Below, one piece after another: positions 1 through 51,314 of a DNA stretch of 51,314 nucleotides (position 1 is the first letter of the stretch; each line of letters begins with the position of its first letter). The DNA is from Komagataeibacter melaceti (GTDB lineage Bacteria; Pseudomonadota; Alphaproteobacteria; Acetobacterales; Acetobacteraceae), in contig NZ_QUWV01000077.1 in assembly GCF_003403295.1 (NCBI RefSeq), forward strand, positions 1-51,314, written 5' to 3'. The notes under the pieces are model-generated. The model was given only the letters and a program-made list of their open reading frames with translations. It had not been told where the DNA came from and made no database searches. A program made the translations under genes and the position numbers.

Positions 1-228
1 TCTTGCGCGTAACCTTGCCCATAAAACCCGTTCTCTCTCAGGTCGGATTATAGCTTATTGCCCTGTCCGAAAAATGGGGACCACCTCTATTGCCTGTTAA
101 AGCGCATTTCGTATAAATTCCGACATAACGAAGCTATTCCACTTATCAAAATATATATTGAATTAATGAAAAGAATTGTTCAATAAATAATTTGTTTTAG
201 ATTTTATTATACGATATTTTTTCGAAAA

Positions 229-1575
229 ATGAGGCGCATCTGGCATAATCATCATATATGGTTACATACAATCATATTATTGAAAACCTGCTCTTTTGCA
301 TATGCCCAGCCTGTTCCCGTAAGCGTGCTGAGCGCGGGCGTTACGCCACAGCAGAATATTCCCGACCATATTGACCCGCGCACCCATCTGTCCGGCAACT
401 GGGGCGGAATACGGAACTGGCTGCTGGCACAGGGAATTGATATCCGTATATCGGATACCAATGAATTCTGGTCCAACCCGGTGGGGGGCGCGCAGGCATC
501 CAGCAACTACATCGGGTCCGCCGCGGTTGAAATGGTGACGAATCTGCACACCCTGACGGGCCTGCCACTGGGTACATTTGACATCAGCGCCATGGAAATC
601 CGTGGGCGACCATTCAGTAATACGCCCCTGTATGTTTTCAACCAGACATCGAATATCGAAGCGGATGATAACGGGCGGCTATATGAACTGTGGTACAGCC
701 AGAAATTCATGGGAGAACGCCTGGCCTTCCGGATTGGCAAGCTGGATCTCGGGCATGACTTCATGGTCAGCAGCGTCGGGCTGAACTTCCTCAACGCGTC
801 CTTTTCCTGGCCCATCATGCCCGATAATGACCTGTATGACCAAGGCCCCGTCTCCCCCGTGGCCACGCCTGCGATACGGTTGCGCTATACCCTGTCCCCA
901 CACTGGAATTTCCTGTTCGCGGCAGCCGATGACAATCCTGTGGGCGGCCCCTTCATCAACGCGAAGGACCTGTGGAACCAAAACCGCGACCCCGGTGGCA
1001 CGCGCTTCAGTTTCCGCACGGGCGCTCTTTTCTTCGGGGAGGTCCAGTACCGGCGGACCCTGTACGGAAGGCAGGGCACATATAAACTTGGCGGTTACTT
1101 TGATACCGGACGCTTTCCCGACCAGTCCGATCTCAGAAAAAACCATAAAACCAACTGGGCCGTCTACGCCATTGCGGATCAGACGCTGCAGCATTTCGGG
1201 CGAATAACGGAGCTTGACGCTTTCATTCGGGGGAACTGGACAGCGGACACCGACCGCAACCAGATCGTCTATGCCGCAGATGCTGGGTTGTCCCTGAAGG
1301 GGCCGTTTGGACGTGCAGGCGACATGGCGGGGTTTGGTGCGGGCCTGGGGGCGGCTAGTCCCTATCTTGCCCAGGCGGACCGGCGTTCTGGCCTGCCCAT
1401 GCAGGGCACCGAATATCATCTGGAGTTGACCTATCAGATCCCAATCACGCCATGGTTCATGCTTCAGCCTGATATTCAGGGCATCATATCGCCCAGTGGT
1501 GGTGTTCTCGATAATAAAGGGCAGCATGTGCATGACGAAGCCATCTTCGGTCTGCATAGCAGCGTAACATTCTGA
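229..1575 (+). CDS. OprB-family carbohydrate-selective outer membrane porin
   Basis: A 448-residue outer-membrane beta-barrel predicted to let sugars or polyols diffuse into the periplasm. The N-terminus has a signal peptide (basic start, hydrophobic stretch about residues 11-25, likely cut after SFAYA). The family pattern follows: HLSGNWGGIRNWL near residue 53, repeated aromatic strand ends, the AADDNPVGGP turn near residue 234, and a last strand ending in a terminal Phe (HSSVTF), the usual BAM recognition end. Length fits OprB porins of acetic acid bacteria. The ATG at 229 has no strong Shine-Dalgarno sequence and sits in very AT-rich DNA. The gene converges on a second OprB gene at 1649-3190. 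The two are related but clearly diverged. Substrate cannot be read from sequence. Confidence 0.9.
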   Translation: MRRIWHNHHIWLHTIILLKTCSFAYAQPVPVSVLSAGVTPQQNIPDHIDPRTHLSGNWGGIRNWLLAQGIDIRISDTNEFWSNPVGGAQASSNYIGSAAVEMVTNLHTLTGLPLGTFDISAMEIRGRPFSNTPLYVFNQTSNIEADDNGRLYELWYSQKFMGERLAFRIGKLDLGHDFMVSSVGLNFLNASFSWPIMPDNDLYDQGPVSPVATPAIRLRYTLSPHWNFLFAAADDNPVGGPFINAKDLWNQNRDPGGTRFSFRTGALFFGEVQYRRTLYGRQGTYKLGGYFDTGRFPDQSDLRKNHKTNWAVYAIADQTLQHFGRITELDAFIRGNWTADTDRNQIVYAADAGLSLKGPFGRAGDMAGFGAGLGAASPYLAQADRRSGLPMQGTEYHLELTYQIPITPWFMLQPDIQGIISPSGGVLDNKGQHVHDEAIFGLHSSVTF

Positions 1576-1648
1576 ACCACTCTGTACAAGGTTTTTTTGA
1601 AAAGATCCGACCAGACTGTGTTGTCCCGCCTTTTCATTCCAGGTTCAG

Positions 1649-3190
1649 CTAGAAATTCACATTGGTATGCAACCCGAATACGGCTTCATCACCAATCCGG
1701 TGCGTCGGACAGGATGGATCTCCCGTGCCGCCCGAGGGGTTCAGGACATATTGGAAATCGGGCTGCACGACCATCCATGGTGTGATCTGGGCCTGATAGG
1801 TCAGTTCAAAATGATTTTCGTTTCCCTGCACCAGGGCACCGCGCGCGCGATCATAGGCACGCACGCCTGATGTGACGCGACCGATACCCCAGCCCAGACC
1901 AAGTGTATCATTCGTCCTGCCTGAAAAGGGCGCCTTCAGGTTAAGGCCGGCATCAATGGCGAAGCTTATGATATTGCGATCACCACTATTACCCGTCGCC
2001 CGGACAAACAGGCCAAGTGCGCGTGATGCATCAGGCGACGGACGCCAGATCAACTGGTCGATTATCCCGTAAATCAGCCAGTTTCCCCGATCCCAGCGGG
2101 GTGTACCACCATCCGCGCCAAGAGACAGTCCCTGTGTGTTATATCGATAATCCGGAAATCGTGCCGTATCATAATAGCCTCCAAGTTTATAAACGCCTGA
2201 CAGGCCCGGATGACTGGCCGCGCGTCCACTGTCGCCAGATTGAGGATTGAAGGCATACTGAATTTCGGTAATCAGTAGCGCGCCGGTTCCCATATTGAAC
2301 TGCGTGCCACTTCCATCCCTTATGGTCTGGCTGGTGGGGTCCGCCGGGTTTCCGGTCACGCCAAAGACACTGCTATCCTGATTACCCGACGGATTGTCAT
2401 CCGCCGCCGCGAACATGAATGTGTATTTTTCACCGGGTCGGTAGCGCAACCGGATTGCGGGAGCTGCAAGCGGCCATGAAGGACCGCCAGCATAAAGGTT
2501 GACCGAAGGACCCATTGGCCATCCGAAATTGGCGTTGAGGTACAGGGACGCGTAATCGCTGATCAGGAATTCCGTATCGAGATCCTGCTGGCCGATCTTG
2601 ACGTCCAGCGCGCCCCTGAGAAAGGACTGCTGGTACCAAAGTTCAAACAGGCGGGTGGAGCGATCCGCCTCAAATCCGCTGATGGGGTTGAAATTGCCCA
2701 GATGGTCCTGAGTGACGGCACGTCCCCGGATCTGCAGGGCACTGATGTTGATTGTCGCGCCTTTAAGCCCGATCATCCTTTCCAGATCCGCCATCAGGGT
2801 CGGCATGGTAATGCCGATATAGGAAGGGCCCGTGCCCGATCCCCTGCCATCGCCATTGGTACTGCCGATCCCGCCCGTGGCGTTACCCCATAACTCGTTG
2901 ACGTCCTGAATGCTCAGCGTCAGGCCGTAGCGGGCCAGCCATGGACGCAGTCCCCCCATATTCCCCAGCAGGCTCCCACCGGCAGACGGCGTATCTTGGC
3001 TGTGGCTGGTCGTGATTGCGCCTGCTTGCCAGGAATCACGCACGGTCGCCGGGTCAATCTGGGCCAAGAAAGGTGTACTGGCGCCCAGATGGGCCTGCCC
3101 ACCCGCAATGGCGGTCTGGGCCTGCCCCGCAACGGAGATGAAACCGCCGATGCCCCAGAAGAAAATTCCCTCACATACACGCCGGAACAC
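1649..3190 (-). CDS. OprB-family carbohydrate porin, second copy
   Basis: A second OprB-type barrel, about 513 residues from the GTG at 3190, or 531 if the TTG at 3244 is used. I prefer 3190 because it places two arginines directly before the hydrophobic core (FFWGIGGFISVAG) and an AQA-type cleavage site. The mature region carries the NMGGLRPWLARYGL start, an AADDNPSGNQ turn and a terminal Phe (HTNVNF), all parallel to the neighbouring porin. It is longer because of loop insertions, for example a Gly/Asn-rich one after the first strands and a polar one around the middle. Tail-to-tail arrangement with the first porin leaves about 70 bases between stops. I see no clear hairpin terminator there, only a T-run near 1590. 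Confidence 0.88.
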   Translation of the reverse strand: MFRRVCEGIFFWGIGGFISVAGQAQTAIAGGQAHLGASTPFLAQIDPATVRDSWQAGAITTSHSQDTPSAGGSLLGNMGGLRPWLARYGLTLSIQDVNELWGNATGGIGSTNGDGRGSGTGPSYIGITMPTLMADLERMIGLKGATINISALQIRGRAVTQDHLGNFNPISGFEADRSTRLFELWYQQSFLRGALDVKIGQQDLDTEFLISDYASLYLNANFGWPMGPSVNLYAGGPSWPLAAPAIRLRYRPGEKYTFMFAAADDNPSGNQDSSVFGVTGNPADPTSQTIRDGSGTQFNMGTGALLITEIQYAFNPQSGDSGRAASHPGLSGVYKLGGYYDTARFPDYRYNTQGLSLGADGGTPRWDRGNWLIYGIIDQLIWRPSPDASRALGLFVRATGNSGDRNIISFAIDAGLNLKAPFSGRTNDTLGLGWGIGRVTSGVRAYDRARGALVQGNENHFELTYQAQITPWMVVQPDFQYVLNPSGGTGDPSCPTHRIGDEAVFGLHTNVNF

Positions 3191-3759
3191 TCGGGTAACG
3201 CAAACCGCCGGAATCCTGCGTGATGTCAGTTCGCACGGTCGCAAATGTTTCTCATATTATCGTAAAAAAGGTCGTAATCCAGACAGATATCATATACCCG
3301 GTCTTCTTTCCACAACATGATGTTTTTGTTAAAGACACAATGTGAATAAAAGAGAATTGTGATATTATATCGTTCTCGTAATTTAATTTATTGTTTTTAA
3401 AAAATATGCCTGAAGGTCATAAAAAGGTGTCTATTCTGCTTTGGCGATGGACGAAAACACATAGCGGAAAATAAATTATCGCGGCTGCCGCTTCTATGGA
3501 AAACAATTCAGACTTTTCACTTTGGCTGCCTGCACAAAATGATCGCCGGCATGCGTGGTAATACGGAGTACCATGCTGCCTGCTACAAGGATTGGCCGCC
3601 CTACCATTGCTCATAACGGCTGATCTCTTGCTAGCAGCGTCTCCCCCGTGACCTTATTTTCCGTGTTCAGGTTCACGTCATGTCTGCGTGTTACGAGAAC
3701 AGCGAGCATCGGCATGATGGCATGGCCAGGGTCGGGTGCCAGGAGGCCGGACAAATATT
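3191..3759. other. AT-rich intergenic region with shared promoter element
   Basis: About 570 bases without a supportable gene between the start of the second porin and the start of the small exported protein. The part next to the porin is AT-rich and should hold its promoter. The right part holds the repeated element at 3665-3682 and the leader of the next gene. Short reading frames here have no family resemblance or ribosome binding site. Confidence 0.6.
3665..3682 (+). promoter_or_regulatory. Repeated upstream element, copy 1
   Basis: GTTCAGGTTCACGTCATG lies 77 bases before the ATG at 3760. The first 16 bases recur exactly on the minus strand at 19498-19513, 76 bases before the start of the paralogous gene. 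In both places TGTTAC follows eight bases after GTCA. The element contains a 6-base direct repeat, GTTCAG-GTTCAC, as expected of an OmpR-type response regulator site. Regulator identity is inference. Confidence 0.55.
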
Positions 3760-4242
3760 ATGAGATCGATAGTGCATTACGGATTGGCAATCCTGATGAT
3801 AGTCAGCATATCCGGCTGTGTGGCGCGCGCCGAAACAGAAACAGAAACAAACGGTATTTGCGAGACAGTGGAACAGGGTATCCGGCTGCATGTCGACGGC
3901 ACGTATGGCGGATATCCCCATTCCGTCCTGCGTGATGCGGTGCTGGAGAGCGTAGCCTGTCCTTCGGGGAATGCAGAACTACGCGCTTTCCATACCATTG
4001 CGATACCGCCGCCCCATATGCGTATTGCCGTCATGCGCCCCATCGGGCAGGGCCAGCAGGGATCGCTGTCCATCATGCTGTTTTCACAAGGGCATTTCGT
4101 TATCGGCGAACGGATGTCCCTCTCTCCTTTCTCACGCACCCAGTCTCCTTTTTCGGTAAAGGCAGACATCAACCTTGCAACAGCACGCCTATGGGGCGAT
4201 CTGGCGAACCGGATCGCACAGGGGAAGCGTGCCATTCCATAA
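3760..4242 (+). CDS. Small exported protein of unknown function, paralog A
   Basis: About 160 residues. I chose the ATG at 3760 over the GTG at 3736 because AGGAGG lies at 3741-3746 and the paralog at 18945-19421 starts at the matching place. The N-terminus is a signal sequence (hydrophobic IVHYGLAILMIVSISG, then a Cys in SGCVA that could be a lipobox). The mature part has two Cys (GIC near residue 35 and VACPS) that are conserved in the paralog and could pair. Strongly shared blocks are GIRLHVDG, YGGYPHSVLRDAVL, GQGQQG, LFSQGHFVIGERMSLSP and a C-terminal RAIP. I do not recognise the family. It precedes a cytochrome b561 and a VIT-type metal transporter, while its paralog heads a metal RND operon, so a periplasmic metal-stress role is an inference from context. 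Confidence 0.72.
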   Translation: MRSIVHYGLAILMIVSISGCVARAETETETNGICETVEQGIRLHVDGTYGGYPHSVLRDAVLESVACPSGNAELRAFHTIAIPPPHMRIAVMRPIGQGQQGSLSIMLFSQGHFVIGERMSLSPFSRTQSPFSVKADINLATARLWGDLANRIAQGKRAIP

Positions 4243-4460
4243 TGGGGAAACACGCTCAGTCCATCACATTTGCGATCCGGTTTACCGAAAATGGCCGTAG
4301 CTTGCACATATTCTGCGATGTCATTAGGTCACGGGCGCCACACAGTTATCTGGATACAGGTTCCTTGCTCGCTGCCGGTGTCGTCGTGGGTTTACCATCT
4401 CCGTTCTTTTTTTACAGTCTGAACACCAACAGGCCGCAGGTATCGGCAAGGCGGCCAATC

Positions 4461-4478
4461 GTTCAGGTTCGCGTCATG
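4461..4478 (+). promoter_or_regulatory. Repeated upstream element, copy 3
   Basis: GTTCAGGTTCGCGTCATG differs by one base from copy 1 and has the same orientation relative to the next gene. It lies only 10-22 bases before the possible starts of the cytochrome b561 gene, much closer than the other two copies. It may act as a repressor-type site, or transcripts may begin very near the start codon. It does not carry the downstream TGTTAC seen at the other two. Confidence 0.4.
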
Positions 4479-4488
4479 TTTGAGTGAT

Positions 4489-5070
4489 ATGATCGTTCGG
4501 ATGAAATACAAATCTGGCCTTTCCCCAGCACGTTATGACGCACCAACAATCATTTTCCACTGGGGATGCACGGCCATTATCATGTTGCAGTTCGCAACCG
4601 CGAATTTATGGGGCCTGTTCCGGAACCCGCTACACCATCAACTGGTGGTGACCCACCTGACGGCAGGCATGGTACTGAGCGTTCTGTTTCCCGCACGCCT
4701 GCTATGGCGACTAGGCTGGGGGCGGCAGATCCGCGCCGCCGATCGCTGGCTTGATGCCATGCTGGCGCGCTACGTGGAATACAGCCTGTATGGGCTAGTC
4801 CTGCTGGAAATCCTCCTTGGGTATCTGTGGCGATGGGGCAATGGGCAGGCCATGAGTTTCCTGTCCATCCAGATCATGCCGCCCTTTGGCAGGTTTCCGA
4901 CATCGACAGTCGGCATTCTGCACTGGCTGCACCAGTGGAATGGCTGGCTGATCATCGTGCTTGCCACGGGTCATGCGCTGGCCGCGTGTTTTCATTACTT
5001 CATTCTCCGGGACAATGTTTTTCAGAGAATGCTGCTGACAGGGAATGTATCCGATGAATATGGAAAGTAA
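4489..5070 (+). CDS. Cytochrome b561 family protein
   Basis: A membrane-bound di-haem b-type cytochrome of the bacterial b561 type, which passes electrons between quinol and a periplasmic partner. Four hydrophobic segments are visible: about residues 17-40 (with IIFHWG), 52-70, 95-115 and 145-165. His residues in FHWG, the HHQ/THLTAG region, LHWLHQWNGW and the ATGHALAACFH segment are candidates for haem axial ligands. A TTG at 4480 and an ATG at 4501 are alternative starts, and ribosome-binding signals are weak for all. It overlaps the VIT-type gene by about 17 bases, so they are probably cotranscribed. Coupling to metal redox state (for example iron reduction) is inference. Confidence 0.8.
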   Translation: MIVRMKYKSGLSPARYDAPTIIFHWGCTAIIMLQFATANLWGLFRNPLHHQLVVTHLTAGMVLSVLFPARLLWRLGWGRQIRAADRWLDAMLARYVEYSLYGLVLLEILLGYLWRWGNGQAMSFLSIQIMPPFGRFPTSTVGILHWLHQWNGWLIIVLATGHALAACFHYFILRDNVFQRMLLTGNVSDEYGK

Positions 5071-5767
5071 AATACCGCTGCGCCCCAAAGAAATCCACGC
5101 GACCTCCCGTCTGGGCTGGCTGCGGGCCGCTGTTCTGGGGGCGAATGATGGTATCCTGTCAACATCCAGCCTGATCATCGGCGTTGCCAGCGCCCATGCG
5201 ACACAGGGGAGCATCCTGCTGGCTGGAATTTCCAGTCTGGCTGCCGGGGCCATGTCCATGGCCGCGGGGGAATATGTGTCCGTTAGCTCGCAGGCGGATT
5301 CTGAGAAGGCTGACCTCGCCCGCGAAAAAAAGGAGCTTGGCAGTAGCTGGGACGCTGAAGTGAGCGAACTGGCCGGGATATACCGTCAGCGTGGCCTGGA
5401 TGATATTCTGTCACGCAAGGTTGCCCTTCAGCTCATGAAGCATGATGCACTGGGGGCGCACGCCCGCGATGAACTCGGCATTTCGGACGCGACTGCGGCG
5501 CGTCCGGTACAGGCCGCCTTTGCATCGGCTAGCGCATTCTCTTCCGGTGCCATACTGCCCGTGCTGGCAGCCCTGCTGTCGCCAGCCAGCGTGGTCTCGT
5601 GGAGTGTATCCGCTGTATCCCTGATTGGTCTGGCGGTATTGGGAGTCGTGGGTGCGCGTGCAGGTGGGGCCTCACCATGGCGTCCGGCAATGCGGGTCAT
5701 ATTCTGGGGCATCGTAGCGATGGCCGTGACGGCTGCCATCGGCCGGATATTCGGGGTACAGACATAA
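5054..5767 (+). CDS. VIT1/CCC1-family iron/manganese transporter
   Basis: About 237 residues, typical of bacterial VIT1-family membrane proteins that move Fe2+ or Mn2+ out of the cytosol. Diagnostic parts are LGANDGILSTSSLIIGVASA in the first membrane helix (near residue 28), AAGAMSMAAGEYVSVSSQADSE with the conserved acidic/polar metal-path residues, and a cytoplasmic Lys/Glu-rich helix (KADLAREKKEL) ending in the KHDALGAHARDELGI segment. Three further helices fill the C-terminal third. I chose ATG 5054, preceded by GGGA at 5041. The frame is open to 5045. Overlap with the cytochrome b561 gene suggests translational coupling. Iron or manganese is a family inference and not visible in the sequence. 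Confidence 0.88.
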   Translation: MNMESKIPLRPKEIHATSRLGWLRAAVLGANDGILSTSSLIIGVASAHATQGSILLAGISSLAAGAMSMAAGEYVSVSSQADSEKADLAREKKELGSSWDAEVSELAGIYRQRGLDDILSRKVALQLMKHDALGAHARDELGISDATAARPVQAAFASASAFSSGAILPVLAALLSPASVVSWSVSAVSLIGLAVLGVVGARAGGASPWRPAMRVIFWGIVAMAVTAAIGRIFGVQT

Positions 5768-6198
5768 TGTATTAAATATTTCTGTATATTGAACGAATGG
5801 AATGATATCGTGAATGTACTTCTTGTAATTGTGCTATCAAAGGCAGTCGTTTCAGTGCTCTGCATGCGACTTGCATTTCATTTATATCGTGACAAAAACA
5901 ATATAATATTACATAGAAATAGGTCTGTGGGATTATGCTATCCCGGCAATAGATAGTGGGCATCAACTTCCTTGAAGACTTTCCCAAGGCGGCTATGGGA
6001 ACCCCGCTTCTCCTGCGGGACGCGAATTATATGCGCAGTGATCTCTATTCCGTTGTCGCTGCGATCGTTAATGGCCGACTACGATGTCGGACCGAAAGGC
6101 ATTTGCCTACACGCCATGGTCATCCTGCTTGCGTACCTATCTCATCCAGGATGGCCGAACCGGGCATGCATGCAAGATCATCCTATACCGCCAGGGAG
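5768..6198. other. Non-coding gap, nothing recognised
   Basis: About 430 bases between the VIT-type gene and the convergent response regulator. The first half is AT-rich. Short frames in the second half, around 5956-6402, have no recognisable protein pattern and run into the regulator gene on the other strand. They could be remnants of an older insertion, but I cannot support that. Confidence 0.5.
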
Positions 6199-6885
6199 TC
6201 ACGCACTCATGACATAACCGCTACCCCTGACGGTGTGGATCAGAGGTTGGCCATCCTGCCCCAGTTTCTCCCGCAGACGACAAATATGCGTTTCGACGAT
6301 GTTCGTACGAACCGGGAAATCCATATGCCAGACATCCTTCAGCAACATTTGCCGGGAAAGCACCATGCCTGCATTCCTCATGAAATATTCCAGAAGTTTT
6401 AGTTCCTGAGGCTGCAGAAGAACCTTTTCGCCATTCCGTGTCACTGCAAGCGTCAGCAGATTGAGTTCAACGTCAGCCACATTCATTATTGTTGTATGCT
6501 GGAAGGAAGATGATCGACGAAGCAGTACCTGCACGCGCGCGACCAACTCGCGTAATGCAAATGGCTTGATCATGTAATCATCCGCACCATGCCGCAGACC
6601 GGCGACACGGCTTGGTACGCCATCCATCGTCGTCAGGAACAGGACTGGCGTCATGATGGCATAAGAGCGCATGCGCATGAGAATTGTCAGTCCATCCAGA
6701 CCAGGCAGCATGCGATCCAGAATGACGATATCCCACGTTTGCGACAGGGCATGCTGCGATCCATCGGTCCCGTTAGCGACACAAACCACGTCAATTCCGC
6801 TTTCCTCCAGTCCCTGCCGCACGTAATCCGTAGTTGCGTGGTCATCTTCAACCAAAAGCAGGCGGGGGCGTGTTACCAGCGTCAT
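6199..6885 (-). CDS. OmpR-family response regulator
   Basis: A two-domain transcription factor: an N-terminal receiver (LLLVEDD near residue 10, phospho-acceptor Asp57 in ILDRMLPG, conserved Lys in MIKPF near residue 105) and a C-terminal winged helix ending in HTVRGSGYVMSA. The ATG at 6885 is used; a TTG four codons upstream is also open. It is transcribed away from the sensor kinase gene at 7338-8735, with about 450 bases between, so the pair is probably cognate but arranged divergently. The target genes are unknown. Nearby candidates are the VIT-type transporter, the porins and the TSUP permease. Confidence 0.9.
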   Translation of the reverse strand: MTLVTRPRLLLVEDDHATTDYVRQGLEESGIDVVCVANGTDGSQHALSQTWDIVILDRMLPGLDGLTILMRMRSYAIMTPVLFLTTMDGVPSRVAGLRHGADDYMIKPFALRELVARVQVLLRRSSSFQHTTIMNVADVELNLLTLAVTRNGEKVLLQPQELKLLEYFMRNAGMVLSRQMLLKDVWHMDFPVRTNIVETHICRLREKLGQDGQPLIHTVRGSGYVMSA

Positions 6886-7337
6886 GAAGCAGGCCAATCA
6901 ACAAATTTAATGTCCCGCCCAGCGAGACTGAGTTCTTGATCAGGTTATCAGAATCATTGTTACATGACACCATCCATGACGATGGATAGACAATTATTGG
7001 CATTTTTTAATGTATCGACCATGTCTCCAAATTGAATACAGAATAAATAATATCAATATTCCATGTGATACATATCATAAATGTGGATGTATATGAATTA
7101 TATTTTATACGGTATTAAAACAAATACTACGTACGCGCAGGCATATAAAAAATAAAAGACGGTAAGTTCTCTCCGGACAGGACAAGGCAAAGGGGTTAAC
7201 GCGGAAAGACCATTGGGGTAAAGTCAGGCCACAGGGCTGGAGCCTCTGCCAACCGGACCTGTCATGATCGGGGACGGGTGGATCTTGTTCGGTCATCCAT
7301 ATCCTGAGAGGATGTCGCTACATGATAAATATGTCCA
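6886..7337. promoter_or_regulatory. Divergent promoter region of a two-component pair
   Basis: About 450 bases, strongly AT-rich between about 6950 and 7140, lying between the divergent regulator and kinase genes and expected to hold both promoters. A stretch near 6940-6965 (TTATCAGAATCATTGTTAC) is loosely Fur-box-like but has too many mismatches to call. I find no convincing gene; the copies of the 16-base element seen elsewhere are absent. Confidence 0.45.
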
Positions 7338-8735
7338 ATGATGTCGTGGAATAGGATATCCCGACGCCGAAATGTGGAGACACGACGTATCATCGCCACG
7401 ACGTCGTTTCGTATCGTCACGTTGTTCGCCGGTCTTTTTATATTGGGCGGCATGGTCATGACTATAACGTCAGGCCTTTACAGCCAGTCAACCATGCGCC
7501 AGCAGATCCGCCGGGAAGTGGAGAACGAGAGCCATGAGACATTTGCAGATGCTGGTGTTGCGGATGTCCGTCATCTCCTGCCAGTTGTGCAAGGACTGAT
7601 CGAACATGAACCCGGTTTCCATTATTTGCTTCAGGACCCCGGACAGGTCATTGTCGCAGGCAACATGCTGCATCTGCGACCAGTGCCGGGCGAACGCTGG
7701 CTGGCATGGTCCCATCGCCTGCCGAAAGAAATCAACCAGGATATCGTTTATGGAATAGGTTATCGCCTTGATGACGGCGGCTATTACTTCGTGGGCATGG
7801 ATGCCTCGCCCCTGACGCATCTCCAACGCGCATTATGGACAACGATCCTGTGGGGCATTGCAGGATTTGGTCTGATAGGGGTAGCGGGCGGCCTTTTCCT
7901 GAGCAACCTGATCCTGAAATGGATCGAGACGATAAGCAGGACGGCACGGAGCATCATGCAGGGCGATATGTCTCGCCGCATCCCGCTACGTGGCACGGAT
8001 GATGAGCTTGATCATCTCTCGGAGAGCCTCAATGCGATGCTCGACCAGAATGAATACCTGATTGCAAGTCTGAAACAGGTCTCCAATGACATCGCGCACG
8101 ACATGCGCCGCCCGCTGGCGCGTATGCGCCAGAATCTTGAGCGCGCCATTGGGGCACATGGACCTTCCGATACCATGCATGAGCAGGTCGAGTGTGCAAT
8201 CGAGGATCTGGATGCCGCATTGGAAATATTTTCCTCGCTGCTCAAGCTGGCGCAACTTGAGTCCGGGGCATGGAACAACGAAATGGAACCCCTCGATCCC
8301 GCACGACTTCTGGAATCAGTTCTAGAACCGTATCGCTCCGTTATCGAAGACAATGGACAGCGCCTGGAAACCGAAATCATTCCCGCCTGCCCTACCGTCA
8401 CCGGTCATCCAGTCCTTTTACGGCAGGCGTTCTCCAACCTGATCGAGAATGCCGTACGCCATACGCCCGACCAGACCACCATCACAGCGACCATAATGCT
8501 TTCGGACAAGACCATCACGATAGAAATAGCCGATAATGGTCCAGGCATTCCGGACGAAGCCATGCTTCGGGTATTCGACCGCTTTGTCCGTCTTGATACA
8601 AGCCGTACGCATGACGGTAACGGGCTAGGGCTTACCATGGTGAAAGCCGTAGTACAACTGCACCGGGGCACGATCGTCTTGTCTCACAACAACCCTGGCG
8701 TAAGGTGTATCGTTAAATTACCCATAGAGCTCTAG
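7338..8735 (+). CDS. Sensor histidine kinase
   Basis: A 465-residue membrane kinase. It has a first transmembrane helix about residues 24-48, a periplasmic sensor region of about 110 residues, a second helix about 160-183, a HAMP linker, a dimerisation domain with phospho-acceptor His near residue 254 (SNDIAHDMRRPLARM) and a catalytic domain. The ATP-binding boxes are NLIENAVRH (N box), DNGPGIP (G1), FDRFVR (F) and GNGLGL (G2). It is oriented head to head with the response regulator at 6199-6885, its likely partner. The sensor region has no recognised ligand motif. Confidence 0.9.
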   Translation: MMSWNRISRRRNVETRRIIATTSFRIVTLFAGLFILGGMVMTITSGLYSQSTMRQQIRREVENESHETFADAGVADVRHLLPVVQGLIEHEPGFHYLLQDPGQVIVAGNMLHLRPVPGERWLAWSHRLPKEINQDIVYGIGYRLDDGGYYFVGMDASPLTHLQRALWTTILWGIAGFGLIGVAGGLFLSNLILKWIETISRTARSIMQGDMSRRIPLRGTDDELDHLSESLNAMLDQNEYLIASLKQVSNDIAHDMRRPLARMRQNLERAIGAHGPSDTMHEQVECAIEDLDAALEIFSSLLKLAQLESGAWNNEMEPLDPARLLESVLEPYRSVIEDNGQRLETEIIPACPTVTGHPVLLRQAFSNLIENAVRHTPDQTTITATIMLSDKTITIEIADNGPGIPDEAMLRVFDRFVRLDTSRTHDGNGLGLTMVKAVVQLHRGTIVLSHNNPGVRCIVKLPIEL

Positions 8736-8925
8736 CCTTCACGGCCTCATAGACAGCAGGCCTCCTGGCTGGTTAGAGATGTGCAAATACGACTGAAGAT
8801 TGGGGCATTGTAAGCTGACATCCCCGTGAGCTTTCGCCAGAAATAATGATGCCGCGCGCCCATGCGATGTGGCCGCCTGCAACGGTCCCGGCGAGCAGGG
8901 ATCCAAATCGGGATTCATACAAACC

Positions 8926-9672
8926 ATGCTGCTCTGGTCCCTGATTCTGGTTGCATCAGCCGCGGCATTTGGCCTGAGCGCCGTGTCGGGAGGCGGTGCC
9001 GGGCTGCTCCTAATGCCCCTGCTGGGGCTGGTGCTGCCTGGCACTCAGGTGCCAGCCGCCCTGTCGATCGGGACAGTTGCCAGTTCGGCGACGCGCATCA
9101 TCTCGTTCCGGCAGGCGATCCGGTGGGACATCGTCCGGCATTTTGCGCCCACCGCGTTGCCCTTCGCCGCCCTGGGCGCATGGGCATTGAGCCGTATGGA
9201 GCCAGCCTATCTGTCGCTGCTTCTTGGCGTATTCCTGATGGGCAATCTTCCCCTTCTCTTTCGCAAGCCTGCACCCCAGGTCACTGTGAAAACGCCCCAC
9301 GCTATCGAACTGCACGTGCTGGGTGCTACCGCCGGCTTCATTTCCGGTTTTACCGGAGCGGTCGGCCTGGTGTTCAATGGGTTTTATTATCGACTTGGTC
9401 TGCGGAAGGAAGAAATCGTCGCAACCCGCGCGGCCAACGAAATCATGCTGCATGTGCTCAAGATCGCTCTCTACGCTGAGTTCGGCCTGTTGAATACCCG
9501 GGCCAGCATTGCGGGTATCGCTGTTGCTGCGGCGGCGGTTCTGTCATCAATAATCATGAAGTACCTGTTGCCGCACCTACATGATCGCTTGTTTCACCAT
9601 ATTGGTCATGCCGCCATGGTCGTGGCGGGTGTCATGATGGTGATCTCCGCCAGTAGTCAGTTAGCGCGGTAG
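8926..9672 (+). CDS. TSUP (TauE/SafE) family membrane permease
   Basis: About 248 residues and eight hydrophobic helices in two related halves, as in the TSUP family. These proteins export or import sulfite, sulfonates or other organic anions. The first half shows SAVSGGGAGLLLMPLLGLVLP, and the second half the matching TAGFISGFTGAVGLVF. The ATG at 8926 begins just before the first helix. A GTG at 8869 would add 19 residues and is an alternative. It follows the sensor kinase by about 190 bases on the same strand with no clear shared operon signal. Substrate is unknown. Confidence 0.82.
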   Translation: MLLWSLILVASAAAFGLSAVSGGGAGLLLMPLLGLVLPGTQVPAALSIGTVASSATRIISFRQAIRWDIVRHFAPTALPFAALGAWALSRMEPAYLSLLLGVFLMGNLPLLFRKPAPQVTVKTPHAIELHVLGATAGFISGFTGAVGLVFNGFYYRLGLRKEEIVATRAANEIMLHVLKIALYAEFGLLNTRASIAGIAVAAAAVLSSIIMKYLLPHLHDRLFHHIGHAAMVVAGVMMVISASSQLAR

Positions 9673-9847
9673 GCAAATGTCACGGTGCATTTCGCCCACG
9701 TAGCCCATGAAGCCGCAGCGTCCGTGTCATGGCGGCAACACACTTTCGCGGTCGAATGGAAAAATGGTGATGAACGCGAGTTGAGCCCCCGAGTGCTTTC
9801 CAGACTGGCTTCATCCCCTATGATAACAACCCATTGATTTGAGTGCG

Positions 9848-10651
9848 GGAATCTGATTCAGGCTCTGTGAGGAGACTGGAGATGAGCGACCTGTTTTGGC
9901 TGCCGGACGAACAAATGGAGCGTCTGCGGCCCTTTTTCTTTAAGAGCCATGGTAGAGCCTGCGTTGATGACCGCCGAATGCTGAGCGGCATCATTTTTGT
10001 CAATCGGAACGGCTTGCGCTGGCGCGATGCGCCCCGGGAATACGGTCCACATAAGACGCTCTAAAACCGTTGGAAGCGCTGGGGCGCCATGGGGATCTGC
10101 GCCCGGATGATGGACGGTCTGGCTGCCGGAAAGGCAGAGCCCCAGACCATCATGACTGATGCGACGTATCTCCAGGCACACCGCACGGCTTCGAGCGTGC
10201 GGCTAAAAAAGGGGATCCAGGTCGCTTGATCGGCCGCACCAGAGGGGCATAAACACGAAGCTGCATGCGATCACCGACCAGAGTGGGCGACCGCTGAGCT
10301 TTTTCATGACTGCGGGACAGATAAGCGATTATACCGATGCCGCTGCCCTGCTGGATAGTCTTCCTGAAGCACAATGGATGCCGGGAGATCGCGGGGATGA
10401 CGCCGACTGGTTCAGGGACGCCCTGGAAGCAAAAGGTATAAAAGCCCTGCATTTCAGGACAGAAATCTCGCGGAAAACCGGTCAGATACGACAAGAGAAA
10501 ATATAAACGCCGCAATCGCATCGAGATCATATTCGGAAGGCTCAAGGGCTGGCGGCGGGTTGCAACCCGCTACAACAGGTGCCCGACCGTCTTCTTCTCA
10601 GCCATCTGTCTCACCGCAACCGTCATGTTCTGGCTATGTGTCCCGAGCCTA
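9848..10651 (+). mobile_element. Decayed IS5-family insertion sequence
   Basis: Remnant of an IS5-type element of the kind common in acetic acid bacteria. The left end looks like GGGAATCTGATTCAGGCTC at 9848-9866. The right end is not matched by a clean reverse complement; similarity seems to stop near GAGCCT at 10646-10651. No target-site duplication could be recognised. Confidence 0.6.
9882..10636 (+). pseudogene. IS5-family DDE transposase, broken
   Basis: The protein starts MSDLFWLPDEQMERLRPFF and contains RRMLSGIIFVNRNGLRWRDAP, the conserved start of IS5-type transposases. An in-frame TAA at about 10062 interrupts it after GPHKTL, a second stop follows near 10226 after RLKKG, and at least two frame changes occur later. 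The fragments SDYTDAAALLDSLP and DADWFRDALEAKGIK lie in one frame, then YKRRNRIEIIFGRLKGWRRVATRY and the C-terminal TVMFWL in another. The normal stop after FWL is lost. It cannot make an active transposase. Confidence 0.85.
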
Positions 10652-10880
10652 GAAGCCGTCCGTACTTTGGTAAAAATCTTTCAACACCGTAATAATAATA
10701 ACGTCCGCTATCATTATATTACCCGCAACAAAGTGAACTTTTCACCTGAAGATTATATGAATCTTACTTCACACGAGATTCACTATGACTACAGTGATAT
10801 TTTTTTCATCGACGGCTTCAAATGTTCTATCAAGTGTTTGAGGGAGGCATCATGCCAGGATGGAAAAGTGAGCAAACACA

Positions 10881-11291
10881 TTATCCTGAACCACTAGTGA
10901 GATCCAGTAAGCTCATCCCATCGGAAAATGCCATAAATGCATCAACGGCCTGTACTATGAGATGGCGAGACTGACAAGCATTGCCCAGTATACACTGGTT
11001 ATTGCCAGATGAGTGACAGGCACCAGGGGATTCTTTTTCAGTTTCCATGAGCCGCATAATATGACCGACGTTTATGTTTCTGGCAGACACAGCCAGACGG
11101 ATGCCACCAGTACGTCCCCGGGTACCTTGTACGATCCCGGCATGACACAGGTGTTGTACAACTTTCACAAGATGATTGTGCGAAATGCCATGCAACTCAG
11201 TGATGTTCCTGACGGTAACACGCGAATCAGGATTACACGCCAAGTGGATCAACACACGGAAAGCGTAGTCGGTACGCAGCGAAAGACGCAT
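10881..11291 (-). CDS. Rrf2-family transcriptional regulator, NsrR-like
   Basis: About 136 residues from the ATG at 11291, which begins with the family signature MRLSLRTDYAFRVLIHLA. The winged-helix region includes the recognition segment around ITELHGISHNHLVKVVQHL, followed by GIVQGTRGRTGGIRLA. Three cysteines spaced C-x7-C-x5-C (CHSSGNNQ, then C, then C) lie where Rrf2 proteins such as NsrR and IscR bind an iron-sulfur cluster, so it may sense nitric oxide, iron or redox state. An upstream frame open to 11333 is less likely. It stands alone, downstream of the RND operon on the same strand. Confidence 0.85.
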   Translation of the reverse strand: MRLSLRTDYAFRVLIHLACNPDSRVTVRNITELHGISHNHLVKVVQHLCHAGIVQGTRGRTGGIRLAVSARNINVGHIMRLMETEKESPGACHSSGNNQCILGNACQSRHLIVQAVDAFMAFSDGMSLLDLTSGSG

Positions 11292-11458
11292 CAACCCCAC
11301 CACCCATAGGCACGTGTTGACTGATTTTCCCAAGCAGCCTCTCAGAATATTGCCAACGGGCTGCTACCAGGCAACCGTGACGCAGGGCATTCGTGACATA
11401 GGGGAGTAGAGTACGCAAAATGGAGTTGCCTGCGCGTCTGTTCCTCTACAGTCATGAA

Positions 11459-12796
11459 TTAGGTTACCTTCGAGTTTGGAAAGGTGACACACACACCAAA
11501 TCCTCTGGCAGATCCTGTAAGTGGGGAACGTAAGCGCAGAGTAACGTCCATTTGGGTAGCGATATTACTGGCAATGGCGAGACCCAGGCCACTGCCATGA
11601 TTACCGGTCCCGCCGCGCACGAATGGGCTAGTCAGCCGCTGGAATATGCCGGGTGGCAGCGCGGGGCAGTCATTGGTGATGTCGATTCCACCATCTGGTA
11701 GCACGGCCACCCGCACGGGCATATGGTGCCCTCCATGCAGCAGGGCGTTTTCAAGCAGGTTGCGCAACATGATGCCGGTCGCATCCATGTCACCATGTAC
11801 GAATATGTGGTGAATCCCGTCTGGCGCGATGACAATGCCCTGCCCGTCACACGGATTATGCCCAAGATCATCGACAAGGACACGCACTACGGTCATCAGG
11901 TCGAAACGGTCGCGCCGGAAAGCGACGCCGGACGAGGCGCGGGAAAACTGCAGCAGTTTTTCCACCGTGCGGCCCAGCCTGCGGGTCCGGTCGGCAATGA
12001 CCTCCACCCGCCGGCCCGTATCCGAACCCGCCGGCATCAGTCGGCCCAGCATCTGTACCTGCGCCAGAAGGGCTCCAAGCGGGTTACGCAGTTCATGCGC
12101 AGCGCTTGCGGCAAAGGCGCGCTCGGTAGAGAGCGCTGCCTCCAACCGCGCCAACAGCGTATTGATCGAGCGCTGGATGGAGACTAGTTCGTCAGGGAGA
12201 TCAAGGGGGGGAATGGGCTGAAGGTTGCCGCTGCCACGTGCGCGCATCTCGTCATGCAGCAGGTCCAGCGGGCGCAGGGCGCGCCGCACGATCAGGCGCA
12301 CCAGCCACCAGATCACCGGCATGAAAAGCAGCATGGGCACGACAGAGATCAGCATCGCGCGCCGGACGGCCTCGCGCCGGTGGAAGGTCGGTTCCCCCAC
12401 AAGGACACGGTATTTCTCCGCCACGGGTGACGCGACATAAACGCGAAAATGCGGGACGTTGGCAAACCCGGTCCGCCAGTTGCTGACAAATGCGGTTTGC
12501 GGGGCATTCTGGGAACGCAGCACGACATGTCCACTCACGTCCACGACCTGATAGGCCAGTGTGCGCGGTCCGGCCTCGGGCAGCCAGGCGATGGATGACG
12601 CCGCACCCGGTTCGTGCAGTCGCGTGGCCACCGCCGTCTGCAATCGCTCGGCCACTTCCTGCAGCGAGTTATCCAGCCGTTCCGTCACCTCGTAGCGGGT
12701 AAATCCGCCCACGGCGATACTGAGGATCAGCAGCCCCAGAATAACGACCATAAGTACGCTGCTGATGATGCGGGTGGACAGGCTCCAGCTTTTCAT
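11459..12796 (-). CDS. Sensor histidine kinase of the RND metal efflux operon
   Basis: A 445-residue kinase: transmembrane helix about residues 10-31, periplasmic domain about 32-147, second helix about 148-170, HAMP region, His234 in the phospho-acceptor box SAAHELRNPLG, then NLLENALLHG (N box) and GSGLGLAI (G box). The start overlaps the stop of the regulator gene by four bases (ATGA), showing translational coupling. It is the last gene of a six-gene minus-strand operon with an RND pump. CzcS/CusS-like kinases sense periplasmic metal ions. The short sensor domain has two His but no obvious metal-binding cluster, so the ligand is unknown. Confidence 0.9.
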   Translation of the reverse strand: MKSWSLSTRIISSVLMVVILGLLILSIAVGGFTRYEVTERLDNSLQEVAERLQTAVATRLHEPGAASSIAWLPEAGPRTLAYQVVDVSGHVVLRSQNAPQTAFVSNWRTGFANVPHFRVYVASPVAEKYRVLVGEPTFHRREAVRRAMLISVVPMLLFMPVIWWLVRLIVRRALRPLDLLHDEMRARGSGNLQPIPPLDLPDELVSIQRSINTLLARLEAALSTERAFAASAAHELRNPLGALLAQVQMLGRLMPAGSDTGRRVEVIADRTRRLGRTVEKLLQFSRASSGVAFRRDRFDLMTVVRVLVDDLGHNPCDGQGIVIAPDGIHHIFVHGDMDATGIMLRNLLENALLHGGHHMPVRVAVLPDGGIDITNDCPALPPGIFQRLTSPFVRGGTGNHGSGLGLAIASNIATQMDVTLRLRSPLTGSARGFGVCVTFPNSKVT

Positions 12797-13464
12797 GAGC
12801 CGTTCTTTCCATCCAGGCAGTAACCACGACCGCGTATGGTCCGGATCACGTTATTGCCCAGCTTGCGCCGCAGGCGGCTGATGAAGACCTCGACAGTATT
12901 GCTGTCCACTTCGCGATCCAGCGCATAAAGGACCGTGTCGATCTGCTGGCGCGAATAGATCCGGCCCGGACTGCGCGAGAGCAGTTCCATGATGCTCCAT
13001 TCGCGCGCGGTCAGGTCCAGCCGCTCGCCATCACGCGTTACGGACCGGTTCTCCCGGTCTATCGTAATCTCTCCCACGCGGCAGTGCGCCTGCCTGCGCG
13101 GCGATGCATACCGGCGGGCTACCGCCGCAATGCGGGCCACGAGTTCATTCAGGTCATAGGGCTTGACGATATAATCATCCGCCCCTTCGGACAGACCCGC
13201 GATACGGTCACTGATCTGGTCTTCTGCCGTGGTGATGAGGATGGCGATGTCAGACGATGTCCGGCGGACCTCACGCAGCAGGTCGCGCCCGCTTCCATCG
13301 GGCAGGCCAAGGTCGAGCAGTATGAAATCATAATCCACCGTTGCCATGGCCGCGCGTGCGTCCTCCAGCGTCGTGAACCAGTCCACGGCATGCCCGTCCA
13401 GACCCACGCGCTCCTGCACCGCCACACCCAGATCGTATTCATCCTCGACAATAAGGATACGCAT
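12793..13464 (-). CDS. OmpR-family response regulator of the RND operon
   Basis: A 223-residue regulator with a receiver domain (LIVEDEYDLG, phospho-acceptor Asp51 in LLDLGLPDGSG, Lys101 in VKPYDL) and a winged-helix effector ending in TIRGRGYCLDG. It resembles the CzcR/QseB/PmrA group. The ATG overlaps the stop of the RND pump gene (TGATG), and its own stop overlaps the kinase start. Being inside the operon it probably controls, it is the natural candidate to bind the direct-repeat element found upstream of this operon (19498-19513) and at two other sites in the window. That link is inference. Confidence 0.9.
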   Translation of the reverse strand: MRILIVEDEYDLGVAVQERVGLDGHAVDWFTTLEDARAAMATVDYDFILLDLGLPDGSGRDLLREVRRTSSDIAILITTAEDQISDRIAGLSEGADDYIVKPYDLNELVARIAAVARRYASPRRQAHCRVGEITIDRENRSVTRDGERLDLTAREWSIMELLSRSPGRIYSRQQIDTVLYALDREVDSNTVEVFISRLRRKLGNNVIRTIRGRGYCLDGKNGS

Positions 13465-16400
13465 CAGTCCTGATCCTTTTCCCGCATGACCCGGGCATAC
13501 AGTGATGGCAGCACAAGCAGGGTCAGCAACGTGGACGTGACCAGCCCGCCGATCACCACACTGGCCAGCGGGCGCTCGACTTCCGCGCCCGCACTTTCGG
13601 AAAACGCCATGGGAAAAAAGCCAAGGCTGGCGACAAGGGCTGTGGCCATGACGGGACGGAAGCGGGATTCCGCGGCCGCAAAGGCCGCCTGTGCCACGGC
13701 CATTCCCCGTGCCCGCAGGGCTGCGATCTCACTGACCAGCACCACGCCATTCAGGATCGCCACGCCAAACAGCGCGATGAAGCCGATCCCCGCCGAAATG
13801 CTGAACGGCATGCCGCGCAGCGTCAGCGCCACGATGCCGCCGGTTGCCGCCACCGGCAGGTTGACGAACACCAGCAGCGCGGGCCGCACCGCGCCAAACG
13901 CCACCACCAGCAGCGCAAAGATCAGGCCAAGGGCAACGGGCAGCACGATTTCCAGCCGCCTTGTGGCTGATTGCAGGTTACGGAACTGCCCGTCCCACTG
14001 CATGGTATATCCTGCGGGCAGTTTCACCTCCCGCGCCACACGGGCCTGCGCTTCGGCCACGTAACCGGCCAGGTCGCGCCCGCGCACATTGGCCTGCACC
14101 ACCATGCGCCGGCGGACCCGGTCACGGCTTATGCGCGGCGGGCCATCGACTTCATGCACATGCGCCACCTGTGACAGCAGGACATTGCCCTGCCCGTCCA
14201 TGCGCCGGACCTGCAGCGCGGCGACGGCGGCGGCAGATGTAACAGTGCGGGGGTCAAGACGCACCTGCGTGCCGATGATGGCATTGTTCACGATGACCGG
14301 CCTTGTACCGACATGCCCGCCAACCGCCTCCACCGTATCCAGAATGTCCTGCACCGCCACATTGCGGCTGGCGGCCTGCGTGCGGTCGATATCGGCGACG
14401 ATCAGCGGTACGGTGCCATCACCCGCCGCCGCGACGTCTGCCGCTCCCTTCACCCCCGACATGGCTGCCACCACCCGGTCACCCAGATCGGCCAGCGTGG
14501 TCAGGTCATCGCCAAAGATCGACACCGCGATCTGCGTGCGCACGCCAGACAGCAGGTCGTCCATGCGCATCTGCACCGGCTGGCTCCACGAATACAGCGC
14601 ATCGGGCAGTTCGCGCCGCAGGGTGTCATCCATCGCGGCCACAAGCCCCGCCTGCGTGCGGGCGGTCTTCCATGTAGAGGGCGGGTTGAGGAAGATGAAG
14701 CTGTCGGTCTCGTTCACGCCCATCGGGTCGGTCGGAATGGCGGATGTGCCGGTATTGCTGACCACGGAGCGCACTTCGGGAAAGCGGCGCAGGATCTGTT
14801 CCTGCTTCGTGACCGACGCCAGCACGGTGTCGAGCGAGGCCGAGGGCAGCCGCGTGGTGGTGACCGCCAGCGCCCCTTCATCAAGCTGGGGAATGAACTC
14901 ACCGCCCAGCCTCATCGCAAGCCCCGCTGAAAGGGCCAGCACCACCAGCGTACCGCCAAACAGGATGCGTGGATGGGTTTCCCCCCATGTCACCATATGG
15001 GTATAGGGCCGGCGCAGGAAGGCAATCAGCCGCGTATCACCCGCAGGCCGCACGCCCCCCAGCGCAAGGGCGGCCAGAACGGGCACGCAGATGAAGCAGT
15101 ACGCCAGCGACGCCAGCAGCGCCATGATGACCGTCTGCGCCATGGGGCGGAACATGTGCCCCTCGATCCCCTGCAGGGTCAGGATCGGCAGGTAGACCAT
15201 GATGATGACCAGTATGGCAAACCCCACCGGGCGCATGACCTGCTGCACGGACGAGATGACCAGCGGGATGAATTCCGCTTCCGGTTCTTCCTCCCGCCGC
15301 GACAGCACATGTTCGATCACCACCAGCGAACCATCGACAATCATGCCGAAATCGATTGCGCCAAGGCTGAGCAGGTTGGCCGAGATACCGAACTGCCGCA
15401 TGCCCGCCATCGCGCAGACAAGGGCAACCGGAATGACCGAGGCAATGACAAGGGCGGCCTGCCAGCTCCCGATCACCACCACCAGCACCCCCACCACCAG
15501 CACGGCGCCCATGACCAGGTTGTCACGCACGGTGGCGATGGTCTGCCCGGTCAGGGTGGCGCGGGTGTAATAGGGTTCGATCGTGACACCCATGGGCAGC
15601 GCCTGCCTGATGCCCGGCAGGGCGCGGTCGATCGCGGCAAGCGTTGCGTTGGAACTGGCCCCGCTTTCCATCATCACCACGCCGATCACGATCTCGCCCT
15701 GCCCGTCACGCGTTACCGCCCCCAGACGGGTGCGCGCGCCTGCGCGCACGCGGCCAAGATCGCGCAGCCGCACGGCGGACCCATCGGGGTTGGTGCGCAC
15801 GGCAATGTTGCCAAAGTCGGCCAGGCTGCCGACCAGCCCGCGTCCGACCACGCTCTGCTGTTCGGCATGGTGCGTGATCCATCCGCCACCGGATGCCGCG
15901 TTGCCGGCATCCACCGCACGATAGACCTCGCCTACCGAAAGGTTGCTGCCGATCAGCCGCGCGGGGTCCAGCGTCACCTCATAGGTTTCTTCCGCCCCGC
16001 CATTGACGTTGACATCCACCACACCGGGTACAAGACGCATCTGCGGCACCACGGTCCAGTTCATGATGCGGTTGAGTTCCATGAGCGAACGCCCCGCGCC
16101 ACGGATCTGGAACTGCATGATTTCGCCCATGCCAGTGGCCAGCGGCCCCATGCTGACGGTAATGCCGGGCACGGATATGTTTGAACGCGCCTGCTGTATG
16201 CGCTCGTTCACGCGGGTGCGGTCCAGGTTGATGTCGGTATCATCGGCAAACTGCACATACACCACCGAGACGCCGCCGCGCGATACGGAACGCAGGTCAG
16301 TCATGCCGGGGATTCCGGTCATGCTGGTCTCGACGGGAAAGGTGATGAGTTTTTCCACTTCCTCCGTCGCAAGGCCCGGCGCCACGACCGAGACGAGAAC

Positions 16401-16538
16401 CTGCCGGGGCGAAATATCCGGCACCGCTTCCACCGGCAGGCCCAGGACAGTCATGATGCCCGCGGCCAGCAGCAGGCCAAGACCGCCCAGCACCAGCATG
16501 CGCGCGCGGATCAGGGTGGCAAGGTAGGCATGTGCCAT
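13464..16538 (-). CDS. HME-type RND heavy-metal efflux pump, CzcA-like
   Basis: A 1024-residue inner-membrane proton/metal antiporter, the size of CzcA/CusA pumps. It has the N-terminal helix followed by VEAVPDISPRQVLVSVVAPGLATEEVEKLITFPVE, two large periplasmic domains and twelve membrane helices. In helix 4, near residues 393-412, AIDFGMIVDGSLVVIEH carries the D-F-G-x3-D-G...E pattern typical of divalent-cation HME pumps (Zn, Co, Cd, Ni) rather than the monovalent Cu/Ag type. The usual final Asn is replaced by His. It is coupled by overlapping stop/start codons to the membrane fusion protein before it and the regulator after it. Which metal is exported cannot be settled from sequence. Confidence 0.93.
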   Translation of the reverse strand: MAHAYLATLIRARMLVLGGLGLLLAAGIMTVLGLPVEAVPDISPRQVLVSVVAPGLATEEVEKLITFPVETSMTGIPGMTDLRSVSRGGVSVVYVQFADDTDINLDRTRVNERIQQARSNISVPGITVSMGPLATGMGEIMQFQIRGAGRSLMELNRIMNWTVVPQMRLVPGVVDVNVNGGAEETYEVTLDPARLIGSNLSVGEVYRAVDAGNAASGGGWITHHAEQQSVVGRGLVGSLADFGNIAVRTNPDGSAVRLRDLGRVRAGARTRLGAVTRDGQGEIVIGVVMMESGASSNATLAAIDRALPGIRQALPMGVTIEPYYTRATLTGQTIATVRDNLVMGAVLVVGVLVVVIGSWQAALVIASVIPVALVCAMAGMRQFGISANLLSLGAIDFGMIVDGSLVVIEHVLSRREEEPEAEFIPLVISSVQQVMRPVGFAILVIIMVYLPILTLQGIEGHMFRPMAQTVIMALLASLAYCFICVPVLAALALGGVRPAGDTRLIAFLRRPYTHMVTWGETHPRILFGGTLVVLALSAGLAMRLGGEFIPQLDEGALAVTTTRLPSASLDTVLASVTKQEQILRRFPEVRSVVSNTGTSAIPTDPMGVNETDSFIFLNPPSTWKTARTQAGLVAAMDDTLRRELPDALYSWSQPVQMRMDDLLSGVRTQIAVSIFGDDLTTLADLGDRVVAAMSGVKGAADVAAAGDGTVPLIVADIDRTQAASRNVAVQDILDTVEAVGGHVGTRPVIVNNAIIGTQVRLDPRTVTSAAAVAALQVRRMDGQGNVLLSQVAHVHEVDGPPRISRDRVRRRMVVQANVRGRDLAGYVAEAQARVAREVKLPAGYTMQWDGQFRNLQSATRRLEIVLPVALGLIFALLVVAFGAVRPALLVFVNLPVAATGGIVALTLRGMPFSISAGIGFIALFGVAILNGVVLVSEIAALRARGMAVAQAAFAAAESRFRPVMATALVASLGFFPMAFSESAGAEVERPLASVVIGGLVTSTLLTLLVLPSLYARVMREKDQD

Positions 16539-17689
16539 CAGTCTGCATCCATTCCGGCCAGACCGATGACGGAACGCAGGGCAAAACTACCATGACCCAC
16601 CACCGGCTCGCCCCCTTTCAGGCCGGAACGCAGCACTGCCTGTCGCCCGTCATCCAGTGCCACATCGACCACGACCGGCCGGTAATCCGTCGCGTTCACC
16701 CGCACGAACACGACGTTGTGCCCGTCAATCTGCTGGATGGCTTCGGACGGCACGACAAGACCCGCCACGCTGTCACGCTGGGCCAGTGCAGAATCCAGCA
16801 CCATACCGGGCACCAGCGCGCCAGTGGGGTTGGACACACGGCTTATGACCCGGACCAGCCCGGTCAGGGAACTGGCCATCCCGTCCACCGTATCGATACG
16901 GGATGTAAACGGGCCGTCTGCCGTCTGCGTTACCTGCTGGCCGCCTGGTGCGATCCGTGCCGCCTGGTCTGGCGGGATGTCGGAAACAAGCCATATGCTG
17001 GACAGATCCGCGACGGTGGCCACATCCATGCTCGGGTCCACATCACCCGCCACTGACGTACCGATCACCTGCACCATGCCATTGACAGGGGAGATCAGGG
17101 TTGAGGTTTCATCTTCCGCGCCCTGACTGTCCTGCTCCGATGAGGAATTGAACTCCTCGGCAAAACGGTGGCCCAACGTGTCCACATCCGCCTGGCGTGC
17201 GCGCATGGTGGCATCCGCCTGTGCCAGCACGTCCTGCCTGCGGCGCAGTTCGGCCAATGATATGCTCTCGCCAGCCAGGGCCTTAGCCCGCTGCACCGCA
17301 CCTGCCGCATCGGTCCGGGCCGCAATGGCGGCAGCAAGCGCTGCACGCATCTGAACCGCCTGCAGGCGCGCAACATGCAGGGAATGATCCTGATAGCGCA
17401 CCAGCGCCTGCCCCCGCTGCACGGATGCGCCGGGCTGTACCAGTACTGCCAGCACCTTGCCACTGCCGGCGGGGTGGATATGCACGACCTGCGTCGTATC
17501 GGGCATGACCCGGCTCATGACCGGCAGCATGGGTGCCATACGACCCGGCGTGGCCGTGACGATGGTGACCCCTTCATTGGCAACCGCCGCCCCGTCCAGC
17601 TTCACGATCGGGGGCAGTGCCCCCTCCCCGGCATGGGCAGGCAGGGCGGGCAGGCCGAGAAGAAACAGGATGGAGGCAATCCGCTTCAT
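16538..17689 (-). CDS. RND membrane fusion protein, CzcB-like
   Basis: About 383 residues from the ATG at 17689, which overlaps the stop of the outer-membrane channel gene (ATGA) and starts a clear signal peptide (MKRIASILFLLGLPALPAHA). It is the periplasmic adaptor joining the RND pump to the outer-membrane channel. It shows a lipoyl half motif (GKVLAVLVQPGASVQRGQALV, about residues 78-98), a long helical hairpin rich in Ala/Arg/Gln, the second lipoyl half (STLISPVNGMVQVIGTSVAGDV) and beta-barrel segments. It lacks the His-rich N-terminal metal-binding extension of some CzcB proteins. The stop overlaps the pump start. Confidence 0.88.
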   Translation of the reverse strand: MKRIASILFLLGLPALPAHAGEGALPPIVKLDGAAVANEGVTIVTATPGRMAPMLPVMSRVMPDTTQVVHIHPAGSGKVLAVLVQPGASVQRGQALVRYQDHSLHVARLQAVQMRAALAAAIAARTDAAGAVQRAKALAGESISLAELRRRQDVLAQADATMRARQADVDTLGHRFAEEFNSSSEQDSQGAEDETSTLISPVNGMVQVIGTSVAGDVDPSMDVATVADLSSIWLVSDIPPDQAARIAPGGQQVTQTADGPFTSRIDTVDGMASSLTGLVRVISRVSNPTGALVPGMVLDSALAQRDSVAGLVVPSEAIQQIDGHNVVFVRVNATDYRPVVVDVALDDGRQAVLRSGLKGGEPVVGHGSFALRSVIGLAGMDAD

Positions 17690-18933
17690 GGCACAACACC
17701 TGTTGCAATCAGCATGCGGATGCTGGCGACATGCCATTCCACCTCAGCCCGGGCACTGGCCAGTCGGGTATTGGCGGCCGCCTGCCGGGCGGCAAGCGCC
17801 GTATCCACACCGGCTTCGCCTACCCGCCAGGCCCGTTCCTGCGCCTGGGCCCGCTTTTCCATATTCTCTGCGGCACTGCGGGTAGCCTGTCGTGCCGTGG
17901 TGGCCGCGATCAGGCGTTCACGCACGCGCATCATTTCCAGATGCACCATGCGCCGCGCCTGCGTTTCCTGACTGGTGGCCGTGGCCAGGCGGTTGCGGGC
18001 TTCGGACATGATGGGCGTGTTACGGACCTCGCTGGGCAGGGGGATGCTGAAATTCACGCCCACACGATCATCCCACGGGCTGCCGTACTGCTTTTCATGA
18101 ATGGCGTCCACGCCGATTTCCGGGTTGGGCATGAACGAACGGCGCGCCAGTTTCATGTTCGCTTCGGCGGCTTCCACATTGCGGTGCGCGACCTTTATGC
18201 GGGGATCGTTGTCTTCCATGTCGCGCGGGCTGACAAAACGGGCCTGCGTCACGTCGCCGCCACCATAACGGCTCAGGTCAGGCACAACCGGGCGCCCCAG
18301 CAGCACCTCCAGGGCCGTAGTCGCGTTCTGCGCTTCCTCCTGTGCCAGGGCCAGTTCATCGCGCGCGTTCTCCATCGCCGCCTGCGCCACCTGCCCGTCG
18401 GTCGCGGCCAGTTCGCCCCCCTGCACCGCGCGCGTGGCGCTGGCGGCCATGCGCGCGGTCGCATCATACAGGGTGCGGGCCACATCCACCCGGCTGCGGG
18501 CGATCAGGGCGGCGGCGCCTGCATCAAGCACCCGGATGGACAGTGCCATGTGTTCGACATTGAGCTGTTCATCAATCGACGCGGCTTCCGCGCTGGCGAC
18601 CTGTTTCGTGGCGCTGCCCTGCCCCGGCAGCCATAGCGGCACCGACACGCCGCCCTGATAGGTTGTATAGCCTTCGTTACTGCCCAGCATGTGGTCATCC
18701 ATGTATTCACCCGACAGGGTCGGGCCGCCGGCAAACCATGACCCGGCAGCGCTGGCGCGGGCGCGGGCGGAATGATGGCCGACCTGAAGTTCGGTGCGGA
18801 CGGGATCGATCGCCCAGGCCATGCCGACGGCTTCATGGAAGGATGGGCCAGGGCGGGCGTCCTGGGCCAGGGCCATCCATGGCAGGGCACAGGCCATGGC
18901 GATCGACACGATGGGGGGGATGGCGCGGTTCAT
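17686..18933 (-). CDS. RND outer membrane channel, CzcC/TolC-like
   Basis: A 415-residue outer-membrane factor forming the exit duct of the tripartite pump. A signal peptide covers about residues 1-23 (cut after MALAQ). Two long Ala-rich helical repeats with many Arg/Glu follow (around SARARASAAG and, in the second half, RNVEAAEANMKLARRSFMPNPEIGVD), as in the OEP family. The sequence ends in a helix-rich segment and IATGVVP. It is the second gene of the operon, 11 bases after the small exported protein, and its stop overlaps the adaptor gene start. Confidence 0.88.
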   Translation of the reverse strand: MNRAIPPIVSIAMACALPWMALAQDARPGPSFHEAVGMAWAIDPVRTELQVGHHSARARASAAGSWFAGGPTLSGEYMDDHMLGSNEGYTTYQGGVSVPLWLPGQGSATKQVASAEAASIDEQLNVEHMALSIRVLDAGAAALIARSRVDVARTLYDATARMAASATRAVQGGELAATDGQVAQAAMENARDELALAQEEAQNATTALEVLLGRPVVPDLSRYGGGDVTQARFVSPRDMEDNDPRIKVAHRNVEAAEANMKLARRSFMPNPEIGVDAIHEKQYGSPWDDRVGVNFSIPLPSEVRNTPIMSEARNRLATATSQETQARRMVHLEMMRVRERLIAATTARQATRSAAENMEKRAQAQERAWRVGEAGVDTALAARQAAANTRLASARAEVEWHVASIRMLIATGVVP

Positions 18934-18944
18934 GCTTCAGGCCA

Positions 18945-19421
18945 TCATGGAATGGCGCGACCACCATGGCTGATCCGTTCGGCCAAATCGCTCCACAGTC
19001 GCGCCATCAGCAGATTGATCTCGGACGTGACCGAAAACGGGGACTGCGAACGCGCCAGGGGCGAAAGGGACATGCGTTCCCCGATGACAAAATGCCCCTG
19101 CGAGAACAGCCGGGCCGAAATCGCCCCCTGCTGCCCCTGCCCCATGGGCCTCGTAACGGAAATACGCAGGTGTGGCGGCGGGTCGGCAATGAGACCGAAG
19201 ACATGCCGTTCAGCTTCATCAGAGGGGCACGCCACGCCCTGCAGCACGGCGTCACGCAGTACGGAATGGGGATAACCCCCATACATGCCATCTACATGCA
19301 AACGTATACCATGCCGGACCGTCATACATATGCCCTCTGTCCCATCATCCGCCCAAGCGGCCGACACCCCTAGGAAGAAAATACAGGCTGCATACAGACT
19401 ATCCCGCACTATCCTTTGCAT
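18945..19421 (-). CDS. Small exported protein of unknown function, paralog B
   Basis: About 158 residues from the ATG at 19421 (an upstream frame is open to 19448). A signal peptide (RIVRDSLYAACIFFLGVSAAWA) precedes a mature domain closely matching the protein at 3760-4242. By eye about 94 of 129 aligned residues from GIC to the C-terminal RAIP are identical. Both Cys (GIC, ACPS) are kept. Unlike paralog A, no Cys sits at the signal cleavage site, so this copy is probably soluble in the periplasm. It is the first gene of the RND operon, 11 bases before the channel gene. Position suggests a periplasmic accessory of metal efflux, but no function is recognised. Confidence 0.78.
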   Translation of the reverse strand: MQRIVRDSLYAACIFFLGVSAAWADDGTEGICMTVRHGIRLHVDGMYGGYPHSVLRDAVLQGVACPSDEAERHVFGLIADPPPHLRISVTRPMGQGQQGAISARLFSQGHFVIGERMSLSPLARSQSPFSVTSEINLLMARLWSDLAERISHGGRAIP

Positions 19422-19497
19422 AATAAGCGTCTGTTCCCCGGCGTACATAAAGTTCCTGCCATCACGACGACGACTTTCTGACGGTAACAGAGAAACC

Positions 19498-19513
19498 TGA
19501 CGTGAACCTGAAC
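19498..19513 (-). promoter_or_regulatory. Repeated upstream element, copy 2
   Basis: Read on the minus strand this is GTTCAGGTTCACGTCA, identical over 16 bases to the element at 3665-3680. It ends 76 bases before the ATG at 19421. TGTTAC follows at the same distance as in copy 1, and the leaders share TGATGGCA and end in TATTATG-like sequence. Most likely it is the binding site of a response regulator, possibly the one encoded in this operon. Confidence 0.55.
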
Positions 19514-19543
19514 ATCCGGTCTACAAAAGAAAATTTATATTAT

Positions 19544-19561
19544 GAAAATGATTATCATTTC
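19544..19561. promoter_or_regulatory. Fur-box-like palindrome
   Basis: GAAAATGATTATCATTTC is nearly a perfect inverted repeat. In its better orientation it matches about 15 of 19 positions of the classical Fur consensus (counted by eye). It lies about 30 bases upstream of element copy 2 and about 125 bases before the first gene of the RND operon. This suggests iron-dependent control of the operon, although acetic acid bacterial Fur sites are not well defined. Confidence 0.45.
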
Positions 19562-19600
19562 TATATTTAGAGTAAGCGATAATTTCATATGTGAATTTAA

Positions 19601-20382
19601 GGCTCTGTTAGAGCCTGAATTAGAAAGCGGTTTGATTGATTTGTCTCAGCACGCTGCAGATATGGACAATCATCAACTGTGCACAGGATAACGAGATTGG
19701 TGCCTCGACATGTTTCGTGAAACGGCGGCAGCGTCCGAGTCATACGAAGCGACGCTCCACGATCCAGCGTTTCGGCATGATGATGAAGCCTTCAGCCCGA
19801 TCGCTGCGCTTGACGATCTCGATCGTCCGTCGGCCACGTTCGACCAGCACACCACGCAACTTCTCGCCAGCATATCCACCCTCACCAATCAGATGGCGCA
19901 GCCAAGCGAACAATGAGCGTATTTTGCTTGCTGCCGGCGGCGCACCGTTATGATCCTGAATGTCGGCGGGATGCACGACAGCTGCCACGACATGACACAG
20001 CGTGTCGGTCGAGATATGCCGCTCGCGACCCTTGATTTTTTTTGCTCGCGTCATAACCACAGCGGCCGCTGTTGTAGCGGTTTTAACCGACTGGCTGTCA
20101 ATAACACCCACCGAAGGCGTGGCGTCTTGCCCACTTGTGCTGCTCTGCCACAGCTGGCTAGGCTCGTATCTCGGATTTGAGCATCTGTTAAAGTTCCTTG
20201 CTACGGACGGACATGATGCTGTCGTGCCCTCGGTACCCAGCTCTGCCTTTTTCAACCCGATCACCGGTATCATACATAGGCCCGCGTTGTGCAGCCGCAC
20301 TCATATGCGGGCTGATGGCTCGTCTAGCCGGTACCCGGCGTTTTGAACGCTCATCGGCGTCAGGATAAGGCTCCAGACTCAC
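19601..20382 (-). mobile_element. Decayed IS5-family insertion sequence with broken transposase
   Basis: A second IS5-type remnant, different in sequence from the one at 9848-10651. The right side on the minus strand ends near GGCTCTGTTAGAGCC at 19601-19615. The transposase begins near 20382 (MSLEPYPDADER) and continues as ISPHMSAAAQRG. After frame changes the catalytic core GVIDSQSVKT, then GRERHISTDT, EGGYAGEKLRG, RTIEIVKRSD and PKRWIVERRF lie in one frame from about 20300 to 19740. A further shift leads to RRFTKHVEAPISLSCAQL and a stop at 19620-19622. At least two frameshifts make it non-functional. It borders the promoter region of the RND operon. Confidence 0.8.
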
Positions 20383-20651
20383 CCCGCACCCAGACTGAAA
20401 CAGGTGATTTCACACCCCTGCCCAATTAGAGTACAAAACCCGACCACAGCCCGGTGCCATTGCTAACGTATAGCAACCTACCGCCAGGAATGTGCTGGCA
20501 GCCGCAACCGAACGTGACCCTGTTCGGCTGTGCTGCACATCTCATGTTTCCGTTTTCTGGCGCAGAGGCCAACGTTGCCCTGTATGTCGGCGTAGAACGT
20601 GGTTGATCGCTCATCAGACAAGCGCATGCAGCGTCGAACCTACAACACATA

Positions 20652-21057
20652 TTAAGAAGTCCGGCAGGACATGTTTGAATACATTGAAATGTTCGGGCTT
20701 CCCTGTTTTCCTCGGCCAGCCAGTAATCTGGCATGCTGACGAACTGCCTCAATTTCCTTTGCCGAGACCTTTCCTTTGAGCTTCGCGTTCCGCATCCGCC
20801 AGTCCAGACTTCTCACCTGATCAGAGAGGACCACACTGGCGGGTTTTACTACTACGGCTACTTCAAACGAATAGCCTTTGATTTTAGTGGTCATGGGGCA
20901 GCAAAGCGTCATCCCCGCTTTGGCATTATAACTTGCAGGGCTGAGAAGCACCGCAGGCCGATGCACAGCCCGTTTCCGCCCCGGCTGAGGGATCAAATTC
21001 CAACCAGACAATGTCGCCGCAGTCCGGAACCCACGTGACCTGCGATTTGGTGTTCAC
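20652..21057 (-). pseudogene. mazF: MazF/PemK-type endoribonuclease toxin, frameshifted
   Basis: The frame opens at a GTG (21057) overlapping the stop of the antitoxin remnant and reads VPDCGDIVWLEFDPSAGAETG, the typical MazF start. Near 20970-20985 the frame changes, after which HRPAVLLSPASYNAKAG, LCCPMTTKIKGYSFEV, VVLSDQVRSLDWRMR and KGKVSAKEIEAVRQ follow in perfect family order. Members of the family cut mRNA at short sequences. The C-terminus runs about 25 residues beyond the usual end. A single-base sequencing error could mimic the frameshift, but the truncated antitoxin argues for real decay. Confidence 0.75.
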
Positions 21058-21206
21058 CAGCTTTCGTCACCTACAGACTGTCCAAAGTCAATTTCATCAT
21101 GCCCGTTCAGATCGGTAATCCCGGCGACGAGATCTTCCAGTTTGAGCAGTGTGGCGCGAACTGGCGCAATGATAACTCGAACATCTTCCTCATGAACATT
21201 CATCAT
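21054..21206 (-). pseudogene. mazE: MazE-type antitoxin, C-terminal remnant
   Basis: About 50 residues from the ATG pair at 21201-21206, with a stop codon just upstream in frame. It reads MMNVHEEDVRVIIAPVR, then LLKLEDLVAGITDLNGHDEI and ends VGDESW. This is the toxin-binding half of MazE proteins. The DNA-binding AbrB-like N-terminal half is missing. The stop overlaps the toxin start by four bases (GTGA), the normal mazEF arrangement. Confidence 0.65.
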
Positions 21207-21275
21207 CTGATCATCCTGACGTTCGGGTGATGCCTGGCTGCCTTATGACAAAGCCGGATAGGCTGGGCTGATCAG

Positions 21276-21944
21276 TCAGACCTTGGCCCCTTTTGCTTTC
21301 GTGCCGGTCTTCCGTACCGCACGCGGTCTCGCTGAAGTCTTGGAACCCGGCGTTTTCTTTGGCGATGCCGCGGAAGATCCGGTTTCAGTTGCCGACGACC
21401 TGGATCGCTTCGAAATCGTTTTTTTGGGGGGTAATACAGCCTCTGCAGTGTCGACCAACACTTCTTTCGTCGCACTATCGACAGAAGGTGCTGCGGTTGC
21501 TTCGTCCACGGGAGCGGTCTGGGGCACCAAAACCTTACGTCCGAGACCCGCGTCTCGCGCCAGAGTCGCCCGCATTTTGGCATACTCCGGAGCAACCATG
21601 GGATAATCCATAGGAAGCTGCCACTTCTCTCGGTATTGCGTTGGCGTCATTCCGTACCTTGTCTGCAGGTGACGCTTGAGCATTTTGAGTTTTTTGCCAT
21701 CTTCCAGACAGACGATGTAGTCAGGAAATACCGACTGCGCGACTGGAACTGCGGGTTGCTGGGCAGGGATGCTGCTGTTTTTCTGTGTGGCCGGTGTTGT
21801 TTCGCGGATAGCGGCGTAGACATCGCGGATAAACGCCGGGACATGTTCTGTCGGCAGAGAGGTATTGGTATTGCCGAGATGCGCTGCCACGATGTCGCTC
21901 ATGGCAATTACAATTGCCGGGGATAGGTCGTCTGATTGGTCCAT
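21276..21944 (-). CDS. MucR/Ros-family transcriptional regulator
   Basis: 222 residues with a good ribosome binding site (GGAGAGG) before the ATG at 21944. The central part, about residues 75-130, is the MucR/Ros domain: YIVCLEDGKKLKMLKRHLQ, then YGMTPTQYREKWQLPMDYPMVAPEYA and LARDAGLGRK. These alphaproteobacterial regulators bind AT-rich DNA and control surface polysaccharides, plasmid and virulence genes. The usual C-x2-C...H...H zinc site is incomplete: CLED in place of CLEC, and Arg where a second His normally lies. The last 60 residues are a Lys/Arg/Pro/Ser tail resembling histone H1. It may act as a silencer of the mobile region, which is inference. Confidence 0.85.
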   Translation of the reverse strand: MDQSDDLSPAIVIAMSDIVAAHLGNTNTSLPTEHVPAFIRDVYAAIRETTPATQKNSSIPAQQPAVPVAQSVFPDYIVCLEDGKKLKMLKRHLQTRYGMTPTQYREKWQLPMDYPMVAPEYAKMRATLARDAGLGRKVLVPQTAPVDEATAAPSVDSATKEVLVDTAEAVLPPKKTISKRSRSSATETGSSAASPKKTPGSKTSARPRAVRKTGTKAKGAKV

Positions 21945-22327
21945 GATAAAGCCTCTCCGCTATATTTTTGCCGAATAACATTGCCGGAGTGTAAGTCTTT
22001 ATGCAATCGGCAAAATATGGCGTATCGAAAGCTGAATTATATATTGCGGTACGTTGCCTACATCGATCACATTGCACCATGAACATCAAGTTTTACGCAA
22101 ATTGTATGCGGCGGAGCCTGCCCCTGATTACGCTATCAGACGGCGTAGACTGGCTTATGCAGCGGGCCTTTCACGAAAACTACGGCTCACCTCAATGTCG
22201 ATGATAAGTTTTTTAGTCCGAATATATCCACACACGAATTTTCCATGACGTGGTGAGCGGATACAGTATTTATCTCTATCACCTGTCTGATGATCACCCC
22301 GGGTTATCCTGCAGATAATGCTGCCAG
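21945..22327. other. Non-coding gap, nothing recognised
   Basis: About 380 bases between the MucR-type gene and the end of the WGR gene. It should hold the promoter of the MucR-type gene. Short frames here have no protein signature, and I see no strong repeat or terminator. Confidence 0.45.
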
Positions 22328-22627
22328 TCATGACTGTGTAACGATATAGCCGCGTTTCAGGCGATAACGGATCATCGCGGTCAGAGCATTCACCGCAGCG
22401 CCTTCGTCGGGATAGAGATCCACGCGCTGGGTGCCAGCTGTCCCGATCCTGCCCCAGTTACGAACAAGTGCAGCACCACCGAACAGGTCGGGCTGAACTG
22501 ACAGTCCGTAATACCGCCACTCATTGAAACTGGGTTGAATACGGCGCAACTGGACCGATAGCGGGAACAGTCCAAGTTGTATTGTTTTCCCTGGGGGAAC
22601 GGCGCTCCTTGATCTTCTGGATGTCAT
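22328..22627 (-). CDS. Stand-alone WGR-domain protein
   Basis: About 99 residues from the ATG at 22627, preceded by AGGA five bases upstream (an ATG at 22642 lacks such a site). Nearly the whole protein is a WGR domain: WRYYGLSVQPDLFGG, then the signature RNWGRIGTAGT, ending in AMIRYRLKRGYI. WGR domains occur in PARP enzymes and in small bacterial proteins near plasmid and nucleic-acid genes, and are thought to bind nucleic acid. It stands between two non-coding gaps, so there is no operon clue. Confidence 0.82.
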   Translation of the reverse strand: MTSRRSRSAVPPGKTIQLGLFPLSVQLRRIQPSFNEWRYYGLSVQPDLFGGAALVRNWGRIGTAGTQRVDLYPDEGAAVNALTAMIRYRLKRGYIVTQS

Positions 22628-23168
22628 ATTGGTCCTGCGCATCGCATGATGCTAACATGATCTATTATCCAAGTACAGATATTCTGAACTTCTTTCAGCC
22701 TTTTGCAACTCCGCGTGGAGCATGCATGGATCATTTCCTACGATCTATGGGTCGGATGATACGATGCGGATGTCTTCCGATACGTCAATCATCCAGCACA
22801 TTGGTGGTTGCCTCAAGCCATGACCCGGTCGAAGATGACGTAGAAGACGCTTTTTCTCGCCACTCAGGCGTGACTGCCCTTCGATCAGCCAGAAAGTGCA
22901 GGGCATGTTTCGAACATGCGTTGCCCGCAGAATATTGACGAAACACTTGGTAACAATAATGAGATATACGTTACAACAAGACGGAATCGTGTAGATTGAG
23001 CAGCCTGATCATGATTCCGTGGAGCCAGGTGACCAGATTAAATCACTACGGAAATCGTCAACAATAGCAAAGTATATCGGGTTATGCCGCTCCAGCGCTC
23101 CGTAAGAAACATGGCAACCGTGCACTGCGTTGCTTCAGTGTGTTCGTCTTGATCCGTGTGAGGATGAT
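22628..23168. other. Non-coding gap, nothing recognised
   Basis: About 540 bases. No frame with a recognisable product, no tRNA-like fold and no tandem repeat could be seen. It lies at the junction between the decayed region and the secretion cluster, where an origin, oriT or recombination site would be plausible, but no inverted repeat strong enough to name was found. Confidence 0.4.
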
Positions 23169-23558
23169 ATGAAGTTTGATGAACTTCGCTCGCGTTTCGA
23201 GCTTATCGATGACGAACAATCCGGACAGCTATGTCTGACGCTGGTTCAGGCGATTTTAGCGCTGAGATGCAATATTGAATACATTGCTTCTCCAGCGAAA
23301 ACATCAACTGCCAGGCGTGAGCAGGCAAGATCATTGCACCCCATTCTGGTGCTTTGCCACGAAAAAGGCCGTCAGTTGAAAGACGACCACCCGAATTCCC
23401 ATTATTTGCAACTCCGCGTTGATATTCTTGTAAAAATGATAAGCGAGATGTCGGTCGAGGAGTTAGGAAGCGAAGCAGAAGATACGTTTATTCTCTCCCC
23501 GATCCCCCCCCCTTTTGAAAATCTCCTGTCTCGAGAAAGGGGAAACGACAAGGGATGA
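23169..23558 (+). CDS. Hypothetical cytoplasmic protein
   Basis: About 129 residues from the ATG at 23169 (AGGAT at 23161 upstream); an upstream GTG at 23130 is also open. The protein is mostly helical, with acidic and basic residues mixed: MKFDELRSRFELIDDEQSG, then a helix around LTLVQAILALRCNIEYIA. It has no signal peptide or membrane segment and ends with a Pro-rich patch and RERGNDKG. I do not recognise a family. It precedes the DsbC-like gene by about 60 bases on the same strand and could be the first gene of that operon. Confidence 0.5.
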   Translation: MKFDELRSRFELIDDEQSGQLCLTLVQAILALRCNIEYIASPAKTSTARREQARSLHPILVLCHEKGRQLKDDHPNSHYLQLRVDILVKMISEMSVEELGSEAEDTFILSPIPPPFENLLSRERGNDKG

Positions 23559-23619
23559 TTTTTTAATCGCAGTCGCATGATCAGGGCGTACAGGACATAG
23601 GTATTGTCCGGAGTCCGCC

Positions 23620-24624
23620 ATGCGCTGTTTCTACGTGTTGCCATTTCTCCTGCTCATGCACGCGCCAGCGCGAGGACAGCAATGCTCTGTGTCTACTCCG
23701 ATTGAGTCCAGGAGCGACACCATAGGGCCGACCCTGGAACATGATGATAAAGGTAGGACCGATGCAGTCGCCCACCTTGGGATCGCAGGGGCCAACATCG
23801 AAAAACTACCCGATCTCCACGGGTTCGAAGCTGGCATCGCCCATACCCGGAACGAACTCCTCGTCTTTTTCGCTCCGGAAAGCCATGCAATCGTGCTTAG
23901 CGGCACGATGATTCCGGTACCCTACGACACCCTACGTTCACTGGCCGGGTCGCGCGCCCACGATCTCGCACCGGTCGATGGCATCAGGGGAATGTTTGTT
24001 CGGGCAGATAATCGTTTTCAGGTCGTCTATGCGACCCCGGATGGCAAGGCAGCAGTCGCGGCCCGGATGTGGGGTGCCGCTGGACAGGACATCACGAAAG
24101 ACCAGATCAGGGGCATTCCTGGAGCCGTCCCAGAAATCAGTATCTCTGGCGCTTCATCCGACGCTAACGAACAGTCCGAGTTCCAGGGGCTCTCGGGAGG
24201 CCTTATAGGGATACCTTCCGCCCCGGAAGTCATCATGTTCATAGACCCGCAATGCATTTACTCGATGAAGGCGATGCATATCCTTCAGCCCGCAATCGAT
24301 GCAGGGAAAGTTCGCCTGAAAATAGTCCCGCTGTCATTGCTTGATTACGAGGATAACGGCGCCAGTACCGTCAATGCGAGAGCCATGCTATCGCTCCCGG
24401 CAAACGAGATGGCACAAGCGTGGGTCAACGGTCGTCTAAACCCGGGATTGGCTGCACCTGAACCGGATAGTGGGGAGAAGCTTGCCCGTAATACCCGGAT
24501 TGCACGGCAGATAGGGCTCACAGGGACACCAACGTTCGTCTGGATGCACCGCAATGGCGGGACCGGCCGGCTCGACGGCGTTCCCACGGATGTCGCCACA
24601 TTTCTCACCTCGGTCTCGCAATGA
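23620..24624 (+). CDS. DsbC/DsbG-like periplasmic thioredoxin-fold protein of the secretion cluster
   Basis: 334 residues with a signal peptide (about 1-19) and a good GGAG site before ATG 23620. The N-terminal half resembles the DsbC dimerisation region; the C-terminal half is a thioredoxin fold: EVIMFIDPQCIYSMKAM near residue 207, the cis-Pro loop GLTGTPTFVWMH near residue 302, and GRLDGVP. The active-site pair is CIYS in place of CxxC, so only one of the two catalytic Cys is present. IncI plasmids carry a related protein, TrbB. With a single Cys it may act as a chaperone or a glutathione-type reductase. Stop and next start overlap (ATGA). Confidence 0.75.
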   Translation: MRCFYVLPFLLLMHAPARGQQCSVSTPIESRSDTIGPTLEHDDKGRTDAVAHLGIAGANIEKLPDLHGFEAGIAHTRNELLVFFAPESHAIVLSGTMIPVPYDTLRSLAGSRAHDLAPVDGIRGMFVRADNRFQVVYATPDGKAAVAARMWGAAGQDITKDQIRGIPGAVPEISISGASSDANEQSEFQGLSGGLIGIPSAPEVIMFIDPQCIYSMKAMHILQPAIDAGKVRLKIVPLSLLDYEDNGASTVNARAMLSLPANEMAQAWVNGRLNPGLAAPEPDSGEKLARNTRIARQIGLTGTPTFVWMHRNGGTGRLDGVPTDVATFLTSVSQ

Positions 24625-25157
24625 AGACACGACAGGACCAGACCGGCCCGCGGCGTTTTTTTGAAAGAACGCGCAAGGTGGCCCGCGTGGTGATTGGCGA
24701 CCCACGTACATTGGTCGCCTGGTCCGATGTAACAAGGAATGCCGCGCTGATTGAAGCCCTCGGGAAGGCATTACTGAAGCCTAAAGCCGGTATGCAGGGC
24801 CCGCGGGCGCCAGACGGTACCCCTATTGATATCGCCGCGGTCGCTGCCGAATACGGCGTCGAACCCCGCGTTGTGGCGATCTTACTCGATCAGAGACAGC
24901 ATGAGACATACAGGCGGGCGCTTGCTGCCAGTATGCTCGCTGTTGTTCTGGTGCTTGGCTGGACCGGAGAAATGCTCCTTTCCCACTGGAAGGGCAGCCA
25001 ACTCCTTGCTGCGCTGGAGTTCGCACCCTTCTGGACATTTCTGACACTCGTGGCGTTTCAGAACGCGTGGCTCAACTGGCAGATCCGCGAACGCCGCCTG
25101 GGTTCCGCCCGCCAATTTGTCGCCACCGCCGACAGCCTCATTCCACGCAGGCCGTAA
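24621..25157 (+). CDS. Probable IcmV/TraX-like inner membrane protein
   Basis: 178 residues. A basic N-terminus (RRFFERTRKVARVVIGDPRTLVAWSD) and a cytoplasmic region precede two membrane helices, about residues 97-116 (AASMLAVVLVLGWTGEMLL) and 133-150 (FAPFWTFLTLVAFQNAWL), and a short C-terminal tail. This layout and length match IcmV of Legionella and TraX of IncI plasmids, partners of DotA/TraY. Sequence identity is too low to be certain by eye. It is translationally coupled to the DsbC-like gene and converges on the lipoprotein gene at 25209. Confidence 0.5.
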   Translation: MKTRQDQTGPRRFFERTRKVARVVIGDPRTLVAWSDVTRNAALIEALGKALLKPKAGMQGPRAPDGTPIDIAAVAAEYGVEPRVVAILLDQRQHETYRRALAASMLAVVLVLGWTGEMLLSHWKGSQLLAALEFAPFWTFLTLVAFQNAWLNWQIRERRLGSARQFVATADSLIPRRP

Positions 25158-25208
25158 CCGCAAGTCCATCTGCTTTACGCTGGTGAATAGATAGGATTGG
25201 CGGAGCAC

Positions 25209-25514
25209 TCAGAACGTGCCGGGTGGCGCGTTCTTGTCGCCGCCCTGAGCGCCTGTTGCCCAGGAGGCATGTTCGTAATCCTCGCGCCCCGACATCGCCC
25301 GTGGATCATCAGGCCGGACGATCGTACCGGCGCGATCGTACGTAGGGGGTGTCCAGATTACACGTGTCGATCCGTAGGCCACGTGCGGATCATAACGCGC
25401 ATGCCTGGTCGGGGGAGCCTTTGGGCCATGCACATGTGCAGCAGACGACACGTTGCCAGCGCTGCATGCCGCAAGCCAGGGGGAGAGGACAAGAGGTAGA
25501 ATGAGATGTTTCAC
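25209..25514 (-). CDS. Small lipoprotein at the end of the DotA operon
   Basis: 101 residues from a GTG at 25514 with GGAG seven bases upstream. The signal peptide ends in LAACS, a clear lipobox, so the mature protein should be lipid-anchored. The rest is short, His/Pro/Tyr-rich (HARYDPHVAYGSTRVIWTPP) with little predicted regular structure. Small lipoproteins of this kind stabilise the core complex of type IV systems. It is the last gene of the minus-strand secretion operon. Its ribosome binding site lies inside a perfect hairpin (25517-25542). Confidence 0.65.
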   Translation of the reverse strand: MKHLILPLVLSPWLAACSAGNVSSAAHVHGPKAPPTRHARYDPHVAYGSTRVIWTPPTYDRAGTIVRPDDPRAMSGREDYEHASWATGAQGGDKNAPPGTF

Positions 25515-25516
25515 GA

Positions 25517-25542
25517 ATGGTCTCCCGCTTAGAGGAGACCAT
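25517..25542 (-). promoter_or_regulatory. Hairpin covering the lipoprotein ribosome binding site
   Basis: A perfect 9-base inverted repeat, ATGGTCTCC and GGAGACCAT, with an 8-base loop. On the minus-strand mRNA the second arm contains GGAG, the Shine-Dalgarno sequence seven bases before GTG 25514. Folding would hide it. There is no U-run, so it is not a typical terminator. The upstream gene stops only about 20 bases before it, so translating ribosomes could open it. Confidence 0.6.
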
Positions 25543-25562
25543 CCTGACAAAGTATCTTGCGA

Positions 25563-26060
25563 CTAGGACTGCCGCTTTCTCCATTCATTTTCCATGGAAA
25601 GATAGCCCCAAATCCGTCGTTCCATGTTCTCGGCTTTAGTCTTCAGCATTGTATGGTCGTCGCTAAGTCGATGGTATTTATCGTGGGCTGCCGCAAGATC
25701 GCACGCCAGGCGTTTCTCTCGGTCCCCAGCAGCCTTAAGTTGAACTGCCTGCCGCGCAGTTGCTGCATCTGCGAGAGCGAGAGTGTCTTTCAGGTCTTTG
25801 ATCTGAGCCTCCAGACCAGAAGCATATTCCCTAGATCTGAGCAGATGCTCCTCAAGTCTGTCAGATTCCGCGTTCTTCTGTCGCAGTAGACTTGTCATCT
25901 GCGAAAGCAGGTGAGCAAGTTCATCGGCTTCTGTCGGTCGCGCAGGCCGTCGGCCGTAAAGCGCACGTTGTATGGAGTTCCCCAACGTCTGTTCGTACTG
26001 GTGCGATGCACGTCCCAACATGAACGCTGCAGCCCCGCTCAGGCCACCACAGTTCGACAT
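25563..26060 (-). CDS. Coiled-coil protein of the secretion operon
   Basis: 165 residues. After a short Gly/Ala start, from about residue 45 onward the protein is one long heptad-rich helix (LLSQMTSLLRQKNAESDRLEEHLLRSREYASGLEAQIKDLKDTL... given here only in outline), with Leu spaced at three and four residues, to about residue 150. It ends in RIWGYLSMENEWRKRQS. No signal peptide or clear membrane helix is present. It sits between DotA and the small lipoprotein in the same operon, 23 bases after DotA... in genome order before it. Function unknown; a cytoplasmic scaffold is possible. Confidence 0.6.
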   Translation of the reverse strand: MSNCGGLSGAAAFMLGRASHQYEQTLGNSIQRALYGRRPARPTEADELAHLLSQMTSLLRQKNAESDRLEEHLLRSREYASGLEAQIKDLKDTLALADAATARQAVQLKAAGDREKRLACDLAAAHDKYHRLSDDHTMLKTKAENMERRIWGYLSMENEWRKRQS

Positions 26061-26083
26061 CTCAGTTCCTCCTGACCCTAAAG

Positions 26084-28444
26084 TCAGACGCTCTTTTTCA
26101 TTGTTGTATCACTTATCAGGGCTCGAGCACCAGAAGATATGCCACCGTTGCCTTGTCCCGGCCCATTCTGATTATCTGCTTTATTTCCTGCCAGAGACTG
26201 CTGAATCGAGAGCAACGTGCCCGCCATACCGACAACGGCGGCGTCCCTGCTGAACTGGTCGATATCAACGCGATCCACGTCACCAAATCCGATCATCGCG
26301 GGAACCCGCTGGGGCAGGATCGAGATCATCCTGAATGAAATGAACGCCAGGGTGACGTGAATCATGACAAAAAGGCTGACCAGAACAATCATGCCGAGGA
26401 AGTTGCTGACAATCCAACCGTTTGACAGCACCAGTCCGGCCGCAATGCCGAAACACATGTGGATCAGCCACGACACTGAATCAAATATAAAATATCCGAG
26501 GAAAAGTCCGAACAGCATCAGTACCGGCCGGAAGATGACATTGAACAGAAGGGCATAACCCTGTTTTGCATGACCGTGCAGCCCCTCCCCGTTCATGGTC
26601 ATATGCGCGAGCATCCACAGAGGTGCTGCAATCACGGATTCACAGACCATGATGAACCACCCAGCTACGGCAAACATCCACATGACAAACGGGATCATCG
26701 GGATGACGTAGGCAATGGTGAGGCCTGGCATAAGCATGGCAAAGCAGCCGCCGATAATCGGCGCGCCAAAAAAGTGCATCAGTGCGTGCCCGGCCCCTGC
26801 CGCTACGGCACCTTCTGGATTCCCGCTCAGAAGCGACAGCACGCCGATACCAACGGTCCCGGCCGTAGAAGAAAGGACCGACGCAGTGCCCATCGTGAGA
26901 AGGGCGGTCGTGATCATCCAGTTTCCAAGTGACATGAGATTGCCAAACGGATCCGTCCAGTAGCCGTTCGTCCCGGACGGCTCGATAAATCCGGTCACGA
27001 TCTGCAGGGCGTAATCGTTCAGGTGCAAAGCGCGGAACAGCTGGTCGAGCACACCCGCACCGTCTCCACCCGGTATAGCGCCTGTGTACAGGTCGGCATT
27101 CCCGCCTGGCGCAGTCACGCCATCCTGCGTCGCAACCATGCTGTCAATGTTCTCCATAAAGGTGTCCGCAGACTGCACCAGGGGCGCAATGTCCGAGGCA
27201 AGATAGTTTCCGAGACCGGAATAGGATGGGGTGGTGATGGTTGGCGTTGCGGTCATGAGAGACAGGGTCTGGCCATTGAGGCGCGCGAATTCGAGATAGT
27301 AGGCTCCTGCGCCAGTCCACCCGAGATTATCCATCTGGTTGCTGGTGTTGACCGCATCTCCGTTCGTCGAAATCCCCCATTGGTGAAGCGCGAGCGTCTG
27401 ATTGTTGACCGTGTCCTGAAGCTTCGACCGCAGTTGTGCCGCCTGCGTCGTGAGACGCGACGCATAATCGTTGGTGGCATTGACGATGATGGTCATGAGT
27501 GGGGCCAGGGACGCTGTCGTTTTCGTCTGCCAGTAATTCTCGGCCACCTGCGCAACCTGGCTGCGAATGTCGCCAAGGATCACGGAATCAAGGACCTGTT
27601 TTTGCATACCCGCCTGGTCGACCTGGAAACCGGCCAGATTCACCGCGTCAGTATTGGGCGCCTGCAGACTTACGGCCCCGCAAACTGGTGTCCCGTCCCC
27701 TGCGCCGGCTGCCATATTGTAAGAATAGTTGATGATTCCCATCTTCCCGCCGGTCACGGACAGGACGGTCTGCCCGGTCGGGGCTGCAATCAGGTTCGTG
27801 TTATTCGCAGCAATGTTAATAATGGCCCGGCAGAACTCATTTTTCACAAGACCGGTCACAATCCCCTTTGTGCCGGGAATAAGGGGCTGTGCGATGACCT
27901 TGCCGTCTGGTCCGATTGCCTGCTTCGCCTTGTCGTAGACGACCTTCGCCATACCGATGCCCCAGAGCGAGCCCTGCACGACAACGGCCTGCGCCGCATT
28001 GAAGCCGGTTGTCGGAAGCGGCCACATCAGGATGGCTGCAATCCCGATCCGCACAATCGACATGCTGGTCTGGTTGTTGCCAAGGAGTTGCGCTGTTTCT
28101 GCCCCCCGGTGGATGTTCATGAAGTAGATATAGCTTACGACCGCCATCGCAAATGCCATGACGAACCCGGAGAACCACCCGATCATGGTTCCTATCACGG
28201 TCGCCTCGTTGCCGATGCTGGGCGCGCTCGTATCCTGGCCGAAAACCGGGAATACGGACCGGATGACCTGCGCCGCCCAGTCACTGCCCGGATCAAGCAG
28301 GTCCCATGTCACGTTATAGCCCGTGCTGCTGGCTGCATCTTCCGAACCGGTCGCAACAACCGTCTGCGCTGCAGCGGACACGGTAAGAGCCGACAGAAAC
28401 AGGAGCGGCAGGATGGCGAATACAGGGCGACGAAACGGCGTCAT
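26084..28444 (-). CDS. dotA: DotA/TraY-like inner membrane protein of the type IVB system
   Basis: 786 residues from the ATG at 28444, which has GGAGG upstream; the frame is open to 28471. A signal peptide is followed by membrane helices near residues 83-108 and 130-160. Then comes a large polar region of about 330 residues, and a cluster of at least five helices in the last 270 residues, including IIGGCFAMLMPGLTIAYVIP and GWFIMVCESVIAAPLWMLAH. That order is the DotA/TraY pattern. Legionella DotA is longer (about 1050) and IncI TraY similar (about 745). DotA is required for transfer, and in Legionella it is also released as oligomers. It lies 23 bases after the 470-residue gene. Confidence 0.85.
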   Translation of the reverse strand: MTPFRRPVFAILPLLFLSALTVSAAAQTVVATGSEDAASSTGYNVTWDLLDPGSDWAAQVIRSVFPVFGQDTSAPSIGNEATVIGTMIGWFSGFVMAFAMAVVSYIYFMNIHRGAETAQLLGNNQTSMSIVRIGIAAILMWPLPTTGFNAAQAVVVQGSLWGIGMAKVVYDKAKQAIGPDGKVIAQPLIPGTKGIVTGLVKNEFCRAIINIAANNTNLIAAPTGQTVLSVTGGKMGIINYSYNMAAGAGDGTPVCGAVSLQAPNTDAVNLAGFQVDQAGMQKQVLDSVILGDIRSQVAQVAENYWQTKTTASLAPLMTIIVNATNDYASRLTTQAAQLRSKLQDTVNNQTLALHQWGISTNGDAVNTSNQMDNLGWTGAGAYYLEFARLNGQTLSLMTATPTITTPSYSGLGNYLASDIAPLVQSADTFMENIDSMVATQDGVTAPGGNADLYTGAIPGGDGAGVLDQLFRALHLNDYALQIVTGFIEPSGTNGYWTDPFGNLMSLGNWMITTALLTMGTASVLSSTAGTVGIGVLSLLSGNPEGAVAAGAGHALMHFFGAPIIGGCFAMLMPGLTIAYVIPMIPFVMWMFAVAGWFIMVCESVIAAPLWMLAHMTMNGEGLHGHAKQGYALLFNVIFRPVLMLFGLFLGYFIFDSVSWLIHMCFGIAAGLVLSNGWIVSNFLGMIVLVSLFVMIHVTLAFISFRMISILPQRVPAMIGFGDVDRVDIDQFSRDAAVVGMAGTLLSIQQSLAGNKADNQNGPGQGNGGISSGARALISDTTMKKSV

Positions 28445-28467
28445 GGTTTGTCCTCCCAGCAGCACAG

Positions 28468-29880
28468 TCACGGCGCAGGACTGGCGGTGGGACCAGGATT
28501 CATCCGCGTCATGAAATCCGTCACCGCAGTCACAGCCTTGTGCATCATCTCGCGGGCCTTCTCGCTCATGTCTTCCAGCGCACTGGCCCCCTCTTTTTTT
28601 CCGGGCACTTCGGCAGCAGTCCTGCCAATCTCGGCATCGATCTGGGTGAAGCGCTGCGTCACACTGCCGGGCATTCCCATGCGCTGGCCTGTTGCCTCGG
28701 CGGCTTCCCTTCCCTTTCCGTAGGCTTCGAGTTTGCTGGTGACATTCTCCAGTTGCGCCGCAAATGCCTGGTTATTCTGTTTCTCCGTCACAAACTGGCT
28801 ATGCAGATCGGCATACCGACCACCAGCCTTCATCTCCGACAACACACCGGCAACACCGTCAGGATCGCCCTTTCCTGCATCTGAGATCGCCGCCATGATC
28901 GAGGAAGCTGGTCGCTCCCTGAGGTCACGCAGGGCCTCCACCGCCTGCTTTCCCAGACGTTCGGTCGCCTCCAGGCTCTTTGCGTCACGCGCGTTGTGCA
29001 GCCGGGTGCTGAAATCGACGGCCTTTTCCATCCACGATGATGCCGGGTTCGCAGGCTGGTTATCAATGCGCGAGGCAATCGCTTCCGCAAGGCGGGCAAA
29101 TCCGCCACCGCGAATAACCTTGACGTCCTCCTGATCCTTGGCCGCCGCGTTCGTTTCCCGCGTGTTCGCTGCCGCCTTTTCCTTTGTGCCGCTGGCATCC
29201 ATCGTCGATCGGCTTTCCGGCGCATCTTTTGCCGGACCTGTCTGTTTCTCTCGAAAATCCTTCTGAGGATCCGTCGTATGGGTCCGTCCGGGCTGGCTGC
29301 TGGCTGACTGCTCCGGTCCTGGCGGGGTACCCTCCCCCGGGGACGCCATTCCTCGGGTTTTGCACGGCTGACCTTTCTCATCGTGCGCAGACCCAGCCGC
29401 ATGGTCATGCCCTGGCGCTGGCTGGTGCCCTGGTTCGGGAAAGACGGTCGCCCTCAGGTTCTCGATGGTGTGCGCGATGTCCGGGTGGTCTGGATCCTGA
29501 CGTCCTTCAACCAGTTCGCTGGCAAGTGTCCGGATTGCGTTTACTTCTGGCTGCTGAAGGCGATGCGTTTCACGCATCATCGCAGCGACCACAGGTTCGT
29601 TCAGACCTGGGTAATGCGCTGCGCGCTCTGTCATCTCGGTGCGGAGAGGATGCTCCTTTTCGAGCGTCGGTCCCAAAAGACGCTCTACATCCTGCACGGC
29701 GTATGCGATGCGCGTACGGAAACCGGGATCATTATGGACGTCAGGCTCGCGGGATTCCTGCCGCAGCCGATCATATGCGGCGGCCTGCCCGGGTGCCTGC
29801 TTCCTGTATTCGGACTGCACGCGATCAAGGGTTTTCAGCACATCCTCGATATCGCCGGTTTTCTGCTGGGCCTCAGACAT
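28468..29880 (-). CDS. Hypothetical charged cytoplasmic protein of the secretion operon
   Basis: 470 residues, no signal peptide, start ATG 29880 with AGAGG upstream. The first 165 residues are helical with many Arg/Glu/Gln. Residues about 165-250 form a low-complexity polar linker rich in Gly, Pro, Ser, Lys and Asp. The last 220 residues are helical and Ala/Glu-rich again (EATERLGKQAVEALRDL, EKQNNQAFAAQLENVTSKLE). No catalytic motif is visible. It lies between DotA and the TraW-like gene in a tight operon. It might be a cytoplasmic adaptor or a substrate of the system, but nothing in it proves either. Confidence 0.7.
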   Translation of the reverse strand: MSEAQQKTGDIEDVLKTLDRVQSEYRKQAPGQAAAYDRLRQESREPDVHNDPGFRTRIAYAVQDVERLLGPTLEKEHPLRTEMTERAAHYPGLNEPVVAAMMRETHRLQQPEVNAIRTLASELVEGRQDPDHPDIAHTIENLRATVFPEPGHQPAPGHDHAAGSAHDEKGQPCKTRGMASPGEGTPPGPEQSASSQPGRTHTTDPQKDFREKQTGPAKDAPESRSTMDASGTKEKAAANTRETNAAAKDQEDVKVIRGGGFARLAEAIASRIDNQPANPASSWMEKAVDFSTRLHNARDAKSLEATERLGKQAVEALRDLRERPASSIMAAISDAGKGDPDGVAGVLSEMKAGGRYADLHSQFVTEKQNNQAFAAQLENVTSKLEAYGKGREAAEATGQRMGMPGSVTQRFTQIDAEIGRTAAEVPGKKEGASALEDMSEKAREMMHKAVTAVTDFMTRMNPGPTASPAP

Positions 29881-29889
29881 GGCAAACCT

Positions 29890-31074
29890 CTAGGGATTGA
29901 TCGTGGGGGAAGGCATCGGTGTCAGGCCGTCCTTGAAGGCGACCTCTTCTTCCTGCGCAACCCGGGCAGCTCCCATGGTCGCCAGGTAGAGCCCGAGACG
30001 GTAGTTCTGCAGCGCAAGGTAATTGGACTGCGCCATCTCGGTGGCAACTTCGCGCATGACGGACGCGGGAGGCATTGCCTGGAGCGAGGCGTTCCAGCTT
30101 ACGCTGGAGACCCTGCGATTGACTTCCAGCGCCATGGCCTGCAGCCATGACGCCTTGTCGAGCGGTGCGAGCCCCTCGGCCGTCATTTCGGCCTTCTGGT
30201 CCTGCGTCAGCGTGACGGACGGAACGCCAAGAGATGTGACGTAGCCCGTGACCCAACGGGCGAGAGACATACGGCTGTTGTATGACCGCCGCCGCGTTGC
30301 GGCCTCACGTCCGCGAAGGCTGGATAGTTGCTCGCCACGCAGGGCCGCCGGTGCTACCGGCTGGATGAGCGTGGTCGCATAATCATTGGCTGCATCCACT
30401 GCGCCATCCGCAGACAGGGTATCGGCGCCGAACAGACTGGCGGCACGCTGGTCGGCGTTCGGCAGCCGGGACACGGAAGAGCAGAGCCCCTGCGCCACGT
30501 CGTCGGATGAACAGTAGCGCTTGAGGTGCAGGGACATATTCGCATCCGTGCCCTGTGACTTGCCGTAATAGGAGGGCGTCCCCTGACCTGCCTCACCACG
30601 CGGATCGCTCACGGTCGCAATGGCATACACCGCGGATCGAGCCGCTTTGGACGCGGCCACGGTGGACTGCTGGGCATCAAGGCCCGCGCAGAATTCCGGA
30701 TTCATCATATGCTCGTCCCGGATTCCGGTTTCCTGCTGACGCCGTAGAAATCCGGCCATCGCCGCGTCCTGGGCATCCATAAGTTGCGACTGTGCACCGA
30801 CCTGGGCTTTCGCATAATTGGCAACCTGCGTGAAACCCTTCGTCAGGAGAGACGCCACGGAATTCGGGTTTGTAAGGCTACTGAGATTTGAATCGATGCT
30901 GTCCGTCAGGTTTTTCGTCATCGTATTGAGGGCGTTGCCCGTGAACGCCTGGAGAAGCTTGATCGCGGCAACGACCGCAGCATCACTGAAAAGCGCGTAT
31001 GCCGGACGCGGCGTGACTGCCAGCACGCAGACGCACGAAGCGGCACCAATGGCAACCATCTGCAGCCTGCGCAT
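29890..31074 (-). CDS. Probable TraW/IcmX-like periplasmic protein
   Basis: 394 residues with a signal peptide ending AYA (about residue 28). The mature protein is helical: an Ala-rich N-terminal part with SNLSSLTNPNSVASLL, then paired Cys segments (NPEFCAGLDAQ, LKRYCSSDDVAQGLCSS), a conserved-looking LPNADQRAASLFG and a C-terminal helical part. Its place beside DotA and its exported, Cys-paired, helical nature fit TraW of IncI plasmids (IcmX in Legionella). The family call is from context and general pattern. The start overlaps the stop of the gene before it (TGATG). Confidence 0.5.
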   Translation of the reverse strand: MRRLQMVAIGAASCVCVLAVTPRPAYALFSDAAVVAAIKLLQAFTGNALNTMTKNLTDSIDSNLSSLTNPNSVASLLTKGFTQVANYAKAQVGAQSQLMDAQDAAMAGFLRRQQETGIRDEHMMNPEFCAGLDAQQSTVAASKAARSAVYAIATVSDPRGEAGQGTPSYYGKSQGTDANMSLHLKRYCSSDDVAQGLCSSVSRLPNADQRAASLFGADTLSADGAVDAANDYATTLIQPVAPAALRGEQLSSLRGREAATRRRSYNSRMSLARWVTGYVTSLGVPSVTLTQDQKAEMTAEGLAPLDKASWLQAMALEVNRRVSSVSWNASLQAMPPASVMREVATEMAQSNYLALQNYRLGLYLATMGAARVAQEEEVAFKDGLTPMPSPTINP

Positions 31075-31661
31075 CAGAACACTCCGTCCACGAGATTGCT
31101 CAGGCTGTATCCGGTCGGAAGCTGGGGAGAGCCGTTGATATACAGGTCAGTCGTACCGCTCGACGTCCCCGCAATGGCGGTCGCAATTGGCGGACCACCA
31201 CCACCGAAGCTCAGGCTCGGGCACATGAGTCCGCTACTCGAGGCAAAACCGAGCCCCAGGTTAACGCCTGACAGACTGAGTCCACATTGGGTCGACCCCA
31301 TGGCGTTACCCCATGCCGCCTGTGCGGCCTGACAGACCTGGCCGCCTATCTGGCCCTCGACGGCCTGCAGGAGGGCTGCGGGGTCAAGGCCGTTCGTGAT
31401 GAGATTCAGTCCGGTGCCGTTGAAAAAATTGCTCAGGCAGGACAGGCCGTTGACGCTATCCGGCTGCTTTTCATAGGCGTCGTTGGCCTGGACGCGTTCG
31501 TTTACGGCTGTTGCCGCCGCCTGGGTCAGGGCGGCGCAGCCGACGCTTCCCGTAGATGTCGTGGCACCAGAGGTGCCTGATGACGTGGTCTGCGCATGCC
31601 CCTGTATCGATACAAGAGCGGCAGCCACTGACAACAGGACACGGAAGCGCAGACGGATCAT
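31074..31661 (-). CDS. Exported cysteine-containing protein of the secretion operon
   Basis: 195 residues with a signal peptide cut near HAQTT. The mature part starts with a Ser/Thr/Gly linker and then has several Cys (VGCAAL, LSCLSNFF, GQVCQAA, TQCGL, LMCPS), probably forming disulfides, and a Gly-rich C-terminal half (SFGGGGPP). Overlapping start and stop codons tie it to the genes on both sides. I do not recognise the family. An exported, disulfide-bonded protein in a conjugation operon could be part of a pilus tip or adhesion structure, which is speculation. Confidence 0.6.
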   Translation of the reverse strand: MIRLRFRVLLSVAAALVSIQGHAQTTSSGTSGATTSTGSVGCAALTQAAATAVNERVQANDAYEKQPDSVNGLSCLSNFFNGTGLNLITNGLDPAALLQAVEGQIGGQVCQAAQAAWGNAMGSTQCGLSLSGVNLGLGFASSSGLMCPSLSFGGGGPPIATAIAGTSSGTTDLYINGSPQLPTGYSLSNLVDGVF

Positions 31662-32047
31662 GCGGCCTCCTGACGTGTAGCCGGACGCGTCACAGCCTCC
31701 AGCAGGGCAATCCTTTCCGGAGCAAGAAGGCGATGAAGCGCCTGGCGCCTGCTTTCCGAAATCACGCCCCGTCCAAAAGGGCTGTCCGGCGACAACAGGT
31801 CCCTGCGGCCGCGCAGATAGGGGATCAGCGCGTCAAGGGAGTTGACCAGATCAGGCCATTCATGCGGCGCGACACCGGCGAGGACGGCGTGCCAGGCCGT
31901 CCTCGCTGCCATATCATTGTCCAACATCGCGATGACGTCTTCTCCGCCCCTGATGCGCCAGATCTCGCCGAGCGCATCCAGTGCAAGGGCAACATTGGGC
32001 ATCGGGGAAGGAGGCCCGGATTTCTGGACGGATGAGGGCTTGTTCAT
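31658..32047 (-). CDS. Hypothetical small protein of the secretion operon
   Basis: 129 residues, ATG 32047 with GAGGAAGG upstream. It has no signal peptide or membrane helix. It is mostly helical, with a middle section rich in Trp/Ala (AARTAWHAVLAGVAPHEWPDL) and a basic C-terminal part (ESRRQALHRLLAPERIALLE). It overlaps the following gene by four bases (ATGA) and follows the TcpQ-like gene after about 50 bases. No family recognised. Confidence 0.55.
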   Translation of the reverse strand: MNKPSSVQKSGPPSPMPNVALALDALGEIWRIRGGEDVIAMLDNDMAARTAWHAVLAGVAPHEWPDLVNSLDALIPYLRGRRDLLSPDSPFGRGVISESRRQALHRLLAPERIALLEAVTRPATRQEAA

Positions 32048-32099
32048 GGAACCTTCCTCGGGTGATTACGACGAAGGTGTCGGGCCATCATGCGACCGG

Positions 32100-32582
32100 T
32101 CAGCGAATTCGACGTCGGACCGCGACTTTATTATGACCAACATCAATGACGTCGCCCGCCTGGGCTACCGTGGTCGCCAGAACCTTGTTCCATTCCCGGC
32201 CGCCCTGCCAGTCAACAGGAACGTTGGTGTTCACGTCCGCCGCGAACACGACACGCACCCCATGCGGAACGATCTGGCGTATGGCGAAGCCAAGTGGAAC
32301 CTGCTTTCCGTATCCACTGGCGATATGGAAATATCGACGGGCTGGAACATTCCCGGATGTTCGAGGATCCGTACCAGTGCCCGGCAATACGCCCGGCCCT
32401 TCCTGATCAGCGTCTCCCGATGGGGGTAAGGTCTCCCCGCCAGTTGTCCCCGTTGACGGCAACGTCAATGCCGGCCGGGGCGGAGTTTCCGGAGAGGTCG
32501 TCTGGACCAGATGAAACGCGGCAGGTGTGACAGATATGGGGCCAGAGGCCAGCGCCATAACCACGGCAGGCATAACAGGCAT
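32100..32582 (-). CDS. TcpQ/PilL C-terminal-like exported protein
   Basis: 160 residues, start ATG 32582 with GGAGA upstream. A short hydrophobic N-terminus, probably a signal sequence, is followed by a Pro/Thr/Gly linker to about residue 85. The folded end reads VPLGFAIRQIVPHGVRVVFAADVNTNVPVDWQGGREWNKVLATTV and then a beta-rich tail. This is the pattern of the secretin-associated domain found in TcpQ, PilL and DotD-type proteins, which sit at the outer-membrane ring. The window also has a true DotD at 47900, so this may be a second ring component or a pilus part. It is the first gene of the minus-strand operon. Confidence 0.55.
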   Translation of the reverse strand: MPVMPAVVMALASGPISVTPAAFHLVQTTSPETPPRPALTLPSTGTTGGETLPPSGDADQEGPGVLPGTGTDPRTSGNVPARRYFHIASGYGKQVPLGFAIRQIVPHGVRVVFAADVNTNVPVDWQGGREWNKVLATTVAQAGDVIDVGHNKVAVRRRIR

Positions 32583-32668
32583 ATGAGTGTCTCCATCAAG
32601 CTCTCCTGACCAGAGCAGCGGCCTTTGCGACCTCAGACACCTTTTTTGCGGGCTCCAACTCGACTATC

Positions 32669-32681
32669 ATGACGTTCCGTC
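32669..32681. promoter_or_regulatory. Small palindrome between divergent operons
   Basis: TGACGTTCCGTCA, perfect 5-base arms with a 3-base centre, lies in the 196-base gap between the minus-strand secretion operon and the XRE-type regulator gene. It is a plausible operator for that regulator, but short palindromes are common and no second copy was found in the gap. Confidence 0.3.
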
Positions 32682-32778
32682 ACGGCTGATCCCCTGTCAG
32701 GACGCGGCCAGTCGATATCTTCTGGATGTTGGAAGCTTCTTTTGCTGAGGAAAATGCCCGTCGTGAGAGTAAACGAAA

Positions 32779-33582
32779 ATGTCCCATGACAATGGCAAGA
32801 TGCAAGCCGAGGCTTTATTCGCATCCGGCCAATTATATAGAGACATCGGGGAAATCATTTATGACAGGCGGACTGCGCTTGACTGGACGCAGGTGCACCT
32901 CGCCAAACTGGCACGGTTGAATGTATCGGTCATACGGAGCATCGAAGCAGGTCGTCCGGTTTCCCTGGAAACATTATCGGCGCTGCTACGGGTATTCGAG
33001 ATAGATCCGCGCGATATTCTTCCGCAAGGTGCACCGGAAGGAACATGGTTTGCCCATCTGGATCTGGTAGCATCCGCCACGCAGCTGAAAAAGACCATGA
33101 AGCAGTGTTCGGACTACAATCTGGCAATCCAGAAATTACGCGACATTATTGGCAATATTTCAAAGACGTTTAACCTGCCGGAAATACCGGCCAGATTGCC
33201 GATCGATCATTATTCACACAGTGTCGCCTTCACCTCGGGGGAACGGCAGGACCTCCTTGAGATATTTGGGCGCAGGATTCAGATCTTCAGGACGCTTCAG
33301 GGGGCAACAGCGAGCCAGATCGCCCATAAATCACACGTTTCCCTGACCAGCCTGAGCCTGATCGAAGCAGGGCTGAGAAATCCAAGCCTTGAAACGGTTT
33401 ATCGCATTGCCGAAGGACTGTCCGTCTCCGTTTATTACCTGATCCCGGGAATACACGACGACGCAGACCTTTTGCGTTCCCTGGACATGACCGCGTGGGC
33501 AATGTCCGCGCAATCACAACTCGAAGCCCTCGCTGATCTCGAGTCCATTATTGGTCACCTCGACGATATCGCAAACCACTGA
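32779..33582 (+). CDS. XRE-family regulator with two helix-turn-helix domains
   Basis: 267 residues with two Cro/C1-type domains. The first, about residues 25-75, includes WTQVHLAKLARLNVSVIRSIEAG. The second, about 160-215, includes QGATASQIAHKSHVSLTSLSLIEAGLRNPSLETVYRIAEGL, quoted only as the domain core. A helical linker of about 70 residues separates them. Two tandem domains in one chain could bind a long or asymmetric operator without dimerising. It is transcribed away from the minus-strand secretion operon and upstream of the dotI block, so it probably controls expression of the transfer genes. No peptidase or sensor domain is present. Confidence 0.8.
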   Translation: MSHDNGKMQAEALFASGQLYRDIGEIIYDRRTALDWTQVHLAKLARLNVSVIRSIEAGRPVSLETLSALLRVFEIDPRDILPQGAPEGTWFAHLDLVASATQLKKTMKQCSDYNLAIQKLRDIIGNISKTFNLPEIPARLPIDHYSHSVAFTSGERQDLLEIFGRRIQIFRTLQGATASQIAHKSHVSLTSLSLIEAGLRNPSLETVYRIAEGLSVSVYYLIPGIHDDADLLRSLDMTAWAMSAQSQLEALADLESIIGHLDDIANH

Positions 33583-33830
33583 CCGGGTGCATGAAGGTAT
33601 GGAGACTGTCAGGAAAGGGGTCTCCTTTCTTATGGCAGCCCCTGTGCCTTGGGCTGTCCATTCCAGGTGATGTGCCCCGGCGGATCACCAACGTGGACCA
33701 GAAACCGCGTCTGGAGTCATATTGGCGCGTTCTGCGCTATTTATTTCTTGACGGTTATATAACGCTTAAGAGATATTATTCCCAAAACACGTAGCCTATC
33801 CCGAAAACGCGATGACGAGGGCATACCGCC

Positions 33831-34709
33831 ATGAAGTCAGCATCGTTCGGCCAGGTCATAAAACACGGTCTGTTTACATGGCTTCAGACCTATCCCACGC
33901 CAGAAATGACACGCGCCCTCTATGCCAGGCTGTGCGACGAGGTCCTTGTAGCGACAATGCTTACCCTGACAGTGCAGGAGGTAAAGGAGTCAGTCGCGCA
34001 ATGGGCCGACCGACCCCAGAATGTTTTTTATGCAGCGCCTGCACGCAGGGGAGCATGGACAAGGACCCAGTTGCTCATCCTTGGCCAACGCTGGCTCTGT
34101 GGTGATAAAACCGCCGACATAGCCGAGATGGTTGGCCGCTCGGCCGGGAGCGTGCGTGCAAAAAGAAAGCAGCTTGGCCTGCCACCGCGCTTCAGGCTCT
34201 CAAAAATACAGGCGGAGACCATACTTGCCGAAAAGCGGAGTGCCATTCCCGCAGATCCCGAAGCTGTCCTGACATGGGAACAGGCCTCCCTGCTTCCTCA
34301 TGAAGCCCGGCGGGGACGGACATGGCTTGTCAGGAACAGCCTCAACAGGCTGACCCTCACAGGACATAAGGGAGGAGACAAGGTACGGTGGCACGAGGCC
34401 GCCAACATTGAAATCGCCTACCGCCATTTTGCATTTCAGAACCCGCGTGAAATTGCGCGGGACTTCCTTATTTCGGAAAGCGCGCTGAAATCCCAAAGCT
34501 GCTGGGAGCAGCTTCCGCCACGACGCGGCGCCAAAGTGCCCTGGTTCATTCATGCGAGGGCCGAATATTATATCGGCGAACACCAGTACATCCGGCGGGA
34601 ATGCCTTTGCAAGAGCGGATGCTTTTTCTGGACCACCCGCAAGGGTGGTGACCGGGTCAGCAGACGATACCGCCGCAGCATTGCCGCCACGCATGGCATT
34701 GCCGCCTGA
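33831..34709 (+). CDS. Unknown protein with a GcrA/SANT-like helix-turn-helix
   Basis: 292 residues from ATG 33831, with a GAGG site upstream. Residues about 77-121 (WTRTQLLILGQRWLCGDKT, then IAEMVGRSAGSVRAKRKQLGL) form a Myb/SANT-like or GcrA-like DNA-binding helix-turn-helix. A second possible unit follows around residues 150-215 with Trp and Arg positions (TWLVRNSLNRLTLTGHKGG and VRWHEAANIEIAYRHF). The C-terminus has two Cys (CLCKSGCFFW) and a basic end (RRYRRSIAATHG). I do not recognise the full protein. It lies between the XRE regulator and dotI, so a plasmid transcription factor is likely. Confidence 0.65.
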   Translation: MKSASFGQVIKHGLFTWLQTYPTPEMTRALYARLCDEVLVATMLTLTVQEVKESVAQWADRPQNVFYAAPARRGAWTRTQLLILGQRWLCGDKTADIAEMVGRSAGSVRAKRKQLGLPPRFRLSKIQAETILAEKRSAIPADPEAVLTWEQASLLPHEARRGRTWLVRNSLNRLTLTGHKGGDKVRWHEAANIEIAYRHFAFQNPREIARDFLISESALKSQSCWEQLPPRRGAKVPWFIHARAEYYIGEHQYIRRECLCKSGCFFWTTRKGGDRVSRRYRRSIAATHGIAA

Positions 34710-34841
34710 GTAGTGCCGGGAACCGTCAAAGAAAAAACGTGCCGGTCGCAAGATAGACTTCCAGCCTGCTCACATCACCGTCGGGAAATGAGAGTAGAGT
34801 GATGACCACCTTTTTTCATGCCCCCGTAAGGGAGGCGCGCC

Positions 34842-35477
34842 ATGCGGCTGTTTAATTCCGCAGTAACCAGGCGCCTTACCGACCCCGACTTTCAGGGGAT
34901 TGTTGTAGACAGATCACTGCTGCTCAACATCGCACTGGCGGGCGTGGTCATCGTGTTCGCGGCGCACGACGCCTATATCCGTGCACACCCGCCCACACCC
35001 CTCTATTTCTACGTTGACGGCCAGAACGCTCCCCGACCGGCCGTTGCACTCACCAGTCCGGTACTTGGCCAGGACCAGCTTCTCGGCTGGGCCGTCAAAT
35101 GGGCGATCGCACCCTACAACATCAACTATCGTGATTTTCCAACCCAGATGAACACCGCGGGCGCTCACTACACGCTCAACGGATGGAACACCTTTGCAAA
35201 GTCTTTCATTACGCAGGGGAATCTGGCGAAACTCAGGGATGCAAAACTGCTCTGTTACGCGCAGCCGACACGGGCCGCGACCGTACGCGCCGAGACTGTC
35301 GTGCAGGGACATTCGCGCTACGTAATACAGTTCCCTTTCATCCAGACCTGCGAAAACGTCAACCAGCAGAATACGCAAATGCTGATGGCAACCGTGACGA
35401 TTGATCGCGTGGAGGACCTGGATCACCCGGATGGACTGGCCATCGAACAGCTTGTCGTCTCGTCGGGTAGGGAGTGA
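34842..35477 (+). CDS. dotI: DotI/IcmL (TraM)-like inner membrane protein
   Basis: 211 residues; start ATG 34842 with GGGAGG upstream. A short cytoplasmic N-terminus precedes one membrane helix, about residues 26-45 (LLLNIALAGVVIVFAAHDAY), and a periplasmic IcmL domain with a NINYRDF segment and conserved-looking Cys pair (LLCYAQ, FIQTCENV). DotI is structurally related to VirB8 and is a core part of the type IVB channel. The stop overlaps the GTG start of the next gene. It begins a block of eight genes in the order traM-traU of IncI plasmids. Confidence 0.85.
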   Translation: MRLFNSAVTRRLTDPDFQGIVVDRSLLLNIALAGVVIVFAAHDAYIRAHPPTPLYFYVDGQNAPRPAVALTSPVLGQDQLLGWAVKWAIAPYNINYRDFPTQMNTAGAHYTLNGWNTFAKSFITQGNLAKLRDAKLLCYAQPTRAATVRAETVVQGHSRYVIQFPFIQTCENVNQQNTQMLMATVTIDRVEDLDHPDGLAIEQLVVSSGRE

Positions 35478-36454
35478 CAACCGTGCGAATTCTTTCTCTC
35501 TTTCCGCTGACCCTGTCCATCCTGCCACTTGCGGCACTCGCACAGCAGCCATCACAGCCCGGGCCTGCGGCAACGACACCTGCAGACGATCAGGATCAGG
35601 CAGCCGAAGATGAGGCCGAGCATGAGGCCATTCCTTTCACGCCCGAAGAAATCCTTCGGCTGGGGGAACGCCTGAAGGACGTGCGTCGTGCCACGGAGCA
35701 GGTCGGCACGGAATTCGCGACCCCTAATGCGCGCCCGGCGATCCGTGTCTCCTTTGCGCCTGGTCAGCAGACAAGCCTGATCTTTACGACAAAAGGCTAT
35801 CCGACCGCATTGTCCTTCGTGGACAGCACGGGACAGCCCTGGCCGATCGCATGGAATACGTCTGGCAATTCCGCCAACCCGGACGGCAGCACGAACTGTG
35901 CTTCCGGCAAAAGCGGCGCGTCGGCCGGGAATCCTGCGGTTGAGACAACAGGTTTCTATACCTGCGTCCCGTTCAAGGGCTCCAATACCATCAATATCGA
36001 ACCGATGTCGCTCCAGCCCAGAGGTGGACTGCTCGTAACGCTTCAGAACGCGCCAAAGCCGGTCTCCTTCCTGTTGATCGCGGGACGTGGATCCTACGAT
36101 GACAACCTGACCGTTCGCATGTCCGAGGGAGGCCCCAATGCCCGGGAGCCGGTCGACAGCCGCCCCGGAGTACCCGCGACAGGCGAGCCCTACATGAACG
36201 CCATGCTAAGCGGCATTCCACCAGCGTCAGCCGTTCCTCTGGCCGTCGAGGGTATTTCACCCGATGACGTGCGCGCCTGGCGGATTGGAAACGAGGTCTA
36301 TCTTCGCACGCGCCTTCATCTCATGACGCCCTCCTCGGACAGCATGGAGCAGGGTGAAGGGGGATACACGCTCTATGCCTTCCATGAGTCCCCCGTTGTC
36401 CTTCTCTCCGATGCGGGACGGACGGTCTCGGCCCATATCAGGGACGCACAGTGA
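35474..36454 (+). CDS. dotH: DotH/IcmK (TraN)-like outer membrane complex protein
   Basis: 326 residues starting at GTG 35474. Signal peptide cut after ALAQ (near residue 24), then an acidic linker (DDQDQAAEDEAEHEAIPFTPEEI), and a beta-rich body: VSFAPGQQTSLIFTTKGYPTALSFVDSTGQPWPI and RGGLLVTLQNAPKPVSFLLI, quoted in outline. The Cys pair (STNCASG and FYTCVPF) may form a disulfide. DotH makes the outer-membrane ring with DotC and DotD. Length is close to TraN and somewhat below Legionella DotH (about 360). The stop overlaps the start of dotG. Confidence 0.87.
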   Translation: MTTVRILSLFPLTLSILPLAALAQQPSQPGPAATTPADDQDQAAEDEAEHEAIPFTPEEILRLGERLKDVRRATEQVGTEFATPNARPAIRVSFAPGQQTSLIFTTKGYPTALSFVDSTGQPWPIAWNTSGNSANPDGSTNCASGKSGASAGNPAVETTGFYTCVPFKGSNTINIEPMSLQPRGGLLVTLQNAPKPVSFLLIAGRGSYDDNLTVRMSEGGPNAREPVDSRPGVPATGEPYMNAMLSGIPPASAVPLAVEGISPDDVRAWRIGNEVYLRTRLHLMTPSSDSMEQGEGGYTLYAFHESPVVLLSDAGRTVSAHIRDAQ

Positions 36455-37692
36455 TGAAACCCAGATTTAACCAGCTGTTCAGTGATGCGTCGCGGGGCGG
36501 AAACCGACGTCTGCTCGCAATCCTTGGGAGTATCGGCACCGTTCTTGGCGTCACGCTACTCATCTCCACCATCCACCGTAAGGAGCTTCCACGCTCGGAC
36601 CCCGGCAGGCCGCCTGCCGCCAACCCCCTGCCCGGCGGCCTGAATTCCAATCCGCGTCAGCAGGAACTCCGCGAAGATCAGATCCGCGACGAGGCAGACC
36701 GGGCACAAACTGCGGGACAGTCGTATTCACCTGATATTGCGCCGGGCACGCTCACCCATCCCGACGACAAGCCTCCCCCGCCCGCGGTCGCCCAGGAGGT
36801 CGGGGCGGACGCCAACCCGGCGATGGCCAAGGCCGCCGCAGCGCCAGCCCCGCACGCGCCTGAGGTCGTACCAAGCGTTCCCGTCGTACCAGTGCAGACG
36901 GATGCAGCCTTCCGTGCTGCCATGCCACGTGACCCGCAGCTCCAGAAAGACGCCATCACCGCATACAGACATGCGATCATGGATCTCGCGGGCCGTCTTG
37001 ATGGACGCTTTCCGGTCACAAATGTCCTGTATGAAAAGACGCAAACCGAGAGGGAACAGCCAAAAAAACCGGTGGTCTCCCCTTCAATAACTTCGGCGGC
37101 GACAGCAAATTCCCAGACGGCCCTCTCCCGCGTCCTTGTTCCTGCCGGGCGGGGGATTTACGCCCATACGGTTTCAGCAACCAACAGCGATCTCGGGGGA
37201 GAAATCATCCTGGAAGCTGATTCAGGTCCACTCGCTGGCGACAGGATGAAAGCATCCGTCAGAAGGGCCGGGGGACATCTGAACAGGCTGGTTGTCCGCG
37301 TTGATCAGGTCTTCCATAAGAATGATCCGACCCCGATCCAGGTCGAAGGTATGGTGGTTGCGCCGGACACCATGGAAGCTGCGGTGGCCTCAAGCGTTGA
37401 CCAGCTATACGTTGAGCGCTTTGTTCTTCCCGCCGCAGCCGCCTTTGTCCAAGGGCTCGGGCAGGCGATCGAGATGACGTCGAACACGACCGGTTCGATC
37501 GGAGCCCTCGGCAACGTCAACTACGTCCAGTCACTGAATTTTCCGCAACAACTGGGCGTGGCGGCCGGTGCAGCGGCCTCGCAGGTCAACAGCGCGCTCA
37601 TGCAGCAGATGCCGACCCAGCCGCGCGTAAATCTTGCCGCTCAGGTCAGTGTTGGCGTGATCTTCATGTCGGACGTCGTCATGAAGAAGTAA
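36454..37692 (+). CDS. dotG: DotG/IcmE (TraO)-like channel protein
   Basis: About 412 residues. One membrane helix, about residues 18-37 (LAILGSIGTVLGVTLLIST), is followed by a long Pro/Ala/Asp linker and a C-terminal VirB10/TrbI-like barrel domain (ALSRVLVPAGRGIYAHTV, GGEIILEADSGPLAGDRM, then VDQVFHKNDPTPIQVEGMVVAPD). DotG spans both membranes and forms the channel wall. It is far shorter than Legionella DotG (about 1050), because the pentapeptide-like repeats are missing, and matches IncI TraO (about 430). The ATG at 36454 lies in TGATG with the stop of dotH; a GTG at 36451 is equally open. Confidence 0.9.
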   Translation: MKPRFNQLFSDASRGGNRRLLAILGSIGTVLGVTLLISTIHRKELPRSDPGRPPAANPLPGGLNSNPRQQELREDQIRDEADRAQTAGQSYSPDIAPGTLTHPDDKPPPPAVAQEVGADANPAMAKAAAAPAPHAPEVVPSVPVVPVQTDAAFRAAMPRDPQLQKDAITAYRHAIMDLAGRLDGRFPVTNVLYEKTQTEREQPKKPVVSPSITSAATANSQTALSRVLVPAGRGIYAHTVSATNSDLGGEIILEADSGPLAGDRMKASVRRAGGHLNRLVVRVDQVFHKNDPTPIQVEGMVVAPDTMEAAVASSVDQLYVERFVLPAAAAFVQGLGQAIEMTSNTTGSIGALGNVNYVQSLNFPQQLGVAAGAAASQVNSALMQQMPTQPRVNLAAQVSVGVIFMSDVVMKK

Positions 37693-37758
37693 GTTTTCGG
37701 GCACCGGTCGCATGATATCGGCGAATTCTGCACTCTCTACCAGAAGGCAGCATTCACC

Positions 37759-38925
37759 ATGACCTCAGCCGCAACCGCAACGACGTCCCGGGATCCGTTC
37801 AGCGCGGATCGCGGCATTGAACCTGTTCCGTTTCGCAAGCTGGGCACGACGCCCGAGCCTGACCCTTCGCCTGAACCGGACACAATTGCCGAGCCTCTCT
37901 CTCCTCACCCGCAACCTGTGACAGCAGCACCTGACAGAAACCGACCCGTTCCACATGCAATAGCCCTTTTCAGGGCGCTTCCGCGCCGCAGGCAGGTCAT
38001 CATCGCGGGTACTGCCGTCGGCAGTCTGCTCTCCCTCTTCCTCGTGATGGGCATAACAAAGAGGCAGGCGTCTCCCGTGGGCCAGGAAGTCGGAATGATT
38101 TCCGCCCCGCTACCGGCAGGCCCCAAAGCGTCTCCAGCGCCAGGGCACTCACCTACATCATTGCCATCACCCCCGGCACCTCAGGTCTCGGCTACAGATG
38201 AGGATCTCAAGGCACTCCTTGCGATGAAAAAGCCGCCCCATCCCGCCGACCCAATACCGGCAACTCCGTCGGCTGAGAACACGCCTACGCAGAGACACGA
38301 TATCGGCATCGAAACGGCCGTTCCAACCGACGATGCGGTCCAGAAAGCAACCCGGCTGCAAGCGGCTCCCATGACATCGGACGACCAGTTGCAGGTGCTG
38401 CAGCTTGTAACGGAAGAAGCAGCACTGGTGCAGCGGACCCGCAGCGACATCGCAGCGCTCCGGCAGGATCTTGACCGGCTGCGTATCGCCGATACGGCAA
38501 AGGCTTCGGATCTCAACCGCCGGATGTCGCTCCTCGAAGCGAAACGAGCCGTGGCCGACGCCGAAGCACCCCCGTCAGATGGACCGGCCGCCACACGCGC
38601 CGCGGCCGACAAGGCACGGGCAGCTCTGGAAGCGGCGGCGGCCGAGCCGCAGCCAGCACCAACGCCGCCGCAATCTCCAGCGTCCCGGACAGCGAAAATG
38701 CGCCCGACGCCTCCTTCTCCGCCCCCGACATGGACGCCCCACTACCGGATACTTGCTGCATCTCCCCAGCTTGCCATGGTGCAGGACGACGCTGCGCCGG
38801 CCGGGCAACCGCCGCAGTCCGAAATCGAAATCGGCACCGATCTCCGCGGATATGGTCGTGTGCGCACCATCTCTCAACGCGGCACGATGTGGGTGATCCA
38901 GGCTGAACGCGGCATCATCCAGTAA
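37759..38925 (+). CDS. dotF: DotF/IcmG (TraP)-like protein
   Basis: 388 residues. The N-terminal cytoplasmic part, about 75 residues, is Pro/Glu-rich. A membrane helix, about residues 79-98 (VIIAGTAVGSLLSLFLVMGI), comes next, then a long Pro/Ala-rich linker, a coiled coil about residues 208-270 (LQLVTEEAALVQRTRSDIAA, DLDRLRIADTAKASDLNRRM) and an Ala-rich linker. The last 70 residues form a small beta domain (YRILAASPQLAMV, GYGRVRTISQRGTMWVIQAE). This order fits DotF/TraP. It is separated by 66 bases from dotG, with AGAAGG upstream. Confidence 0.75.
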   Translation: MTSAATATTSRDPFSADRGIEPVPFRKLGTTPEPDPSPEPDTIAEPLSPHPQPVTAAPDRNRPVPHAIALFRALPRRRQVIIAGTAVGSLLSLFLVMGITKRQASPVGQEVGMISAPLPAGPKASPAPGHSPTSLPSPPAPQVSATDEDLKALLAMKKPPHPADPIPATPSAENTPTQRHDIGIETAVPTDDAVQKATRLQAAPMTSDDQLQVLQLVTEEAALVQRTRSDIAALRQDLDRLRIADTAKASDLNRRMSLLEAKRAVADAEAPPSDGPAATRAAADKARAALEAAAAEPQPAPTPPQSPASRTAKMRPTPPSPPPTWTPHYRILAASPQLAMVQDDAAPAGQPPQSEIEIGTDLRGYGRVRTISQRGTMWVIQAERGIIQ

Positions 38926-38942
38926 GGCAAGGACACATCGAC

Positions 38943-39488
38943 GTGCAAGGTCTGGTCAACCTCGTCAACGATCTCGCTCTCGCCATGGCCTGGCTGCTGC
39001 CAATGGCCTGCTATATTGCAGCGTGGATTGCCTTCCTGACCGGGGCATGGGGATTATGGCAGCAGCGCCAGCCCCAGAACCCGTTCGTCGGCCGTCCCTG
39101 GGTGCCCTGGATCGGGATTGTCCTGTCCGGCGTCTTTGCCACTTTTGACAGGATACTCACAAAATCCACCAGCTCTGCCGGTCTCGATACGCAGGTTGCG
39201 CTGGGAGCTTCTGTCACCGGCTACACGGAAGCGACGACGGGAAGCGTCATTTCCGGGACTGGCCCAGAGGATGCCATCCTGTCAATCGTCAGTGATTTCG
39301 CCCTGTTCTTCGAAATGTTCGGCGCCTGGGCGGCGTTCATGGCGGTCGTTGCGTGGAACGCGTCAGCGACCGGAAAAACAAACCGCTCAAAACTCAGTTG
39401 CCTCATCCAGTTCGTTTTCGGCGTGATCCTCCTCAATCCCGTCAAGGAAGCAACCTGGATCCTGAACCACTGGACAACGTCCGGCTAG
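38943..39488 (+). CDS. TraQ (IcmC/DotE)-like membrane protein
   Basis: 181 residues starting at GTG 38943, with AAGGCAAGGA upstream. Three to four hydrophobic helices are visible: about residues 14-36, 55-75, 118-140 and 155-172. Short loops include a Thr/Gly-rich segment (VTGYTEATTGSVISGTG). The small multi-helix layout and position between TraP- and TraR-type genes match TraQ of IncI plasmids and IcmC of Legionella, components of the inner-membrane complex. The paralogous gene downstream shares the GxWxxWQ-type turn (GAWGLWQQRQPQNPF here, GVWAAWQSRNEQN there). Confidence 0.65.
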   Translation: MQGLVNLVNDLALAMAWLLPMACYIAAWIAFLTGAWGLWQQRQPQNPFVGRPWVPWIGIVLSGVFATFDRILTKSTSSAGLDTQVALGASVTGYTEATTGSVISGTGPEDAILSIVSDFALFFEMFGAWAAFMAVVAWNASATGKTNRSKLSCLIQFVFGVILLNPVKEATWILNHWTTSG

Positions 39489-39581
39489 GTCCTGTCCGCA
39501 AAGAAAGCGTTCGAAGTCGCATGTTGCCGACAGAACAATGATTTGGGGGACATGATCCCTCTTTCAACGGAGCCCTCGACC

Positions 39582-40052
39582 ATGAACCTCTCTCGCACAG
39601 GCACCACCAGCGCGGCGCGACTGACGCGTCTGGTGACACAACGGGCCGGATACAGACAGCGTGCCGTCACGGCACTTGGCACATTGGCCGTCCCGATCCT
39701 CATTGCCAGCCATGCGCTGGCCCAATCCGCAACCGGCAGCGCAAACGGTATCGGGGCCCAGATGCAGGCCACCGCCCAGGAGGGACTGACAGCGGGCGGC
39801 TTTGTCGCTGCTGCATGCATGTATGTCGCTGCCTTCATCTGCTTCATCGGCGGCGTATGGGCGGCCTGGCAGAGCCGCAACGAACAGAACCGTTCGCCCG
39901 GAAAGGTCGGTATGGCAATCGCCGGCATCGTGCTGTGCGGTCTTTTCGCAACGGGTCCGCAGTGGATCAACAAGGCTGCCAACACCGCGTCCGGTGGCTC
40001 GGCAACCGTTGGTACGCAGGCTCAGGCCTATCAATTCACGAGCGGCGGCTAG
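39582..40052 (+). CDS. TraR (IcmD/DotP)-like small membrane protein
   Basis: About 156 residues from ATG 39582 (GGAG upstream); an in-frame start at 39543 is less likely. A long basic N-terminal segment leads to a signal-type helix ending SHALAQ. Two further helices follow (AACMYVAAFICFIGGVWAAW and GMAIAGIVLCGLFATGP) and a Gly/Ser-rich tail. This matches IcmD/TraR. Its GGVWAAWQSRNEQNRSPGK turn resembles the TraQ-like protein before it, as is usual for this related pair. The location before dotN supports the call. Confidence 0.65.
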   Translation: MNLSRTGTTSAARLTRLVTQRAGYRQRAVTALGTLAVPILIASHALAQSATGSANGIGAQMQATAQEGLTAGGFVAAACMYVAAFICFIGGVWAAWQSRNEQNRSPGKVGMAIAGIVLCGLFATGPQWINKAANTASGGSATVGTQAQAYQFTSGG

Positions 40053-40065
40053 GAACCCGATCGCA

Positions 40066-40728
40066 ATGGCCCGTCTCACACAGTCTTTCCGGCTGCTGCC
40101 GCGCCCATGGGATCCGTCAGCGCCAGGCGCCAGGGAGATGGGTGAGCCGGGCCTTTTCACATGTGCCTGCTGCGGCCTGATAACGCCTGGTCGCAGGTTT
40201 CCATGGCATGGTGACGGACCCGGGCCTGTCTGCGCCTTATGCAACATCCTGCAGGATCCGACCCGTCCGGCCATTGAACGCGAAGCCGTCCTAATATGGT
40301 GGCCGAAACTGCCGCAGGCCCGCATCATGACCCTGACCCGCTGCGCGCATCAAGCCCTCATGCAGACGCTCGGCAATGGGCCAAACGGACAGGATGTCGT
40401 CTGGCATCGTGCAATGGACGCGATCGCGTCAGGGTCGGACACCGCGATGATGCCTGCGCAATGCAAAAGCGCTCTCGCTGTGCTCCGCGCTCTGCACGCG
40501 CGAACGACCGAAGCCCGGCGGCGGCTGGAGACAACCTCTCCCCGACTGCTGGCGACTGCCCTGCTGATGGCGAACCGGGCCGACCCGCAGATCAATGAAA
40601 GCGCGACCGCCCTGATGGACGGCATCCGGCTCTTCCCCCTGGGCCGTCTCCATAACGGCCCCACCGACATCTACCCGGCGCTTGTCAGGGAATGGCTTGA
40701 TGCCGATCCCCAACCGGTCATGACGTGA
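40066..40728 (+). CDS. dotN: DotN/IcmJ (TraT)-like zinc-binding component
   Basis: 220 residues, cytoplasmic, without membrane helices. A zinc-finger-like set of Cys is present: C33-A-C35-C36 and C56-x2-C59, followed by a helical body (LTRCAHQALMQTLGNGP, MPAQCKSALAVLRALHARTT). In Legionella, DotN has a similar Cys cluster and is part of the coupling-protein subcomplex with DotL and DotM, which are not in this window. It sits just before dotO, as IcmJ does before IcmB. The stop lies 14 bases before the next start. Confidence 0.72.
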   Translation: MARLTQSFRLLPRPWDPSAPGAREMGEPGLFTCACCGLITPGRRFPWHGDGPGPVCALCNILQDPTRPAIEREAVLIWWPKLPQARIMTLTRCAHQALMQTLGNGPNGQDVVWHRAMDAIASGSDTAMMPAQCKSALAVLRALHARTTEARRRLETTSPRLLATALLMANRADPQINESATALMDGIRLFPLGRLHNGPTDIYPALVREWLDADPQPVMT

Positions 40729-40741
40729 CAGGATCATATCA

Positions 40742-43700
40742 ATGGGCGGTATTCTTTCCAGTCTGCTGGCCGGCATCAGCCTCGGGCTGCGCCAGCCCCT
40801 TGCCTCATTCTGCGATGTGGAAAGTACGCACGGGGACCATCTCATCACCAAACGCGGTGAATATGTCTCCGTACTGCGCATCAATGGCCTGCGTCGCATG
40901 TGCACGCGGCAGGAAGTGGAAGCGCTCGCCGAGCAGCAGCGTATAGAATTGCAGGGTCTCCTTGAAGAACGTGGCCATGCCATTGTGGGATGGTATATTT
41001 CCGATCCCGAGCGCTCAGGTATCGAGATTGACCGCCTGAGCCTCAATGGTTGCCGGTCCATAGCCCGACAGATCGGAGCGGACCTTTCGGACGTCATCGA
41101 AGAGAGGCGCCGGCGCTGGCCAAACGTCATGCGCTGGGAAGCCACCTGTTACGTCCTGTGGACCCGGCCCAGCGTGCTGACACGTGAGGACCGCAAACAG
41201 GTGGCAGAGGAGCGCCGGACCCTTGCCTCCCAATTTCCCCGCGTGGGCAATACCCAACGTTTTGCCCTGCGCTCCGATATCATGGCGGCCCGCCATGAAT
41301 CGTTCATTTCACGCGTCCAGGCTGCCCTGCAGGGGTTCGACATTTCCTGCGAATTCCTTGGTCCACATCAGGCATTGCAGGTCGCGCGCGAAGCGACCTA
41401 TCGTGAAACGGCGGGGTCCGCCTGGAAACCGACCCTGCTGGGTGACCGGGTCATGCCACGGCTTCCCGACGATCTGGATGATCCGCAGCCACACCCGCAG
41501 GGCCTGCTCTGGCCGGCGATCCGGGACCAGATTTTCAATGCCGACGCCGAAACGAAAGGCGGACAACTCGTGACCGTGGGGGATTATACATACGCCCCGG
41601 TCGACATGACGATTGGCCCAGAGGATCCGCGCCCGTTTTCCGAACTCTCCAGCGTGCTTGGCCGCAAGAGACTGCCATGGCGCAGCGCCATGATCCTGGA
41701 GGGTGGTGGCCGCGCCGCCTTCGGCTTCAAGGAAGCCGGAGCCGGGTTTCTGGCGATGTTCCCCGGAAATAGCGACATTCGACGGGCGTTTGCTGCACTC
41801 AAGCTGGAGCGCCAGAAAAACAACCATAATTCCGTGCGGATGCGCATGACCGCCACAACCTGGGCTCCGGTTGGAGCAGAGGCGAAGCTGCGACGGCAGG
41901 CGTCGGACCTCTCTCAGGCAATTGATGCGTGGGGCAACAGCAAGACAACGCGGATCTCTGGCGATCCGCTGGAGGCGGCCATGGGTTCTGTCCCTGCCCT
42001 GGCGCTCGGTTCGACTGCGACCTCATCGCTCGCCCTTGTCGGTGACGCGTTCTCCATGATGCCGTGGGCACGCAGTGCATCACCGTGGCAGAGAGGATCC
42101 ATTCTCTTCCGCAAACCCGATGGTTCAATCTGGCCCTACGATCCGACCGGGGGCGGGCTACGCCCATCCGTCGTAGACATTATCGTAGCCCCGCCTGGCG
42201 GCGGAAAATCCGTTCTGGCCAATACCATTCTTCTGGGCTTGATCCTCAGCAGCGCCGCGATCAGCAGCCACGGCACGAAGCTCCCCTATATCGGCAAGCT
42301 CGATATCGGGCCGTCCTCGCGCGGACTGATCGAGATGCTGCGCAACGCGCTTGGCCCCGAACGCCAGCACGAGGCGGTTTACGTCAAGATGCAGGCAATC
42401 CCGGGCTTCGAGGTCAATGTCTTCGATACCCAGGTCGGACTGGAATATCCCCTGCCACTCGAGCGCGTTTTCCTGCAGAATTTCATCTCGCTCCTTGCTA
42501 CGCCGCTGGATGGCAGGCCGTGGGAGGGCATGGACCATCTGGTAGAGGACGTGATTGATGAAGCCTACCGCCTCTGTACCGGGGTGCAGGGGGGCACGCC
42601 CAAAATCTACACCCCAGGGATCGAGCCCGACGTCGATGCCGCAATAACATCGCTGGGTATCAGCCTGCCCCACCATGCGGGAGAGGACGATCCGACATGG
42701 TGGCGGGATGTCGTCGATGCCCTTGTCAATCTCAGGGAATACCGCCTTGCAGGTTTTGCCCAGCGCCATGCCGTACCGGTCCTGCAGGATCTGCTGATTG
42801 CGGCCCGCAGCCCGGAAATCGAAAAACGCTATTCCAAGATCACCCTGGAAACCGGTGAAAGCCTGATCGACACGTTTGATCGCTACATCATGAACGTGAT
42901 CAAGAATTTTCCCATGCTGGCGTCCCCGACAAGGCTGGATATGGGGGACGCGCGCGTGATCGTCCTCGATCTTGCCGAGGTGGCACCATCCGGCTCTCCC
43001 GCGGCCAACCGCCAGACAGCGCTCATGTATATGCTTGGCCGCCATATCCTGGCCCGGAATTTCTTTCTCCATCCCGATTATGCCGACGACCCGCATATGC
43101 CCCCGTCCATGCGGGACTATCATCTCGCCCGCTTCACGGAGATGTACGAAACGACGAAGCGTGTCGACTTCGATGAGTGGCACCGTACCGAACCCGCACC
43201 CCAAGTAGACAAGCAGGCTGTCCGCGACGGCCGCGAGGGGCGTAAGCACAACGTCCAACTCGCCTTCATTTCACAGAACCATACCGATTTCAGCGAGGAT
43301 CTCTACAAGATATCAACCGCCCGATGGGTCCTCAAATGCGGTGATCAGGAGACGGCAGACAGTCTTATCCGACGTTTCAAGCTGTCCGATGCCAGCGCCT
43401 ATGTCATTCGCAACGCGCTGCCGGGTCCGGGAAAGAATGGTGCGCCGTTCTTCGTGGACATGTCGGCCGGAGAAGCAAAATATGAACAGCTTCTGGTGAA
43501 CGTCCTGGGGCCAATCGAACTCTGGTCATTCTCGACGACGCCTGGCGACACGGCGCTCCGTTCGCGCCTTTACAAACGGATCCATTTTGCCCGCGCCCTG
43601 CGGATGCTCGCCACTGTATTTCCCTCGGGAACAGCAAACAGCGAGATCGAACGCAGAAAAAGCGAGCGCATGAATGTTTTCGGTCTCGCGACCGATGAAG

Positions 43701-43825
43701 CGTTTGCCGGCGTTCTGGATGAACTGGCGGATGAGATCGTGGAAGGTAGAGGCGTGGCCGCAGGATTGTATGAAACCCTGCGCGCCATTGATGAACAATC
43801 GGAACTCGAATTTACCATTGGGTAG
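40742..43825 (+). CDS. dotO: DotO/IcmB (TraU)-like ATPase
   Basis: 1027 residues, matching TraU (about 1010) and IcmB. This is the VirB4-type ATPase powering the type IVB channel. The N-terminal half is the helical/beta domain of the family. The Walker A motif IVAPPGGGKSVLANT lies near residue 482, and a Walker B-like strand RVIVLDLAEVAP near residue 738. The motifs RKHNVQLAFISQNHTDFSE and DLYKISTARWVLKCGDQET near residue 840 fit the conserved VirB4 C-terminal elements. Start ATG 40742 with AGGA upstream. It is the last gene of the dotI-dotO block, followed by the hipBA insertion. Confidence 0.93.
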   Translation: MGGILSSLLAGISLGLRQPLASFCDVESTHGDHLITKRGEYVSVLRINGLRRMCTRQEVEALAEQQRIELQGLLEERGHAIVGWYISDPERSGIEIDRLSLNGCRSIARQIGADLSDVIEERRRRWPNVMRWEATCYVLWTRPSVLTREDRKQVAEERRTLASQFPRVGNTQRFALRSDIMAARHESFISRVQAALQGFDISCEFLGPHQALQVAREATYRETAGSAWKPTLLGDRVMPRLPDDLDDPQPHPQGLLWPAIRDQIFNADAETKGGQLVTVGDYTYAPVDMTIGPEDPRPFSELSSVLGRKRLPWRSAMILEGGGRAAFGFKEAGAGFLAMFPGNSDIRRAFAALKLERQKNNHNSVRMRMTATTWAPVGAEAKLRRQASDLSQAIDAWGNSKTTRISGDPLEAAMGSVPALALGSTATSSLALVGDAFSMMPWARSASPWQRGSILFRKPDGSIWPYDPTGGGLRPSVVDIIVAPPGGGKSVLANTILLGLILSSAAISSHGTKLPYIGKLDIGPSSRGLIEMLRNALGPERQHEAVYVKMQAIPGFEVNVFDTQVGLEYPLPLERVFLQNFISLLATPLDGRPWEGMDHLVEDVIDEAYRLCTGVQGGTPKIYTPGIEPDVDAAITSLGISLPHHAGEDDPTWWRDVVDALVNLREYRLAGFAQRHAVPVLQDLLIAARSPEIEKRYSKITLETGESLIDTFDRYIMNVIKNFPMLASPTRLDMGDARVIVLDLAEVAPSGSPAANRQTALMYMLGRHILARNFFLHPDYADDPHMPPSMRDYHLARFTEMYETTKRVDFDEWHRTEPAPQVDKQAVRDGREGRKHNVQLAFISQNHTDFSEDLYKISTARWVLKCGDQETADSLIRRFKLSDASAYVIRNALPGPGKNGAPFFVDMSAGEAKYEQLLVNVLGPIELWSFSTTPGDTALRSRLYKRIHFARALRMLATVFPSGTANSEIERRKSERMNVFGLATDEAFAGVLDELADEIVEGRGVAAGLYETLRAIDEQSELEFTIG

Positions 43826-43993
43826 AAGGTGACCGATATTTTCCTGACGGCCTCACATCCCGATCATTGCGGACACAATGATGTTGACCATGCTGTTCGA
43901 TCAATAGCGCGGCGACGTCTGGCAGGGATAGATTCGACAAATTTATGTGTCGTATCTGGCATATTATACGATATTATCAGTCATATGTGACTA

Positions 43994-45226
43994 TCAGATC
44001 GTTAGCGCGATCCCGATCTGATCGTTTATGAAGGCGGCTTCATAATGACGCGCCATCGCCCCGGAAACACCAACCTCTCGCAGAACAGGCCTCCACTCAT
44101 CCGAAATTCGCCGCGCTGTCACGCGGATCATCTGCCGGGCCTCAGCAGGGGTAATTTCGAAGAATTCACACGCCTCCAGTGCCAGACGGATGGACCGATC
44201 ATGCGGACCGCCCTCCAGTATCGCCGTTTCCAGATGCGGGTTACGGTCGGGTGCTGGATTCACATCGAAAACGGGGGATAACCGCCAGTGTCCAGCGCCC
44301 ACATAGAGAAATCCGTGATTTTTCAGATGATCGTCCTTATTTGACACGAGAATAGTATAAACCAGACGCAGGAAGAGTTCGCGGAACTCTGCCTGGGGAT
44401 CGGCGGCATAGGTCCGGATAAAATCGACAATCTCCGTATAGGAACCCAGTTCCGTTCCGGTTTTCCCCAGAGCAGTCCTCGCCGAAATATAAGGAATCCG
44501 GCCAGCCTCACGCCGATCAAACCGCTGGATCAGAGCCACAGGAAACGGCGTTTCAGCCAGTTCCAGCCTGACCTCTGGCGTCCGGATTCCGCATGCTCTT
44601 GCCAGACGAAGCGTGGCAACTTCAATACGTTCTATTGGCCACTGGTCGTGAACCGAGGTAAATTTTGCAAGCCAGAGCACATCGCCGTCCCGAACATTGG
44701 CCTTCGGTCGCGCCCCACCCGAACCACCTGCACCAGCGAGCGCCTGCATATCTCTTTCGGATATGTCCTTGCCCTGTTCATATGCCCGCGCGATAGCCGT
44801 AATAGCGGCAAGATCGACCAGACGCGGTATGATGTCATCGGCGCCGCCACGAATGATTTCTCCGTTATCATCGGCGAAACGAAGCGCACCCTGCCGACAT
44901 ACGTCATCCGACAGTGTGAGATATTCAAACTCGGAAAGCCCATTACCGTAGGCACGCTCGAGAAGCCTGCGCCCCCAACTGTCGGGCGCAGCATCAGCAA
45001 AGACACCCGCAAGGGCATCGCGCACGTTCCCTGGCTGGCCAGCCGCATGAAACGGCCCAGAGCCAAGGGGAAAGGTTGGCTGGATGGCAAAGGCCCGAGA
45101 ATTCTCGACCCAGGCCGGATCATAAGTGAAGGTCGAAAACTGCCGTGGACCTGCCTGCGTAAAACGCAGTTGACCCACGGGAGTCAGGCTGTTGCCAAGA
45201 ACGACATGGGCGCTGAAATCAGGCAT
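43994..45226 (-). CDS. hipA: HipA-family serine/threonine kinase toxin
   Basis: 410 residues of the HipA kinase fold. The N-terminal subdomain runs to about residue 120. The phosphate loop is GGSGGARPKANV near residue 165. The catalytic loop is SNKDDHLKNHGFL near residue 295, with the general base Asp. The metal-binding motif is LSPVFDVNP near residue 318. HipA kinases phosphorylate glutamyl-tRNA synthetase or similar targets and cause dormancy. Its start overlaps the stop of the antitoxin gene (ATGA). It lies convergent to dotO with about 170 bases between. All key residues seem present, so it may be active. Confidence 0.88.
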   Translation of the reverse strand: MPDFSAHVVLGNSLTPVGQLRFTQAGPRQFSTFTYDPAWVENSRAFAIQPTFPLGSGPFHAAGQPGNVRDALAGVFADAAPDSWGRRLLERAYGNGLSEFEYLTLSDDVCRQGALRFADDNGEIIRGGADDIIPRLVDLAAITAIARAYEQGKDISERDMQALAGAGGSGGARPKANVRDGDVLWLAKFTSVHDQWPIERIEVATLRLARACGIRTPEVRLELAETPFPVALIQRFDRREAGRIPYISARTALGKTGTELGSYTEIVDFIRTYAADPQAEFRELFLRLVYTILVSNKDDHLKNHGFLYVGAGHWRLSPVFDVNPAPDRNPHLETAILEGGPHDRSIRLALEACEFFEITPAEARQMIRVTARRISDEWRPVLREVGVSGAMARHYEAAFINDQIGIALTI

Positions 45227-45603
45227 CAGAACGAAGCACCGTCCATATCAATAACATCCGCTCCCCCATGCGTGGCCTTATCCTTATCCTGCTGCCTGCG
45301 TAACGTGGTCGCAGAAGACCGGCCTCGACGAGGCTGACGTTCAGCTGCCAACGCCAGTCCCAGATCATCCTTGCGGATATCAATCAGGTCGGCCAACCGG
45401 TCCAGAAGACCAAGCACGACAAGCACGTCGGCCAGAGTGCCGATCCCCACACCCGGGTCTCCCTTTTCCAGGCGCGCGATGGAACTTGCTGACGTGCCGG
45501 CACGAGCGGCTAGGTCGGCTATCGCTATGCCGCGCCGCAGGCGCGCGCCACGAAGGTCACGCCCCAGTCGTTCAAGAGCCGCGCGGGATTTTGGTGAGCC
45601 CAT
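45226..45603 (-). CDS. hipB: HipB-type antitoxin with XRE helix-turn-helix
   Basis: 125 residues from ATG 45603, just upstream of hipA and overlapping it by four bases. Residues about 13-68 are a Cro/C1-type domain: LRGARLRRGIAIADLAARAG, then TSASSIARLEKGDPGVGIGTL. The C-terminal 45 residues are polar and probably disordered, ending DVIDMDGASF, the part that normally contacts the toxin. HipB represses its own operon. The 200 bases before it are AT-rich and contain several ATATA/CATATG patches but no operator I can name. Confidence 0.82.
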   Translation of the reverse strand: MGSPKSRAALERLGRDLRGARLRRGIAIADLAARAGTSASSIARLEKGDPGVGIGTLADVLVVLGLLDRLADLIDIRKDDLGLALAAERQPRRGRSSATTLRRQQDKDKATHGGADVIDMDGASF

Positions 45604-45809
45604 TACTATCACTCATATTTGACAGATAATTTGCCTTATACCGTCATATATGGAATTCTGCAAACTCCAGCCTCTGCCCTTCACAACACGTTCCTGGCAG
45701 GAACTGGCACGTCGCGTAGAAAACGCTGGGCAGGCCGCCTGAATTCCACGGGCAGTTTCTGGTCGCGGGGCGATCATCACCCTATAAGTCTATTTTCCAC
45801 CTTGAGGTC

Positions 45810-46973
45810 ATGATGCCTGTGCCGCCAATCGATCCCTTCCACGCGCTGTCCATCAGCGCACTGGCACATGAACTGGCCGCGCAGGGGCGCAGCATCATTC
45901 ATATGGAATTTGGCCAGCCTTCTACCGGCGCGCCAAGCGCGGCGATCGAACGCGCCCAGCACGTACTGGCGACCGACCCCATGGGCTATTGGGAAAGCCA
46001 GCCCCTGAAGGAACGGATCGCCTTGCACTATGACGAAACATATGGCGTTTCGCTCCAGCCTGAACAGATTATCCTGACCTGTGGCGCCTCACCCGCGCTG
46101 GTTCTGGCGCTCATGACCAGTTTTGTGCCCGGCGCGCATGTAGCCATGGCGCGACCGGGTTATGTGGCCTACCGCAATGTCGTGCGCTCGCTCCATATGA
46201 AACCGGTTGAAATTCCGTGTGGGGAAAAAGAACGCTTCCAGTTGACCCCCGACGGCATTGCCGCGCTTGAACCTGCTCCCGACGGGTTGATCCTGGCCAG
46301 TCCCGCCAACCCCACCGGTACCATCCTGTCTCCTGATGAAATACGGCGCATTGTTGACGTCTGTCGCGCGCACGGGATCTGCATCATATCGGATGAAATC
46401 TATCACGGCCTGAGTTTTGGCGAACGCGCGCACAGTATTCTGGAATATGATCCCGATGCGCTGGTGGTAAACAGTTTTTCCAAATACTTCAGCATGGCGC
46501 CGTGGCGGCTGGGGTGGCTGGTTGTCCCGCCAGCCAAGGTGGAAGCCGCCCGCGCGCGGATGGGTAATCTGTTCCTGCCGCCCGCCGCCCTCAGCCAGCA
46601 CGCGGCCCTTGCCGCCTTCGATTGCCGCGATGAGCTTGAAGGGCATATGGAAACCTACCGGCGCAATCGTGACCTGCTGTTACGTGCCCTGCCCGAAATG
46701 GGGCTGCGCCATATCGCGCCACCAGATGGAGCGTTCTATATCTATGCCGATATCCGGCACCTGACGGATGACAGCATGGCGTTTTGCAAGCGCCTGTTGC
46801 TGGATACGGGTGTTACGACAGCACCGGGCATTGATTTCGACCCTCTAGACGGGAAATACTTCATCCGTTTCAGCTTTGCGGTAGCAACGGACCAGATTGA
46901 AGAAGCCATCCGCCGCATGGTCCCATGGTTTCGTCACCAAAAGGACCACTTACCCGTCAATGCAGTGACTTAA
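45810..46973 (+). CDS. PLP-dependent class I/II aminotransferase
   Basis: 387 residues, aspartate-aminotransferase fold type I. Visible motifs are ILTCGASPALVLALM (phosphate-binding region near residue 88), SPANPTGTILSPDEI near residue 168, the SDEIYHGLSFG segment, and the PLP lysine in NSFSKYFSMAPWRLGW near residue 226. Arg in YFIRFSFAVA near residue 352 should bind the substrate carboxylate. Two adjacent ATG codons at 45810 and 45813 are possible starts. The donor and acceptor are unknown; the family ranges over aromatic, aspartate and alanine aminotransferases. It is a chromosomal-type metabolic gene placed in the transfer cluster. Confidence 0.85.
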   Translation: MMPVPPIDPFHALSISALAHELAAQGRSIIHMEFGQPSTGAPSAAIERAQHVLATDPMGYWESQPLKERIALHYDETYGVSLQPEQIILTCGASPALVLALMTSFVPGAHVAMARPGYVAYRNVVRSLHMKPVEIPCGEKERFQLTPDGIAALEPAPDGLILASPANPTGTILSPDEIRRIVDVCRAHGICIISDEIYHGLSFGERAHSILEYDPDALVVNSFSKYFSMAPWRLGWLVVPPAKVEAARARMGNLFLPPAALSQHAALAAFDCRDELEGHMETYRRNRDLLLRALPEMGLRHIAPPDGAFYIYADIRHLTDDSMAFCKRLLLDTGVTTAPGIDFDPLDGKYFIRFSFAVATDQIEEAIRRMVPWFRHQKDHLPVNAVT

Positions 46974-47183
46974 AGGGGGATATACGTCTGGAGCGCGTAT
47001 AGCTGTGTTTCTGATCAGGAGACATGCGGATACGCACTTACCGCGACCCATTACTACGGACCATGCAGGTGGTTTCTTCCAACTTAATTTCTGCGGCACA
47101 CGTCTTGATTATAGTCAGCCCCGGCTGCATGCCTTGCCCAGATCAATACATTCATACCAAACCATTACCTGCCTGCGATATTA

Positions 47184-47573
47184 CTACCTCAAGCCACTGC
47201 TGGAACTGAAATGCGAGGTGGCAAAACTATGCTTCAGCACGATCCCGTTACTCAACACAACAGTCAGCATCTTGCTTTTGTTATTTGATCTTTCTCCAAG
47301 CATGCCAAGCCCGACTACGTCCTGCGCTATTGAAAGACCATCCTCCCTGCCGGACGTAAAACTATAAATCCAGACCTCATAACCATCTTCATAGGTTTTC
47401 TGCCCCGGTTCACCGTAAATCTGACGCACCTGGGATGAAGTTGTCACACCATCATGAATATTCTGATCAACTTCCGCGATGGTTGTTTTTTTTATGGAAG
47501 CATCACCCGTGGACGAACAGGCACTCGTGCCTGCAATGATCGCCATCACGATGGCCGTTCTGATGATCTTCAT
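47184..47573 (-). CDS. BamE/SmpA/OmlA-fold small lipoprotein
   Basis: 129 residues. The signal peptide ends at a lipobox (IAGTSACSS), so the protein should be anchored by lipid. The mature part, ITTSSQVRQIYGEPGQKTYE-like in layout (VTTSSQVRQIYGEPGQ, then VWIYSFTSG and TVVLSNGIVLKHSFATS), has the TxxxVxxxxGxPxx pattern of the SmpA/OmlA fold. Such proteins aid outer-membrane assembly, and some conjugative elements carry copies as entry-exclusion or core components. It lies opposite to dotD and between non-coding gaps. Confidence 0.72.
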   Translation of the reverse strand: MKIIRTAIVMAIIAGTSACSSTGDASIKKTTIAEVDQNIHDGVTTSSQVRQIYGEPGQKTYEDGYEVWIYSFTSGREDGLSIAQDVVGLGMLGERSNNKSKMLTVVLSNGIVLKHSFATSHFSSSSGLR

Positions 47574-47899
47574 CCTGCACTCTACCCTCTCGGCTACATA
47601 TCATCGACATACCTCATTGTGTCCCATCGATACAGATTGTTCAGCGCACATCAGATGCTTGGTAGGACTGTCAGCAACATGGATGGCTGCCGGTGATCCC
47701 CTCACGTTCAGAGCCGAAAACAGAAAAGGGTTGCTCCTGTCCCACGCAATTCTGCGCGTCAATCCGGCGACAGCATACCCCAAAAGAGGACACGAATCTG
47801 CTCTCGGGGCCTACATGAAAGAAAAAGCAACGCAGCCAATTTTTGCTGTAGCAGTCGCAAGATGATCTTCGAAGCTTCTCCCATCATCCGGAGAAGCTC
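47574..47899. other. Non-coding gap before the dotD operon
   Basis: About 326 bases. It separates the divergent small lipoprotein gene and dotD, so it should hold both promoters. Frames seen across 47479-47865 lack a ribosome binding site and family similarity. No strong hairpin recognised. Confidence 0.45.
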
Positions 47900-48358
47900 A
47901 TGAAACATTCTCTGCTCATTTTTCTTTTGCCCATGGCGCTCAACGCCTGTGCGCAGAGCCTGTCGTCACCTTCTCCCATTGCGACGACCGGCATGGCCAA
48001 TCCTGAACTGGCCTTGCAGCGGTCAATAGCAGAGACCACGACTGATCTTCGGGAACTTGGCAGCATCCGCCCGTCTCCGGTCGTTGCATCTACCAACCAA
48101 CCCCCGCTCCCCGATGACCTGACCCGCCGGATCTGGTTCGTGTGGGACGGCCCGCTGGGCAAGGCCGTCGCAAAACTCGGCCAGGAGATTGGCTACAGCG
48201 TGACGGTCACCGGCCATCCCCGAGCAATGCGCGTCGCGACCAACAGCGTTGCCGCCGTGGTGGATATCCTTCGGACATTGGGCGATCAGGCCGGAGATCA
48301 GGCCATGGTCTCGGTAGACCCGCTTCACCACGCGATAACGGTGGCCTGGCATGCGTAA
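47900..48358 (+). CDS. dotD: DotD (TraH)-like outer membrane lipoprotein
   Basis: 152 residues; ATG 47900 with GGAGAAG upstream. Signal peptide with lipobox MALNACAQS gives a lipid-anchored protein. The C-terminal domain, about residues 70-150 (RIWFVWDGPLGKAVAKLGQE, then VTVTGHPRAMRV and NSVAAVVDILRTLGDQ), is the secretin-N-like fold of DotD. DotD works with DotC to insert the DotH ring into the outer membrane. It overlaps dotC by eight bases, beginning the dotD-dotC-dotB-icmT-traL operon. Confidence 0.87.
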   Translation: MKHSLLIFLLPMALNACAQSLSSPSPIATTGMANPELALQRSIAETTTDLRELGSIRPSPVVASTNQPPLPDDLTRRIWFVWDGPLGKAVAKLGQEIGYSVTVTGHPRAMRVATNSVAAVVDILRTLGDQAGDQAMVSVDPLHHAITVAWHA

Positions 48359-49391
48359 GGTGGCGCTCTTTCTATCTTCGGCCATCGTCGTGACGGCCGC
48401 AGGCAGCCCGACCCATGCGGCATCTGTCTCCACGGGGAAGGTTGTCATTGAGGAGGGGCAGCACGTCCGGCTACCGACATCGTCTCCATCCCCGCCATCG
48501 GCCCGCAGCGGCACATTGGTCCCGGAGCCACAGCCGCCCCAGCCGGGTGCGGATCAGGTGGACGGGGCTGACCCCGCCCTTGCCAATCCCATCAATAAAC
48601 CGGTGACAGGGGCCTCAACGCTCGACGAGGTGGTTGGCGGCGAAGCGCCCCCCTCTCTTGAGGCCCTTGAGAACACCCGCCCCAATGACGAGCCAGGCGA
48701 TGACCTGAAACCCGGTCGAAGCACCCAGCTTCGGGAAGCCGCGCATATTTACGGCGCGCAAGGCGGTCTGGCCGCCCGGGCATTCGCAATCAACGAGATG
48801 CTGCGGCGCCACGAGGAGACACTCGACGCCACTTATGATTTCCGGTCGATCGTGCTTCCGATCGGGAGCGGCCAGACCCTCATGCAGCCCCCCATCGTCA
48901 CCGAGGCACAGATGGCCTTTGCGCTCAATGACACCGGCCAGGTGGCGCACGAGACAGAATGTGTTTTCGAGATCACCCGGGAGGCACAACTGACATCCGC
49001 GCCCCCGGACTGGCGCACGTATCTCGTCCGGACATGGGGCAAACCGCATCACCCGGTAGCCGCGGCCCTGCCCCGCACAAAGGCGGAAGTGTCACACTGG
49101 AACCAGTGGGTGGCCGAAGGCTGGGCAGACGGGGAAAAGCAGGCGACCGAGATCTTCCTCTCCGACCTGTCGCGCCTGCAGCGCGACATTACCGGCATGG
49201 CCCGCTACCGGGTGCTGCTGAACGCCGGGCGCGTCGAAGAACCGCGCGTCGTGTTCGAGCACCAAGATGCCGTGGGAGGAGGAGACACCCTCCACCTCAA
49301 TGACCGCACGATCCGGATCGCGAGCCAGCCGGGGCTTCAGGGCCACGTCCGGCGCGGAAGCGATTACGGTTATCCGGAGCATTGCCGATGA
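48351..49391 (+). CDS. dotC: DotC (TraI)-like outer membrane protein
   Basis: 346 residues. A signal peptide is present (about 1-23, ending THAAS) but has no Cys near the cleavage site, whereas Legionella DotC is a lipoprotein. A Pro/Ser/Gly linker runs to about residue 95, followed by the DotC body: LREAAHIYGAQGGLAARAFA, LDATYDFRSIVLP and PPIVTEAQMAFALNDTGQVA, then ITREAQLTSAPPDWRTYLVR near residue 205. These blocks are diagnostic for the family. It overlaps dotD by eight bases and dotB by four (ATGA). DotC may be held at the membrane only by DotD and DotH here. Confidence 0.88.
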   Translation: MRKVALFLSSAIVVTAAGSPTHAASVSTGKVVIEEGQHVRLPTSSPSPPSARSGTLVPEPQPPQPGADQVDGADPALANPINKPVTGASTLDEVVGGEAPPSLEALENTRPNDEPGDDLKPGRSTQLREAAHIYGAQGGLAARAFAINEMLRRHEETLDATYDFRSIVLPIGSGQTLMQPPIVTEAQMAFALNDTGQVAHETECVFEITREAQLTSAPPDWRTYLVRTWGKPHHPVAAALPRTKAEVSHWNQWVAEGWADGEKQATEIFLSDLSRLQRDITGMARYRVLLNAGRVEEPRVVFEHQDAVGGGDTLHLNDRTIRIASQPGLQGHVRRGSDYGYPEHCR

Positions 49392-50551
49392 ATATCACCA
49401 TCCCCGTCACGACCGACGAACGCTGGCCGGATGAAGGCAGGAAAGCGTTTGCCTGGGTCGAGGAGCGACGGCGTAACGCGCCAGGGCTGGACTCCCTCCT
49501 TCGCTGGGCGCATGGCCTCGGCGCCTCGCGCATCGACATCAAGACCGGCCATCCGGTCACGATCAAAGTGCACGGCGTGATCCGCTACGCCACATGTAAA
49601 GCGACGGACTCCCTTGCGCTGGCGGATATCGTCGGCCATGTCTATGCCTCTGACGGGATGGCCATGCTTGGTGTCGGCCATATCCTCGATACAGCCTACA
49701 GCGTGGCACTGGACCGCAAGGTCAATCTGCGTTTCCGGATCAATCTTTCACCCATTTCAGTCAAGCGGGGCAGTGGCGTCCACATCGTCATGCGTCCGAT
49801 CCCCGCCCGCCCCGCAAGCCTTGACCAGCAGATGGTCGAGCAGGAAATCCGGGACACGAACAGGCTCAAAAGCGGCATGATCCTGTTTGGTGGGGCAACC
49901 GGTTCCGGAAAGACCACGTTGCAATTCGGGCTCGCCATCGAAAAACTCATGGACCCGACCGTGTATTGCGACATGGCAACCGGCGAGGAGCCCATCGAGT
50001 TCCTGCTGGACGACCTGCGTCCGCCTTCAGGCTCGCGGATCAGCCAGACGGAGATCCGCCCCCCCACCCTGACTTTTCCCACGTTCACCCGCAGCCTGAC
50101 ACGCCGCGAGATGAGCGATGGCATCATCACGGAATGTCGGGACGGCGAGACCATGAATGCAGCCATCAATATCGCCATGATGGGCGGTATCCTAGGCACG
50201 ACGCTACACGCAGACAGCGTCTCCCTCATGATCCAGCGCGCGATCGCGCTCTGTCCCCCCTCGGAACGTGACAACCTGGTCTCGGCCCTCGCTCAGGCAC
50301 TCCGGTTCTGCATCAACCAGCGCCTTGTGCCCCGCAAGGGCGGCGGGCGTGTTGCGATCCGCGAATTCCTCACCTTCGATCGTGATCTGCGCCGCAAGCT
50401 GACCCGGACCGAGCCAACAGACTGGCCGGACGTCGTGGCCAACGCGGTCGAGGCGCAGGGCCAGTCCTTCGGCAGAGCCATCCGCAAACTGCTTGATGCC
50501 GATCTGATCACCGAAGACACCGCTCTGGCGGAAGAAAGGAGAGACGCGTGA
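49388..50551 (+). CDS. dotB: DotB (TraJ)-like ATPase
   Basis: 387 residues, start ATG 49388 overlapping the dotC stop. This is a hexameric VirB11-like ATPase of the PilT group (Legionella DotB about 377). Motifs are LGASRIDIKTGHPVTIKVHG in the N-terminal domain, Walker A GGATGSGKTTLQ near residue 168, acidic Asp box MATGEEPIEFLL near residue 198, the Walker B-type region around MSDGIITECRDGETM near residue 245, and the His box GGILGTTLHADSV near residue 264. It supplies energy together with DotO. Followed immediately by icmT (TGATG). Confidence 0.92.
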   Translation: MNITIPVTTDERWPDEGRKAFAWVEERRRNAPGLDSLLRWAHGLGASRIDIKTGHPVTIKVHGVIRYATCKATDSLALADIVGHVYASDGMAMLGVGHILDTAYSVALDRKVNLRFRINLSPISVKRGSGVHIVMRPIPARPASLDQQMVEQEIRDTNRLKSGMILFGGATGSGKTTLQFGLAIEKLMDPTVYCDMATGEEPIEFLLDDLRPPSGSRISQTEIRPPTLTFPTFTRSLTRREMSDGIITECRDGETMNAAINIAMMGGILGTTLHADSVSLMIQRAIALCPPSERDNLVSALAQALRFCINQRLVPRKGGGRVAIREFLTFDRDLRRKLTRTEPTDWPDVVANAVEAQGQSFGRAIRKLLDADLITEDTALAEERRDA

Positions 50552-50799
50552 TGTGGCGTGCAACGGCCTATCCTGTCCGGGTTTTCATTCTCGACGCCCG
50601 CAGCTGCTTTCCCATTCTCATCTCCGTGACACACTGGAGCCTCACCACCCTGCTGATCGGGGTCTTCGGCGTGGTGTTTTTCGGGACGATCTCGTTTTTC
50701 GGGCTGACGCTGCCAGCCGCGATACGCTCCATGCGACGCTTCCTCATCGGGCCGGTCCGCACCGCCCTGCCGACATGGCAAAGGAGGCGGTTCTCATGA
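50551..50799 (+). CDS. icmT: IcmT (TraK)-like small membrane protein
   Basis: 82 residues starting at ATG 50551, within TGATG at the end of dotB. The protein reads MWRATAYPVRVFILDARSCF, then a membrane helix about residues 26-50 (VTHWSLTTLLIGVFGVVFFG) and a basic C-terminus (RSMRRFLIGPVR). This is the IcmT/TraK family, needed for pore formation and egress in Legionella and for IncI transfer. AAGGAGG near its end serves the next gene, whose start overlaps its stop by four bases (ATGA). Confidence 0.85.
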   Translation: MWRATAYPVRVFILDARSCFPILISVTHWSLTTLLIGVFGVVFFGTISFFGLTLPAAIRSMRRFLIGPVRTALPTWQRRRFS

Positions 50800-51218
50800 G
50801 CGCGATCGATCTGGCGGCGATCAGTGCCGCGCAGACATGGCTTCTGGCCGAAATCGGCAAGCCGATTGAACTGCTGGACCGTGGCACCGGAAAACGGGTG
50901 GTCGTATCACCAGCTGACGCGGCACACCCTGAAGTCTATCTGCCCGTTTTCCTGATCAGTGCCGAAACCCTGTGGCTGGAACTGACGGGAACGGGCTTTG
51001 CCCTTGATGTCAGCAGGACGCCCGACAGTGCGCTCGGCTACGCCGTCCGCAAGGTGCGCGCCGGTTCATTTACGGTCGTGATGTTATGTCTGATCGATGT
51101 CACGATGAGGCTTGCGGAGATGGACGACGCGCTGGTCCTCAATCATCTGATCGACTTCTGGGGCGAAGCCCATGGCCGGATTGCCGATGTCGCGCCGACC
51201 TTGCAGGGGGCGACATGA
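50796..51218 (+). CDS. TraL-like hypothetical protein of the transfer operon
   Basis: 140 residues, ATG 50796 with AAGGAGG upstream and a four-base overlap with icmT. It is a soluble protein with an N-terminal Ala-rich helix (MSAIDLAAISAAQTWLLAEI), a beta-rich middle and a C-terminal helix (RLAEMDDALVLNHLIDFWGE). The position directly after traK matches traL of IncI plasmids, and in that order traM would come next. Here traM (dotI) lies 16 kb upstream instead. The family call rests mostly on position. The gene stops 14 bases before the IS21-like terminal repeats. Confidence 0.45.
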   Translation: MSAIDLAAISAAQTWLLAEIGKPIELLDRGTGKRVVVSPADAAHPEVYLPVFLISAETLWLELTGTGFALDVSRTPDSALGYAVRKVRAGSFTVVMLCLIDVTMRLAEMDDALVLNHLIDFWGEAHGRIADVAPTLQGAT

Positions 51219-51231
51219 TCCCCCGCTGTTG

Positions 51232-51314
51232 ATTTTCACTGAGAACTGACCCGGGTAGGGCGGAAATTTTCATCGAGATTTGACCCATGCCTCCACACTC
51301 CCCGGCATCATCTG
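51232..51314 (+). mobile_element. Terminal repeats of an IS21-type element, cut by the window end
   Basis: Two related repeats, CACTGAGAACTGACCC (ending 51252) and CATCGAGATTTGACCC (ending 51286), each preceded by ATTTT, are spaced 34 bases apart. Tandem ends of this form (TTTTCACTGA...TGACCC) are typical of IS21-family elements. An ATG at 51287 directly follows and could open the first transposase gene (istA), but only 28 bases remain in the window. Confidence 0.5.

Follow-up and report, generated by a model that had tools for sequence, protein, structure and literature searches.

Why would two groups of metal-related genes on one stretch of DNA each carry a copy of the same small exported protein? 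The stretch analysed here (the window, 51,314 nucleotides of Komagataeibacter melaceti) contains two such open reading frames, at 3760-4242 on the forward strand and at 18945-19421 on the reverse strand. We use the working name family X for this pair of proteins, X_A and X_B. We tentatively propose that X may be a dedicated exported accessory that acts in trans on a CzcCBA-type pump in acetic acid bacteria. The features of the window discussed below are as follows.

3665..3685 (+): promoter box of X_A, a response-regulator-type direct repeat (TCAGGTT-N4-TCATGTC) with a -10-like element ~8 bp downstream; its position upstream of X is kept in relatives
3760..4242 (+): X_A, 160 aa; its signal peptide has a lipobox (Cys20) followed by an AxA site (BLASTP, dN/dS)
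4246..4459 (+): stretch without blastn match to Novacetimonas hansenii, occupying the place of TolC-MFP-RND-RR-HK in relatives
4461..4481 (+): second box copy, promoter of b561-VIT (pattern search)
4501..5070 (+): cytochrome b561-type protein (Ni_hydr_CYTB; start per annotation of homologous plasmid)
5060..5767 (+): VIT1-family transporter (start per annotation of homologous plasmid)
11459..12796 (-): HK2, czc-operon sensor kinase resembling QseC/PmrB/CzcS (scores below NCBIfam cut-offs)
12793..13464 (-): RR2, OmpR-type response regulator, QseB/PmrA-like (below NCBIfam cut-offs), presumed box reader by co-occurrence
13464..16538 (-): HME-RND pump of the CusA/CzcA family (TIGR00914, above cut-off) with DFG...D motif, divalent type (motif rule from PMC10127602, excerpts)
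16538..17689 (-): periplasmic adaptor, MFP (length per annotation of homologous plasmids)
17686..18933 (-): TolC-family outer-membrane factor (family match)
18945..19421 (-): X_B, 158 aa, first gene of the czc operon, without lipobox (BLASTP)
19493..19513 (-): third box copy, promoter of X_B and the czc operon (pattern search)

The neighbours given in a preliminary description of this DNA were correct for both copies. X_A is followed by the b561-type protein and the VIT1 transporter, and X_B is the first gene of a czc-like RND operon, with TolC 11 bp downstream and then MFP, RND, RR, and HK. The RND protein reaches 890.5 bits against TIGR00914 (cut-off 701.45), which places it in the CusA/CzcA family, and it carries the DFG followed by Asp that is the divalent-cation pattern of RND proteins (PMC10127602, excerpts). 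The same genome contains two more genes for RND proteins of the CzcA type (95% and 94% identical), on two contigs of exactly 3824 bp each (C66 and C139, loci L092 and L093), and both genes are cut by the contig ends. The window also encodes at 23620-24624 an exported DsbC/G-like protein with CIYS instead of CxxC, and this gene lies upstream of apparent conjugation genes (both judged by eye).

Sequence and predicted structure of X

X_A and X_B are identical at 97 of 140 aligned residues (BLASTP, single comparison, E 2e-72), so the similarity first counted by eye (94 of 129) holds. The shared Cys pair pointed out at the same time (C34/C67 in X_A, C32/C65 in X_B) is invariant in all 20 aligned X sequences and probably forms one disulfide. 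The statement that the proteins belong to no recognised family also stands: neither matches Pfam or NCBIfam at E<=10 (HMMER filters on), and an X profile finds no PDB chain sequence at E<=10. When 20 X relatives were scanned singly against the family libraries, only single-member matches appeared, with E values of 0.097 or worse. In the plasmid records examined, X is called hypothetical.

Both proteins start with an N-terminal signal segment. X_A contains a canonical lipobox (Cys20) plus an AxA signal-peptidase-I-like site after residue 24, and X_B contains the AxA site only. The signal peptides of 7/20 aligned X sequences contain a strict lipobox, [LVI][ASTVI][GAS]C (A-locus 4/6, outgroup 2/2, B-type 0/7), and in the A copies the signal-peptidase-I-like site follows it. 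The preliminary description had noted a possible lipobox Cys in X_A and none in X_B, so that one copy may be anchored and one free. X is predicted to be an exported protein, either lipid-anchored or free. Three His residues are nearly invariant in 18 core X sequences (H42 in 17, H52 in 16, and H84 in all 18), and they are replaced by Ala, Ala, and Tyr in two outgroup sequences that still head czc operons. No Met-rich or His-rich segment is seen in X.

AlphaFold2 models were obtained for X_B (pLDDT 85.3, pTM 0.75) and for an outgroup X that is 28% identical (pLDDT 74.0, pTM 0.66). Both show a beta-alpha-beta-beta-beta-alpha order, with one extra helix after the first in X_B. Foldseek searches of the PDB with both models gave nothing at E<=0.001 (best E 1.8e-3). 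Among the weak matches, hibernation-factor domains come first, followed by DUF330/PqiC, TolB, and, for X_B, LptE; TM-scores normalised by query are 0.17-0.42 over the best 50 matches per model. The strand and helix order of the HPF N-domain is beta-alpha-beta-beta-beta-alpha, and DUF330/PqiC, LptE, and the TolB N-domain have a similar order, but at such weak E values the likeness is not evidence of kinship with X. We therefore did not accept a fold relationship with the ribosome hibernation factor or with PqiC/LptE, as all E values are above 0.001; a weak match does not prove that the folds differ either.

A common promoter box and one operon type

A 21-bp direct repeat, TCAGGTT-N4-TCAKGTT, occurs at three sites in the window, before X_A, b561-VIT, and X_B, each at a fixed distance from a -10-like element. 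No site was found in 100 dinucleotide shuffles of the window. A search of the 3.49 Mb genome with <=3 mismatches gave these three sites and no other (a reversed control pattern gives 1 site). In 51 distinct sites from related loci, the -10-like TA follows at fixed spacing (T in 46/51, A in 48/51); these sites were picked by the pattern (<=2 mismatches), and only the downstream TA is independent of it. Sites for activators of the OmpR family are expected to have this arrangement, with a box in place of the -35 element plus a -10 element. RR2 probably reads the box, because two Acetobacter loci (L040 and L068) have the box and RR2, and RR1 was not found in them. The Acetobacter-group locus L065 has RR2 plus an RR1-like gene.

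For 41 of the 43 X genes in our survey of Acetobacteraceae, a box (<=3 mismatches) is found in the 400 bp upstream; L066 has none, and L028 lacks upstream sequence. An exact 19-mer is present in 21/397 genomes of the family, 18 of which have X. In the other three, the box adjoins b561 or sits between VIT and TolC. It does so at L089, L090, and L091, in genomes where no X was found, so the regulon extends beyond X.

The preliminary description regarded the surroundings of the two copies as otherwise unrelated, which the comparison with relatives does not support. Relatives contain a complete operon with the order box-X-TolC-MFP-RND-RR2-HK2-b561-VIT (L073, L074, L075, L095, and L096), in which the b561 box has 3 mismatches in L073, 3 in L075, and 2 in L096. 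In Novacetimonas hansenii (L074), this full operon is preceded by the same OprB-type porin pair that flanks X_A, so that the porins of locus A, X, and the entire pump operon are joined in one place. The X protein of N. hansenii is 74% identical to X_A and 61% to X_B. The DNA alignment between the window and L074 covers the porins and X, ends at window position 4245 (L074 position 7367), and resumes at window position 4460 (L074 position 14879), at the b561 box. Because of this gap, locus A is most simply read as the full operon minus TolC-MFP-RND-RR2-HK2. Locus B keeps the genes from TolC to HK and lacks b561-VIT, and X is kept in both loci. It therefore appears that a single type of operon was reduced in a different way at each locus, and we rejected the reading of unrelated loci joined by a common protein on gene order and DNA alignment. 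As X precedes TolC in the Acetobacter operons (L040 and L068) and also in a distant outgroup (L063 and L064), X-TolC is likely the ancestral order. Trees of X by themselves do not prove the collapse of locus A: B-type X sequences are grouped (FastTree 0.985, ultrafast bootstrap 76), and the branching of the A-locus, N. hansenii, and Acetobacter sequences has deep supports of 39-74. In the B operon, an Rrf2-type regulator (window 10884-11363) follows HK2 where relatives have b561-VIT, and an Rrf2 gene also follows HK2 or RR2 in L076 and L087.

The gene order of the window recurs in records of conjugative plasmids, which suggests a plasmid origin for this DNA. The regulon in this plasmid-like window is, as read from its genes and boxes, split into a B module (X_B, the pump, and the two-component system) and an A module (X_A, b561, and VIT).

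Distribution, gene contexts, and selection

A profile search found X in at least 24 of 397 sampled Acetobacteraceae genomes, in 4 of 102 genera (the best 9 candidates per genome were scored). In a sample of 385 genomes at the class level, X occurs only in the genome of the window, among the matches listed (best 9 candidates per genome). From these two samples, family X appears to be narrow and tied to acetic acid bacteria. X is also present in 22 of 72,556 plasmid records (15 Acetobacter and 7 Komagataeibacter), at 29 plasmid places, with a single copy in each Acetobacter pasteurianus record that has X; the annotated plasmid regions that we compared are 6 records and L125.

The family survey gave 43 places of X (at least 43), which include near-identical plasmid copies and are not independent. 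The gene downstream (within 1.5 kb or to the contig end) is TolC in 26, b561 in 13, an RND remnant in 3, and MFP in 1. Where b561 follows X, VIT comes next in all cases except one cut by a contig end. Two of the RND remnants are followed by RR2, and the third (L072) is a 44-residue fragment only. A CobW-like GTPase gene (by eye) lies at 9753-10982 of L072, near an orphan X with its own box. The single MFP case, L066, has the order TolC-X-MFP-RND.

The database and gene-neighbourhood searches thus found no named family and a metal-operon context for the survey copies. The preliminary description had proposed a dedicated, uncharacterised exported partner of metal handling. This proposal gains from all 43 survey copies lying in czc operons or their remnants and from the family being unnamed in Pfam and NCBIfam, and it loses from one plasmid copy outside these contexts. 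This copy, a third X on a Komagataeibacter xylinus plasmid (L125, 8893-9411), is 48% identical and starts just after an OprB porin; a box is absent, and the surrounding 9 kb contain neither czc genes nor b561 or VIT. Among the survey places and plasmid regions compared, it is the one homolog without such genes nearby, and it may represent a second context of family X.

All 24 genomes with X have an RND gene. At E<=1e-200, RND genes were found in 94 genomes (best 2 candidates per genome). X is present in 21/21 of the genomes whose RND is >=83% identical and in 3/73 of the others, with the 83% cut chosen after the gap between 83% and 78% had been seen. In 20 czc loci from genomes without X, no X was found (best E 2.8); TolC was recognised in 15 of these loci, and a relaxed box lies near TolC in 5. 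Given these X-less loci, the box and the pump are more widespread than X, which seems to have been added in some lineages.

The pump has been lost with X kept in locus A, in L067 and L069 (RND fragments and then RR2-HK2), and in L072; X was the search key, so retention of X after pump loss is an ascertained pattern. The pump has been kept with X lost in L085 (stop codons), L086 (deletion), and L087 (mostly gone), and each of these genomes has an intact X elsewhere. In L088, b561-VIT with a box remains without X. These loss patterns fit a protein able to act in trans. Across six A loci without a pump, X_A has dN/dS values of 0.075-0.214 (15 pairs, dS 0.39-1.08), next to 0.047-0.115 for VIT and 0.106-0.252 for b561 in the same comparison. 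X_A is under purifying selection without an adjoining pump.

Possible roles of X

In the model that we tentatively favor, excess divalent metal would be sensed by HK2, RR2 would bind the box, and X_A, X_B, the pump, and b561-VIT would be switched on together. The exported X, anchored or free, would then modulate or restrain the assembled CzcCBA pump in trans from within the periplasm. If X acts in trans, a copy far from the pump could stay useful, and pump-side copies could decay where another exists. This model is favored by the 43/43 survey contexts, the RND gene in every X genome, the presence of X by RND identity (21/21 against 3/73), a box for which no site beyond these three promoters was found in the genome, its place before 41 of the 43 X genes, the intact X elsewhere in the L085, L086, and L087 genomes, the dN/dS of X_A, and the quenching of CzcCBA by CzcI from the same position.

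X would thereby occupy the operon place of CzcI, but its alpha/beta domain is unrelated and probably held by one disulfide. CzcI of Cupriavidus metallidurans quenches CzcCBA and thereby prevents the over-export of essential cations (PMC10127602, excerpts). CzcI is small and exported, its gene lies directly upstream of czcC on a plasmid and is transcribed with czcCBA, and it acts on pump activity (same excerpts). X, likewise small and predicted to be exported, shares this position in the 26 of 43 genes directly before TolC. Unlike CzcI, which has 115 aa, is His-rich, and matches DUF2946 weakly below cut-off, X has a mature alpha/beta domain of ~135 aa without His clusters and is also found without an adjoining pump. 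Homology with CzcI was rejected (one CzcI sequence; BLASTP E 10 over 8 residues, hhalign probability 0.6%). Several observations speak against a pump accessory. Pumps of this type exist without X: 15 czc operons of Acetobacteraceae have a recognised TolC and lack X. X has neither the His clusters of CzcI nor a sequence or profile match to it. A kinase or transporter partner would fit equally well where X stands beside RR-HK without a pump (L067 and L069) or beside b561-VIT. The L125 copy follows a porin, away from any box, czc, b561, or VIT gene, and the link between the box and RR2 is one of co-occurrence, with an RR1-like gene also present in L065.

The main rival, which we consider a real though improbable alternative, is that X is a periplasmic sensor or feedback arm of HK2-RR2, binding the HK2 sensor domain from its own promoter under RR2, as DbfQ does for DbfS. 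CpxP is such a feedback arm of CpxA, and the DbfS/BqsS group resembles QseBC; the best-scoring models of HK2 and RR2 are QseC/PmrB and QseB/PmrA, below cut-off. X and RR-HK share one operon in the full versions, the box is conserved at the X promoter, and in L067 and L069, where the pump is lost, X has stayed next to RR2-HK2. DbfQ itself is small and exported, and its gene immediately precedes dbfRS; it binds the DbfS sensor domain with a Kd of 30 nM and biases it to phosphatase mode, and BqsS is termed a DbfS ortholog (PMC12714742, excerpts). X resembles DbfQ in being small and exported and in preceding a two-component system that would also control it (DbfQ features from the same excerpts), but DbfQ is a PepSY protein, and none of 20 X sequences matches PepSY at E<=1. 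X is also tied mainly to the pump operon. Further points against this rival are that locus A keeps X without an adjoining RR2-HK2 and that in L066 X sits between TolC and MFP.

The remaining alternatives appear less probable. We regard it as unlikely that X is an outer-membrane-side helper, such as an assembly or gating lipoprotein for beta-barrel or TolC-type proteins. The L125 context and the frequent TolC and porin neighbours (TolC directly downstream of 26/43 X, OprB porins upstream at locus A) keep this role under consideration, along with the strict lipobox in 7/20 sequences, outgroup included, and the weak fold matches to DUF330/PqiC, LptE, TolB-N, and LpoB, all with E above 0.01. However, the B-type copies beside TolC in Komagataeibacter have no lipobox (0/7), ribosome-hibernation-factor domains rank above these matches in a search with none at E<=0.001, and three close operons retain TolC with X broken or gone. 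CusF feeds CusBA, and a metal chaperone or buffer that feeds the pump in this way would account for the three His residues as well as for the operon position and regulon. We find this slightly harder still to credit, because the His residues are not kept in the outgroup proteins that head czc operons, which makes the argument from conserved ligands weak, and the only invariant Cys residues are the one pair, probably a disulfide, without a Met-rich or His-rich segment. CusF, CzcE, and CnrX are periplasmic accessories of HME-RND systems from named metal-binding families, whereas searches of the family libraries and of PDB sequences gave no credible match to X. That X_A is a leftover of operon erosion without present function seems very improbable: erosion would agree with the collapsed look of locus A and with the decay of X elsewhere, but X_A shows low dN/dS across the six A loci and has its own conserved promoter box.

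Returning to the pump accessory, X could, more speculatively, be the first member of a new class of periplasmic proteins that govern HME-RND efflux in trans and are themselves controlled by a response regulator. An eight-gene operon would have been split on a plasmid by reciprocal gene loss into export and b561-VIT modules, each with its own X, and X, not the pump, would be common to both arms. We hold this broader reading to be doubtful. For one model, CzcI in Cupriavidus, it has been described how RND metal pumps are restrained so that essential metals are not exported. With an unrelated protein in the CzcI position, two copies of it, and a regulon of three promoters and one box, food bacteria would offer a compact system for that question, and X_A, the copy remaining where pump genes were lost, may be a separate part of metal control. 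No title or abstract opening in our literature searches treats X. The excerpts of a K. xylinus E25 transcriptome study do not mention X and report that a czc/cus-like cluster, cusCBASR, is down-regulated with ethanol, its activity in plain medium being ascribed to metal stress (PMC6667682, excerpts). A plasmid of K. xylinus E25 contains X.
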